Of a stretch of 64,000 nt of DNA, positions 1 to 64,000 are shown piece by piece. The notes beneath the pieces are model-generated. The model worked only from the letters and a program-made list of their open reading frames with translations, was not told the DNA's origin and did no database searches. Both the position numbers and the translations under genes were made by a program. The stretch comes from Hippopus hippopus (lineage: Eukaryota; Mollusca; Bivalvia; Cardiida; Cardiidae): assembly GCA_946811185.2 (NCBI GenBank), contig OX328110.1, positions 15,864,456 to 15,928,455 of the forward strand, given 5' to 3'. Position 1 is the stretch's first letter. The number at the start of each line of letters is the position of its first letter.

Positions 1-1075
1 AACTTTTTTTAAAAATTAGGAATAATTGGAGTAGGATCTATTTTATTGATTCATTTAAACAACTAGTAAGACAATTCCAAAGCCGCCACTGTCATTATCC
101 ACACCTCTACCGCCAAATATAACGGACAACTCCGTTTCAACCATATGAAATCTCGCCCTTACAGGACTGTAGTTACTGCTGAGGCCTGTAGGGCTCATAT
201 CCTTACCAATAACTTGTCAACTGACTGATTAGCAATGGCCAAAAGTAAATGAACTTTGCTACTAAACCTATGCAAGACCCTTCCTCGGTAGGGGCTTTGG
301 CGGCCACCTGACCCCTTGCTTTTGGCTGCCCCAGTCCTTAAAACGTAGCTACACACCTGCCGTGCAAAACACGGCAACGAGAAAATATTCGCGATGTAGG
401 CTTTCTATGAAACGCTTTGTCGCGGTTCAAGACAATATCTATAGCCGACATTCAATATTGAAACTTTCCTCGTATGGTCCTCCAAATAACTTCACGAAAA
501 CTGATTGAATTTCGCAAAAGCGAAAAATGCCGTAATTAATCACAGTGTCTTGTTCCGTCGGGACAAGATTTACGGTGGCGGAAACAAGACTCTATAGTTA
601 CGGTGTCCCTGAAACCGACGTGCATTATTTTACTTCCTCAAGAAAATATAAACTAGAATCAAGCAAGCAAACTGAATTTGAATGCTTTCACTATGCTGTG
701 AAAACGTCTCTACGTGATAGAACGCCATGTCTCGTAAAATATTTCAACAAGAACTCAAGAGAAAGATAAGGAGGAAAAACGTCTGTAACAGATGACACAG
801 TATGCTCACGCAGAAAAATCACTTGGACAGAAATTGATACATGTGACGGATCACATGATAACATTAAGGCTTTTGTCAGGACTTCCGTCCTACATAATAG
901 GATTGGTATTTGGTGTTTGACTTTTAGAAAAGATGTTATTTTCTTGGGGTTTATACCGGAAACGCTTACCGTGTCTAACGAAGCCGACCTTTCTGTTTGA
1001 TTAAGAGTGTTTTTTTTTTATCCGCTAACCTCTTTATGGAAATATATTAAAGTACATGAAGTAACGAGTATTCTG
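1..1075. other. Left-edge spacer without recognised gene
   Basis: I recognise no gene here. Short open frames exist (for example about 545-769 on the plus strand) but show no domain, no repeated hydrophobic or charged pattern and no splice context that would make them credible. No repeat family described elsewhere in this window is recognised in the stretch. Confidence 0.4.
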
Positions 1076-1273
1076 GGCCTGTATCCACCAAAAATTCTTA
1101 AGTACTTACAAGAGTCTTATTCTCTAAGATTTCTTAAATTTGAATGTAATACAACTTCTGATTGGCTAAACCATTTGGTTTAGCCAATCAGAAGTTGCGT
1201 TTCTTTCAAATTTAGAAAATCTTAGAGAATAAGATTAAGAACGTTCTTCAGGATTGTTGGTAAACACAGACCT
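1076..1273. mobile_element. Palindromic MITE, family A, copy 1
   Basis: The stretch folds on itself almost completely. The centre at about 1173 is a long near-perfect inverted repeat around GGCTAAACC / GGTTTAGCC, and outer arms pair the left end (GGCCTGTATCCACC) with the right end (GGTAAACACAGACC) imperfectly. It carries no coding capacity. A diverged second copy lies at about 2340-2510. The superfamily is unknown because no target duplication is clear. Confidence 0.7.
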
Positions 1274-1795
1274 TGATCTTTGAGCTATCTAGTCCCAAAA
1301 AAAAGAAGAAAATAATTTAAACATTAAAATTTAGAAATATTAAAAGAACGCCGTGGTTTCTGGATCAGACTGCACAGCAAGTGTAGGCTTATTCTGGTTA
1401 TGGAACTACCCTTTTCCTGCCTCTCCTCTCCCCCAACTACACAAACAAAAACTTTCAAGCGTAAAATCCAGAGATATCAAAATAATGTATTGATAATGGA
1501 CGGCAAAGCACATGCAATTTGATATTTGTTCAAAACAGTCCTCAGTGAGATCGGTGTTTCGGACAGCATGGTATATAATTCAATTTTCGTATTACAAGCT
1601 GTATTAGGGAAGTATCTGTCACATGTAATGTTTGATTAAGATTTCTATCCTGACAGCTAGTTGGTTCCATTACCAAGATTAACTCTTTTAGCTCCAAAAT
1701 GTATAAACTGACCTCTTTAGACGGCTTAAAATATAATCCACTGAAACTCAGATATTGTTTTCTTGTAGCCTTGACTAAACAAGCTGACGGTATAG

Positions 1796-1840
1796 ATCTA
1801 AGATCAGACTGCACGTTCCGTGCAGTCTGATCTTGATCTA
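1796..1840. repeat. Isolated TTAA-MITE-2 central hairpin
   Basis: The inverted repeat AGATCAGACTGCAC / GTGCAGTCTGATCT is the centre of the TTAA-MITE-2 family, here without recognisable termini. Confidence 0.65.
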
Positions 1841-2139
1841 TTCCGTCTGCAAAAGCCTCTGTTTTCGGCTATGTCGCTGAAACAAAGGACCTCGAACAGA
1901 TGTTGAATAATACAGTTATCTCCCTTGCACAAAATGAATTACCTCAGTGCGTCTATTTGCAACTTAGCAATCTCATGTTTTAACGACCCTATGGAACAAA
2001 GCACTTGAAAAGATTGAGGGCAGAGGTATCCTGCATTTTCTCTTTTTACCAAAAGGGCTTTACCCTTCTAAAGACAGATGTCATCATTCCAGCCACATTT
2101 GTTGTAAAATAATCTGTTAATTTCACCAGGTAGTTATGC

Positions 2140-2330
2140 TTTAGCAGTCATTGCATCTATCCATGCTTTCCTAGAGTTTCCTTACCAGTATTACGGAAAA
2201 AAAACTCATTTCATGCCACTGGCTGCTTTTCTGCATAAACAAAGCCAAAACAATATTAGACGTATGAAATGAATGAATTCTGCCGCATTTATTTTCAAAA
2301 CTAGCAAATGCTATCAGGCCAAGCATAGCA
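2140..2330 (+). repeat. SINE-like family S fragment
   Basis: The sequence from CTATCCATGCTTTCCT through CCACTGGCTGCTTT matches the internal part of the better preserved copy at about 16862-17135. The head of the element is missing. Confidence 0.55.
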
Positions 2331-2339
2331 TCGCATTCA

Positions 2340-2510
2340 GGATCTGTGGTCACACCAATTGTTCTGAGGAACATTTTTAGTCTAATGCTGAAGAATTTCT
2401 AAAATTGAAAGAAACACAACTTCTGACTGGCTAAACTGAATGGTTTAGCCAACTAGAAGTTGTGTTACTTTCTAAATCTAAAATTAGACCAAGAGTATTC
2501 TGAAAGATAC
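2340..2510. mobile_element. Palindromic MITE, family A, copy 2
   Basis: This is an inverted repeat around GGCTAAACTGAATGGTTTAGCC with the same flanks as copy 1 (ACTTCTGA...). A stretch at about 2820-2875 resembles the missing outer right arm, so the copy may be split by about 300 bp of later insertion. Confidence 0.55.
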
Positions 2511-2889
2511 ATCCTTACAGCTAAAAAGGAAAAACGCTATTAAACTTGAAAGTGTGTAGAATGGCTCAGTTGTTTAAAAGTAGATAAATTACCAATATAA
2601 TATATGGTGTAAGGGATAGAAAAACTTAAAGGATTTGTCCTCATTTGAAACCGGAAACGACAACAGCGATTACTATGAAGGCCTCCAAAACATGAAATGC
2701 ATTTTCTATCCGTCGTAATCTGTGCAGCCTTGCAACCGTAGGGGGCAACATTTTGCATGTAGATACAAGAATGATAATAGTTTTATAAAAAATGATGAAA
2801 TGGGTAAAAACTGGCTGAAAGTTGCCTGAAAACGAGTATAGATGTATCTTTAAGAATGGTTGGTGAATACGGACGCAGAACTCGTCGGT

Positions 2890-3180
2890 TGATTGATTGA
2901 ATGAAAGGTTTTTCTTTTACGCCGCTTTCAATATTATTTCAGTCATATCACGACGACTGTTCATTTATATATGTGTGTCCTGGGTTTCACCAGTACTACG
3001 CTAGGCCTCTGAGGTATCTTATACGAAAATCCTAATGTCTCGATTAAGAATCGAACTGACCGGGGCCTACATGTTACGAAATCCGATAGGCTGGAGCCTA
3101 AAGAATACGATAAAACTAGCTCCACATGTGACCACCGAAAGACCTCTGGCACTCTTACCCTTTTACCACACAATTCCAAG
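2890..3180 (+). repeat. SINE-like family S copy
   Basis: It starts with GATTGATTGA, followed by TTTTACGCCGCTTTCAATAT and TTTCAGTCATATCACGACGA, the signature of a short element common in mollusc genomes. A stretch at about 3040-3065 resembles a tRNA B-box on the minus strand, which would fit a tRNA-related SINE. I infer the SINE class. Confidence 0.55.
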
Positions 3181-3350
3181 TTTCAATGACCATGAGGAAG
3201 ACGCCTTTTGAAAGGGAGAAAATGCTGCTAACCAGCATCTCCTTTTCCAACAATGTTTTCTACCCCACAAAGACAGATTCCATCAGTTAAACAACATTTA
3301 AATTGTCGTCTGCAAATGCCTTGAGTTTGGACAAGTCAAAGATTTTGTCG
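3157..3350 (-). mobile_element. TTAA-MITE-1 copy, diverged
   Basis: It has the family features: TTTTACCACACAAT at the left, a shortened central hairpin (AATGCTGCTAACCAGCAT), then GTCGTCTGCAAATGC before a damaged right end. It is followed by part of another short element at about 3356-3550 with a TTTCAGTGGATTGTATTT motif. Confidence 0.7.
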
Positions 3351-3355
3351 TAACC

Positions 3356-3550
3356 ATTTCAGCGCCAAAGGCAAGAAAAGAGACTTTTGCAGACGACCTC
3401 TTTTAAGATCAGACCGAACAAAACCTGCAGCCTGGTCTTATATCTACACTTTTGCATCGTTTAGACTCGTTGTTTGATAAAAATCTTTCTAAGTTTCAGT
3501 GGATTGTATTTTGGTGCCGTTAAAAGAAAGAGAGGTTATAAATTTGTCCC
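3356..3550 (+). repeat. Interspersed repeat family D
   Basis: This unit with TTTCAGTGGATTGTATTTT near its right end recurs at about 12585-12770 and 45205-45400, and more weakly at 52570-52740. Two of the copies hold a diverged AGATCAGACTG hairpin in the middle, so it is probably a relative of TTAA-MITE-2. It has no coding content. The open frame at 3499-3804 crosses it and is not credible as a gene. Confidence 0.5.
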
Positions 3551-3831
3551 TGAAAGACTTAAATAAGTGTATTATAATGGGATCCGACTTCCCATACGTC
3601 TTTGCGTTTCCGGGCGCCTTTTTCCCAGGATGCATTATCACATTACTTCCTGCAGACGAACTCTTTCGTCTTGTAACAGACAACCATAGAAAACATTGTG
3701 GCAAGAGAAGAATTTCTGGGGTAAGTTCTCATTCTGTCACGATGTTAACATATGCGTCAATGTATAAACTCTTTAATGTGCGACAAAATAATAGACTTGT
3801 ATAATGTGAAAGGTTCCGTATACGAGTAATC

Positions 3832-3990
3832 AGTGTGGCTCAAATGATATGATTGTTTTGTAAGCTTGTAGAAAACATTGTTGGAAAAGGAAAAAATGCT
3901 GGTTACCAGCATTTTCTCCTTTTCCAACAAAGTTTTCAAAGGGCTTTCCTACTCCTGATCTTTAAAACATGTTATCGTTTGGTAAAGGTT
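3832..3990 (+). mobile_element. TTAA-MITE-1 copy, left end lost
   Basis: The central palindrome is present, with GTTGG on the left arm matched by CCAAC on the right where the family has GTGGG / CCCAC. That is one of the compensated changes discussed in the findings. The right end TGGTAAAGG is recognisable. Confidence 0.75.
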
Positions 3991-4219
3991 TCAACCTTTT
4001 GTCATACTGATTTATCCATATCTTATATAAAAGACATTTCAAAGCCACCTGCGGTAAATTTGTTACGGTGTCGGAGGGAAATCGGAGCCAGTTTCCGTTC
4101 ACAGTAAGTCGATCCTTTTATGTACAAAGGTAATTGACGTTGTTTATGCAGTAAAGCTGACAGTCGGAAGCCAGACGTCATAATGATAAAATCGGCTGAC
4201 CAATCAGTGAACGACGCTC

Positions 4220-4428
4220 ATTATTCTGCTAAATAAGTGAAACGAAACTTTCAAGTCGATGGTAAAAAACCCAAATTTTGCTATTTTAAAAATGTATTTT
4301 TTTTTTTTATGGGGGGGGGGATATCACCTTATCGAATAGTGTATATCCGAGATCAGACTGCACGTTCTGTGCAGTCTGATCTTAATCTTCACTGTCCTCA
4401 AGAGGTCAGTGGGTCGCGTTAAGCAATA
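4220..4428 (-). mobile_element. TTAA-MITE-2 copy
   Basis: It contains the internal ATTCTGCTAAATAAG-type end, an AGATCAGACTGCAC/GTGCAGTCTGATCT hairpin at about 4350-4383 and a GTCAGTGGGTCGCG right part. A run of nine or more G follows a T-run inside it. Confidence 0.65.
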
Positions 4429-4440
4429 CCTAAGAGCTTA

Positions 4441-4660
4441 GTCTTTTACCACACGAACTGGTGATCTTTTTAGATCTTCGACCCTGAGGAAGAAATCATT
4501 TGAAAAGATTGTGGGAAAAGTTTATCACGATTTTCCTCCTTTTTCCACATTCTGTTATATCCTGTCAAAGACAATTTAACCGTTTTAGCTACCTTGATTT
4601 TGTCGTCTGCAACTGCGCTTGAAATTGCCAGTTTTAAATTTTTGTCTTCCGGTTAAGAGT
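4441..4660 (-). mobile_element. TTAA-MITE-1 copy, diverged
   Basis: CTTTTACCACACGA at the left, a damaged central hairpin, GTCGTCTGCAA, and a TTCCGGTTAAGAG right end identify the family. Confidence 0.65.
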
Positions 4661-5058
4661 GAAGTTGTGTGTGAGTACCGGAAAGTGTATACAGTCGTTT
4701 AAGTACTTGGATAGAATATTATTTTCATGCTTTCCGGTAGGTTATCGAGAAATATCGGTGAAATATTTTTCGATACTTCATGGTTACGACCAGTGAAAAT
4801 ACCGATTTTTATATTCTAACTCTTCAATTGAAGACGAAAACAGTTGTTCCCGCGCACTAGTTACCTAGGTAAATGCGCGTGCCTCACAACCAGATGGAAA
4901 TATGACGTAATTTACCTTACATTTCTCGCGCTTGACGTAATATTGTAATGCGTTGCTATGCGGAGGGGGTACGCCACGGGGAATAATCGAAAGGAACTGT
5001 ACTGGATTTTGATTAAGTTCCCCCCAGAAAGAGTTAAAAGCATGAAATAAATAGAATA

Positions 5059-5208
5059 TTTGTTTTTTTCGGTGAAAGATCGAAATTTATTTCATCGAGT
5101 GAACATCATCGGTAATATTTTCACGAGTGGCGCAGCCACGAGTGAAAATATTACCGATGATGTTCACTCGATGAAATAAATTTCGATCTTTCACCGTAAA
5201 AAACAAAT
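5059..5208. mobile_element. 150-bp near-perfect palindrome
   Basis: The two arms, each about 73 bp, are almost identical inverted copies (ATATTTGTTTTTTTCGGTGA... to ...TCACCGTAAAAAACAAATAT) meeting at CGAGTGGCGCAGCCACG. Weaker related pieces (CGGTGAAATATTTTTCG, CCAGTGAAAATACCG) lie at about 4750-4810, so a longer, partly decayed foldback element is possible. Confidence 0.75.
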
Positions 5209-5241
5209 ATCCTCTATTTATTCATTTAGTAGAAATACCTG

Positions 5242-5516
5242 AGCTATGCTCTGTAAAGAAGGGGTTTAATGCATGCAAAAAGTATCTACCCATGTCAGCC
5301 TGCGCAGTCCGCACAGGCTGACGTGGGTTGAACCTTTTTGCTATTCTTAAATTTTCTGCCTGCCAAAGTTTAATTCTACCCCATGATTTAGTTGGTCGTT
5401 AGAAAAAAAAAAAAACGGATTTTATGAATCCATATTTATGCGATGACTTGCCATAAGTTGCCATTATGCATTTCGAAGATGCATTAAACCCCCTTTTGCC
5501 AGAGCGCTGCTCACCT
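5242..5516. mobile_element. Family E MITE, full copy
   Basis: The ends are inverted: GAGCTATGCTCTGTAAAGAA at the left and CTTTTGCCAGAGCGCTGCTC at the right, each next to a GCAT/ATGC-containing GGGTTTAATGCAT or ATGCATTAAACCCCC. Inside, an inverted repeat GTCAGCCTG / CAGGCTGAC lies near the left end. There is no coding capacity. Confidence 0.75.
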
Positions 5517-5904
5517 GTTTTGATACATGTAAATAGTCGGATTGCAGATCTACAACGTCCGCTACTTGATTAAGACAAAAAAAAGAAGACGTGTTCAGTT
5601 GCAAAGGAATTCTATTTTTAGACCTCGGAGAATAAAAAGACGTATTGAACCTTTTTTTTCCCTCTCCCGTGACTAAACAAAAAACAACCGAAAAAATGTT
5701 GTTTACCTCTTAATATTTTAACCGGAGTGATTGACTTGTAATTCCAACCGCATAATTTAGCCCCGCTGATCATTCGCTTGTAAATTTCTCAATGAAAATT
5801 TCGTTTCTCTTCTAACAATGCTAGAAAATCTTGACGCGATATTGTGCCCTTAGTTTTGTACCAAGCCAATCTGCTAGCCACTCAGAAGTTGAAGAGAAGA
5901 GAAC

Positions 5905-5990
5905 AGAAAAGGAGAAGTTGAGATATATTGAGAGAGGTTGAGAGAGAGGTAGGTTGAGAGAGGTAGGTTGAGAGAGAGAGAGAGAGTGTT
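5905..5990 (+). repeat. GA-rich microsatellite
   Basis: Degenerate repeats of GAGAGAGGTTGAGAGAGG. Confidence 0.8.
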
Positions 5991-6142
5991 ACAAGGGAGA
6001 AGGGGGACATAAAGTCAGATAGACACATTGAGTCACACGCGTTTCTTCAATCTAAGAAAGACAACTCTCTGGGAAGAAACAAACCGGTATTTTAAAGGTT
6101 ACGTTTCCTACAGCGATTCTGTGTAGGGAATATTGGATGATA

Positions 6143-6371
6143 CTAATGAACCATGCTGTGTAAAAAAGGGCCCATGCGTCTGCAAAAAGTATCGAATCAT
6201 GTCAGCCTGGACAGTCCGCTCAGGGGTTACCGGCATTTTCTTCTTTTCCAACAACATGTTCTACCCTTTTAAAAACAACCGTCATTATTTGAGCCATATT
6301 TAATTTCTCGTCTGAAATTGTTTTGAATTTAGAAAGGTCCAAAACTTTGTCGTTTGGTAAAGGGTTCAATA
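6143..6371. mobile_element. Chimera of family E and TTAA-MITE-1
   Basis: The left half is family E (CATGCTGTGTAAAAAAGG through GTCAGCCTGGACAGTCC). At about 6225 it passes directly into the second half of a TTAA-MITE-1, beginning inside its central hairpin (GGTTACCGGCATTTTC) and ending TTTGGTAAAGGGTT. Both elements are truncated at the same point. Confidence 0.65.
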
Positions 6372-6409
6372 ACAGGAAATCTATATTCAATACTTTACCA
6401 GAGGTCAAA

Positions 6410-6570
6410 ATTCAGACTGGTCCATATTTCAATAAAAGCATTTGCAAATAAATTTGCGATAAATTGAAAGCGGCTCAAATGATGGGCCAAGTGTTTGAAA
6501 GGGTAGAATAATATTTGAAAAAAGGAGAAAATGCTGGCAATAATAATTTTCTCCTTGTCCCACGATGCAC
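6410..6570 (+). mobile_element. TTAA-MITE-1 fragment
   Basis: It has GACTGGTCCATATTTC, AAAGCATTTGCA, GGCTCAAATGATG and a damaged hairpin. The right end is not recognisable. Confidence 0.6.
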
Positions 6571-6739
6571 ATGTATTCGAGACCCTTCCCCCGTTGAAAC
6601 GGCATTAAACGGCTTGTTTAGTGACGGGGTAAATAGCCTTGTCTTACTAAAATTGTTCAACTAGATCTTTGCCTTGTTGCAAGAGCTACGAGCATTATTT
6701 AGTCTTGGTTGCAACAGAGAAGGAATTAATAAGAAAATA

Positions 6740-6920
6740 TGTTCGAATTTATTGTTAACGCCATTTCAATGTTATTTCAGTAGTAACACGGCGACAGCTG
6801 ACATGTCTTTCCATGATAAATTTCCAGCAGGCTGTGGCCCTGTGCTCTGAGCAAGGATATTTCCTTGTAAGTAGCGCCGGCATCAAGAAAGGAACCAGGA
6901 CGACCTGGGACTGAATTAGC
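6740..6920 (+). repeat. SINE-like family S copy
   Basis: GTTAACGCCATTTCAATGTT followed by TATTTCAGTAGTAACACGGC matches the head of the family at 16862-17135. The body is diverged. Confidence 0.5.
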
Positions 6921-6934
6921 AAATCAATCTTAAT

Positions 6935-7335
6935 ATAATCTAGCCATGCTCAGTGAAAACGTAGTTTAATACATTTGCAATAAGCAGGGTTTCCATGGCC
7001 CCCTGTTTCTTTGAATTTCGACTCCCAAATTTTCAAAATGACCCCCAAAATTCATATATGTGACTTCTTTTCTTCATTTTAAGGGGGTCAAATGACCCCT
7101 AAATCAGAAAGTCATGGGAAAACCCTAAATAAGTATCGAACCATGTCAGCCTGCGCTATCCGCACAGGCTGACATGGATCGAAACTTTTCAATATTCGTC
7201 AGTTTTCTGCAAAGGACAATTCTACCCAATCGTTCAGTCCGATTAAGACAAATGGATTTATATCATTCGACGACTTGCTTGGAATAATGCATTATGAAAA
7301 TGCATTAAGCCCCCTTTCCCAAAGCGCAGCTCAAT
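6935..7335. mobile_element. Family E MITE interrupted by a nested element
   Basis: Ends CTAGCCATGCTCAGTGAAAA and CCCAAAGCGCAGCTCA. The inner inverted repeat is CCATGTCAGCCTG / CAGGCTGACATGG. Other copies read CCAGGTC / GACCTGG, so both arms have changed together. A separate 143-bp element (6985-7127) sits in its left half. Confidence 0.7.
6985..7127. mobile_element. Short CAGGGTT-ended element with 6-bp duplication
   Basis: It begins CAGGGTTTCCATGG and ends CCATGGGAAAACCCT-like (read on the other strand). AATAAG is repeated directly at both edges (6979-6984 and 7128-7133), and removing it restores the host family E sequence. This shows a transposition event after the host copy was in place. 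Confidence 0.75.
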
Positions 7336-7519
7336 TCTAATTCTAAGGTAAGCCTTATGATTGGCTGAGACTATCTGTTCCAACCAATAATTATGCTAGT
7401 CTTGGAATTTAGGCATGAGTACAGTATTAGAAAGGTTTCTGAATACGGCTATGATTGCAAACTGATCCCTATAGGACTCTATCTTGGCAGGATAGTTAAC
7501 TTATTATACCGGTAGAAGA

Positions 7520-7720
7520 AATAGTGGTAGTTCTATTAGTGGTGGCGGTAGTAGTAGTAGTTATGGCAGCAGTAGAACTAGTACTCGTCGACGTAATCAT
7601 AGTAGTAGTAGAAATAGTAGTAGTAGTAGTAGTTGTTGTTGTTGTTGTAGCAGTACTAGTAGTAGGAGTAGAAGTAGTAGTAGTAATAGCAGGGGTAGTA
7701 ATATGGGAGCAGTGGTCATC
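7520..7720 (+). repeat. Imperfect (GTA)n trinucleotide tract
   Basis: About 200 bp of GTA/GTT/GCA-type triplets. Both strands are open for over 60 codons only because of the three-base period, giving valine-rich or leucine-rich translations. I do not take these as genes. Confidence 0.85.
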
Positions 7721-7855
7721 GTCCTAGTCATAGTATTGATAGAAATAGAAGTAGTAATTGACAGTTCAAGAAGTTCAGTTACTAATACTTTACTGTTATT
7801 CCACGTTTTAACGACAAGAACTACTTTACCAGAATTTATAAATACATTCATACAT

Positions 7856-8129
7856 AACTGAGCCATGCTCTGGCAAAAGGGGGCTTAATGCATCTCCGTA
7901 ATCCATCATACTAGGCATGACATCACATACTTATGGATCTATAATAGCCAATTTGTTAAACAACCGACATAATCTTGAGGTAGACTGGTCCTTGGACATA
8001 CAGAAAAATGACCAATAGCGAAAAGTTTCGGCCCAGGCCAGCCTGCACGGACTGCGCAGGCTGACCTGGGTCGATACTTTTCGCAGATGCATTAAGCCCC
8101 CTTTTCACAGAGCGTGGCTCATATTATAT
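7856..8129. mobile_element. Family E MITE, best preserved copy
   Basis: Inverted ends of about 37 bp: TGAGCCATGCTCTGGCAAAA with GGGGGCTTAATGCATCT at the left, and AGATGCATTAAGCCCCC with TTTTCACAGAGCGTGGCTCA at the right. A second inner inverted repeat (GCCCAGGCCAGCCTG / CAGGCTGACCTGGG) lies in the right half, followed by CGATACTTTTCGC. Other copies: 5242-5516, 6935-7335, 51725-51957, 56647-56895, 62260-62500. Confidence 0.8.
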
Positions 8130-8164
8130 AAAAATAAGGGTAAAATAAATCTTTGAGCATATTG

Positions 8165-8560
8165 TCGGACCTCAGGTAACAAAGAACCTCGATATGTCTA
8201 TTGTGTTTACACAGAATCTCGATATCCTTTTCGGTTAAGACACCATCTGGGTCTGTCATACTTCGGCTAACATATAGCCTAGCCATGTCATTTTTGTATC
8301 AGTTCAACACAACTTAGATATGTCAGAAAACTGCGATATGTCATTCTTATTTCCATTAACACAAACCCTTACCTATGTCCATTTCATTTCGACTTCACAC
8401 TGCCAAAGGATGGCATTCTTCTTCCGGTTAGCACAAAACCTCAAAATCTGATTTTATCTCGGTGAAACCTCGATATGTCATAGTTTGCTTTACAAGCAAC
8501 TTTTATAAGTCGTATTAACTGCATGAAACAAAAACAACGATATGCAGTTCTATTTCACAT
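8165..8560 (+). repeat. Degenerate minisatellite around CCTCGATATGTC
   Basis: CTCGATATGTC-like words return roughly every 45-55 bp, separated by TTTCGGTTAACACAAAA-like words. Units are too diverged to count exactly. There is no coding signal. Confidence 0.55.
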
Positions 8561-8878
8561 TACACTGTAACAGAAACAAGAAAGACTCCACAAAAATAGC
8601 GTCAAATCAAAGCAATAAAATGATAATTTACAGTACTAACGTTACTCAAAAAGAATATATTATATCTTAATTTTAAGTCCCATTATCATAACAAAGAAAG
8701 TACAATTGTAAAAAAAAAATTCTCTCGTAATAATTAACTGAACTGTTTAACCATACACAGTTAATTTTAGACAAACCACTATTATGAATACTATTTTTAG
8801 ACAAACTACTTACTATTTTTACTATTTTTAGGTCTGACAGGTTATTTTAAACACAATCCCTACTACACAAGTTATTAA

Positions 8879-9083
8879 ACCCTTAGGCGGCTAAGTGTGA
8901 CTCACCGACCTTTTGCAGACATTGTAGATCAAGATCAGACTGCACAGAAGGTGCAGTCTGATCTTGGATCTACACTATCCGATAAGGAGATATTTCTCCC
9001 CCGAAAAATAACTGAAACAGCAACATTTTAGATTATTACTGTCTGTTTGAAGGTATAATTCAACTTTATCAGCAGGACAAGGT
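8879..9083 (+). mobile_element. TTAA-MITE-2 copy
   Basis: Flanked by TTAA on both sides. It runs from ACCCTTAGGCGGCTAAG, through CTCACCGACCTTTTGCAGAC and the hairpin AGATCAGACTGCACAGAAGG..., to AGCAGGACAAGG. All family segments are present in order. Confidence 0.8.
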
Positions 9084-9383
9084 TTAAGAAAAACCACCAA
9101 CCATACAAGCTATTTTTAAACAAACGACTGAAGAATTACAGTAAACACAGAAACACAGAGGCGAAATATTTCAAAGAAAGAGTCGTCATGCTTAAAGTGA
9201 GTGCAAAACTACTCAAAAGGAAAAAAAAAGCAATTGCGTATTCAATTGTCAAAAGCAATTTCTCTCTTTCCCAAAATGTTTTCAAAAGCCCTCTTCCTCA
9301 GGGCCGTAACAACACGATATCGTTTGGTGAAGAGAAAACAATAGATCACTTTCAAAACCCATACATAGATTTATCATGGTTAA

Positions 9384-9587
9384 CCCTTATTCTGCTAAAT
9401 AAAAGAAATGAAACTTTGAAGCCGATAATAAAAATCGAAATATTGCTGTTTGAAGGGTACTTTTGGAAAAAATATATCTTCTTATCGGACAGCGAAGATC
9501 CAAGATCAGACTGCACGTTCTGTACAGTCTGATCTTCATCTACGCTGTCCGCAAAAGGTCAATGAGTAGCGCTTAGCAGCCTAAGGG
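9384..9587 (-). mobile_element. TTAA-MITE-2 copy, inverted
   Basis: TTAA at 9380-9383 and 9588-9591. The internal order is the reverse of the copy at 8879: ATTCTGCTAAATAAAAG first, hairpin at about 9501-9533, and GCGCTTAGCAGCCTAAGGG last. An open frame (9188-9532) runs into it and is not a gene. Confidence 0.8.
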
Positions 9588-9609
9588 TTAAAAAGTACCT
9601 TTAATTTAA

Positions 9610-9821
9610 CTCTCCACCAAAGAAAATGTTTGTCCAATTGAAGGCATTACAGGCGACAAATGAAAATTGATTAAAAAAGTGATTTTAATTTTTGAAAGGG
9701 CAGAAAAAATATTTTGCGAAGAGGAGAAACGCTGGTTACCAGCATTTTCATCCTTTTCCATAATGTCTTCAAAAAGCGTATTCTGTAAGGTCGTGAAAAC
9801 TAAGGATTGGTACCTAAAGGG
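9610..9821 (+). mobile_element. TTAA-MITE-1 copy
   Basis: TTAA at 9606-9609 and 9822-9825. Left CTCTCCACCAAAG, hairpin centre GCTGGTTACCAGC, right ACCTAAAGGG. Confidence 0.75.
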
Positions 9822-9829
9822 TTAACAGG

Positions 9830-10600
9830 GCAGACACGCATAAATTATCACTTCTGACGTCATATTTGGCTGTATTTTGCAATGATGAATTAGCAGCAGA
9901 TGACTTTGAAGACTTCCTCCTAAAGTATGGCTTCTGAACTTGAATAAAAGTAACACTTCATCCATGTGCAGAGTCCCATGTGCTACTTTATACCTGGATT
10001 AACAAAGATGAGATATGGGGGAAAATATAAACATGGTTGCTTTTCAAATGAAACTATACTTCTTCTTCTTTTGCCAATAAATGTTAAACATGTCTATCAT
10101 ATTATAAAATCTGTCTTTAGCTGCTGCGTTTTGTCACACACCAATCTCAAAACGCTACAAATAGTTCGCTCTTGGTCACACGCGCAATAAAAAAGTTCGA
10201 TCAAACAAACACATGATTATGTTTTTCAGGTCCTAATGTAGTTCTGATTACCAAGACGCGCTACATGTGCTTCACAGGTGCTCAAACCGAAATATTTTAT
10301 GGCCATAACTGTTGGCGTCTGTATATAGTCCAACACTATTTGCGTTTTGACATACGCTCAATAAAATAGTTCTAAGACTAAGACACCCGTGTTGTTGATT
10401 GTGAATCATATTCGTTAACTTCAGTCTTACCGTGAACATACTTACCAAACATGCCTATCAGTACACTTAAATAAATCACTCACTATATACATGCAGTTCG
10501 ATAGTCTATCCACATAAACAAAAGCATTTTGACAGTGTTGGTTCATCCAGAAAGCACACACAGAGATTCCTACACTCTTACCTAATATCACATAAATTAC
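9830..10600 (-). other. Downstream region of the glycosyltransferase gene
   Basis: Non-repetitive compared with its surroundings and without a credible coding frame. It lies directly downstream of the minus-strand gene ending at 10601 and may hold its 3' untranslated sequence; I did not identify a convincing polyadenylation site. Confidence 0.35.
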
Positions 10601-11887
10601 CTATTTTTTGCCTTCATAAATTTTTACATTCGGTACTAGCGCTCGTATATCTTTAGAAAACATATGAAGATATATATCGAGATAGTTATAAAAATGCCAG
10701 AATGCATATGTTCTATAAAACTGGTGTTCTAAGAAAGCATATTTATTCTTCTCTCTGAACATGCCCTTTGCTGCTAAGTTACCACATGCCCGTTTTTCAA
10801 GGTCATTCAAACTCAGGAAATCCTTACACGCCCTGTAGAAAAAGAAGTTCGCGGTAGGATCTATATTATTGCAGAAGTACTGAGAGTTAGGAATGTAGAC
10901 CGCATCTTCATGGTCCTCTGGGAGCTTGCCTTTGTAGAAATATGGGGAATTGCTCGAGCGTCCCTCCGAATTGTAAACACCGTCATCACGTCCTAACTTG
11001 TTGTAAATCATAAACTGTGTTGTGATAAATGCCGGACCTGTAGCATCAAGCACTTTAAACATGTGTTCGAATCGTGGAAGGTTTTCTAGAATCTGTTTCA
11101 TAAAGGGGTGCTTAGGTTTGCATAGCATAATGGCATTATTAATTAGGTAAGGGACGAACGCTCTGAGGACCGCATGTTCAAATGGTTCTGTCGGAAATAT
11201 GCAGGTGTACTTCGACACCAGTCTATCCAAGGGGCGGTAATCGATGACGTCAAGATCGGCGTAAACTCCGCCTATTTCATACAGCACAACATAACGAATG
11301 AAATCCGCTCTTCTTATTGGTTCTTTGTACGAGTCATACGTTGAAAGTAGTTCCGGATGAGTATCTGCTATATACTTTCGCGAGCTTTCGTCGGTCCACA
11401 TGTAAAATGTCCATTCTGGGTTATGGTCCACAAAAGATTTAATGTTGGAGTGAAAACTCGGTGGTATTGACGTATCCTTAAAAGTCCAATGAATAATCTT
11501 CGGTATTTTGGGGTTTAAAGGGTCACCCTCGGGGAAATCAGACACTACAGCGGGTTCAAAAGGGGGTATTCTATTCGGATCAACCCCAAAGGGCAGCACT
11601 ACCTCGTTATTCGGCCATACAATGTACAATAGAACAAGAAACAGTGACATAAGTCCAATCAGGGCTGTGAAACAAGCCGCCCTCGGAGACCTTTTCATAG
11701 CAATGAAGTTTCGGTTCAGTCTTGAGTATCGGTATCTGTCAAGTACAGCTGAACTCACGGTTGTCAGTGTTTGAGCACACATACGTGAAGACTGCATCAC
11801 GACCTTGTGAATTTTCCCGATCATGAAAGCTATACAGCGTTTACAGGCATGGATCATAATACTGAAAATAGAATAACAAGATTTCAT
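10601..11887 (-). CDS. Golgi-type glycosyltransferase with DXD motif (OCH1/SUR1-like)
   Basis: An intact 428-residue single-exon frame. The hydrophobic segment at about residues 70-92 (ACFTALIGLMSLFLVLLYIV) followed by a luminal domain indicates a type II membrane protein, probably of the Golgi. The domain opens with IPKIIHWTFKD (about 128-138), has the block RADFIRYVVLYEIGGVYADL (193-212) and the metal-binding DXD at about 211-213 (DLD). This is the signature of the glycosyltransferase family with a sugar-binding DXD region (Gly_transf_sug, related to OCH1 and inositolphosphoceramide mannosyltransferases). From family knowledge it transfers a sugar from a nucleotide donor; donor and acceptor cannot be read from sequence. 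Met64 (ATG at 11698) precedes the membrane segment by only a few residues and is a plausible true start. The first 63 residues would then be untranslated, or carried by another isoform. Repeats immediately surround the gene; no other gene is adjacent. Confidence 0.85.
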   Translation of the reverse strand: MKSCYSIFSIMIHACKRCIAFMIGKIHKVVMQSSRMCAQTLTTVSSAVLDRYRYSRLNRNFIAMKRSPRAACFTALIGLMSLFLVLLYIVWPNNEVVLPFGVDPNRIPPFEPAVVSDFPEGDPLNPKIPKIIHWTFKDTSIPPSFHSNIKSFVDHNPEWTFYMWTDESSRKYIADTHPELLSTYDSYKEPIRRADFIRYVVLYEIGGVYADLDVIDYRPLDRLVSKYTCIFPTEPFEHAVLRAFVPYLINNAIMLCKPKHPFMKQILENLPRFEHMFKVLDATGPAFITTQFMIYNKLGRDDGVYNSEGRSSNSPYFYKGKLPEDHEDAVYIPNSQYFCNNIDPTANFFFYRACKDFLSLNDLEKRACGNLAAKGMFREKNKYAFLEHQFYRTYAFWHFYNYLDIYLHMFSKDIRALVPNVKIYEGKK

Positions 11888-11932
11888 AAATTAACATATA
11901 TGACCCCGCACCTTCTGTCCATGGTATTTAAA

Positions 11933-12132
11933 TCTTTACTACACAGTCTCCAGTTTTAACGACTACGAGGAAAAGGACTTTTGAAAACATTGTTGGAAAA
12001 GAGGAAAATGCTGGTTACCAATGTTTTTCTACCCTTTCTGAGAAATGTTCCACCATTTGAGACACATTTCATTTGTCGTCTGCAAATTCTTTTAAATAAG
12101 ACTTACCTAAAATTTCGTCGTTTGGTAAAAAG
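11933..12132 (-). mobile_element. TTAA-MITE-1 copy
   Basis: Lies just upstream of the glycosyltransferase start. CTTTACTACACAGTC at the left, damaged hairpin, and GTTTGGTAAAAAG with TTAA (12133-12136) at the right. Confidence 0.75.
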
Positions 12133-12248
12133 TTAAGCAAACACTTACAGGACACTCGAAGTGTAATTGCTTTAGACATTTGCTCGCTTACAACAGGAAC
12201 ATTTTAACATTTTAGTCTTCTCTTAGAACACAGTGTATGCCTGCTTAA

Positions 12249-12477
12249 CCCTTTACCAAACAACCCTGTTTTTACGACCCAGAGGAAGAAGCCTTCTGAA
12301 AACATTGTGGGAAAAGGAGAAAATGCTGGTAACCAGCATTTTCTCCTTTTCCCACAATGTTTTCTACTCTTCCACAGTCAAGTTTCAATTCTTGAGTCAC
12401 ATCTATTTTGTCGTCTGCAAATGCTTTCAATTTGGACAAGTCTAAAATTTTGTCGTTTGGTAAAGAGTTAATACAGG
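12249..12477 (-). mobile_element. TTAA-MITE-1, intact reference copy
   Basis: TTAA at 12245-12248 and 12478-12481 and termini CCCTTTACCA / TGGTAAAGAG. The central 67-bp palindrome (about 12298-12364) is perfect apart from the single central base: arms GAAAACATTGTGGGAAAAGG... meet at GCTGGTAACCAGC. In this orientation the loop reads GTAAC and GTCGTCTGCAAATGC follows it. In the opposite orientation the loop reads GTTAC and GCATTTGCAGACGAC precedes it. Confidence 0.85.
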
Positions 12478-12584
12478 TTGTTTGCGTAGTAGACTTAGCT
12501 TCTACAGGTTTTACTGTACATAGTTTAGTAATTAGTAGGTAACAGCGACAACTGACTTATTTATGGTCAATGTTCCCGTCGTCT

Positions 12585-12770
12585 AACGCTTTCAGTGCCA
12601 AAGGTGAAAACAGGGGCTTCTGTGGACGTCAAAGATCAAGATCAGACTGAACAGAACGCGCAGATGATCTTAGATCTATACCGTCACTTTCTTTTGTCAA
12701 GATAAAAATCTTTCAGTTACAGTGGATTGCATTTTCAGCCCTCAAAAGAGACTAGGTTTATATATACTGA
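12585..12770 (+). repeat. Interspersed repeat family D copy
   Basis: Shares CGCTTTCAGTGCCAAAGG and CAGTGGATTGCATTTT with the copy at 3356-3550. The hairpin AGATCAGACTGAACAG in the middle is decayed. Confidence 0.5.
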
Positions 12771-13319
12771 ACCAAAAAGAAACTTCCGATTTCTATACAT
12801 ATTTTTTTTAATGTAATGAAAAGAAATCAACATGTCCAATGCCCTACATATGTTCGGGCGAAGGATTATGAGTCAAATAAAACCAATTACAAGAAAAAAA
12901 TTGATGCATAACATCAATTGCGCCGCAAATCAGTCGTTTCTGAAATAGGGCACATTACCAGCGGGTTAATTTTTTACGCCAAGGATATCACTTGATCAAA
13001 CTTCGTAGAGGTCTACGTGGTGATACTACATGACAAATATTTAAACTCTGGGCCATCTGAGATACGATCTGGTTTTTATCGATCTGGCAATGAAAGTACG
13101 GTATTTTACATGTTAAAAAACAAAAAAATCAGTCCAAATAGAAAACACAAAAAAGAAAACGTTAAATTCGATTTTCTCGTGTATGCACGGACCAGTATAA
13201 TCCATGTTTATAAAATCAAACCTTTCAAAAATCTATCGTTTGGTACAGAGACTGAGAGTTAAACAACATGAACAAGGCACGGTGTAGTATGGAACGCCAC
13301 AGCTGTCTGATGTTGTGAG

Positions 13320-14055
13320 CAGTAGTGTTGACATGCCTAATCTCTGTCTTATTGTGTCTAAAAGAAGTGTTATTATGCCCAAATGTGGTGTTGACTTGTC
13401 TAAACTTTGCGTTATTATATCAAAAGGTAGTATGGTTATGTCCAAATGTGGTGTTGACTTGTCTAAACATTGCTTATCATGTCAAAAGGTAGTGTGGTTA
13501 TGTCCAAATGTGGTGTTGACTTGTCTAAACATTGCTTATCATGTCAAAAGGTAGTGTGGTTATGTCCAAATGTGGTGTTGACTTGTCTAAACATTGCCTT
13601 ATTATGTCAAAAGGTAGTGTGGTTATGTCCAAATGTGGTGTTGACTTGTCTACACATTGCATTATTATGTCAAAAAGTAGTATTATCATGTTCAAATGTG
13701 ATGTTGACTTGTCTTAAGACAGTCTTATTATGTGAAAAAGTGGTGTTATCATGTCCGAATACCGTGTTGACTTGTCAAAGCATTGTCTTATTATGTCAAA
13801 AAGCAGTTTAATTATGTCCAAGGGTATGTTGACTTGTTCAAACGCTGTCTTATTATGTCAAAAAGTAGTGTTATCATGTTCAAATGTGGTGTTGACTTGT
13901 CTTAACACATTCTTATCATGTCAAAAAGTGGTGTTATCATGTCCAACTATCGTGCTGACTTGTTCAAACATTGTCTTACTATGTCAAAAAGCAGTTTTAT
14001 TATGTCCAAATGTATGATGGCTTGTCCAAACCCTGTCACCGTCACATTTACTTTT
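13320..14055 (+). repeat. Left array of the foldback element
   Basis: About 12 units with the word GTTGACTTGTC recurring near 13390, 13451, 13513, 13575, 13637, 13699, 13761, 13826, 13887 and 13948, a spacing of 61-65 bp. Units 2 to 5 are nearly identical, the rest diverged, suggesting recent local expansion. Confidence 0.85.
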
Positions 14056-15640
14056 CGACAAATAAGACAACGGTTAGACAAATTAACTCGTCATTTCAAC
14101 AAGATAATACTACTGTTTAACATAATAAGACAGTGTTAAGACAAGTCAACGCCACATTTGGACAAGAAAGCACTACTCTTTGACATAATGATACAAGTCA
14201 ACATCACATATGAACATGATAAAACTACTTCTTGACAAAATAAAACAATGTATAGACAAGTTAACAGCACGCTTTGACACAATAGCACTGCTTTTTGACA
14301 TAATAAGACAATGTGTAGACATGTCAACATCACATGTGAACATGATAACACTACTTTTTGACATAATAGGACAGTATTTAGACAAGTCCACAGCACAATT
14401 GGACATAATAACACTGCTTTTTAACATAATAAGACAATGTGCAGACAAGTCTAATTTACATTTTAGCATGATAACACTACTCTTTGACATAATAGGACAA
14501 TGTATAGACTAGTCAACATCACATATGAACATGATAACACTAATTTTTGACATAATAGGACAGTATTTAGACAAGTCCACAGCACATTTGGACAAAATAA
14601 CACTGCATTTTAACATAATAAGACAATGTGCAGACAAGTCAACATCACATAAGAACATAATAACAACACTTTTGAACATATTAAGACAATGTTTTGACAA
14701 ATCAAGACGACATTTGGACATGATAAGACCACTTTTTCACATAATAAGACTGTATAGAGACAAGTCAACACTACATTTGAAATTTGTAACACCACTTTTT
14801 GACATAATAAGGTAATGTTTTGACAATTAAACACCTCATTTAAACATGATTACACTTCTTTTTGACATAATTAGACAGTGTTTAGACAAATAAACACCAC
14901 ATTCGGACATAAAAACACTGCTTTTTGACATAATAAGACAATGTGTAGACAAGTCAACATCATATATGAACACGATAACACTACTTTTTGACATAATAAG
15001 ACATCGTTAAGTCAAATCACCACCACATTTGGACATAATAACACTGCTTTTTGACATAATAATACAATGGGTAGACAAGTCCACATCACATATAAACATG
15101 ATAACACTACTTTTTGACATGATAAGACAATATTAAGACAAGTTAACACCACTTTTCACATAATAAGACCGTGTTTAGATAAATCAACACGTCATTTGGA
15201 CATGGTAACCCTACTGTTTAATATAATAACACAATGTATAGACAAGTCAACATCACATATGGATATAATAACACTTCTTTTATACATAATAAGACAGAAT
15301 TTAGACAAATCGACACCGAACTTGGAAATATAAAAAAGACTACTATTTGACATAATATTCTTGAAATAGCGTTTTGACAAGTGAACGCCACATTAAGAAA
15401 TAGTAACACTACTGTTTGACATAATAAGACATCGTTTACACAAGTCAGCTCCACATTCAGACATATTATTACTTCTTTTTGACATAATAAGACAACGTTT
15501 AGACAAGTCAACACCATATTTGGACATAATAACGCTGCCTTTTGACAAAATAAGACGATGTTTAGGCAAGTCAACACCATAATTGGACATAATAACACTT
15601 CTTTTAGACATAATGAGACAGAGGTTAGACATGTCAACAC
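14056..15640 (-). repeat. Right array of the foldback element
   Basis: About 25 units of the same roughly 62-bp repeat in inverse orientation (words ACAAGTCAACA and TTTTTGACATAATAAGACA). Alternate units tend to have ACATCACATATGAACATGAT versus CACATTTGGACATAATAACA, hinting at a higher-order 124-bp repeat. Confidence 0.8.
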
Positions 15641-15723
15641 TATTGCTCACAACATCAGACAGCTGTGGCGTTCCATAGTGTAGTAACTAGCTCAGCGCTG
15701 CCGTCTGCTGCAGGTTGTGTTAA

Positions 15724-15946
15724 CTCTTTACTAGACTACAATAATTCAAATTTATCCAAATTCACAGTCATTACAGACGACAAATTAAAGGTGGCTCAAA
15801 TAATAGTTTTTTTTTTCCAAGAAAACCTCGTGGTCAAAGAAGAAAATGCTGGTTACCAGCATTTTCTCTTTTACCCACAATGTTGTCAAAAGCCTTTTTG
15901 CTTTTTGAATAAGATCGTTAATACAAGGGGTTATCTGGTAAACGGT
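15724..15946 (+). mobile_element. TTAA-MITE-1 copy
   Basis: TTAA at 15720-15723 and 15947-15950. Begins CTCTTTACTAGACTAC, hairpin centre GCTGGTTACCAGC, ends TCTGGTAAACGG. Confidence 0.75.
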
Positions 15947-16187
15947 TTAATAAGCATCAACATTAGATTTTGACAGTTTTGTGCTAAAACTTACAGGAAA
16001 ACGAACTAGTTGTGACGAGCAACCATCATAGAGTGTTTTCTTTTGAACCTGAAATGAATTTGTATTTCTTATATTTAGATATCAACTTTATTTCTTCCAC
16101 AAATGTAGATTGAAAAAGAAAACATATGTGTACAATAAACAGACAAACAGAATATATACATAATACAGTAGAAATGAGCAATGGTCT

Positions 16188-16242
16188 GATTATTTGGCCG
16201 GTAAGGAGATATCTAACCCCCCCCCCCCCAGCAGGTTAAGGG
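16188..16242 (+). mobile_element. Right-end remnant of a TTAA-MITE-2
   Basis: GGTAAGGAGATATCTAACCCC, a C-run and GCAGGTTAAGG are the family's right part. It ends at the TTAA (16243-16246) where the next copy starts. Confidence 0.6.
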
Positions 16243-16246
16243 TTAA

Positions 16247-16430
16247 CCCTTCAGCTAATAAGCGCCACTCGGGAGCATTTGCGGAAAGTGTAGATCAAGA
16301 TCAGACTGTACGAAACGTGCAGTCTGATCTCGGATCCACACTGTCCGATATCTTATTTTTCCCCGGTAAAATCAACTTTGAAATCGCAATATTTGGGTTT
16401 TTACCACTGAGTGGAAGTTTTCGTTGTATC
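16247..16430 (+). mobile_element. TTAA-MITE-2 copy, right end lost
   Basis: Begins at the TTAA shared with the remnant on its left (CCCTTCAGCTAATAAGCG), contains GTGTAGATCAAGATCAGACTG and its hairpin partner, and ends in GGTTTTTACCACTGAGTGG without a terminus. Confidence 0.7.
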
Positions 16431-16587
16431 TATTCATGATCACATGATCACAGATCGGTGCATCCATCATTGCATTTCTGGGTCGGTCGGTATTTATGAA
16501 GCTTTTCTCGCGCTCACATAAGTTGAGTACAGGTATGAAATTTCAAGGTTAAAGTGACTGAAATTTAACTTTATTCATAACCTTTTA

Positions 16588-16803
16588 CCAAACGACAAAA
16601 ATTTGGACTGGACCAAATTGAAAGCATTTGCAGACGACATATTAAATGTTGCTAAAATACTGATATTTGTATTTGATTGAATAGAAAACATTGTGGGAAA
16701 AGGAGAAAATGCTGGTTACCAGCATTATCTTCTTTTCCTACAATGTTTTCAAAAAGCTTCTTTCCCAGGGTAGTTAAAATCCGAGATTGGTTGGTAAAGG
16801 GCT
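16588..16803 (+). mobile_element. TTAA-MITE-1 copy
   Basis: CCTTTTACCAAACGACAAAA at the left, hairpin at about 16683-16749, right end TTGGTAAAGGG. Confidence 0.8.
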
Positions 16804-16861
16804 AAATATCAATTATTTCGTCTTATTGTGAAGCAATAGTGTCTTATTGTGAAGCAGTAGT

Positions 16862-17135
16862 GTTGACTGATTGATTGGATTGATTGATTGATTGATTGAT
16901 TGTATGGTGTTTAACGCCATTTTCAACATTATTTCAGTTATATCGCGGCGGCCAGTGCACCTATCCATGCTTTCCTGGAGTTTCTTTTACCAGCACTCCG
17001 TACAATATTCTTTCCAAGCCACTGGCTGCTTTCCCACATAACCATGTCGAAACAACGGTTAGCGGTGAGAGAAGAATGAATCCTGTCGCAAGTTTTATTA
17101 AGACGGATCCGAATCTGGCTGTTTCGCCAGAAGAG
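16862..17135 (+). repeat. SINE-like family S, best copy
   Basis: Starts with (GATT)n, then GGTGTTTAACGCCATTTTC, ATTATTTCAGTTATATCGCG, CTATCCATGCTTTCCTGGAG and CCACTGGCTGCTTTCCCACA. The same blocks recur in order at 55230-55490 on the minus strand and as fragments elsewhere. This matches a short interspersed element I know from bivalve genomes; the SINE class is inferred. The open frame across it is not a gene. Confidence 0.65.
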
Positions 17136-17533
17136 CGAAAGAAATGTTTTAATTCAGCGCTTTATCCAGGCATTTTGGGAAAAGGCCCCTGGCCAAATTT
17201 GGAAAAAAAATCATCGACAAATGTCATAATTGGGAAAATAATATTGACAAAACATATTAAGTTTGGAACACATTTAACCTTACAATAAACTTAATAGATC
17301 TAAGGCATTTAATGTACCACTGAATCAATGCTGCTTCTTTTTTTCAAACTTCTTTCTTTTTGGGTGGATGTGCACTCTTATTCGTTATAGTAGTTCTGGA
17401 CAGTGGTCTTAGCTGTAAGACCCGCCCCCCCCCCTCCTATGTTAAGTAGGATTTTTAAATTCTCTTATAAAGATATCTGTTTTTTCTGGTGAATGAACAG
17501 AGGAATTATTTCCTGTTTTATTTTCTTTATGGT

Positions 17534-17541
17534 GTGTATGC
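17534..17541 (+). other. Left target-site duplication of the MULE element
   Basis: GTGTATGC, repeated exactly at 21441-21448 on the far side of the transposon. Confidence 0.8.
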
Positions 17542-17547
17542 GGTGTC

Positions 17548-17905
17548 TTCTCATTTCGCCCAATACCATTTCGCCCATTTCCCATTTCGCCCAATTTTTT
17601 TTCCCATTTCGCCCTTTGCCATTTCGCCCTTAAGCCATATTGCCCTTTACCATTTTGCCCCATTGCCATCTTGCCCAATCATCATTTCGCCCACTTATCA
17701 TTTCGCCCTTTAGCCAAATCGCCATTTGCCAATTCGCCCAAAGCCATCTCGCCCTATTACCCTTTCACCCCCTAACCATTTTGCCCAATTGTCGTCTTGC
17801 CCCTTTATCATTTTGCCCAAGTGTCATCTCGCCCCTTCAGCATTTCGCCCAAGCCCATTTCGCCCAATTGTCATCTCGCCACCATTTTACAAATTAATAA
17901 TTCCG
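17548..17905 (+). repeat. Left tandem-repeat inverted end of the MULE element
   Basis: About 22 units of CATTTCGCCCAATTG-type sequence, 15-16 bp each, with C/T exchange in the TTCG/TTTG core and variable AT-rich joints. Open frames rich in Phe, Pro and His across it follow from the repeat. Confidence 0.85.
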
Positions 17906-19123
17906 CCCTGTTTTGTCATTTACTAGTACCCATCACAATCATCACTTTGCCCTTTTAATGCTTGTTTCTCATTACACCCTTCCATTTTGGGACCTCCATT
18001 TTGTACTAACGCATTTACAATTTAAGGCTTTTTAAAAAAATTTTAGACCCTTTGTATTCTATCAAGAATACATAACTACCGTGGCTATGGATTCTTGATT
18101 CTGTAATACTGTGATCTTCTGTAATCCTGTGATCCTTTACCATACATGCCATTACCACCTTTATGCAGTGACTATCAGTTTTCCATTGTTAGAGAGCCAC
18201 ACACTCATCCTCGGTTCATTCTGGTGTGCGGGTTGTCCAGCCAATGACAGATCCACCACTGTTTTACGTTACGCATGATTAGAAAGTTCTGGTCTAGAAA
18301 TCTGCATACCAAACTCCAAAAAGAAGCTCTGCATTTCTGTTTTCCCATTGATGTAACAAGAGGTGGGGAAGGACTTTGTTAGTAAAGACAATTTGGAGAA
18401 CAAATTATGTCAATAAAATGTTTTTACTTCAAAACCAGAACAGATGAACATGTTGAAAATGAAATTAATTACAATTCTACAAAATTATATCAAGTGAAGA
18501 ATTACTTTTTCCACTTGGATCGCATAAGTCTCTTTAAATAGAAAAATTACAAGTTTGCCCATAATGGGGAAGGCTCTGACCGATGAACACCACAGAGGCT
18601 GGAATCGCCTCTACAAAAACAAAGCGGAGGTAGATCGTTTTTCACAACCTTGTAAAATGTTTTCGGACATGACTTCTGAAACATGCCTTGAAACAACATA
18701 CCTAATGCTAGGTGTCGGATTTTCTACTGATCTGTAAAATAACAACATGACCCTCTCTTAACTAATATACACCGTCAACTGACTTTTGTGGCAACAGATT
18801 ACAAAAAACTGCCTGAATCATTTAGGGGTAACAGGACCTAAGGACCTCTTCCAACCTGACTTGAACTAAGAATAACAAAAATTATTACACTGCTCGCTTT
18901 CAGTCATCACAAACATTATTATGTGAATGCACTGCTAGACAATCACAACTCTTTTGATGGCAAAATAATGGCAATAGGTAGGTAGAATACTCACAGTAAA
19001 TTACATAACTCTTATGATGATACAGTCAAACTACATGATACCTTTAAATCACAAAATCTCTATTGTTTTTTTTTTGCTTGAGGATTCAATATATTTTGCC
19101 AGCACAATTTGCAGCTTAATTGC
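17906..19123. other. Internal non-coding part of the MULE element
   Basis: Sequence between the left repeat end and the transposase stop codon. I see no second conserved frame. It should contain the 3' untranslated region of the transposase transcript. Confidence 0.4.
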
Positions 19124-20363
19124 TCAATTTCTCAATAAGTAAGACACTGCATCAACGTAGCTCATCAGAGGCCTTTCATTGCGTTCATACTGGGTCTTCA
19201 GGTTGGCCAGGCGGTTGTCGATACGAACGTATGTAAGACGTCGAGGGTTCGGCCTACCCCCCGCTTCTAGACGCTGTAGTTCGGTGCGTTGAAAGAGCTC
19301 TTCTTTCTTCAGGAAGGATATGAATTCCCACAAGTTTGGGTGAGGCTTTCCAATGTAGGAATTAATCTTGTGATGCCATCCTTCTAGAGCGTTTATCGTA
19401 CGCGATTCCTCAAGTCTGTCATAATGATTCCACATATTCCGGCTAAATCTTGAATTGTCCCCAATCCAGGTATTAGTAACGTAGTTGTGAAATTGGTCCG
19501 CTTCTTGGATGACAGGGGCATCATCCATGATATTTTGCCACACCAAATCAATCTGGTCTGGGGGTGTCAGTGGTAAGGCAAGGGTTCTTCGTACCCATCG
19601 TCGTAAGGGATTTCCAAGTTCTGCAGCATTGTATTGTGCAGCAAGGCCAATGCGCTGAATACAGCGATGGATGCATTGGCCATAATGGAAAAGGCAACCC
19701 TTTACATGGCATCCTGGTAGAACACGTCTGTATGCCTGTACTGCAGCTTGTTCATAATCTATCAGTATTTCATCTGGATCAAATTGGACGTTTCGCTCTG
19801 CAGCTGCCGCTTGGATTAGGTGGGTAAACCGAGTGTAGGTGTCCTCTGTGCGGTTTGGCAAAAGACCATAGAGTAATGGAAACATCTGTCCGTAAGCTTT
19901 GGCATGCACTGTGTATAACTGGTGAAAGAGGGTAGGCACGGCATAGAAGGTTCCATCCATGTAAACTGAATTTGCACGACACACTTGAAGAAGGCCCTCG
20001 ACACTCCCGAATATAATCAACTTCTCAGCTCCCCCATCATTTGCTAAGACGAAGTCATGCCCATCAGCCGTTTGGGCCCACTCCCCTTCGAGGACAATGT
20101 TCTCCCTTGTTGCTGGTAGCATAGGCAAACGTCGTCTTCTAGCACGATATGCCGATGAAGAGCATCCCTGTAAGTTGGGAAGATGTGCCGCAATTTCATC
20201 ATTGAGGTCGCCTCTCTGGTTTGCTGCTGTCACCTCTTCCTGATAAATTCTTGGGACTGGGGTTAATTCCTCCACGGCGCGACGTTTAACACCTCGAACA
20301 ATATCTTCAGAAGCAAGTTCTGCAGTGATTGGTCCATGGTTGTGATCAGTAAGATGAACCAAC
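19124..20363 (-). CDS. Transposase exon 2 (catalytic domain)
   Basis: 1240 nt after the acceptor AATTTCAG|G, ending with TAA-type stop after LLRN. Contains the zinc-ligand histidines and the full DDE domain. Confidence 0.85.
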
Positions 20364-20882
20364 CTGAAATTATAAATTAAGTCATAAATGGATGAAGGCT
20401 GTATAGGGCTGGTGTAATAGAATCAACTAGCATCTGATATGAGGTGCCCTCTCGCTTTGGATTTTTAAGGAAAGAGTAGCGATATCATGAACCCAGTATC
20501 AGGACACTACACCCTGGTCATTTGCCCCCTAGGACTTCTGCTACCCCCTCCAGATGAATGCAATATATCAAACACTTTTTCTCACAATATACCTATACAG
20601 CAGCTTTTTAAAAAAAAATTATTCTACATCTTGAATGGACCTGAAACTAGGCGCAACACGACTTCTCATTGGAATAAAAAAAATTGAAGCAAGTCCTTAC
20701 CTGTTACCATTTTCATTGTCTGTATGTGCCTTTGCTTTACAGTTTTCAGTAATGCATTTCCAATACCTCTTATCTTCTCTTGTACTGTGGAGTCGGAATT
20801 TGAAGTTGTTATCTACAATGAGGTTTTCACCCCCTCTACTGGTCGTTACAAATCTAATGTCGTGGTTGTCCATCCTGCACAT
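19124..20882 (-). CDS. FLYWCH zinc finger / MULE transposase, two exons
   Basis: Exon 1 is 20882-20701 and exon 2 is 20363-19124 on the minus strand, giving 473 residues. The intron has a GTAAGG donor and TTTCAG acceptor; splicing joins AG+G to code Arg61 and keeps the frame. The split domain is a FLYWCH zinc finger: RYWKC at 39-43, Cys43, Cys48, then across the junction HLTDHNHG with His68 and His70 as the last ligands. That the finger is completed only by splicing supports the intron. The second half is a MULE-type DDE transposase: YMDGTFY (Asp about 197), LIDYEQA (Asp about 263), the CLFH C-x2-H motif (about 284-287) and RTINALEGWH (Glu about 388). No internal stop is seen. The product should bind the element's ends in the nucleus and catalyse its excision and insertion. 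An extra upstream exon cannot be excluded. Confidence 0.85.
20701..20882 (-). CDS. Transposase exon 1 (N-terminal part of FLYWCH finger)
   Basis: 182 nt, from ATG at 20882-20880 to the GGTAACAG|GTAAGG junction. Codes 60 residues plus two bases, including NNFKFRL and RYWKC. Confidence 0.8.
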
Positions 20883-21096
20883 CTATGAAAATGATCAAGT
20901 CTGCTAGTCCCAATCTACTCTGTTCACTACTTCACAGAATCTGCTTACCAGGGCATACAATTTCCTGGAATTGGAGCAACTCCCTAACACATGATTCTAG
21001 GAATCTGTGGGTGTGGCCACTCTCTCTTTCCAGGGTGAAATCATTGAGAGATTGATTCGTATGATACATGTACGCTTTCTTAAGTTTTGGATCCAA

Positions 21097-21440
21097 ATGG
21101 GCGAAAACTGCTTTGGGCGTAATGGGAAGGGGCCATGTGGGAAAAGGGCCAAGTGGTCATTGGGCAAAATGGGGAAAGGGCGAAGTGATCATTGGGTGAA
21201 ATGGGGATAGGGCGAAATGGTCATTGGGCGAAATGAAGCAGTTGGGCGAGATGGTTTCTGGGCGAATTGAAAAATGGGCGAAAAAAAGATTGGGCAAAAT
21301 GGCCATTGGGCAAGATGGATATTTGGTGAAGTGGTAAATGGGCAAATTGGGAAAGGGCGAAGTGGGATTGGGCGAAATGGGAAAAAAGTTGGGCGAAATG
21401 GGAATGGGCGAAATGGGATTGGGCGAAATGGGAATAAACC
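21097..21440 (-). repeat. Right tandem-repeat inverted end of the MULE element
   Basis: About 22 units of GGGCGAAATGGTCATT-type sequence, the complement of the left array. Units near the outer edge are the most regular. Confidence 0.85.
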
Positions 21441-21448
21441 GTGTATGC
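21441..21448 (+). other. Right target-site duplication of the MULE element
   Basis: GTGTATGC, identical to 17534-17541. Confidence 0.8.
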
Positions 21449-22531
21449 AAGTCAGCTGATAGAAGTCATTATCAAGGCTCAATAAGACAGAATGAAGAGC
21501 CCCTGACCGGTCGAGGTCTTTTTTGACATTTGTTTTGTCATGAGTTTTCGTGGTTTTTTTCCATGATGATTAATCTTTGAAAACGATTTTTTGTGAGTTT
21601 TGACATAGAATCTATATGGAAATATTGATAAAGCGTCATTTTCTGTTGCAGACCTAATACAGTATTGAAAAAAAACCCTGTTAAAGATTAACTGTGGAGA
21701 GGAAACTCTATATTTCTGCGTCATACGATTTCGTGCTTGTCGATAATCCCACAGCCATACCGATACCGGCTCTTTCATTAACATCTTGATTTTATGACCC
21801 ATAACTGATGGCTTTATACGTCCGAGTATGAATTTGCTTATTTTTGATACAGAGTATCCATTTCGGCCGACGACAAGTTATGTTCACCAATTATACAGCC
21901 GATTCCAGTCCTAAGACAAAGACGAAGAACAACCGCTCGAAATTTGAGAGTGGGAAAAAGACTCATGGTCTAAATTAGGCCGGGTATTTTTCATAACTGG
22001 TTCCTGACTCAGGACTATCAATTTAGGAGCTCGGTTCTTTATTTTTGCCTTACGGAACTTCGCTTCGCTGCAAAACTTGAGGCAGTTGCCTAAAAGTTTA
22101 CAAAAAAGTTTGCCCAGTCTAAAACTTGAGCAGTTAGAACGGTTTACAGCCAGATAATCGAGTCAATGCATGAATCGATTGAAAATATACGGACGCAGTC
22201 TATAGTTCATTCGCCCCCAAATAGTATCGCACCTAAAATACGACGGTTGTCGATTTCCTGCTTGAAACTGTGGTCAATGCCCACAGTCGATGGATTTTAG
22301 CAAGTTATTTACTTAAAAAATGAGTCAAAACGCACAAATTTGTGCGTCAGGGAAAATCCCTGGCTGATACATCAACTGATTTTCTTTTTCTAGAGTCTAA
22401 TTGGGAATTCTTTTTATGGAATTGGGAAAAAAATACACTTTTTTCGATTGGGAATGGGGCCGAAATTCGGCCCCGTAGGAAAGGAGGAAAATCCCCTGTA
22501 ATTGTTTAACTGTTTTTACTTTGTAATCCCT
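21449..22531. other. Spacer without recognised gene
   Basis: No credible coding frame. Two small adjacent palindromes (CGCACAAATTTGTGCG at about 22330 and CAGGGAAAATCCCTG at about 22349) and CGGGGCCGAAATTCGGCCCCG-like words near 22455-22475 suggest the edges of unrecognised short elements. Confidence 0.4.
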
Positions 22532-23328
22532 TATTATACCCCCCCACAAACGAAGTTTGGGGGGGTATACTGGAGTCACCTTGTCCGTCTGTCTGTCCGT
22601 CTGTCAGTCCGTCCGTGCGTCACGAAAAGCTTTTCCGGGGCATAACTGCCAAAGTATAAAAGCTAGTGACTTCAAACTTTATATACAGACAGGTCACATT
22701 AAGAAGAAGTGCAGTGTACAAGAACCATGACTCTGTCTTCAGTATAATCAGAGTTATTGCCCCTTGTAAATTTTAACTGGATTTTTGTCCGTGGCATAAC
22801 TTCAAAAGTATAAAAGCTAGTAACTTCAAACTTCACACACAGATAGATCACATTAGGGAGAAGTGCAGTGTATAAGAACTATAACTCTATTCCAACTATT
22901 TTTGGGGTTATTTCCCTTTGAAAATTTTAACTCTGGATTTTTGTCCGGGGCATAACTTCCAAAGTAAAAAAGCTAGTAATTTCAAACTTCACATACAGAT
23001 AGGCCACATTAACGAGAAGTGCAGTGTACAAGAACCATAACTCCATTCCCAAAAGCTATAAACTTAAAACTTCATATACAATTAGATCACATTAAAGCAA
23101 AGTGCACTCTGTAAGAACCATAACTCTATTCCCACTCTTTTCAGAGTTATTACCCTTTGTAAATTTTAACTTTGGATTTTTGTCTAGGGCATAACTTCCA
23201 AAGTGTAAAAGCTAGTGACTTCAAACTTCATATACAGATAGACCACATTAACAAAGAGCTGTTTTGTGACAAGGAGCTGGTGGGGGGTATGATCACGTTT
23301 AGTGATAGCTCTAGTTTTACGGTTGTAA
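22532..23328 (+). mobile_element. HINE-like element, family P1
   Basis: The left end is a strong hairpin (TATACCCCCCCACAAACG / AGTTTGGGGGGGTATA). A GTCCGTCTGTCTGTCCGTC stretch follows, then about four units of a roughly 154-bp repeat marked by GGCATAACTTCCAAAGTATA and ACAAGAACCATAACTC. The right end is GGTGGGGGGTATGATC...GATAGCTCTAG. It has no inverted ends and no gene. I infer a Helentron-related non-autonomous element from the layout shared with P2 and P3. Confidence 0.6.
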
Positions 23329-23348
23329 GGAAAAACACTTTTGTGAGT

Positions 23349-23840
23349 AATTGAGAAGAAACTGGTAACCAGTATTTTCTCTTTGTCCCATAATGTTTTC
23401 TACCCTTAAAATGATATAAATCCTGTCATGTTAGGTACGTGAAATCTGTCGTCTGCAAATTCTTTCATTTTAGAAAGCGTTAACAATCAATAATCCATCA
23501 AACATTACTTGCTCCAACATTTTTTTTAAACACGATGGTTTTTCGAGTAGAATTCGCAAGCATGGAAAAAAATATTTGTAGGGTCAAATAGACTTGTCCG
23601 AAGAAATCATTTCCAGACTAGACATAAAATATGACACAACTGATGGGATTTGTTTTTGAAGAGCTATAAAACTTTGTGGAACAAAAAGGAGAAAATGCTG
23701 TTTTGATTTATTTTTGAAAAGCTAGAAAACTTTGTGGAACAAAAAGGAGAAAATGCTGTTTACCAGCATTTTCTCCTTTTCCCACAACGTTTTCAAAAGT
23801 CTACCTCCTTCAGGTTGTCACCATTCGTTTAAAGGTAAAA
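23349..23840. mobile_element. Two TTAA-MITE-1 fragments in opposite orientation
   Basis: 23349-23477 is a right-hand part (GGTAACCAG..., GTCGTCTGCAAATTC). 23625-23840 is inverted and has an internal direct duplication of about 60 bp (TTTTGAA(A)AGCTA...GGAGAAAATGCTG twice) inside the left arm of its hairpin. Confidence 0.65.
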
Positions 23841-24173
23841 TATTTAAGCTCTTTTGATAATATTTTCGCAACACAACACTTTCCTTTGTAATTTTTCAAA
23901 TAGCTTCGCTGTTTAAATAGCAAGACAAATTTAAACCTGCTACTTATTTATGATATCAATCCGATCTCTAATTTTTTAATATCAGCAACTCGTTCGTTCT
24001 GCGACCAACATTTCGGGTCCTGCAGAAATTAATTTTGCCAACATTGTAGGAAAAAAAAAAAACAGAGAAAATGCTCTTTAGACTATTGGTATACAACACT
24101 TCTAGTAACGTTACAAGAATTCTAGCCCTTATTCGTGATGAATTTCACAAAGGATGTATTGGAGACTGTCTGT

Positions 24174-24345
24174 TTTAAATTGGATTAAATTGAGGAAACT
24201 GGAGAAAATGATGTTAACCAGCCTTTTTCTCCTTTCCTACAAATATTTTCTAACTTTTCAAAGACTAGTTAAATTGTCTGAGCCACATTTAATTAGCCTG
24301 GGTTCCATCCCGATCATATTTTTCCTCTTATATGACCCAGGGATC
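24174..24345. repeat. Strongly decayed TTAA-MITE-1 fragment
   Basis: GGAGAAAATGATGTTAACCAGC and TTTTTCTCCTTTCCTAC are recognisable halves of the central palindrome. Confidence 0.5.
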
Positions 24346-24701
24346 TTATACCGGACGTTACTTTGTCATAAATGACTATTAATAATTACGAAAGCGATAA
24401 CGTTTTGTCACAGATCCGCATGAAGCGTGAAAGAAGACAGCACTAATTAAGGGGTGATTAAAAGGTTATCAGTATTACCGCCTGAACCCAGGAAACATTT
24501 AAGTTGCTGCCTGCAAATGCTTTAAATTTGGACCAAGTCTAAAATGTTGACGTCTGATTAAAGAGTAAAGGAGGTAATGCATACTTCAAGAGTATATGGT
24601 TCAGTTATTCCGACCTTGGTGGGACAACCGTTATATTAGCCTTTATATTCGAACTTTAGAAAACCCGAATGTCTATAACGGGTAAATTTACTTAGGTATA
24701 A

Positions 24702-24919
24702 CCCTTTACCGAACGACAAAATTTTGGAGACGACCAAACTTAAAGCAAGTGCAGACGACAAACTGAATCCAGCTCAAATGATGATTTCTTAGATGGAGTA
24801 GAACACATTATAGGAAAAGGAGAAAATGCTGGTTACCAGCATTTTTCTCCTTTTCCCACGATGTTTCCAAAAGCCATCTCTTTCGGGGTCGCTTAAACTC
24901 GGGATTGTGTGGTAAAGGG
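24702..24919 (+). mobile_element. TTAA-MITE-1 copy
   Basis: CCCTTTACCGAACGACAAAA, GCAAGTGCAGACGACAAACTG, hairpin at about 24800-24870, and GTGTGGTAAAGGG at the right. Confidence 0.8.
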
Positions 24920-25691
24920 TTGAATGGCGTTCTACTCCAGGGCGTTTAAGTCATGCAACGCTTACATGTCTCATTGCGTGTCTTTACTGCGTTCCGCCAG
25001 TTAGGAATCTCTGCACAACGCCTTGCGCATCGTTGTCTGCGCATGTCATATTCTTCAAATTCGACCTGTCTGCTATGACGCATCACCCATCCCCCGAATA
25101 TTCGGGAAAAGTAGGGCTTACAGCGAAGCTATTAGCCTATTACCCAAGCATGTAGGGGCTGTTTTCATAAATGGCCGCTGCATAGGTTACATGCTAGCCG
25201 ATCTCAGCTGAATGAATCGCACCAGGTAGCGTTTTATTGAGTATACGTTTATTTCATTTTGAAATTCAAAGTAACGGTTTTTGTTTTGAAAAGTAGTCCG
25301 GTTCTGTACCCATAATGCCCATATTAGATAGATGTGTATTTGTAGAATGCCATCTAGCGGGAGATAATGCTTCCGCATGGACCTTGAAAGCTCCCCACGT
25401 GACCGGCGCTGCCACTGGATAGCCGACATGGATCTTTCACAGTTACAGATCCAGCCTCAGATTGTTCAATGGCTAAGTCAAACCTTGAAAGTCAATGACA
25501 GGTGTACAAATCGGGGCATAAAATAATTCTGAGTCAGTGTCTAAAACATACTCGTCTGTGGAATAGTCACTCGCAGCCTTTTGGACACTTGCTCAGGGAT
25601 CTTATACGATCCCTGACTTGCTCACGGTTGTTTTATTGGGGGTAGACTAAACGCGTAATGCAGTTCAAACCAGAACCTCTATGCTCGTTAA

Positions 25692-25916
25692 CCCTTTATC
25701 ACACAATCTCGAGTTTTAACGACCCTGAGTAAGAAGGCATTTGAAAACGTTGTAGGAAATGGAGAAAATGCTGGTAACCAGCATTTTCTTCTTTTCCCAC
25801 TATGTTTTCTACCCTATCAAGGACAAATTCCATCGTTTGAACCACATTTAAATAGTCGTCTGCAAATGCTTTCATTTTGGACATAACTAGATTGAAAATT
25901 TGTCGTATGGTATAGA
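25692..25916 (-). mobile_element. TTAA-MITE-1 copy
   Basis: TTAA at 25688-25691, CCCTTTATCACACAATC, hairpin with several uncompensated changes, GTCGTCTGCAAATGC, right end TCGTATGGTATAG. Confidence 0.75.
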
Positions 25917-25997
25917 ACAAAGTTTGTTCTTAACCCATACCACTGGCTCGCGATACGTGTACATGTTCAACAATAAAAGGCACTGGACTTGTGTTAA

Positions 25998-26218
25998 CCC
26001 TTACTCCACAGATACTCATTTTGACGCATCAAGAACAGACAGCTTTTGAAAACATTGTGGGAAAAGGAGAAACTGCTCGTAACGAGCAGTTTCTCCTTTT
26101 CCCACAATGTTTTCTACTCAATCAGATATCTGTATCTCCATTTGTTCACATTTTTGACATCATATCTTTATTTGCTGTTGAACTGGAAGAGTCTAAAATT
26201 GGCATATCAGGTAAAGGG
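25998..26218 (-). mobile_element. TTAA-MITE-1 copy with doubly compensated palindrome
   Basis: TTAA at 25994-25997 and 26219-26222. The palindrome at about 26049-26115 is perfect yet differs from the family in two base pairs: AAACTGCTCG on the left arm and CGAGCAGTTT on the right, where other copies have AAAATGCTGG / CCAGCATTTT. Confidence 0.85.
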
Positions 26219-26248
26219 TTAACTAGTTATAAACTAAAGTAATGGTTT

Positions 26249-26425
26249 AACCTCTGTCGGACGATCCCGTTGTACGAATAACAGTAATGTCTTTGAAAAA
26301 AAAAAATCCCAGGACAAAATGCTGGTGACCATCGTTTTATTCCTTTAACCACAGTATTTCTACCCTTTCAGCTACGCTTGATTTGTTGTCTGCAAATGCT
26401 TTCAATATAAGTAGTTTTTTGTCTG
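26249..26425 (-). repeat. Decayed TTAA-MITE-1 copy
   Basis: Follows the previous copy after about 25 bp. AATGCTGGTGACCATCG and TTGTCTGCAAATGCTTTC identify it. Confidence 0.5.
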
Positions 26426-26429
26426 GTGC

Positions 26430-27550
26430 TAAACGATGATCAGGAAACGCTTTTGAACAGGAAATGTTTCGCCATGGGTTTACGCGTTACAGTAAATACA
26501 GTGCAATCTCAGTCACATGGTCGATAAAGGGACCCTACATGTATAACGTTGTATTATGAAATTCAGAACTGCTAGACAGATATTTCACGTAAGTTCGAAC
26601 GAAAGTTCTTCAGTCTTGTAGTTTTAATGGGGTCGAATCCACGTCATTTCTGCCACCCGTAAAGCCATGAGATTAACCCAGTTTTACAAGACAATCATGT
26701 GGCCGTACCTTTTCGAAAATTTCGTATCAGTGACATACATACAGCATGTGTGTAGAAGGTATGGTAAAGTAAAACGGTGTTATATAGATATCTTAAGATG
26801 GGTTAAACAGTTATTAAAAAGTAAGAAAATACAGCCACATACCCTCAATTTACATCCATTATTATGTACCTTTAGTACACGAATATATAGTCATGTTCGT
26901 TTATTTGAACAAAAGCCGATATAGACCCGTTTAGACGTATCCAACTGTCGTTACTACACGTCCAACCTTTTACCCTGATCCGCGCTCTACCTTTCTCTAG
27001 AAATTGTGTCGCTATTCTGATTTACGGTCATTTTGGGTCGTAACATGGCTTAAAAAATTTGATATACCAGAAGCATGAAATGATGGTTAAATACATAATT
27101 GTTTATCTACATGAGAATCGCCATTCCTCCATTGATGTTTTTGTTAATTAACTGTCTTAACACGTTCTTCTAATGAAAGTGTACTGAATCAATACATGTT
27201 ACACCTGGGTGACTCAAGCCGTCTGCTAAATATGCGGGTACCTGAATATCGATAAAATGTGATTTTTTGACGTTCAATTACGCTGAAAAAATGTTGAAAA
27301 TGTTATGTAATCAATTATTTAAAGAAAAAATGTAAAGTTTAAACGATCGAGAAGGGTCTTTTCAGAAAAACGGTGATGCACAACATCAACGTCGGGTACC
27401 AGACGCGAAATCCTTGTTCATATACTGGTCCCCAGTTTCTGTATTCTACCCAGTTGAAGGACATAAATCACTCGTGAGAGGCTCTGGTTATGTTAGCTAG
27501 CAGTCTATGATGTATCCTAGAACGCTACAAGTACCAAACGTCTGAAATAC
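26430..27550. other. Spacer without recognised gene
   Basis: Open frames up to 85 codons (26667-26924) show no domain. No repeat family of this window is evident. A GGTCGAATCC word near 26632 resembles a tRNA B-box but no cloverleaf forms around it. Confidence 0.35.
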
Positions 27551-27556
27551 TATTAA

Positions 27557-27768
27557 CTCTGTTTCACAAAGTCCCGTATTTTAACCGTGCTAACTTGAAA
27601 GGACCTCCATGGAAAACATTATGGGAAGTAGAAAAAAATCCTTCTACCTAAATGTTTTCTACCCTTTCAATGACAAATTCAAACAAAAATTTGAGACATA
27701 TATAAAATTGCATCTTCTGAATATGCTTTCAAACACGAAAAGTTTAAACATTTGTCGAATGGTAAAGA
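27557..27768 (-). mobile_element. Decayed TTAA-MITE-1 copy
   Basis: TTAA at 27553-27556, CTCTGTTTCACAAAGTCCCG, remains of the hairpin, right end GTCGAATGGTAAAGAG. Confidence 0.55.
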
Positions 27769-27774
27769 GCAAAA

Positions 27775-28810
27775 ACATTTACTGTTCTTAGAAGACTGTT
27801 TGCTTGCGATGTACACATTCGTTGTACAATTATTTTGGCATTAGATCCTGAAAGCGCGAAGCACGAACGCACATACAAGACTGATCCAGGATCTACAAGG
27901 ACTGCTATTTATGAACATTGCTACTATCACAGATGTGAAAGTGCTTGGTATTAGTCTTTTTGCAGACTTTAAACAAGAGAAATCCTATGAAAAGAGATAT
28001 ATAGACGGCGATACAATTAGATCTATACACTAAGATATTAGATATTTATGATTAAATATAAATCTAACTCATCGTTGAAAAAGGAACAGTTCCTGCGAAA
28101 AATAAATGACAAGTAGGCTATACAGTAATGGGTTATAAGGTAAACGTATAAAAATGCTAAACTACCAACGAGAACAAGACTAAGAATTACACGTGCCCGA
28201 TCTTATCCATTTATTAAGGCGTAAATAAGGGCCGCGAGGTGTCTATTAACTGCTGCAACCTTTAGGTTTGCAGACATGTATTTGTGTCATGTACATTAAC
28301 CAGCATATGAGCCCGCAAAAAGACGCTAGATGCTCGAAGAATAATCATGTCCAGATTTCTTACCAAGCGTAAACATGACCACAAATCTACCCAATCAATT
28401 TTTAGCCTGCCTTGACTGATCCCGGTGTACATAGTTTAACCCGCTGTCATACATCTGCATATAAAGGGACGCTTTACTAGTAAGCAAGCGTGACAGAAAC
28501 GGGAAATAATGTTCTGAAGAAAAATATTTTCAAACTTGCATGCAGACCCCCTCTTTTACCAGACCATGGCTTAAATACGTTGAACTAACTACTGCTGCAC
28601 TATCATTCCGAAGGAAAAACGTTCCTTTCTGTGCAATTTAACGGGCAGAAAAACATATACATTTACTCTTTTGTCTACTTAAGGTCTATGGCCCCTAATT
28701 CTCATCTTATTCGAGACTTATACAAAGAAGTAGATCGAAAGCTAAAACAACTACCGCCGGAAAAAGAGTCTATTCTGTCCACAGTTGGTTTATATTGTTT
28801 ATTCCAGACG
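27775..28810. other. Spacer without recognised gene
   Basis: Only a right-end fragment of family E (CCCCCTCTTTTACCAGACCA at about 28546) is recognised. Confidence 0.35.
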
Positions 28811-28814
28811 TTCG

Positions 28815-29037
28815 ACCAAATGAACCAAAAAATCCCGTGTTTTAGTGACCTTAGCCCAGACAGCTTTTGAAAGCATAGTGGGAATAGGAGAAACTACTGG
28901 TAACATTTTCTCCTTTTCCAACAATGTGTTCTACCCTTTCAAGTGCAAAGCCCTTCTCTTGAGCTATTTCCATTTCGTCGTCAGCATTCGCTGCAAAAAT
29001 TGCATTCTGAAATTTTGTCGTGTGGTAAAATGTTTAC
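28815..29037 (-). mobile_element. TTAA-MITE-1 copy, diverged
   Basis: AACCAAAAAATCCCGTGTTT, half-deleted hairpin, CGTCGTCAGCATTCGC, TCGTGTGGTAAAATG. Confidence 0.6.
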
Positions 29038-29065
29038 GCAAAGACCCAGGCTGACATGGCCTGCA

Positions 29066-29390
29066 ACAAGCGAAAAGGGGCATTCGGACATTTGCGTAAA
29101 GTGTCGTCTCGGATCAGCCTGCGCAGTTCGCGCAGGCTAATCCGAAACGACACTTTCCGTTTTTATGTATTTTTTCTGTTTTGCGCACGTCTACTGTAGC
29201 ACAAAATCTAATGTAGTCGTAAAGTGCCGTCTCGGATTAGCCTGCGAAGACTGCGCAGGCTGATCCGAGACGACATTTTACGCAAATGTCCGAATGCCCC
29301 TTTTCGCGTGTTGCAAGCCACTGATCCGAGATGACACTTTACGCAAATGTATGAATGCCCCTTTTCGCGTGTTGCAAGCCACTGTAGTGC
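29066..29390. mobile_element. Large inverted-repeat MITE, family F
   Basis: The arms read GCAACAAGCGAAAAGGGGCA with CGGACATTTGCGTAAAGTGT at the left and ACATTTTACGCAAATGTCCG with TGCCCCTTTTCGCGTGTTGC at the right (to about 29320). Each arm also holds a nested palindrome GATCAGCCTGCGCAG / CGCAGGCTAATCCG. The last 65 bp (to 29390) repeat the right end in tandem. It resembles a palindromic element known from bivalve genomes. Confidence 0.75.
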
Positions 29391-29633
29391 TGAATTATCT
29401 GGTATTCCAGGGTTTTCGTTTACCCTGAAAAAGTGACACGGCCGTGAAAAGGCTTCTTCAACCTGTCTCGCTGAACGAGTTTAGTTACCTCTTGTAAAAT
29501 TTGGTAGGAACGGCAGGCCCCTACTATGATGTCTTTCTTTCCTGGATACAGAGGCTGCATGTGATCGATCTCCGCGTCTATCAGACGGTCAGAGAAGATA
29601 CCAACGGAAGCCATGTTCAATCAAGCATTCTCA

Positions 29634-29869
29634 ACCCTTTATCAAACATCTCCGTACGTGTTTTAAAGGCCCTGGGGATGGTGGGGCTTCTGAAAACATT
29701 GTGTGAAAGCGGAAAAAATGCTGGTAACCAGCATTTTCTCCTTTTCCCACAATATTTTCTGAAATTCCAAAATAAAATGTACTTATTTGATTCACATTTA
29801 TTTCGTCGTCTGGAAATGGTTTTGATAAAGAATAAAAAAAAAAAGTGTTTGGTAAAGAGTTAATTCCGA
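29634..29869 (-). mobile_element. TTAA-MITE-1 copy
   Basis: CCCTTTATCAAACATCTCCG, hairpin near 29695-29760, TTTGGTAAAGAG with TTAA at 29870-29873. Confidence 0.75.
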
Positions 29870-30013
29870 GACTACAGAATGTCTCGGTCCGTACTGAGAT
29901 TGCTAGAAATGAAAAGTAGAAATGAAAAGTAGAATTCTTTATGAGTATGGTCCCTAATTGAAGATTACTGTCTTCTGGAGTTATAGTGGTCTTTAACTCT
30001 GTCATTGTCATAA

Positions 30014-30098
30014 ATCCGAGGCCAATGGCTCAGTCGCTAACGCACAGGACTAGTAATCCAGGGTCGTGAATTCAAATCTCAGCTCAGTCAGGATCTTT
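30014..30098 (+). repeat. tRNA-like SINE head or tRNA pseudogene
   Basis: GAGGCCAATGGCTCAGTCGC resembles a tRNA A-box region, GACTAGTAATCC an anticodon-like stem region and CGTGAATTCAAATCTCAGC a B-box/T-arm. The acceptor stem does not close, so a functional tRNA is unlikely. An A-rich tail follows (AAAAAAAAAA at about 30104), which fits retroposition. Confidence 0.5.
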
Positions 30099-30599
30099 TT
30101 GATTTAAAAAAAAAAAGTTTCCTCACACAATGCTGAATAATTTGTCGACGGTGTTCAGGTGGGAAAGCAGCTTGATGACAGCAATTAATGTTAATACTGA
30201 AAATAGTGTTAAACACCTATTGAAGCGTATGAACATACAAAACTTAATAGCAGATGTTGCCAAGATGTGAATGTTGTTCAAAGAGTGCTTAATGTTTTCC
30301 GTAGCCTGGCATCCAGGCCCTGCATTTTGAACAGTCATTCTAATGAACAAGTTACACCATTTTAATAAACCTACAGAAATATGTGTTATTATTTGCCCTT
30401 TATCTAAAATACAGACATATGGAACATTATATTAGAGTATTTGTTTTGCAGTTTTATTATTGATATTCATTTTTTATCAAAATACTTTAATTAAGGTAGG
30501 CCAACTGTAATGGGCAATATTTCAAATTACTGTCCATGTATTCTGCTCCTTTAGGACGACGATGATACAAGTTACATGGTTTAGACGAATTCTTTTATT

Positions 30600-30716
30600 T
30601 TTGTTTCATGACGTCATACGTAATCGGCCATCTTGGATATGAAAGACGAACGTAGTTGACGAAAAGCCAAAGATAGAATCATTTAATGTCAGTTCTAGCG
30701 ATCTTTATCCAACATA
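30600..30716 (+). promoter_or_regulatory. Putative ARGLU1 proximal promoter
   Basis: In the 117 bases before the ATG are a palindromic CRE-like TGACGTCA (30609-30616) and GGCCATCTTGG (30626-30636), which resembles a YY1 site. From general knowledge both are typical of TATA-less housekeeping promoters. The transcription start is not visible. Confidence 0.5.
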
Positions 30717-30895
30717 ATGGGGCGATCGAGAAGTCGGAGTAGATCTTCTAGTCGTGCTGTAAGTAAATCAGCATCAAAGCACAGAACAAAACACAAGAAA
30801 AGACGTTCAAAATCTCGCTCAAATTCCAAAGAGAAAAACCACCGACATAGTCACAGCAGGGCTCGATCTAGATCAAGGGAAAGAAAACGTGCAAG
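30717..30895 (+). CDS. ARGLU1: ARGLU1 exon 1 (RS domain)
   Basis: 179 nt, 59 codons plus two bases. Donor AAG|GTATG. Codes the Arg/Ser tail. Confidence 0.9.
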
Positions 30896-33800
30896 GTATG
30901 AGCTTGAAATTTATACATATTGTTAGGGGTAGCTGGTGTTATGTTTGTCAGTGTTGCATATCGTAGTTCATTTTGCTTTCTTCTATCCGGCAAACTAATT
31001 TTCTTGTTTGAACTTGCATACCTCCGACCCCCGATGGTTCTGTAGACTATACTGTAGTGATTGTGTCTCTGCTAGCCCCACAGCAGCCATTCTTATAATC
31101 ATTCTGAATCGAAAAATGAAAATACTGGCATCTGTTCACATGGTTGTATGTGTCGATCTTTTCCTTGTCAGCTAATAATTAGTTCCTTGTTTCAGTGTTC
31201 CCATTCACATACATGTAATGTATGTAATTGTAAATCACACACAAACTGATTAAAACAAGTCAAAAGTATTAAACAAATCAAAATCTGTATGTGCAGTGCA
31301 TGTACAGGAAATCATTGCTCTCTTGGACTTACAAATGTGTAATAAGGAATGCCAGCTTTTTTTTTAAAATAGATACATGTACCCTACTTTAGTGCTAATA
31401 CAATAGAGTTGGAGAATACGAGACTGCTTCTGACTGGATTATGTATAGACACACAGATAAGAATGTCTGCAGCTAGCTTTTAAAACGTCATTTGTGTTAC
31501 GTGTCGATAACTGTAAAACAATATTATCCCAGTAGAAACTGAGAGAACTGTGGAAGACACTGGCAAAGCTGTCTACATCATGGCTACAGGACATCGGCTG
31601 TTGATCGCTAGTGGCATGAAAGGTGACAATGTATAAAAGAAAAATGTCCCCAAAAATGAAGCACTGCCAAATCTACTGGCAACAAGTAATTTCTAAACCC
31701 CAAATATGTATCAAGTGTGAAGGACACATGTTACACTGATTATCACAAGTAAACAAGCTGGCGTGTCATTAGATCTAATTAAAACATGATAGTGATTTTA
31801 ATCCACTTATCTAGTCTTCCAGTGTAAAATGAAAGGTTTTGTAGTTACCTATTCTCTTATTGACAAATTGATTTCAAGTCATGCAGAAATGCTTACCCAA
31901 AAAATTAACTGATATGAAAAGTAGATTATTGCAAAAAATGCAAAAACACATGACACAACAAATTGTCAGTTTCATTTTATCTGATAAGAGGCACTTTAGA
32001 CTCTCTTTTCGGCTTTAATAATAACTTTTAGCTGTAAACTTACTCAAATAAAAATAAGTGGGTCCTAAAATCTCTGTCTAGTAATAGGGAAAAACTATCA
32101 GGGTTCCCACTGGGCTTCGCATTTGGCGCCATTTGTGATAAATTTTTAGATGTGGCGCAAGAAAACGCAGATTGGCGAAAATGACTGGCGCTGGTATTTT
32201 TCATATCAGGGTGCCGTACATTTTGATACTGGTCCCATTTACGGCAATGTATGGATGCATGAAAGCCAATCCATCAATTTAAGTTGAAATAAATCACCTG
32301 GAATAATCTACGGCATCGACGTAATCCAAATTACTTCAAAAATCAATGTCATTTACACCTGACTATCCGAATATACATTAACTTCCGATATCATTACGAA
32401 CTGATGGCTAGACAAAATTTGTCAATTAACTTAAGAAAACTTTAAGAAAGTGAAAGCATCGAAGACCAGTCACCCATTTAAATCGTGAATGTTATTAAAT
32501 GTCCAAACCAATCATGATTGCAGTTAAAATCGATAAATTTTGTATACCGGTAAATACAGCAGGTTTCCAAAATGGCGACCTTATCGCAGTCGGCTCTGAG
32601 TAAAACCTGGACGGTAATGTTATCGTCGTCCCAGAATAATCTGTGTCGTTTTTCCTCCATTAATTGCCCACCTTTTGGAAAATTTGTTTAGTTCTTAACA
32701 TTTAAACTTCTGTATGTTTCAAATTGTAATAGTCCTCTTTTGAAAATAGTGTTACAGATGAAGAAACTGCTCTAAAGAGTAATCTCTACTTTTGCAACAG
32801 TGTTTTCACATACTGACTTTGTTGTTGTTTGGTTTGTACCATCAAACTGCTATTTGTTTCCAAAAGGTCTCTTTATAGAACTTTGTTAAAAAAGGAGAAA
32901 TTGCTTTCAATGACATTTTTTCACTTTTGTCGCAGTGGTTTTACAGACATTGATGATAGATCTACTTAAACTTCAATAGATGTTGTTAACAAAAATAATT
33001 TTTGAACTATTTTCATGCAATGAACAAACATATGTGATATTTATTCTGATAAAAACAAATGTTTTTTTGTTTATTTCATTGCTCTTGCCACAACCACAAG
33101 ATGATAATTTATTGACCAATTTTTCATTATGCAGGACCCACTGTTACTTTCATTTTAAAATTGGGACCAACTGGCTCCAATCATTTCAATCTGGTGCAAA
33201 CTTTTCTCATTTGGCGAAAGTGATGGCGCAAGGAAAAAAATAGCCAGAGGGAACCCTGACTATGGTGATTTTTATGAATGAAAATATTGAACAACCTATA
33301 CATTTTAGAGGGGGGGGGGGGGTTTAGGCCACTTTGTCTTTCAGTGATAGCACTAGAACAAGGATTAAGGAATGTATGCAATGAAAAATTAATGAAAAAA
33401 GAAAATTAAATAATGTTGTTATATTTTTAGCTCACCTAAGCACGAAGTGCTCAAGGTGAGCTTTTGTGATCGTGCAGCGTCCGGCGTCCGTCGTCAACTT
33501 TTACCTTGTGTATGCTCTAGAGGCCACATTTTCAGTCAGATACTCATGAAACTTGGTCAGAATGTTTGTCTTGATGATATCTCGGACGAGATCGAAAATG
33601 TGTCAGGTCGGGTCAAAAACTAGGTCACTAGGTCAAATTTTAGAAAAACCTTGTGTACACTCTAGAGGCCACATTTTCAGTCCAATACTCTTGAAATTTG
33701 GTCAGAATGTTTGTCTTAATTATATCTCAGACGAGTTTGAAAATGGGTCATGTCTGGTCAAAAAGTAGGTCACTAGGTCATATCTTAGAAAAACCTTGTG

Positions 33801-36800
33801 TACGCTCTAGAGGCCACATTTTAGTCAGATACTCAGGAAACTTCGTCAGAATGTTTGTCTTGATGATATCTTGGACAAGTTTGAAAATGGGTCATGTCGG
33901 GCAAAAAACTAGGTCACTAGGTCAAATCTTAGAAAAACCTTGTGTATGCTCTAGAGGTCACATTTTCAGTCCAAATTTCTTGAAAATTGGTCAGAATGTT
34001 TGACTTGATGATATCTCGGAAGAGTTCAAAAATGGTTCATGTTGGGTCAAAAAATATGTCACTATGTCAAATCTTAGAAAAACCTTGTGTATGCTCTAGA
34101 GGCCACATTTTAAGTCCCAGGGTTCAGTGACTTTTTTTCACTCGCAAAATTAAAATTTAACTCGCATTTTTCTTCTTTTTTTTTTTTTAAGCCCAGCATG
34201 CCTACCAGTGGTAAAGAACGAACGGCCAGTACAATCTGTTCAATTCTATTCTATTACGTAACCTGTCGACTAGAAACAACAACCAAACAAAAAAGGAACG
34301 TAAATTAATATCAAAACCATCATTTAACTATCAGTTCAATTCCAGTTGAATATCTGTTCTCAAACCATGTTTCTATAAAATTTACAGTGGTGGACGATTT
34401 TGTAAATGAATTACGGACGTAGCCCATCCAAACATCTGCGTGTCCGATAACTGGTTTAGCGAGTCCACCATGCCCAACTTGCTTTTCATTGTTATTTGTG
34501 CATGATAATTATCTTTTCATGAAAGATTGACAAATATTTCTGTTTTATAATCAGAGATTGAATTTGCCTACCGTTTTTTTTTTTTTTTTTTTGTATAAAA
34601 AACGCAAAATCGTAGTATTGGCCGTGAGTGCAGACAAACACACTTGTCTCACGAAACTCGGATAACAAACGACAACTCGGAGGCTTCAATGGCGACATGT
34701 AAAATTATCAACAGCCGTCCAAGGGTATTCTCAGTGCAACATGACCGATGTTTATCCAGAACGAAAAGAATTACCTTATTTGTATTCACATAGAAATTTA
34801 GTACATTTTGGTTATTGTTCTTCAATAATTTGCACTCACATTTTTTAGCAAGTGCTTGAAATTTCAACTCGCATTTTCCAATTCTGACCTGCATTTTGCG
34901 AGTAAATATGGGGGAATTTCGAACCCTGATTCCAAAACTCATGAAACTTGGTCGGATTGTTTGTCTTGATGACATCTCAGATGACTTGGAAAATCGGTCA
35001 TGTTGGGTCAAAAACTAGGTCATTAGGTCAAATCTAGGAAAAGCCTGTGTATGCTCTATAGGCCACATTTTCTGTCAAATACTTATGATTGGTGGTCAGG
35101 ATCTTTGTTTTGATAATATCTACAATGGGAAAATTGGCTATGGTTGGCTTAAAAGTAGGTCACTGAGAGAAATTCTAGAAAAAGCTTGTGTACATGCTAG
35201 AGGCCAAATTTTCACTCCAATAATTATAAAAGCTTAGTAGAATGTTTGTCATGATATCTCAAAAGAGATTGAAAACGGGTCATGTTTGGTCAAAAGACTC
35301 AGGTGAGCGACTTCGGGGCCATCATGGCCCTCTTGTCCAATTCATATTTTTTTCACCTAATGCAATTTTGGATTTCAATGAATTACTTAACACTTGTACC
35401 TCCAGATTTTACTGTGTACCCCTACTTTTAACCCTTTACCACACGAGAAAATTTTAGACCGGTCCAAATTGAAAGCATTTGCAGACGACAAAATAAATGT
35501 GACTGAAAAATTAAGATTTGTTTTGGGAAGAGTAGAAAACATTGTGGGAAAAGGAGAAAATGCTGGTTACCAGCATTTTCTCCTTTTCCCACAATGTTTT
35601 CAAAGGGCCTCTTTTTCAGGGTCGTTAAAAGTCGGGATTGTGTGGTAAAGAGTTAAGCTTTTACCAGTGGGGGGGGGGGGGGGGTGTTGCAAAAAAAAAC
35701 AGATGCTGAAAAAGGCATGGGAACACTGTTGGTTGATGGACTAACGATTAGTCTGAACAAAAACACTAAAATAATTAAAAAATGTTATTGTTACTTCCTT
35801 GTAGTTCCATTTTTTGAAATATAAATATCAATCGACCAACTTCCGAGGAAATCTAAACTACTAGTATGCTTGACATTTACTGCTTAAAAAAGATGTGATT
35901 TTTAGCTCTACTGGCTGAAAGCCAGCAGAGCTTATGTCATGGCGTGCTTTCCGTCGTCCGTCTGTCTGTCCATCCGTTAGTCTTTTTCTTGTTTATGCGA
36001 TAAAGTCTGCATTTGTGGTCAGATTTCCATGAAACTTGCACAGATTGTTTATCTTATCAACAGCTTCAACCCTATTGATTTTGAAAAAAAATCCAACAAA
36101 CAGTATGGGAAAAGTAGCCATTTCAAGTTAAAAAGTTCCATTTCTTGTTTACACGATAAAGTCTGCATTTGTGGTCAGATTTCAGCAAAACATGCACAGT
36201 TTGTTTATCTTATCAATAGCTTCAACCCTATTGATTTTGAAAAAAAATCCAACAAACAGTATGGGAAAAGTAGCCATTTCAAGTTGAACATTTCCATTTC
36301 TTGTTTACACGATAAAGTCTGCATTTGTGGTCAGATCTCTGTGAAACTTTCACAGTTTGTTTATCTTATCAATAGCTTGAACCCTATTGATTTTGACAAA
36401 AATCCAACAAACAGTATGGGAAAAGTAGCCATTTCAAGTCGAAAATTTCCATTTCTTGTTTACACGATAAAGTCTGCATTTGTGGTCAGATCTCTGTGAA
36501 ACTTTCACAGTTTGTTTATCTTATCAATAGCTTGAACCCTATTGATTTTGACAAAAATTCAACTAACAATTTGGGAAAAGTAGCCATTTAAAGTTGAAAT
36601 TTTCCATTTCTTGTTTACGCGATGAGGTTAGCATTTGTGGTCGGATTTTCAAGAAACCTGCACAGTTTCTTTGTATCATAAACAGCTTGAACACTATTGA
36701 TTTTGAAAAAAATCTCGCAATCAGTATGGGAAAAGTAGCTATTCAAAGTTGAAAATTTCCATTTCTTGTTAAGGCAATGAAGTCCACAGTGTTGATCCAA

Positions 36801-39800
36801 TTCTTTTGAAACTTGCAAAGATTATTTGGTTCATCAAGGGATTGAACTCTATTTAAAGTGAAGAAAACCTAGTAAACCATTCAGGAAAAGCAGCCATTTG
36901 ATGACTTATTTACTCAACAAAGTCTACATCATTAGTCATATTTCTTTGAAATTTGCTAGGATTGTTTAATACAAGGGATACTGAAACTCTATCAAATTTG
37001 GCTGGGTTCCAAACATTTAGTTTTGAGAAATTGCACTTCATTTTTTTTCACTTTTGCTGTCTTAGATGATTCAAGCCCAGTTGTAAGAACACATTTTTGT
37101 GGAGGGGGGGGTTGCATCATGAATTCATAATGTATGCTAGCATAAAAGCAAATTCACTGCAAGTAGAGCGATTTCAGGCCCTCAAGGGCCTCTAGTTTTT
37201 CAGGGGAGTTGGGGGGATATTATTTTTTACCATGTAAGTTTGTTGCCATACAGACTTTTTATTAGTTGTATGTGTCTCTCAGCGTGAATTAAGTGCATAT
37301 CTTACTCTTTACAAAATTTTTTATTTTGTTTGACTGGACCAGATTAAAAGCCATTGCAGACGACAAATAGAATGTATCTTAAATGATTATTTCCGTCTTT
37401 GATAGGGTAGGAAACATTGTGGGAAAAGGAGAAAATGCTGGTTGAAATTATTGTCTCCTTTTCACACACTGTTTTCAAAATCCTTCTCTTTCAGCGTCTT
37501 TAACTGTGTACCACACAATCCCGACTTTTAACAACCCTGAAAAGGAAGGCTTTTGAAAGCAATTTTCAGAAAAGGATAAAATGCTGGTAACCAGCATTTT
37601 CTCCTTTTTCCACAGTGTTGTCTACACTGTCAAATCCAGAAATCATCATTTTAGCAACATTTAATTTGTCTTCTGCAAATGTTTTCAGTTTGGTCCAAAG
37701 TTTTGTCATTTGGTGGAGGGTTACAACTCGGAATTGTGTAGTAAAGGGTTAAAAGTCAGTGGAGCATTAAAGGGCCATCATGGCCCTCATGTTATTTTGA
37801 GGGACAACCGCTCATTGAGTGCGGAATTCCCGTAATGCCGCAGCCAAGATGTAAAACTGTAGATGTATTCATTTATGAGGAGTCATACTTATTAATCATA
37901 TGCTGCTAGTTTTTCGAATGAAATTGATTGTGCATTTGCAGTCAGCTGAATTTATAATGAGTGTTTGTTTACAAATTAACCCTTTACCACACAATCCCGA
38001 CTTTTAACGACCCTGGGAAAGGGGCCTTTTGAAAACATTGTGAGAAAAGGAGAAAATGCTGGTAACCAGCATTTTCTCCTTTTCTCACAATGTTTTCTAC
38101 TCTATCAAATAAAAATTGCACCATTTTAACTGCACTGAAATTGTCGTCTGCAAATGCTTTCAATTTGGACAAGGTTAAAATTTTGTTGTCTGGTAAAGGG
38201 TTAACTAGATATGTTTATGTAATAGAGAAAGGTAAGTTACAAAAAGATCAATGAAAACCTTGTGCTAAACTTGGTGTCAACTTGAAGTTTAATCCCTTTA
38301 TTTGATGATCTATAAATCATATTATACCCTTGAATTTAATGTAGACAGGTAGCAGGGTAATTGACTTTTTCATACTATTTTCTTATTTTTCAGACGAAGA
38401 TCTCTTTCATCTAGCAGCTCTAGTAGTGACGATGATCTAATATTAAGGGCCAAAAGGAGAGAGGAGGAGGAGAAGAAACTAGAATTAGAAAGACAACGAT
38501 TACAGTATGTAGTATTTGATATCACCTTCATATATTTTAAACTTGAAACTTACATTTCTTCATGTACTTTGTTTGTAATTTTTTCATGTTTTTTTTTTCC
38601 AACCATTATCCCTGGCTTTCAAAAATATTATTTCTGGCAGACTATACAGCATGCCACTTTTGAAAACATTGAGGATGCAGGAAAAATTGCTTCTAATAAG
38701 CAATTTCTCCATATCTATCATTGTTATTAGTTGCTTGTAACAAGAATTTTCTGAATTTGCATCAATGTTTTCACTACTATTCTTGTATCATAACTTTATT
38801 TAAGTCATTCGGAGTATTTTACAAGGATGTATTGAAATTTATGTTCTGGAAATTTGTGTCAGGTTGTAATTAGTTGATTCATCATCAGACTGTCTTCAAC
38901 AAAGTATGTAACTCTTTACCAAACAACAAAATTTCAGACTGGTCCATATTGAAAGCATTTGCAGACGACAAAACTAACATGACTCTAAAATTGAAATTTG
39001 TTTTGAAAAGGATAGAAAACATTGTGGGTAAAGGAGAAAATGCTTGTTACCAGCATTTTCTCCATTTCCCACAGTGTTTTCAAAAGGCTTCTTTCTCAGA
39101 GTCGTGAAAACCCGGGATTTTTTGGTAAAGAGTTAACCTGGATTATTATGCTAGTTTATGAGGAATTTGAATTAAGTTGTGGACTTCTTATTAAATGAAG
39201 TTGATTGTTTCCGTCAAGATATATTTCAGTCAAGAAAAGAACCAGATTTTGAATGAAAGGCTTTCTTGGTCAAAACATCTTACAATATATACCAGACAGT
39301 GTATATCAAAGATGAGTCAACACAGTAGTCTTTTTTAGCTAGAATACCGTACAAAATATACAGAAAACATATATCCAAGCTCATACAGCACATTCTTCAG
39401 CAGTCTGTTCTGTAATTTCTACTGTTAAAAGACCCAATTGCAGCCAAAATTAAACAATTCAAATGTTATACTGTAATGCATTTGAATTTAGATCATACCT
39501 TTTAACAGTATGGAAATTATTGTGAAGAAGACAATCTGTTATTGTATGGTTGGTCCAAGTGTTAGTAACTGGCAGAAAAATTAATTTTAAAACCAGGTAA
39601 AAAGTGAACAAAAAATAGATCAATCTGGCAACTTTTAACTTGCTTTTAAAATTCATTTTTCTGCTAGCAACTAACCCATGGACTGACTATACAATAACAG
39701 ATTGTCATCTGCATGATAATTTCTGTACTTTTTTATGCATTGATTTAAATTGAATGCATTTTAACATCTGCATTGTTTACTTTTTACCACTATTGGGACT

Positions 39801-42800
39801 TTTAACTCTTAGGCTGCTAAGCGCAACTCACTGACCTTTTGTGGACAGTGTAGATCAAGATCAGACTGCACAGGAACGTGCAGTGTGATCTTGGATCTAC
39901 ACTGTCCGACAAGGAGATATCTTTCTCCCCAAAATACTTTTGAAATAGCAACATTTTGGTTTTTACTATCAACTTGAAATTTTTAGGTTAGTTATTCAGC
40001 AGGATAGGGGTTAAGAAACAAGGCAGTGCATAACATCCTTACTCCTTAACTTGTTTTTCCTGTAGGAAACAGAAGGAGCTTGAGGAACGACTTATTGAAG
40101 AGGAAGTGGCACGAAGGGTGGAAGAACTGGTTGCCAAACGTGTGGAGGAAGAACTAGAAAAGAGAAAAGATGAAATCGAAGAGGAAGTCAAGCGTCGAGT
40201 GGAGGAAGCTAAACAGATAATGGAAAAACAGATGCTACAAGAGTTGGAAAAACAGCGTACAGCAGAGCTAGAAGCTCAGAAAAAGAAGGAGGTAATATGT
40301 TGTTCAGAGATGTACTCAAGCAGACAGTGGGTGACTTACATGTCACTCCACCCACATGTCTGGTTGGTCGGCCTGCTTGGAGACCAGTAAATACATGAAT
40401 TTATTGTATCTATGTTCAAAGTAGTTTGTCATCATATAAGGCTTGCTTTCTCATCAATGAAAGGGAGTCTATTTATGACAGAAGGTAGCGGTGACAGTAT
40501 GAAGGTAGATTCTGCAGTTTCCTTTGAATCTGAGTCTCCTAGACTCTATCTGTGTGTCTGTTTGTACTTGTACTGTCAATCTAATCCTTACTTTGTTTAT
40601 TAAGATGAGTTATAAAAAATCAAACTTTTGCCTTCAAGGAAATGACAGTCACAACACTCTCCTAAATCTTACCTTACCATTGATGACACAAAAAGCTTTT
40701 GTGGACATGGTACATGTAGATCAAGATCAGACTGCACAGAATGTGCAGTCTAACTTATCTACAGTTTTCAGTGTTTTATTCTAGATTTTGACTGAACTGT
40801 CTCTTCACTGTATAGTGTAATTGTATATGCATTGGTTAATAAAGTGAAGTTGGTTTATTTGCCAATGAAATTTTGAGTTACAATATTTTGTATCTGAATC
40901 AAAGGTTTCCTGTAGACAAAATCCTTCTTTTGTAACTGATTGGAGTTTTTTCATACTGTCACAGGCTATGCTACAAGTAACCTGTTACTTCCTTCATCCA
41001 GTTTGCAGCAGATGATACTAAAGGCATCCTTGTAAAGTATAGCTAATACACACAAGTTTAAATATAACTCTTTATCAGACTCCAGAATTTTTGTCTTGTC
41101 ATATGTGAAAGCATTTGCTGATCACCAATTAGGTGTAGCTCAAATACTGATATTTATCGTCAAATGGGTAGAAAACATTATGGGAAAAGAAGAAAATGCT
41201 GGTTTGTAGCATTTTCTCTTTTTCCCACAAATTTTCACAAAGGTCCCTCTTAAGGGTTTTTAAAACTTGCTATTGTTTGGTAAAGGGTTAATGGATATGA
41301 AAAACATTATGGCTGAAAGAGATATTATTTGTAACAAGTAGTTATCCTTTGCTGCAATGTTTTTTGATTTAGCCACTTGCAAGACCAGAACAGGTTTGCT
41401 GAAGGAGGTGATGAGATGACGGGGGGGAGGGGGATTGACATTAGATTTATGGAGTGTATTCTGTGTAGCTCTTAGCTGTAACCATTATTGCGGCCACTCA
41501 CTAAACTTGTCTGCAGACTGGTTTGAGCTATGAGAATAATTCATTAAAGTGGATATGGTGTAAAGGAAAAATAAATCCAGCATTTCTTGAACTTTGCTTA
41601 GGATTGCTTCTTTTGACTGGCACAACTACGGATAAAGATAACTTTCAGAGAAAGTGTTGGTAATGATTGAATTGTCATTTACATTTGCAGCCATGTATTG
41701 CAGTGTGGCACATGTTTCATCATACTAAAATGGATGAGCAGTAGAAAAAAAAACTGTAATTTTGGATTCCATTTAACTGTAGAAATGACTTGTATATCTT
41801 TTGCAGAGCTCCAGAAAGGGGGAGTGATTTTGATTTCAAAATTAAAAATATTAATAATTCTCCACTAAACCCTATATTATTGGTACTTATTAGAATCGTC
41901 TCATCAAGACAATTCTTATGAGTACCCACAAGATAGGGTTTGGAAGAGAAATAATGGATTTAGAGTACCATCACTCCTTCTTATCTGGAGCTCTGATCTT
42001 TGTGTAAAAATTACTAGACAAATGTTATTTTTTAACTAAAATGAAGTTCTTGATACTCCAAAAATGGTATATCTCATAAAAAAAAAAACTAGCATCACTT
42101 TCTGTAGACTTTGCCTGTAAAAGTGTTAAAGTCAGAATGAAACTGATCCCTCTAAGCTGGTTAATTTCTGAAACAAATCAAAAGCAAGACATGTTGAAAA
42201 CATCCTTCTATGGTATAGCTAATTAACCTGAATTGACCCTGATTTGTGTTGATTATTGCTATCCGATAAATTCTGAAATATTTTTTAAAAATTTTATGCC
42301 CCAAATGTGTTTCAGAAGGTAACCAGTTAATGAAACCTTTTTAAAACCATTGATAATGCTGTAATCACTTGTATTAACATATCACATTAATTTTGATATA
42401 TTGTTTGTGCTCAAAAACACAGAGTTTTGTCAACAAAGACCTGCATTTTGAAACAATTTGATGATATGCCTTACATAGGTCTGACACTCATTTACATTTA
42501 ATAAAGTCTTGATTGATAAAATCAAATTCATGGACAGGTGCTTCATTGTGTGCCTTGTCCAAGCGTTACTTTTCCTCCATTGAAGATACAAGTATACACA
42601 ATGAGAGAAGATTACTCTTGGTGCGTGTAAAATAATAGTTTTTGTTTCTGAATTTCACTGAAAAAAAAAAATTGTTCAAAAGTATTTGAAAAGACTACTG
42701 CAAATAATTAGTTTAGCCACCTTAATTGTTACCGAATAAGTTAAGATGATACTGGTACATGTACCTTGATTGAAATCGAAGCAACTCCCATAACTTTGGT

Positions 42801-45800
42801 ATTTAGGGAAGTATTGATAACACAGGGAAAAATTCCTTTTTTTTTTTTTCAAGACTATTCAAATCAATGCATGAATTTCTTGTTTCCCAAGTATTTTGTT
42901 AGAAAATGTTTGCAGCATGAATTGGTACTCAAACAGTTCAACAGAACTTTTTTTTTTCCAGTGTTAAATATCATCTTAGGGGGGAACTTTTTTTTTGATG
43001 TATTTTTTATTTCTCTCATTAAAGAACCCTTGCTTTTCAGGTTATCAACTTTATTTTAAGCCAATATTGTGTGTTAAAATTCAAAGTTTGTATTTCAGCT
43101 CTTTTTTTTTTATTTCTATTAACTACTAACCTTTTGTTTTGAATATAACTATCCCTGAAAAAATCCCGCAATTAGGCATTGTTTTACAGTTTATTTTAGG
43201 TAACAACTATGTACTATTTTGAGAGAATACAGATAGTTTAAAGCTTTCAAGCAAGTATTTGGTATATTTTTTTTCATCTGTAAATAAATTTAAGCTAATG
43301 TTTCCATTTAACCATGAGGATGGGAAAAATTATTTTGACCTGGAACATCCTTAAATGTGGCATGTATTCCTTTGTTGTTATTGGATGGAGGTATTTCATG
43401 AAGAAAAATGAAGATAGCAGACTTGATTGGTGGCTAGTGCAAACAAACAGTGTGGTAGGTAAACACAAAAAATATAAACAGAACACAGCTACCAGCAAAG
43501 TGAAGTCCATTCCTGTTCATGCATTGATGAAGCCTGTTATATAGTAAATTGGCTCATGTCTCACATTATGGACTCAATATAAAGTGATGAGAAAAAAAAA
43601 AGAATAAATACAAAAATTTGTTTCCACTGTATCCATTGTCTGGTATGAGATTGCATACATTGCTCTGTATAAAGATGAGGACTGTAGGACAAGATCATGT
43701 TTGTTATCTGTAAGTATGAATCTATATAAAGGGTTTTCACTCTTTGATAATGGTGAAGGCTCTTTTATTTATTTTACATTATCCTTGCAATTTGCTGGGG
43801 AGTGTACTGGAAGCTTTTAGCTTAAAATACCGTTTTCATCAAATAAAAACATTACTTGGTTTTTGCCCAACAAAATTCACATGCTTATAACAAGCATCTT
43901 GAGTTAGTTTGGCAATTTAGTTCAAGTCATTTGCAAAAATACTGCAGGAGTGGGGGAGCTTTCAGTTAGAAAGTGTGCTCATATGAATAGGAAAGATTAT
44001 TTTCAGTCAGAAATGTATACCTTCAGGGCATACTGTAAAAACTTGATAGAGCTTAAATCTGGTTGGTACAGTTATGGTAAACAATGCACCATGCTACAGA
44101 CAAAAGGGAATTGTTAGAGGCTTTCTCTTCTTCAACAAACTTACCTTGTTTCTTACAGACATTTTTCACAAGTATAGTCCATCTTGTATTGAGCAAACAT
44201 CTAAGGGACTCGGAAAATTGCTTGCTTAAGACAGCTGCTTACGGGTACATTTCATCAAATTTGCCTTCTCTGTAAACTTAATATATGTTCGCTTAATACA
44301 GGGTGTTTGCTTAAAAAAAGTGGCCACTGTAGTCAGGTTTATTGTATTGAAAACCATGGTTTGATGAACTTAGTATCTGTATGCAGATACAAAGAATTCT
44401 AAGGCTGTAGGTTTTGTTATTACTATAGACTTGTAAATGTCATGTACCAACTCGAATTTCTCTAAGCTATTAAAGTTTTTATGGTATGGTCTCCTATGTT
44501 TTATGGTAAAGTAAGGTTAGTGCTCTATAATGGATGCACTGTGAAAGCTACATGTTAAATACAATGTATGCAACAGACAAGAAGTAAATCTAAGTGACAT
44601 ACTTTTATCTTTAAGATGAGCAATGATTTAGGTATTGTTTTCTGATTTACAACCAGTGATGTTTTATTGCAGTACCAAAATGTTAGTTGTCTCTGAATAA
44701 CATGAAGAAACCTATTTTTTAGGAGGAGGAACGATTAAAGCGATTAGAATTGGAGCGGATAATGGAGGAAAACAACAAAAAGATCGAAGAAGCTCAGCGT
44801 AAATTGGTATGTAAATGATGAGATGGTTTTAGTTTTAACCCTTTACTACACTATCCCAAATTTTAACGACCCTGTGAAAGAAACCTTTTGAAAACATAGT
44901 GGGAAAAGTAGAACATGCTGGTTAATCAGTATTTTCTCGTTTTTCCACAATGTTCTCTATCAAAGACAGAAATCAACATTTAAGCATTTACTTTGTCCTC
45001 TGCAAATGCTTTCAGTTTGGTCTAGTCCGAAGTTTTTGTCATTCGGTAAAGAGTTACAAAGGAAAAAAGGGAGGACAGGTAAACTTACATATATATTAAG
45101 TGAATCTTTTTGGAGGAAGTATGTCATGTTTGTTTGACATATTGCATTAATACAACTGTGGCAAAACATTCAAATCACCTGAATTCATAATGGACACTCA
45201 TAACCCTTTCAGCCCTGTTTTTTGGACAGCATATTTCAAGATAAGATTTTACAGAACATTCAGTGAGATCTTTGATCTACACTGCCTGCTTGTTTTGTCA
45301 AGCCTATGAGATGAAAAAGTGTGGTTTCAGTGGATTGTATTTGCAGCCATCAAATGAGGTCAAGTTTATATATTTGGCACTTAGACAGTTAAGATAAACT
45401 ATAACAGGTTATCATGATCTGCGAGTATTTATTGCAAGAGATGAAAGATTCTCTAAGTGCAGTATGGTTTGATAACTAAAGTAGAACGAATAAGAACATG
45501 GTAACATATCAAGCTAGTTTGTCAAGGCAGCTGGTTGTGTTTGAAAGATATTCTGTTTACCATTTTCTATACAATCCTGTTTTGACAAGCCTGAGAAAGA
45601 AGGCTTTTGAAAATCTTGTAGGAAAGAGGAGAAAATAGTGGTAATCAGCATTTTCTCCTTTTCCACAAATACTGTCTACCTTTTCATAGACAAACCCTAT
45701 CCTTTGAACCATAGTTAATTTGTTGTCAGCAAATATGTTCAATGAGGACAAGTCTAAAAGTTTGTTGTGTGGTAGAGAGTTAAAGAAATAGCAAGAAAGC

Positions 45801-48678
45801 TTGAAAATATGACTCATGCTGTGAAACACCTGAAGCATAATTGAATAAAAATATCCAATTTATACATCTAATGGACATATTTATATATAGTCACAATCCG
45901 TAAGTTGTTGTTTTGTTGTAACACACATCGGTGCTGTCTATAGGCTTGCCTGACCTCAATTTTCATAGCTTGACTCAGAAATTATTCATCATAAGCCTAA
46001 AATGATTTTTAGCTCCACTGGCCAAAGGCCAGCGGGCTTATGTCATGGCCTGTTGTCCGTCGTGCGTGCGTCTGTCCGTCCGTGCGTTAACTTTTTTTTA
46101 AAACGTCTTCTTCTCTGAAACTACCCATCCAATTTTGATGAAACTTCACAGAAATGATCCTGCCATGGTCCTCTTCAGAATTTCTTGAAAGAATTTAATT
46201 CCTTCAAAAACTCTGGTTGCCATGGCAACAAAACTGAAAAATTTTGAAAATCTTTGAAAATCTTCTTGTCTGAAACCGTAAGGCCAAGGGCTACCAAATT
46301 TGGCATGTAGCTTTATCTAGTGGACCTCTACCAAGTTTCTTCAATTTATAGCCCTGGGGTCAAAATTGGCCCCGCCACGGGGGTTACAAGTTATACATGG
46401 GCTTATTTAGGGAGAACTTTAAAATTCCTCTTCTACCTAGCCATAGGGCCTAGAGCTACCAAATTTGGCATGTAGCTTTATCTAGTGGACCTCTGCCAAG
46501 ATTGTTCAAATTATAGCCCTGGGGTCAAATTAGGCCCTGCCCGGGGGTAACAAGTTTTACATGGGCTTATATAACAAGTTTTACATGGGCTTATATAGGG
46601 AGAACTTTAAAATTCTTCTTTGACCTAGCCATGGGGCCTAGGGCGACCAAATTTGGCATGTAGCTTTATCTAGTGGACCTGTACCAAGGGTGTCCAAATT
46701 ATAGCCGAGGGTCAAATTTGACTTCGCTCCGGGGGGTAACATGTTTTACATGGGCGGGCTTATATAGGAAAATCTTTCGCATCTAGCTATAAGGGCTAGG
46801 GCTATCAAATTTTGCATTTAGCTTTATCTAGGGGGTCTCTATCAAGGGTGCCCAAATTGAGAAAAATTTGAAAATCTTCTTGTTTATAACATTCAAGAAC
46901 TGAATTATTTGGTATGGAGCTTTATATTGTGGACCTCCACCAGGATTCAAATAATTATAGCTTTGCGATCAAAATTGGCTTTGCCCATGGATCACAACTT
47001 TCTCGTAGGATTAGATAGAAAAATGTTTGCATGTCCTCGTGTTTGAAATCAATTTGCTGAATATTGTAATGTTTGGCTTGTAGTGTTTTTACTTAATAGC
47101 CAGTGGAGCGATACAGGGCCATCATGGCCCTCTTGTTAAGATACAAATTTTAAATGGAAAAAATACTCTGGACGTAAAAATGATGAAATTGGCACCTACT
47201 TGCTGAACTCTACTTACCCCAGGGCCTCCCTTTGAAATCCTTAATTACACACAGTTCGTAACAGGCAGACATGGTGACTTATTTAGATAATCTGCTAGAC
47301 CATACTTATGGCAACATTTTCAAATCATGTGACTACAAATTGGCTCCAACAGGAACAAGTTTCAATGATTTTTCAAAGAATAAGAGGTAAATCACAATTT
47401 AAAGACGACTGCAGGACACTGATGTGGGTCATCATGAATTTTTAGCTCACCCAAGCAAGAAGCACTCAAGGTGAGCCTTTGGGATCAGGCTGTGTCTTTC
47501 GTACGTCGAGTGTCGTCCATTGTCAAGGTGTCAACAATTACCTTGTGTGCACTCTAGAGGCCATGTTTTCAGTTGGATACTCATGAAAATTGGTCAGATT
47601 GTTTGTATTGATGAGATCTCAGACAAATTAAAATTGGGTCATGTCAAGTCAAAAAGTAGGTCATTGGTACAAATTTTAGGAAATCTGTGTGCGCACCATG
47701 GAGGCCACATTTTCAGCCTGATACTTATGAAGATCGGTCAGAATGTTTGTCTTTATGATATCTCATACAAATTGAAGATTTGGTCATGTGGGGTCAAAAA
47801 GTAGGTCACAGGACCCAATCTTAGAAGAACCTTGTGGCACCATAGAGGTCACATTTTCAGCTGGGTACTTATCAGACTTGGTCAGAATGTTTGCCTCGAA
47901 ATCTTGGACAGGATCTAAATTAAGTCATGTTGGGTCAAAAAGTAGGTCACTGAAGCAAATCTTATCAAAACCTTGTGTGCATTCAAGAGGCCTTATTTTC
48001 AGTTCCATACCCATGAAACTTCGTGAGAATGTTTTACTTGATGATATCTTGGACACATTTGAAATTGTGTCATGTTGGGTTAAAAAGTAGGTCACTGGGC
48101 AAAGTCTTGGAAAAAACCTTTTATGCACCATAGATGCCACATTTTCAACCTGATACTCATGAAACTTGGTCAGATTGTTTGTCTTGGTAGTATCTTGGAC
48201 AAGTTCGAAATTTGGCCATGTCGGGTCAAAAAGTAGGTCACTTTCATTCGTGTGTTTTACATCATTAAAACAAGGATCTCTGCAGCTTTATCAACTGTAG
48301 ATGACTTTACTCAGGTGAGCGCTTTAGGGCCAACAGCCCTCTTGTTTCAAAGGTCTAAATGAAATTGAATATTTTCTTTAGTGCTAACTGAAAGATGAAG
48401 TTGAAAAATGATTTTATTATTGATTTTTTAAAAGTTTGATATTTTTCTAGATCTAATTGTAACTACCAAGAACCAACAATGAACAAAGCTGATTCTTTTA
48501 TCTCCTTGTTTTTCAGGCTGAGGAACAGTTGAAACTTGTTGAAGAACAACGTAAGATGTTGGAGCAGAAACAAAAATTGGAAGAAGAACATAGGCACCAG
48601 ACCAAAAGGGAGCAAGAAGTTATTCTGAATAAGAAAAATGCCAGACCAAAACTATCATTTACCATTGGTGGAAAGTGA
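30717..48678 (+). CDS. ARGLU1: ARGLU1, arginine and glutamate-rich protein 1 (five exons)
   Basis: Joining 30717-30895, 38394-38504, 40066-40291, 44723-44806 and 48517-48678 gives 762 nt, 253 residues and a stop. All four introns are GT-AG and every junction keeps the frame. Residues 1 to about 62 are an Arg/Ser-rich, Lys-rich tail ([14 protein letters not shown]...). A short SSSSSSDDD linker follows, and the rest is a charged, probably helical Glu/Lys/Arg domain with [18 protein letters not shown] and RRVEEAK, ending [11 protein letters not shown]. The order of these blocks is that of metazoan ARGLU1, which is about 270 residues in vertebrates. The known role is nuclear: it associates with Mediator (MED1) as a nuclear-receptor co-activator and modulates splicing. 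Here the introns total about 17 kb and are packed with repeats, while the exons are clean. The frame reads on through the exon 1 and exon 3 donors for a few codons to a stop, so intron retention would truncate the protein. Confidence 0.93.
32099..33258. mobile_element. CAGGGTT-ended element, 1.16 kb, 5-bp duplication
   Basis: The ends are CAGGGTTCCCACTGG and CCAGAGGGAACCCTG. ATTTGGCGCCATTTG-like words near the left pair with CATTTGGCGAAAGTGATGGC near the right. ACTAT is repeated immediately outside (32094-32098 and 33259-33263). Short internal frames show no transposase motif, so it is probably non-autonomous. Confidence 0.75.
33425..35336 (+). mobile_element. HINE-like element, family P2, copy 1
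   Basis: Left hairpin TTAGCTCACCTAAGCACG / AAGTGCTCAAGGTGAGCTT, a GTCCGGCGTCCGTCGTC stretch, then a run of units of about 147 bp (CTAGAGGCCACATTTTCAG...GAATGTTTGTCTTGATGATA...AGGTCACTAGGTCAAAT). The right end is AGGTGAGCGACTTCGGGGCC / ATCATGGCCCTCTTG. A separate 811-bp element interrupts one unit. Long frames across the units are by-products of the repeat. The Helentron-relative class is inferred. Confidence 0.75.
34118..34928. mobile_element. CAGGGTT-ended element nested in the P2 array
   Basis: Starts CAGGGTTCAGTGAC followed by TCACTCGCAAAATTAAA, and ends ATTTTGCGAGTAAATATGG ... CGAACCCTG. AGTCC before and ATTCC after look like a 5-bp duplication with one change. Taking it out rebuilds a normal P2 unit (ACATTTTAAGTCC joined to AAAACTCATGAAACTTGG). 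Confidence 0.75.
35432..35652 (+). mobile_element. TTAA-MITE-1, intact copy in plus orientation
   Basis: TTAA at 35428-35431 and 35653-35656. The palindrome at about 35532-35600 matches the family consensus in both arms, with loop GTTAC. Confidence 0.85.
35898..37200 (+). mobile_element. HINE-like element, family P3, copy 1
   Basis: Left hairpin TTTAGCTCTACTGGCTGAA / AGCCAGCAGAGCTTATG, a CCGTCGTCCGTCTGTCTGTCC stretch, then about six units of about 154 bp (TTTCTTGTTTACACGATAAA, TTATCTTATCAATAGCTT). The right end is GTAGAGCGATTTCAGGCC / CTCAAGGGCCTCTAG. The 156-codon frame at 36029-36499 is a repeat by-product. Confidence 0.75.
37305..37748 (+). mobile_element. TTAA-MITE-1 interrupted by another TTAA-MITE-1
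   Basis: The outer copy starts CTCTTTACAAAATTTT, passes its hairpin at about 37400-37470, breaks at TTTAA (37499-37503), and resumes at AACTCGGAATTGTGTAGTAAAGGG with TTAA at 37749-37752. The inner copy occupies the break. Confidence 0.8.
37504..37720 (-). mobile_element. Inner TTAA-MITE-1 inserted at a TTAA of the outer copy
   Basis: Flanked by TTAA (37500-37503) and TTAC (37721-37724). Begins CTGTGTACCACACAATCCCG and ends CATTTGGTGGAGGG. Other copies have TTAA at the corresponding place in their own sequence, so the target was pre-existing. Confidence 0.8.
37980..38210 (-). mobile_element. TTAA-MITE-1 copy with a compensated base pair
   Basis: TTAA at 37976-37979 and 38211-38214. The palindrome has GTGAG on the left arm and CTCAC on the right, where the family has GTGGG / CCCAC; otherwise perfect. 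Confidence 0.85.
38394..38504 (+). CDS. ARGLU1: ARGLU1 exon 2
   Basis: 111 nt between TTTTTCAG and a GTATGT donor. Codes [13 protein letters not shown] and the start of the Glu/Lys-rich domain ([17 protein letters not shown]). Confidence 0.88.
38913..39132 (+). mobile_element. TTAA-MITE-1 copy in ARGLU1 intron 2
   Basis: CTCTTTACCAAACAACAAAA at the left, AAAGCATTTGCAGACGACAA, hairpin at about 39013-39080, TTTTTGGTAAAGAG with TTAA at 39133-39136. Confidence 0.8.
39806..40010 (+). mobile_element. TTAA-MITE-2 copy directly upstream of ARGLU1 exon 3
   Basis: TTAA at 39802-39805 and 40011-40014. CTCTTAGGCTGCTAAGCG, hairpin at about 39857-39892, AGCAGGATAGGGG. It ends 55 bp before the exon and so abuts the branch-point region. 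Confidence 0.8.
40066..40291 (+). CDS. ARGLU1: ARGLU1 exon 3
   Basis: 226 nt after TTTTTCCTGTAG, donor GAG|GTAATA. Codes the most conserved block, with [18 protein letters not shown] and [17 protein letters not shown]. Confidence 0.92.
40292..44722 (+). other. ARGLU1 intron 3
   Basis: About 4.4 kb. Holds a TTAA-MITE-2 hairpin remnant (about 40712-40755) and a TTAA-MITE-1 (41068-41287). From 41300 to 44700 I recognise no repeat family or gene, making this the longest plain stretch in the window. T-runs and A-runs are common. Confidence 0.6.
41068..41287 (+). mobile_element. TTAA-MITE-1 copy
   Basis: CTCTTTATCAGACTCCAG, AAAGCATTTGCTGATCACCA, hairpin with centre GCTGGTTTGTAGC, TTGTTTGGTAAAGGG with TTAA at 41288-41291. 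Confidence 0.75.
44723..44806 (+). CDS. ARGLU1: ARGLU1 exon 4
   Basis: 84 nt, exactly 28 codons, between TTTTTTAG and GTATGT. Codes [20 protein letters not shown] and KIEEAQRKL. Confidence 0.9.
44839..45053 (-). mobile_element. TTAA-MITE-1 copy 33 bp after ARGLU1 exon 4
   Basis: TTAA at 44835-44838, CCCTTTACTACACTATCCC, damaged hairpin, TCATTCGGTAAAGAG followed by TTAC. Confidence 0.75.
45205..45400 (+). repeat. Interspersed repeat family D copy
   Basis: TAACCCTTTCAGCCCTG at the left and TTTCAGTGGATTGTATTTGC near the right; GATCTTTGATCTACACTGCC in between. Confidence 0.5.
45557..45779 (-). mobile_element. TTAA-MITE-1 copy
   Basis: TTTACCATTTTCTATACAAT, GGTAATCAGC hairpin centre, TTGTCAGCAAATATG, TGTGTGGTAGAGAG with TTAA at 45780-45783. 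Confidence 0.7.
46009..47138 (+). mobile_element. HINE-like element, family P3, copy 2
   Basis: Left hairpin TTTAGCTCCACTGGCCAAA / GGCCAGCGGGCTTATG, then GTCCGTCGTGCGTGCGTCTG. The core units differ from copy 1 (ACCAAATTTGGCATGTAGCT, ATCTAGTGGACCTCTACC, period about 180 bp, with a short internal duplication near 46555-46590). The right end GTGGAGCGATACAGGGCC / ATCATGGCCCTCTTG is shared with P2. Confidence 0.7.
47439..48347 (+). mobile_element. HINE-like element, family P2, copy 2
   Basis: TTTTTAGCTCACCCAAGCAAG / AGCACTCAAGGTGAGCCTT hairpin, about five core units (CTAGAGGCCATGTTTTCAG..., GTCAAAAAGTAGGTCA), and right end CAGGTGAGCGCTTTAGGGCC / AACAGCCCTCTTGTTT. Confidence 0.75.
48517..48678 (+). 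CDS. ARGLU1: ARGLU1 exon 5 and stop
   Basis: 162 nt after TTGTTTTTCAG. Codes [20 protein letters not shown] through [11 protein letters not shown], then TGA at 48676-48678. Confidence 0.92.
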   Translation, partial: AEEQLKLVEEQRKMLEQKQKLEEEHRHQTKREQEVILNKKNARPKLSFTIGGK

Positions 48679-50195
48679 TTCTATCCTCCATTTATATGTT
48701 ATTTATGGGTTTTGATCTAGAATATGGAATGAAGTGATGTCCAGGCAGATTACTTATGAAATACACCATTCAGGGATTAGATAGGTTTATTCACCATACA
48801 CTGAAGCAATCATCAGCTTTTCTTCAGGGATTTACTTCGAAACCTAATTCTTCCAGGATCTGTGTGTTTGGACTCATGGTTTTGGTTGAGTAGTGTTTCG
48901 TCTGTCCCAGGATAGTGTTTGGTCCGTACCAGAAGAGGGGCAGACAGGCATTCCACTCCAAGATGGAACTGTTGAGTTTTCTGTAAGCCTGAACTGCACG
49001 TAATATCACAAATGTGAAACAGTTCTGTAGGGTTCTCCTGATGAATCATTTTGTTTTTAACCTAGAGGTGACATGAACAACTGGGATGCATTTATAGGCA
49101 GATTAGATCAAAATCAGGCTGCTCAGAACATGCAGCTTGATCTTGGATATACAGTATCTGATATAGCACCAATTGGACCTTTCACTTTGTATGAAAATGT
49201 CCATCTCATGGACAGATTACACATTGGTAACTTCAGGAAATGTACAATTTGTAACTAAAGCTAAATAATGTATTTCAAGTTGTCTCTTGGAAGCATAGGA
49301 GTAGGATTATACATCATTCTCATACAGTATGAATGAGTGCTAATCTCTGGCAGAAATAAGCATTCATTGATATTGCCTGACTGTGATGTATCAACTGTTC
49401 TACATTTTGTTGTTATTCTACAGTTAAAAGTTAGCTATTGTGCTGGCTGAAACAGTAAGATGGCTGGTATTAGAATTAAGAATCAGAAGTTAATTTAGAA
49501 TGGTCAATTCATATGGTGTCTGTAGATATTTGGAAACTCTAGTCCATGCTTGGAAAGTTATTTGTACTGTTGGCCTTATGCAGATAAGCCCATCTCAAGG
49601 CACTTTTTAGGGCAGGGAAGATCACAACTGAACTTGGATCTACATCTACATTGTCTGATGAGATTTTTTTTCGCAGCGAAAAGATTTTACATTTGAAGCG
49701 AAATTTTTGTGCTATTGAAGCAGTAATTTAAGGGTCAGCACATATCATACACATAGCATACTAAGGAAACCTTAAATGCTTTTGTGTATTGTACACTACA
49801 GATTTAGATAAGACTCCAAAGAAATGTAGTGTGATCTTTGATCCATTGTCCAATATATTTGTGATGCTCCATCCAAGACATTCACTAAATTGCAATATTT
49901 TGACCTTTTTATACAGCATGGAGATATCCATTTCATACAATTAACAGTGTGAAGGCGAAGACAACAGAGAATTTTTCCCGCCTTGCCAGATAAATTAGTC
50001 ATTTGCAAAGTATCTAAGGTGTAAATACTAATTTGTTTGAAGTTGTTGCCAGAGTGTTTGTGTAGCAGAATGCACCAATCTCTTTTTTGTCCCCAGCAAA
50101 ACTTTCACACAAGGTACTTTCTATAAATTACATGTATATGGATACATTTTAACTTGTAATCCACGGAAACAAATTTACTGCAGACAATGAACTCT
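48679..50195 (+). other. ARGLU1 downstream and possible 3' untranslated sequence
   Basis: No further exon is recognised. A decayed TTAA-MITE-2 hairpin lies at about 49103-49150 and further traces near 49590-49660 and 49800-49860. AATAAA words first appear far downstream (about 51080-51095), so the transcript end is not fixed here. Confidence 0.4.
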
Positions 50196-50199
50196 TTTT

Positions 50200-50358
50200 C
50201 AAATTACAAAATTTTTTAACTAGTCAAAACTGAAAACAGTAGCAAACTACAAATTAAATTGGGCTCAACAGCTTGTGTTGAAAGGAGAAAATGCTTGTTG
50301 CCAGCATTTTCTTTTTATTCCCATAATGTTTTCAAAAGCCTTCTCTCTTAAGGTTGTA
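50200..50358 (+). repeat. Partial TTAA-MITE-1
   Basis: GGAGAAAATGCTTGTTGCCAGCATTTTC with AAATTAAATTGGGCTCAA before and TTCTCTCTTAAGGTTG after. Confidence 0.6.
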
Positions 50359-50359
50359 A

Positions 50360-50970
50360 AGTAGGATGGTCCTTGCTTGTACCGTGGTACTTAATTTTGC
50401 CGAAAATTTACTACAAGTGAGAGAACTCGCATGCATTTTTTTCTCTAATACTGTGATAAACTGTTGCATGTAAAGTTAGGATAAATTTTGCTATCAAAGC
50501 TTAAGTTGTGTTTTTTCATACAAAAATATCTAGGTCAAGCTACCATGTTGACTACAAGTGCTCCAAAGGGAGTCCACTATGGTACCGCGTTAACTCCTGT
50601 AATTCGGAAAATCGTAAAAAATAATTTTTTTTAGAAAATGATTTAGGTGCCATAGTATTTGTTTTCGGCCAGGGCTATGACGTCACAGCAGATGACCTTC
50701 ACTTGTCAAACATGAATTATTGGTTTTATGAAGAATACCGGGTAATCATTTTCAAAACATGAAGGAAAATTGTTTTTTGCAAATTGCAATTTGTGAAAAT
50801 TGAAAATGAGTTATCAGTAATGAAGACATATCTGATGTTTTTTAACTGATGCGATGTAAAAACACTTTTGCTTTTGATTTGTTGGAGTAAACAGTGGATA
50901 GGTGGCTCTACATATGCAAATTAGGTTATCTTGGATGACGCGGTACCAGCGAGGGTGACTGTATCTTAAA
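50360..50970. mobile_element. Candidate non-autonomous DNA element
   Basis: TGGTCCTTGCTTGTACCGTGG near the left edge pairs imperfectly with GCGGTACCAGCGAGGGTGAC near the right; ATGGTACCGCGTTAACTCC occurs once inside. Contains a TGACGTCA palindrome near 50677. No gene and no clear target duplication. Confidence 0.4.
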
Positions 50971-51322
50971 AATATCTTTTTAAGATTTGGATAATCAGCA
51001 TGAATCAAGTTTTCACAAATAAGTACATGTGAAAACATTGTGACAAAAGAATAGTCGTCCTCAGTAAGTTTAGTACAAAAATAAAACAATAAAGTTGTAG
51101 CAAAGCTGCATTAGCCCCAGCTGTTGCAAGAGGCATAAAATTTTGCAGTAATCTTTGCATTGCTTATCATACCAAGTCAGAAGTCCAGATAAGACTGGAG
51201 CTATCATATTATAAGAGATACTTTGTTTACTTCAACTTTCTTTACCAGACAGTGAAACTTAAGACTTGTGTCACAATGTTATCACATGTAAAGTAATTAG
51301 TATCCACATTTACCAGTATTAA

Positions 51323-51540
51323 GTCTTTACCATACAACAAACTTTAGACTTGTCCGATTTCAAAGCATATGCTGAAGACAAATCGAGGGTGGGTCAAATG
51401 ATGAAACTTGCCTTTAAATTAGTAGAATACACCATGGGTAAAGGAGAAAATGCTGATTACCAGCATTTTCTTCTTTTCCCACGATGTTTTTAAAAGCTTT
51501 CTTCCTTAAGGTCAATAAAGCTAGGGATTTGTTGTAAACC
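51323..51540 (+). mobile_element. TTAA-MITE-1 copy
   Basis: GTCTTTACCATACAACAAAC, AAAGCATATGCTGAAGACAA, hairpin centre GCTGATTACCAGC, GGATTTGTTGTAAACC. Confidence 0.7.
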
Positions 51541-51724
51541 TTCAATTACATGTATATTGATTTTCTAAATTTTACAAAGATGTTTTCAAAATTGTCTGCT
51601 GTGATTATGTCACCATAGGCATGAAATGTTGGGAACAGGTAAGTATACTATACTTTGTGAGATTGTTTTAATACTGAACGGGAAATGATTTTCTTGAGGA
51701 AGTTGATAATATTTAAGGTAATAC

Positions 51725-51957
51725 CCATGCTCTGGCAAAAAGGGGTTTAATGTATCTTGGTGATACCAAGCAAGTCATCAAATAATTATGGATCTAAAAT
51801 TCCATTCTGTCTAAACTGACTAAATCATTAAGTAGAATGGTCTTTGGACATGTAGAAAATTTAGCAAATAGCAAAAAGTTCTGACTGAGGTCAGCTTACG
51901 TGGGTTGTTTCCTTGTGCAGATGCATTAAGCCCCCTTTTCACAGAGCATGGGTCATT
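51725..51957. mobile_element. Family E MITE copy
   Basis: CCATGCTCTGGCAAAAAGGG / CCCCCTTTTCACAGAGCATGG ends. The inner GTCAGC inverted repeat is partly deleted. Confidence 0.75.
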
Positions 51958-52569
51958 TGTAATCGTTTGTTAAGATGGAGATATATTTCACTGGTTGAAC
52001 ATGAAAATCGATACTTACATGAATGACAAAGCCATGCAGTGAATCAGATTAGTTTGATCTTCGTAAAATTTTTGTCTACCATACCTGAAAAATAATTTCT
52101 CTTCTTTTTTTTACGTGCTAAAAATATTTTGTGTCTTTCAAGTTCAGGTCCTGTTCATGATGATAATAATGTCATTTGATCATATTTATGACATCAATAA
52201 TTTGTCATCATCATTGATTTGAACCCAGGGTCAAAAATACCAAAATATTTTTTTTTGGTACCCACAAGCAAATTTGTACAAGTTTCACCTATAGGACTTA
52301 AAGTTTTGCAGATGAACTATAATCTGATATTGCACATAGAAATTCTCATGATTCACTGTGTAGCTTGTAAGAAAAATACATGAAAACTGATATTTGTTAA
52401 TTTGAATGATAGTTCAGTGATGGATGAAAGGAGTTGTTGAAAGTGTATTTGTAAGAAAGAGTGGGATAGTTTGGATGTTTTTTACCTTTCAGATGAAACA
52501 TTCCTTGATTATTGACAGTTTTAATCAATGACAAAGCAAGCTATTGAAATCCAATTTTTTGGTACAGTT

Positions 52570-52740
52570 TAACTCTTTAAGCACCTGTCACCTTTTTCAG
52601 CCAGTATAGATGAAGATCAGTGCAGCCTAATCTTTGATCTACATTGCTGGCTTTGCTGAGGCATTGGAATTGCAATTATATTGGTCCTATTTCTAGACTA
52701 GAAATGTCTGTTGGGTTTATAAGGCACTCTCAGGGTTAAT
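52570..52740 (+). repeat. Diverged family D / TTAA-MITE-2 relative
   Basis: TTAACTCTTTAAGCACCTG at the left, ATCTTTGATCTACATTGCTGG inside, CTCAGGGTTAAT at the right. Confidence 0.45.
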
Positions 52741-52831
52741 GTGAGGTATCTGCAGGAATAAACAAAAGCAATTTTTGATTTGAAGGTAAAGTATGCTAGA
52801 TCTAAGATTTTGTACATTAAAACATGTTTAA

Positions 52832-53052
52832 TCCTTTACCGCATAATGGCAGCTTTTAACAACCCTGGGAAAGAACCCTTTTGAAAACATTGTGGGAAAA
52901 GGAGAAAATGCTGGTAACCAGCATTTTCTCCTTTTTCCACAATGTTTTCTATGCTATCAAAGAAAAATTGCACCATTTGAGCCACATTGAAATTGTCATC
53001 TGCAAATGCTTTCAATTTGGATAATGCTATCATTTTGTCGTCTGATAAAGGG
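52832..53052 (-). mobile_element. TTAA-MITE-1 copy
   Basis: TTAA at 52828-52831 and 53053-53056. The hairpin is near consensus; GTCATCTGCAAATGCTTTC and GTCGTCTGATAAAGGG follow. Confidence 0.85.
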
Positions 53053-53059
53053 TTAAAGG

Positions 53060-54255
53060 TTGCAAAAGAAGAAATTACTTTTGACAAGGAATTTTTTTTT
53101 TGCAACATATTATCAAAGGTGGTCTCCTGCAGGGGGGATATTGTGAATGTTATAGGGCTAACAGTGAACTTAAAAATTGTGTTGGAAAAAATAGTGATAG
53201 TAAAAATCTTCTTGTTGGTCGGTGCCTAGTGGTGAGTATGAACATGTCAAACTGTAAGATAATGGTATAAAAGTGTTGAAGTCAAGAAAGGTAAGTACAT
53301 AGATATAGTCTTCTATGAGCTTTAGAATTTTAGGTTATTTTGTTTACAGGTGTTCAATAAAATAAATTTGATAGAAATTGTGCTATATGAAATGAAAATA
53401 CATTGATGAACTAGATAAAAGGATTGTTGTTTATTTGAGTGTTGTACTGCTTTACTGTTATCTCATCACCTCCCTGTTAAAGACATGTTTACCAAGCAGC
53501 AGAACACTTATGGAAGCATTGTTGCTTTTGTTAACATAACCAAACTACAAATTTTACACTCTTACAAATGAAAGGATCTATAGACGATAAATTCCAAAGT
53601 GATGTAAATTAAGGAAAGTCCTTTAACAAGGTAGACATCATTTTGATTGAAGGGCAAATGCTGAAGTATTGTATTTTATTTTCCTTATTAGAATTGCTAA
53701 ATTAGTAGTATTTGATGTTTTTTTGAAAAATCATACTTTCACCCATCATTCTGTCTGGTGGTTAAAACTTGGGATTGTATAGTAAAAGGTTAGGCAATTT
53801 CATATTGTGCCACAATTTTTTAACGTTAGTTCATATTGATATTCCATGTTTTACAGGGATATTTTCCAAGAAGTCTGCTGTAAATTTGCTTTATGAGGTG
53901 ATGAGATTATTAATTTTATTTAATTCCATTGTACAGATATTGCATGTTCTAATCAAAGAATATTCAAGTTGCATATTTGATAATACTGCAACACAATTAG
54001 CTCAGAAATATTCTATAACTGTTTGCCAAGAAGGAAAGGAAGAATGAGACCCAAAACTTGAAAATACTACCGAATATCTACTACATGAGCCACTGTGAGA
54101 TTAGCAATCAATTCTTTTTAACTTTTTCCCGAACTATTAGGTGACTGAATTATCCTGAGAATAAAGCCCTTTTGAAAACAATAGTGTAAATGTCAAGAAT
54201 GTTTGCTTGACACCAACATGCCTTTTACCTTTCAAGAGATAAATCCACCTATTGA
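53060..54255. other. Spacer without recognised gene
   Basis: Short frames only (up to 92 codons). Near 53745-53790 there is CTGGTGGTTAAAACTTGGGA with TAGTAAAAGGTTAG, a right-end remnant of TTAA-MITE-1. Confidence 0.35.
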
Positions 54256-54257
54256 AC

Positions 54258-54440
54258 CCTTAACTACACTTTCCTGAGTTTTTGTGATTTTCTAGAAAAA
54301 ACATTTTTGAAAACATTGGGGGGAAAAGGAGAAATGATATTTTTCTCCTTTTCAGGCAATGTTCTCTACCCTCCCAATGGCAAATAACATCATTTTCATA
54401 AAAATTCGAAAGTCTAAAATTTTGAGGTTTGTTAAAAAGT
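54258..54440 (-). mobile_element. Decayed TTAA-MITE-1 copy
   Basis: CCCTTAACTACACTTTCC, GGGGGAAAAGGAGAAATGATA with the hairpin centre deleted, GGTTTGTTAAAAAG followed by TTAA. Confidence 0.6.
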
Positions 54441-54783
54441 TAAGATATGTGATTTGTTGGCAAATGCTATTCAGTAATTAGGGCAATTCTAAAGTTTTGT
54501 TGTCTGGTAAAGGTAAAAATGTACCATTTTTGGTAATTGCCCATCATATAGACAAAAAGAAGAAAAGCTTGTGTTACTGATGCAGCTTACTGTCCGAATT
54601 TTATGTTGTCAGCTGGAAGTGCACTTTGGATTTTTGGAGATCTAACAGGAATGAAAAAACAGCAAGTTGCAATGGAAAGGGATTTAAACAAATAAAGGTT
54701 CCTGTTGTAAAAAAGTAATACAGGTTTTTTATCCCCTGAATCAGCAAGAACAACTTCACCTGATAAGTACTGCTTCCTATGAG

Positions 54784-54830
54784 GATCAAGATCAGATTGC
54801 ACAGATTGTGCAATCTGATCATTGACCTGC
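54784..54830. repeat. TTAA-MITE-2 hairpin with compensated base pair
   Basis: AGATCAGATTGCACAG / TTGTGCAATCTGATC. The family has GACTGCAC / GTGCAGTC, so both arms changed C to T and G to A at the paired position. Confidence 0.65.
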
Positions 54831-55229
54831 AGTGTCACATATTTTGAGGGGTTTTCTAGTCAAAACATGTCATCTGACTCGTAAAATGTTTCTGTTGATT
54901 AAAGGCTAGATGAGGCATAGTATTGTATTAAAACATTATTTGTAAAATAACTATAAGCAAAAATTTAGCTTGAGATTAACTGATTAGGTGTGACATGTGT
55001 CTTATTGTATAAATTGCCAATTATCTAAAGATGTGCTAGCCACATTTTACATGTTTTAGTCACATTTTATTCCTAAAATGTCTTAAGTCATATTTTGTGT
55101 TTGAAGACGTAGATTTTATGTCATGGTTATTAGACATATTTTGTACATTTTGTTTGTGCTTGTGAATAATAAATCAATTTGTAAATAAATGATTGTCCCA
55201 GATATGTGCGTGTGTATTTGTCTATGTAT

Positions 55230-55490
55230 CAGAATCAATCAGCTTGGCGAATTTCTTTTCAAAGGATTGATGATGATCATTATGACAGGATGTGTTCCTC
55301 TCTCACCATTGATCATTGTTTTGATGATGGTCATGTGGGAAAGCAGCCAATAGCTTGGAAAGAATATTATATTGTGATAAGTACTGGTAAAAGAAGCTTT
55401 AGGAAAGCATGGATAGATGCATTGACTGCAGTGAAATAACTGAGATAATGTTGAAAACAGCATTAAACACCATACAATCAGTCAGAATCA
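55230..55490 (-). repeat. SINE-like family S, full inverted copy
   Basis: On the minus strand it reads GGTGTTTAATGCTGTTTTC, ATTATCTCAGTTATTTCAC, CTATCCATGCTTTCCTAAAG and CTGGCTGCTTTCCCACATGA-like blocks in the same order as 16862-17135. The open frame on the plus strand is a by-product. Confidence 0.6.
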
Positions 55491-55497
55491 GTAACTT

Positions 55498-56245
55498 AAA
55501 CTCTTCAGCAAACGAAAAAGTGTGAGACTTGCCTAAATTGAAAGCTTTTGCAGAGGACAAAATAGAAATTCACTTGAGAAAAGGAAGAAAATAGGCAAAA
55601 AGGAGAAAATGCTAGTTACCAGCATTTTCTACTTTTCCTATAGTGTTTTCAAAAGTTCTCTGTTAAATCGGAGGATTGTGTGATAAAGGTTTATCAGGTT
55701 TGTTTGGTAAAGGGTTTTTGGAAAATATAGTATGCATATGTGAAAGCTGAGTGAATTCATGCCTTGGTTTGCTATTGCCAGGAAAATGCTTGTTGCTGAT
55801 AGACTACTGATTAAAAATTGTCCCTTTCCTGCTATGTTTACCATGCTATTAACCCTTGACCAAACAATCCTGAGTTCTGGTGACCATGAGGTAGTGACCT
55901 CTTGAAAATATTGAGGAAAGTAGAAATAGTATTTTTTACTTTTCCCACTATGTTTCCTACCCTGTCCAAGAGCTTTGGTTCATTTGCACCTCTTTCAGAT
56001 TTGTTGTCTGTAGTTGCTTTCAGTTTGGAAGAGTGAAATTTGTCCATTGGCAAAGAGTTAACGCTTTAACAGACAACAAAATTTTGGCTTTGTCCAAATT
56101 GAAAGACTTTGCAGACAACAAATTAAATCTACTCAAAATACTAAATTCGATTTTCAACAAGCAGAAAACATGGAGGGAAAAGGAGAAAGTGCTGGTTATC
56201 AGCCCTCTGAGGTTCATAACAGGTTGGGATTGTTTGGTGGTTTAA
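55498..56245. mobile_element. Three TTAA-MITE-1 copies in a row
   Basis: 55498-55690 (plus; CTCTTCAGCAAACG to GTGATAAAGG), 55852-56054 (minus; CCCTTGACCAAACAATCC to CATTGGCAAAGAG) and 56059-56245 (plus; CGCTTTAACAGACAACAAAA, hairpin cut short). The second and third meet at one TTAA (56055-56058). Confidence 0.65.
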
Positions 56246-56324
56246 CAAAAGTCTTTCATTTTACGAACAGTTTTTGTTATTTGTCCTCAGGCACAATATT
56301 TATCACCCTTTTCCATCCTTTACA

Positions 56325-56500
56325 CACTAACAAAATTTTAGACCTAAATTGAAAGCATTTGCAGATGCCAAATTTTTCTCAAATACTGGAATTTATTATC
56401 AAACTCTATCAAACTTTACCAAACAAAAAAATTTTGGACTCGACCAAACTGAAAGCATTTGCATATGACGAATGTACCTACTCGACCAATTTTTTTGTAG
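56325..56500 (+). repeat. TTAA-MITE-1 left-end fragments
   Basis: Two successive left parts: ACACTAACAAAATTTTAGAC with AAAGCATTTGCAGATGCC, then CTTTACCAAACAAAAAAATT with GCATTTGCATATGACG. Confidence 0.55.
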
Positions 56501-56640
56501 GGCTGAGGACAGTCATGGCAGGATTCACTCCTCTCTCACTGCTGATCACTGTATCGACGATTGTTGTGGGAAAGATGCCAGTGGCTTTGGAAGAATATTG
56601 TACAAAGTAAACCTTCTGGTAAAAGAAACTCCTTGAAAGC
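56500..56640 (-). repeat. SINE-like family S fragment
   Basis: CCTCTCTCACTGCTGATCA, GTGGGAAAGATGCCAGTGG and CTGGTAAAAGAAACTCCTTG match the 55230-55490 copy in the same direction. Confidence 0.5.
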
Positions 56641-56646
56641 ATATGA

Positions 56647-56895
56647 GACATGCTCTGTGAAAAGGGAGCTTAATGCATATGCGAAAAGTATCGACCCAGG
56701 TCAGCCTGCGCTGATCTGGACCGAAACTTTTCGCTATTGGTCATTTTTCTTTTTGTCTATGGCCCAGTCTACCTCACAATGAAGTCAGTTGTTAAGAATG
56801 TGGCTACTGTGGATTCGTAAGTATGTGATCGCTTGCTTGGTATCATGTAACACGGAGATGTATTATGCTCCCTTTTGCCAGAACACGGCTTATGT
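56647..56895. mobile_element. Family E MITE copy
   Basis: GAGACATGCTCTGTGAAAAG with GGAGCTTAATGCATATGCG at the left, CTCCCTTTTGCCAGAACACGG at the right. The inner GACCCAGGTCAGCCTGCG lacks its partner arm. Confidence 0.7.
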
Positions 56896-57359
56896 ATATG
56901 TGCACTAGCCGCGCCACGACATACTGTAACTGAAATTATGTTGAAAATGGTGTTAAACCACATACAAATTCTTACCATCTGATGTTGTGACCAAACAGAT
57001 GGCTAATTTAAGGCACAAAGAATTGTAGATGTTTTGGTCGGAATATGTCTAATAAGGCTAGATCTAGGCTAGATCTACCATTTCTCACATTATATCTACA
57101 GTATCTGTAGGTCTACCATAGAACAGCCTTCTGGTGAATATTTCAAATGCCACTGTCTATGCTCCATGCAATCTAAGTAGATCTACTGCCTCATTAGTTT
57201 GAAGTGCTATGCTGTGCAAAGATGGTCTTCTTCAGCCTTCATTTACCATTTCTCTGTGCAAGTTTGATTATTCAACTTGGGTAACTTATTGCTGTAATTC
57301 AAAGAACGACGAAATTCCAGTGGCCAGCTGGAAATCCCTGTCTACCTCGTTTTCAAATA

Positions 57360-57367
57360 TGACGTCA
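57360..57367. promoter_or_regulatory. CRE-like palindrome upstream of the next gene
   Basis: TGACGTCA, 113 bp before the ATG at 57481, a position comparable to the same palindrome before ARGLU1. Confidence 0.4.
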
Positions 57368-57480
57368 TAGAATAGCCTAGCTCCAAAACGAGTTTTTCCA
57401 TTGTAATAGAGGACAAACTCAGAAGTAATCCGAATACTTTGAAAGGTGGGTAAAAACAAATTACCAGCAGACGAACATCT

Positions 57481-57514
57481 ATGATGGACGAGGAAGACGA
57501 GAAACTTTGTTGGG
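57481..57514 (+). CDS. Unidentified gene, exon 1
   Basis: ATGATGGACGAGGAAGACG through TGTTGGG, then GTAAGTC. 11 codons plus one base. A second ATG follows the first directly. Acidic N-terminus. Confidence 0.55.
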
Positions 57515-60500
57515 GTAAGTCAAATTCTGTCAGATTACTAGATCTAATTCATCTAGAATCGAGTGGGCCTTACTAGTTGCAACTGTATGTTGATCGGTAT
57601 CTGTGTTTATTACGTTTTTGTACCAGGGAATATGCGTGGATTACAATTTCTGCAACATTTATGCAGGGTTGCAGAATTTCAATGTGTTTTGAAGCTCATA
57701 AGTTTTAACGTCCTGTTGACTTTCCTCTACTTTTGGTGCAGTGACCTCTTTTAAAGCAATAGATCTACTCAAACTCTGTTCAGCTGCACGTGATACACAC
57801 CAATGTCCTCGGCTAAACCAATGATCGATAATATCCAACGTTGGGAACTGTACTAGTCTGTAGTAGCTAGCGTAGATACAGATACAGAAAAGTGTCAAAA
57901 CAAATGACTCGTGGATAGAACTAGATCTAGTCTAGTTCAAAATATTTTTAATTAAATTTCATATAGAAGCAATTATCAATATAGACTATTCGTCAGTAAT
58001 TTTTATTTTCTGTAGACTACTTTTTTTTTGTATTTTCTAGATCTTCACACAATTGGTCAGAACTTTATAACACTTTGTAAAGAACTTGACAAAGGCTAGA
58101 TAGAAATGCAGAATTTTGGGAACCACTCTTTGTATCATTTTTTTTTTTGTATTTTCAGATGCAAAGCAATGGTAAGAAAAAGACATCTCTAAAGTTCTAG
58201 ATCAGTCATAAAAATGGATGCCACAGATCAGGGACCCTGTATGCGGTCCTACTAAATACCACAAAGACACCACAAAGACGCACAAAGACACCTAAAGTAC
58301 TTAGAAAATGAAAACACTACAACTGTATGTCATACATGCTTATGCTTGTGTTTTGAGAAATGGAAATGGGGAACCGAACAATAAGTCTTTCATGTTGATG
58401 TTATCATTAAAATTTGTTCAAAACATAATCAAATTTTTATGTACAGTTTAAATTTTCCCTTGTAAATAAAACATTTTGTGCAAATTTTATTTTCCTATTA
58501 ATCACTTAATCTCTGGTCATTTAAAGGTATTGTCCTATGTTATCTTTTTATGCCTTTTATCTTGTCAGCACCGTAAAACTTCTGTTTAATATGGAATGGT
58601 AATAAATGACATTGTAAGTTCTTTGACATTGACAATCTCATTTCGTATGGTTAACACTTTGACAGATTATTGGAATATCTTGACTGGTTTGCAATGGCAA
58701 AGTTCAAGATGGAAGTGAATAAAGATGGAGAAGGAAATCTGCCTGACCTGCTGGAGGGTCTAACCTGCGTGTGTGTTTGCGTGAATAGTTGCACCTTTAA
58801 CCTAGCAAAATGCAAACAACTCAAAACAATAATATTTTTTTCTTTTTCTATGTGTTTTTGTGTCTTTGTGGTGCCTTTGTGTGTCTTTGTGTGTCTTTTT
58901 GGTATTTAATAGGACCCTACTGTATGTTAACATTGTTACTTCACACAAAGGCAGTATGGCAGGCACAGGTTAAATTTTTCTAAATTGAGGAGGACATAGA
59001 AGATGTTTTAAAAGAAAATTTGAAGAAAACTATCAATTTTGACAAATATGAAACTTTTGATTTGGCTTAGTTTTTGGTGGACACGATGAAAGCACTGGTA
59101 CTTGAAATTAATCTATAGTACACCTTCTATTTATTTTTGTGGATATGATAATTGGATGAGGTACAAAAAATAAAAAGACCAACATGTGTCTAGCTACACT
59201 GATGATGATGTTACAGAAACACCATAAAAAAAATTGTCGACTGAATTTTTGAGGGGGTTATCTTTTATAATGGGCATTTCATCCAAAGTTTTCATGTTTT
59301 GTTGGTTTTGGCCACATTTTTTGATAAAAAAAATAATTTTCTCCATGATCCTTCAGGAAGTTACACTGTTGCATTGAGCCTTACAGTAGTTGGTGAATGG
59401 TGAGATGCTAAGGAGAACCCAGACAACCAGTATACTGTATACATGTTTCTTATCATTTGATATTGTAAGCATGAAGAAAACTGGTAAATTCAAATGATGT
59501 AGATATCTTTTGAGAAAACTTTGCTTCACTCGAGTAATTGACAAAACAGAGTTTACTAATGAATTTCTGGCATCTTCCAAATGGATATGAATGAAATGAA
59601 AAGATATCTAGATAATTTACATGCAGACGTTGCACCAATATGATTATAAATGTCAAAATAATATGCTGTATAATAGAAGACATGGTGGATAGAGTGCTCA
59701 TCAAAAACCTCTAGAAACAAATTTGTTGTAGATACCAATGCGGAAAAAGAACAATACGTGTAAAATATGGCTAATCAGTATGCATTAACCCTAACCAGCA
59801 TTTTCTTCTTTTCCCACAATATTTTCTATCCTATCAAAGACAGAAATCATCATTTGAGCTACATTTAATTCGTCTTCTGGAAATGCTGTCAATTTGAACA
59901 AATCTAAATTTTTTTTGTTTGGTAAAGGGTTAATGCTAAATATATTAATTCATTTGAAAACATAATGGCATAAGGAGAAATCCTCAGTTAGTTTCTAATT
60001 CCTAACAGTTTTATTTTTTTTTGCCACAATGTTTTTAAACTTTGTCTTCTGCATCACAAATTTTCCTCTGAAGGTACATGTATAAACTCTACTAAGGGCC
60101 CAATCATGAATTTGACAGCTGGAAGCTAAAATCATAACCAACTATCCCTAACATGCAGTCTGATCTTGAAATAACACTGCTTATCAATCACCACTAATCT
60201 GTTTTTTACCTCTTACTAAAGGACAAACTTTTAAACCTGTCCACAGTGAAATCATTTGCAGATGACAAATGAAATGCTGCTCAAGTAATGGGATTGTTTT
60301 TGAGTGGTTGGAAAACATTATGGGAAAGTGAAAAGTGCTAGTTACCTTCATTTTCTTCTTCTTTCTCTAGTGTTTTCAAAAGTCCCCCTGCCTAGGGTCT
60401 TTTAAACATGAGATCTTTCAGGATATGGTACGTTAAATAAAATTTCTGAATTCAGTACAGTACAAGTTAGTATTAAAACTACTAACAACTGTCACAATGC

Positions 60501-62003
60501 ACACAAGTACAAATATTTGAAAGAAAGGGGAATATAGTTCTAACCATATGCAGGACAACTGTAGGGAAAGATGCAATTTACTATAACAACCCAAATAACC
60601 GCTCCTAATGTTTTCATAAGCTTCCTGTTGCAGCGGCTTAATATGTTGTATTCATTCAGTTATGGGTTAGATTTTTTTACTCTTAGTCAAATGACAAAAT
60701 TTTTGACTGGTCCAAACTGAAAGCATTTGAAGACAAAAAATGAATGGCTGAAATGATGAAATTTTTCCTTGAAAGCTAGGAACACATTGTGGAAACAGGA
60801 GAAAATGCTGGTGGCCAGCATTTTCTCCTTTTCCCACAATGTTTTTAAAACTTTTGTTTTCAGGGTTGTTGACACTCAGGATTGTATGGTAAAAGGTTAA
60901 GAAGATGTACCAGATACTTAAAATGCATGTTGTTTTTTCCCCTAGTTTCAAGAAAATACTTGAGGAAGGGAAGAAAACATCAAATGTGGATATAAAGTTG
61001 ATGCTAGCGTCATCTATAAAATGCAGAGCAATAATTCAGCAGATGTGTGAAAAAGAACAAGATCCTGAATATGTGGTAATAGAGATTTCCATTATTATAA
61101 AAAAAATTTAGGATCATACTTATGTGGCAAGAAATGGTAGCTTAGTGACAGCATACAGTGATGAAAAAAATCACTTGTTAGGAATGGTATTTTTATGGCT
61201 AAGGCAACTGTTTTTGCCATGCACGCAGGAGGGAGACAGCTATGAAAATATCATAGTGACAGGAAAATTAAAGGAAACCATCTTCTTATCTTTTACCTTC
61301 ATGTTTTCTGCCTTTTCAAAGATAAATCTCGTGATTTAAGCCAAAATTGATTAGTTGACTGCAGTTGCTTTTAATTTCAGAAGTCTACCATTTTGTCGTC
61401 TGGTAAAGAGTTAGCACTACCATACAGATACTTTTCAGACAATTCCTTGCCTGGAATAAATGACGGAAAGGAGCAATATCTAAAGGAAAGGAAAACATCT
61501 GTTTTTGAACCTTTACCAGGAAACAAAAGTTTAGATTTTAATAATTGAAAAGCTTTTGCCCGAAAGAATATTGAGATTGGTAAAAATTGCCTAAAGTTTT
61601 TTGATGAGGTAGAAAATGTTGGAAAAGGAAAAAGTGCTGGTTACCAGCATTTTCTCCTTTTCCCACAATGTTTAACGTTTCAAAAGTCTTCTTCCTCAAG
61701 TATCTCAAAACACAGAATTTTGTGGTAAAGTATAAAATGATATGAAACCTATTGTTATACAAAATATTGGCTGTTTATAACAAGCAATTGCTTCTTTTCC
61801 CATAATGTTTTATAAAGTTCCCCAGTGTGGAAGGATAAAGAGTTTTAATGCAGTTATGGATTAATTTTGATTGACTGTATCACTTTTGTTTCAGGAGATT
61901 TACCACACACTACTAGAAAATGTTGAAAGTCACGTGTCCATACTGCAGGATAAAATACAACAGTTGAACAATGCTTTAGCCGACCAAGAAGTACCTTCAA
62001 ACA
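57481..62003 (+). CDS. Unidentified gene, 5' part (four exons seen, continues off the window)
   Basis: Proposed exons are 57481-57514, 58159-58171, 60946-61075 and 61895-62003. Each internal edge has a fitting splice signal and the frame stays open throughout. The product begins MMDEEDEKLCW, passes through DAKQC (partly coded by the 13-nt microexon), then FKKILEEGKKTSNVDIKLML, CRAIIQQMCEKEQDPEYV, EIYHTLLENVESHVSILQDK and IQQLNNALADQEVPSN. The acidic start and heptad-like Leu/Ile spacing in the last two exons suggest helices or a coiled coil. I do not recognise the family and give no function. Exons 3 and 4 joined in phase 0 are the best supported; exons 1 and 2 depend on the microexon. Confidence 0.6.
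58159..58171 (+). CDS. Unidentified gene, 13-nt microexon
   Basis: ATGCAAAGCAATG between TTGTATTTTCAG and GTAAGA. Exon 1 leaves one base and exon 3 needs two, which is exactly what 13 nt supplies; joining exon 1 to exon 3 directly hits a stop after 17 codons. Confidence 0.5.
58237..58926. mobile_element. Candidate hAT-like element 65 bp after the microexon
   Basis: The left GGTCCTACTAAATACCACAA (58245) and the complement of right TTTGGTATTTAATAGGACC (to 58916) form inverted ends that continue as diverged AAAGACAC repeats for about 50 bp. CTGTATG occurs just outside both ends (58237-58243 and 58920-58926), fitting a 7-8 bp duplication. Inside, 58666-58756 can be read as LLEYLDWFAMAKFKMEVNKD and onwards, but its phase would put a stop codon after the microexon. 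It may be a captured or remnant frame. Confidence 0.6.
58930..59780. other. Intronic spacer
   Basis: No exon or repeat family recognised. Confidence 0.35.
59783..59930 (-). mobile_element. TTAA-MITE-1, left part missing
   Basis: Begins inside the hairpin (CTAACCAGCATTTTCTTC) and runs to TTTGTTTGGTAAAGGG with TTAA. Confidence 0.7.
60212..60435 (+). mobile_element. Decayed TTAA-MITE-1 copy
   Basis: CTCTTACTAAAGGACAAAC, AAATCATTTGCAGATGACAA, GTGCTAGTTACCTTCATTTTC, GATATGGTACG. Confidence 0.6.
60682..60896 (+). mobile_element. TTAA-MITE-1 copy ending 50 bp before exon 3
   Basis: CTCTTAGTCAAATGACAAAA, AAAGCATTTGAAGACAAAAA, hairpin centre GCTGGTGGCCAGC, TTGTATGGTAAAAGG with TTAA at 60897-60900. 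Confidence 0.7.
60946..61075 (+). CDS. Unidentified gene, exon 3
   Basis: 130 nt after TTTTTTCCCCTAG, donor GTG|GTAATA. Codes FKKILEEGKKTSNVDIKLML and on to EQDPEYV. Codon use and residue mix look coding, in contrast to the flanks. Confidence 0.65.
61245..61412 (-). repeat. Decayed TTAA-MITE-1 copy
   Basis: Only the right half is clear: TTTCAAAGATAAATC, TTGACTGCAGTTGC, TTTTGTCGTCTGGTAAAGAG with TTA after it. Confidence 0.55.
61508..61735 (+). mobile_element. TTAA-MITE-1 copy
   Basis: CCTTTACCAGGAAACAAAAG, damaged internal part, hairpin TGTTGGAAAAGGAAAAAGTG / AGCATTTTCTCCTTTTCCCA, TTTTGTGGTAAAG. Confidence 0.7.
61895..62003 (+). CDS. Unidentified gene, exon 4
   Basis: 109 nt after TTTTGTTTCAG, donor ACA|GTAAGT. 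Codes EIYHTLLENVESHVSILQDK and IQQLNNALADQEVPSN plus one base; Leu/Val/Ile spacing fits an amphipathic helix. Confidence 0.65.
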
Positions 62004-62039
62004 GTAAGTATAAACGAGTTGGATTTTAAGAGCAACCTA

Positions 62040-62235
62040 ACCCCTTAGCAAATGACAAACTTTGAGACTCGGAAGCAACTGGAGACGATGTATTAACTGT
62101 ACTTGAAAAACTGAAATTTGTCTTTAAAAAGATAGAAAACATTGTAGTTACCAGTGTTTTCTCCTTTTCCCACAATGCTTTCAAAGTGTTATTCTTCAGG
62201 GTTTTAAAAACTTGTGATTGTGAGGTAAAGGTTTA
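62040..62235 (+). mobile_element. TTAA-MITE-1 copy, hairpin left arm deleted
   Basis: CCCCTTAGCAAATGACAAAC, GAAAACATTGTAGTTACCAG (arm shortened), TTTCTCCTTTTCCCACAATG, GTGAGGTAAAGG. Confidence 0.65.
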
Positions 62236-62259
62236 ATTGAGTGTGTGGTAAAGGGTAAA

Positions 62260-62500
62260 TGTGAGTCCTGCTCTGTGTAAAAGAGGCTTATTGCATCTGC
62301 AAAAAGTATTGACCCAGGTCAGCCTGTGCAATCAGGGCAGGCTGACCTGGGTCAAAAGTTTTCGCCCTTGGTCAATTTTCTGTATGTCCAAGGACCAGTC
62401 TACCACAAGATTAAGTCGGATCCATAATAATGTGATGGCTTGGTTGGTATCATTTATCACAGAGATGCATTAAGCCCCCTTTTGCCAGAGCATTATTCAT
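62260..62500. mobile_element. Family E MITE copy
   Basis: GAGTCCTGCTCTGTGTAAAAG / CTTTTGCCAGAGCATTATTC ends. The inner GACCCAGGTCAGCCTG / CAGGCTGACCTGGGTC is a perfect inverted repeat. Confidence 0.75.
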
Positions 62501-62753
62501 GTGCTTTTGCATACAGGATAGATCAAAATCAGATCCCTGAAAATGTACATGAATTGTTGAGTATGTTCTGAGACATTTTCGCCAACTTGAAACAACATTT
62601 CGGTTTTATTGTACAGACTGAAAATGTCTTTTTCATTTATATAGGGATTAAAGAGTTTTAGAATCATTTTGTACCTTAAATCTATACCAGAGAATGAAAT
62701 TAGAGCCTTATTTATATTAAAAACATTTGCAGACAACAACTGAAAATAGGTAA

Positions 62754-63130
62754 CCCTTTACTGCATAATCTCATATCTTAATGACTCTGAGGAATAAGGC
62801 TTTTGAAAACATTGTGGAAAAAGGAAAAATGCTGGTAACCAGCAAGCATTTTCTTCTTTTCCCACAATGTTCATACCCTTTCAAAGATAAATAATATCAT
62901 TTGAATGATATTCAAGTTGTCATCTGCATTTGGTTTTTAATTGTGATATGTCTAAAATTTTGTAATTTAGTAACAAATTCATAGATAAGAATTGTTCTTT
63001 GAAGGATAGAAAAAAATGTTGGTAACGGATAAAATGCAGGTTACAAGAATATTTCTTTTTTCCCACAATGTTTTCAAAAGCCCTCTTCCACAGTGTAATA
63101 AAATCATGGTATCTTTGTTAAAGACTTAAA
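62754..63130. mobile_element. Two adjacent TTAA-MITE-1 copies
   Basis: 62754-62985 (minus; CCCTTTACTGCATAATCTC, hairpin with a repeated AGCA at its centre, TAATTTAGTAAC) and a decayed plus-oriented part at 62990-63130 (ATGCAGGTTACAAGAATA, CTTTGTTAAAGAC). Confidence 0.65.
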
Positions 63131-63162
63131 TAAAATCAGTACAAATATGATTTAATCATTAA

Positions 63163-63365
63163 CCTTTAAGCTGCTAAGTGCGACTCACTGAGCTTTTAGG
63201 GACAGTGTAGATCAAGATTAGACTGCACAGGACGTGCAGTCTGATCTTGAATCCACACTGTCCGATAAGGAGGTATTCATCTCCAAAAAAAAGTTTCAGA
63301 TAGCAACATTCGGGTTTCTACTATGGACATGAAAGTTTCGTTTAACTTAATTAGCAGGTTAAGGG
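63163..63365 (+). mobile_element. TTAA-MITE-2, best copy
   Basis: TTAA at 63159-63162 and 63366-63369. The termini CCTTTAAGCTGCTAAG and (complement of) TTAGCAGGTTAAGGG are inverted repeats of about 15 bp. Inside are GCGACTCACTGAGC-like sequence, the hairpin AGATTAGACTGCACAGGACG..., GATAAGGAGGTATTCATCTCC and GGGTTTCTACTATGGACATG. Confidence 0.8.
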
Positions 63366-63460
63366 TTAAAGGGGCATCCAACCATATTCTGTCTTGCAAG
63401 TTATTTAGAAAATCTCAACAAAGACTGTTAATTTACATTAGCATGGAAAGATAGATTTAA

Positions 63461-63681
63461 CTCTTTACCACACAATCCCGAGTTTTAACGACCCTGGGGA
63501 AGAACCCTTTGGAAAACATTGTGGGAAAAGGAGAAAATGCTGGTAACCAGCATTTTCTCCTTTTCCCACAATGTTTTCTATCCTATCACACACAGAAATC
63601 ATCATTTTAGCTACAATGAATATGTCATCTGCTAATGCTTTGAATTTGGTCTAGTCCAGAATTTTGTCGTTTGGTAAAGAG
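63461..63681 (-). mobile_element. TTAA-MITE-1, intact copy
   Basis: TTAA at 63457-63460 and 63682-63685; termini CTCTTTACCACACAAT / GTTTGGTAAAGAG. The palindrome is perfect apart from the central base. Confidence 0.85.
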
Positions 63682-63685
63682 TTAA

Positions 63686-64000
63686 ACCACCAACTCTTTC
63701 CAGACATTTTAAACTTCTCCAATTTGAAAGGAATTGCAGACAAAAAATTGAATGTGGTTCAAATTATGAGATTTGTTATTGAAAGGGTATGTAGAAAACA
63801 TGCTGGTTACCAACATTTTCTCCTTTTCATCCCATGTTTCCTACAACTTATTTCCTTTAGGTTTTTTTAAAACACAGGATTATGTAACAAAGGGTTACCC
63901 TTTCCCACACGGCAAAATTTTAGACGTATCCAAATTGAAAGCATTTGCAGACGACAATTTCATAGTGGCTGAAATGATGCAATTTTTCTTTGATAGGGTA
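63686..64000 (+). mobile_element. Two more TTAA-MITE-1 copies, the last cut by the window edge
   Basis: 63686-63890 starts directly at the TTAA ending the previous copy and has a partly deleted hairpin (CATGCTGGTTACCAACATTTTC). At about 63895 a new copy begins (CCCTTTCCCACACGGCAAAA, AAAGCATTTGCAGACGACAA) and runs to the edge before its hairpin. Confidence 0.7.

Follow-up and report, generated by a model that had tools for sequence, protein, structure and literature searches.

Paired changes in both arms of dispersed MITE palindromes in Hippopus hippopus: inherited subfamily states and a low-rate excess that points to arm-to-arm copying

The window, that is, the whole analyzed stretch of 64,000 nt of the Hippopus hippopus genome, is densely populated by MITE-1, a 229-bp TTAA-bounded MITE with a 67-bp palindrome (33 + 1 + 33) in the middle. 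Sixty-two non-overlapping matches to this element are found when the window is searched alone, and 60 in a joint search with the fetched stretches; the perfect palindrome at 12298–12364, which has the family sequence, serves as the reference. The window copies carry a TTAA target-site duplication and inverted ends of the CCCTTTACC type, a combination characteristic of piggyBac-like MITEs. MITE-1 resembles the latter in being short and non-coding, with TTAA-bounded ends reading CCCTTTACC, and differs from them by the central 67-bp palindrome. At 25688–26222, two MITE-1 copies from different subfamilies are located approximately 80 bp apart.

The family is abundant genome-wide. In the 1.07-Gb genome searched (34 contigs), 93,594 palindromes lie at no more than three mismatches from the MITE-1 family sequence, and the 35-bp core, with variant letters permitted at pairs 26 and 31, occurs at at least 88,110 sites; the full number of MITE-1 copies could be several times the latter count. 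The palindrome patterns were also sought in viral contigs and in contigs of prokaryote genomes, with zero matches. The 270-kb sample, comprised of the window and 22 fetched stretches, contains 364 MITE-1 matches and is not random, 20 of the 22 stretches having been chosen around one subfamily. Eighty-four matches with scores under 60 were dropped, leaving 280, and a further 63 with more than six gapped pairs were excluded, yielding 217 aligned copies. The 21 copies of subfamily 1b, described below, were reduced to one in the within-class shuffles and omitted from the loop-base count, the within-sample comparison of relatives, and the simulations for less and more decayed copies.

The preliminary description of the window had flagged five copies, from MITE-1, MITE-2 and Family E, as differing from their family sequences at the same paired positions of both arms and thus staying perfectly palindromic. 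All five paired changes are real, but the palindromes are perfect only at 26048–26114 and 38031–38097. The former lies in a TTAA-bounded copy of the young subfamily 1b (25994–26222, forward strand) and has changed pairs 26 (26073/26089) and 31 (26078/26084). Forty places in the genome, this copy included, were scored at 98–100% identity; 20 of the other 39 were fetched and are nearly identical to it, with zero differences inside the palindrome. Pairs 26 and 31 are changed, and the core is otherwise unaltered, in 21/21 examined copies of subfamily 1b. The paired state at this locus has been inherited in a young burst, and private conversion is ruled out, as the same doubly changed palindrome is present in 20/20 fetched relatives.

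The second perfect palindrome, in the copy at 37976–38204 (forward strand), has changed pair 13 (38043/38085), reading GTGAG/CTCAC. This pair looked private within the sample, and its siblings were then found by the genome search: among 20 fetched of the 39 other scored places, the three nearest relatives have both arms changed. Of the remaining 17, a single one is changed on the right arm alone and two on the left arm alone, and 14 are unchanged on both. The paired state is therefore inherited within a small group.

The other three flagged copies are imperfect. An old MITE-1 copy on the reverse strand (3767–3993) has a palindrome at 3871–3937 with pair 12 changed and, due to two single-arm changes, two further mismatched pairs; its best near-full-length relative among 40 places scored, itself aside, is 77% identical, and its substitution, 12G>T, occurs frequently in the sample on both the left and the right arm. 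The MITE-2 hairpin at 54788–54822 has T/A at pair 10 (54797/54813) plus one outer mismatch, and the Family E hairpin at 7138–7180 has T/A at pair 7 plus further mismatches. In the 270-kb sample, the Family E variant is seen in six of 23 matches (the copy at 7138 included, two of the six being 191 bp apart), so this T/A pair is a state common to a group of copies and hence inherited. A locus-specific origin of the paired variants thus fails for three of the five named cases (26048, 38031, and Family E), whose paired states are inherited from source copies, because groups of copies have them in common. In repeat families, a paired variant will often be a subfamily marker, and nearest relatives need to be compared first.

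The 217 aligned MITE-1 copies contain 1,096 changes confined to one arm; their double changes are complementary in 127 cases (42 of them from subfamily 1b) and non-complementary in 58. Both arms are altered at 31 pairs in the set of 112 less decayed copies, while 300 simulation runs give 14.0 on average and 25 at most; 26 of the 31 observed double changes are complementary and five are not. In 84 more decayed copies, the both-arm totals of 46 and 66 are close to the simulated 42.3 and 56.2. Against within-class shuffles, 28 paired changes are observed vs. 9.4 expected for classes with one to seven changes, and 59 vs. 47.8 above that. At pairs 1–16 (three sets), 18 double changes are complementary and eight are not (p = 0.0015), and one copy, L009_8967, has paired changes at pairs 7, 11, 12, and 14; like L033 below, it may record the copying of several bases in one event. 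As for the other families in the sample, MITE-2 stays within its shuffles (nine paired changes in 47 copies, mean 5.0, maximum 11), Family E exceeds them through its shared variant (17 in 23 matches, mean 7.2, maximum 12), and a relative of Family E shows no excess of paired changes in its 12 matches (one, mean 3.7).

Genome-wide, MITE-1 sites whose 35-bp core is otherwise unaltered include 1,076 + 1,060 (2,136) with a single-arm change of pair 26 and 94 with both arms of this pair changed, whereas about 13 of the latter are expected under independence. Among the 50 distinct both-arm matches listed, 39 are complementary (counted by eye, the same 39 recovered by a script) and 11 are not; the complementary ones are 19 T/A, 17 G/C, and three C/G. 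The expected complementary share, given the single-arm spectrum built from 98 of 100 listed single-arm sites, is 0.385 (p = 1.5e-8). With the 11 non-complementary doubles taken as a control for age and mutational hot sites, about seven of the 39 listed sites would be expected by chance, the observed number being approximately five to six times the expectation. The excess amounts to about 60 of some 73 complementary doubles genome-wide, that is, 2.8% of the 2,136 single-arm changes, and about 2.8–3% of single-arm changes would thus have been paired up by copying. Under a simple one-age model, copying may be several-fold faster than mutation per site, this being our estimate rather than a computed value. 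In MITE-2, 161 hairpins genome-wide have both arms changed at pair 10; among 50 listed, 37 are complementary and 13 are not (p = 0.0005 against an assumed share of 0.5), and the T/A variant accounts for 21 of the 50 matches listed.

On a reading by inheritance alone, source copies would have acquired paired states on rare occasions and passed them on to all paired copies, small or decayed groups of siblings making some of these look private. The three shared cases out of five agree with this, as does the pair of sister loci L034 and L035, which share a paired change and have a flank distance of 4.6%. The flanks of the paired copies at large, however, do not fit. The 39 complementary pair 26 sites, which fall in 38 loci, were fetched together with two loci of the non-complementary type, L069 and L070; the latter are included in the set for flank distances, and L067 is counted on both strands. 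The flank distance is 0.341 within pair types, 0.342 between types, and 0.353 for random copies; that is, the flanks of the loci with listed paired sites are mostly unrelated, as dissimilar as those of randomly taken copies. Besides the sisters, four G/C copies (L036, L038, L054, and L061) are mutually closer than average, with flank distances of 0.15–0.21, and L045 covers two pair 26 sites 270 bp apart.

The old copy L033 is also at odds with pure inheritance: pairs 10, 12, and 26 are each changed on both of its arms, with zero single-arm changes. Forty other places were listed for it, and the first 20 of these, with flank distances of 0.19–0.26, have none of the three on both arms. One of these relatives, L150, has the same left-arm letters at pairs 10 and 12 with the right arm unchanged, and is a possible intermediate for the L033 pairs, although it was retrieved by similarity. 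Within the sample, two relatives of L028_3110 lack its pair: L030_1430, at a flank distance of 6%, and L009_5106, at 9%. Beyond the five flagged copies, L033 (by genome search) and L028_3110 (within the sample) are the paired copies compared to their relatives, while privacy of the others is deduced from flank distances; since the siblings of the copy at 38031 emerged only in the genome search, other private-looking pairs may also have siblings. Inheritance alone, moreover, gives no account of how the sources gained both changes. Overall, we consider it an unlikely but serious contender. The proposal of locus-specific paired changes above chance is partly retained, as a low-rate excess at loci with mostly unrelated flanks, and dropped for the three named cases shared by groups of copies.

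Most arm mutations remain on one arm: a set of 21 close relatives shows 24 single-arm cells, whereas its one paired variant is common to four copies and no paired variant is confined to one copy. A separate observation concerns L018 (the copy at 4372) and L027 (7530), separated by a flank distance of 7.9%, where pair 6 is changed on both arms in one copy and on the right arm only in the other; this is possibly an intermediate.

The loop base of MITE-1 shows a bias towards A>T changes, the direction that loop inversion would give. In copies oriented by their flanks (identity at least 0.70), the loop A has changed to T in 22 cases, to G in seven, and to C in five, compared to 590, 704, and 332 respective changes at A sites in the flanks (p = 0.0007). 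The loop T is present in 8/39 paired copies, 3/39 single-arm copies, and 1/35 unchanged copies (8/39 vs. 4/74, p = 0.017), one of 40 single-arm loci having been dropped due to ambiguous orientation. Part of the higher frequency of loop T in paired copies may come from age, because their flanks are more diverged (0.223 vs. 0.195 in single-arm and 0.183 in unchanged copies), making the paired copies slightly older; besides, the loop is only 1 bp long.

Selection for the fold, by which only sources with perfect hairpins transpose well, favoring the spread of paired variants and the loss of unpaired ones, is less probable than inheritance and in our opinion improbable on its own. In its favor, the overall divergence between copies is 2.5% in the core vs. 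5.7% in the flanks (the copy with the palindrome at 26048–26114 and relatives L071–L090), shared core differences are scarce, and singletons in close relatives are nearly as common in the core as in the flanks (0.269 vs. 0.364 per site). The last observation implies that, once inserted, a palindrome mutates with little protection, and shielding at this stage is ruled out; the lower core divergence points to constraint on the source copies. Subfamily 1b, whose core differs from that of the family at just two pairs, fits the same scheme. Still, selection on sources can generate neither the paired changes of an old single copy like L033 nor the inversion bias of the loop base.

Coincident changes by chance in old copies, at mutational hot sites, or in a shared sequence context would suit the near-simulated both-arm totals of the most decayed copies, the either-arm frequency of 12G>T and the MITE-2 shuffles, but age and hot sites also raise the number of non-complementary doubles, which comprise just 11/50 of the listed pair 26 sites, 5/31 in less decayed copies and 13/50 of the listed MITE-2 hairpins, and given the complementary excess in all three sets chance is rejected as a sufficient cause and is very improbable as the whole explanation.

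We consider it probable, with reasonable though far from complete confidence, that two layers are superimposed here, inherited subfamily palindromes and rare hairpin-templated copying between the arms. To the first layer belong the Family E pair and the two perfect palindromes with changed pairs, at 26048 and 38031, all of which descend from source copies. In the second, a mutation in one arm would now and then be rewritten by copying from the opposite arm. The likeliest route would be template switching by a polymerase that replicates or repairs DNA folded into a hairpin or cruciform; the copying may sometimes traverse the 1-bp loop and invert the loop base. The source copies of the first layer may have gained their pairs by the same arm copying, thus giving it a role in the founding of paired subfamilies; selection for the fold at the stage of transposition is a possible alternative for these sources. 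Arm-to-arm conversion, as initially proposed for the flagged copies, is therefore kept as an interpretation of the low-rate excess (39/50 vs. about seven at pair 26), but not of the three inherited cases. More tentatively, and with somewhat less confidence than in the two layers themselves, approximately 94,000 near-perfect palindromes might be viewed as a natural mutation assay, in which hairpin-templated copying at a few times the mutation rate, in some cases running through the loop, could give rise to new, completely paired variants in the absence of selection and seed paired subfamilies that are then spread by transposition.

Template switching is an already known mechanism, and the low-rate copying supported here at the genome level agrees with it. 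Three studies are relevant. Template switching has been described to create and fix stems of RNA hairpins, the evidence for stem maintenance being called circumstantial by the authors (Monttinen and Loytynoja, 2022; PMC8794818). The likeness to our data is in compensatory changes made by copying one side of a stem from the other and in rare loop inversions, while those stems belong to RNA genes under selection and ours are dispersed transposon palindromes. Homogenization of arms and inversion of the spacer, ascribed to template switching, have been described for short inverted repeats in yeast (Abraham and Hazkani-Covo, 2021; PMC8604942); as here, the arms become alike and the spacer is inverted, but those are multi-base changes in yeast coding genes placed on a tree of strains, whereas we consider mostly single pairs in repeat copies of one genome. 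Quasi-palindrome-associated mutation in yeast with RNase H2 loss (PMC3820800) likewise extends arm identity in imperfect inverted repeats, in laboratory yeast, a genetic setting different from that of the MITE palindromes here. Among the papers listed from the open-access literature searched (one library), no report of arm-to-arm copying in MITEs was found.

Compensatory pairs are usually taken as proof of selection on the fold. If copying alone indeed makes pairs in transposon copies, this inference requires a mutational baseline, and MITE-1 could possibly provide one, with its palindromes numbering in the tens of thousands within a single genome and non-complementary doubles as a built-in control.

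The window also contains other palindromic structures. Overlapping inverted repeats of 130–290 nt, 71–84% complementary, are clustered at 13326–14896, and a palindrome of 155 bp with three mismatches and a 3-bp loop, whose sequence is unlike that of MITE-1, is located at 5056–5210.
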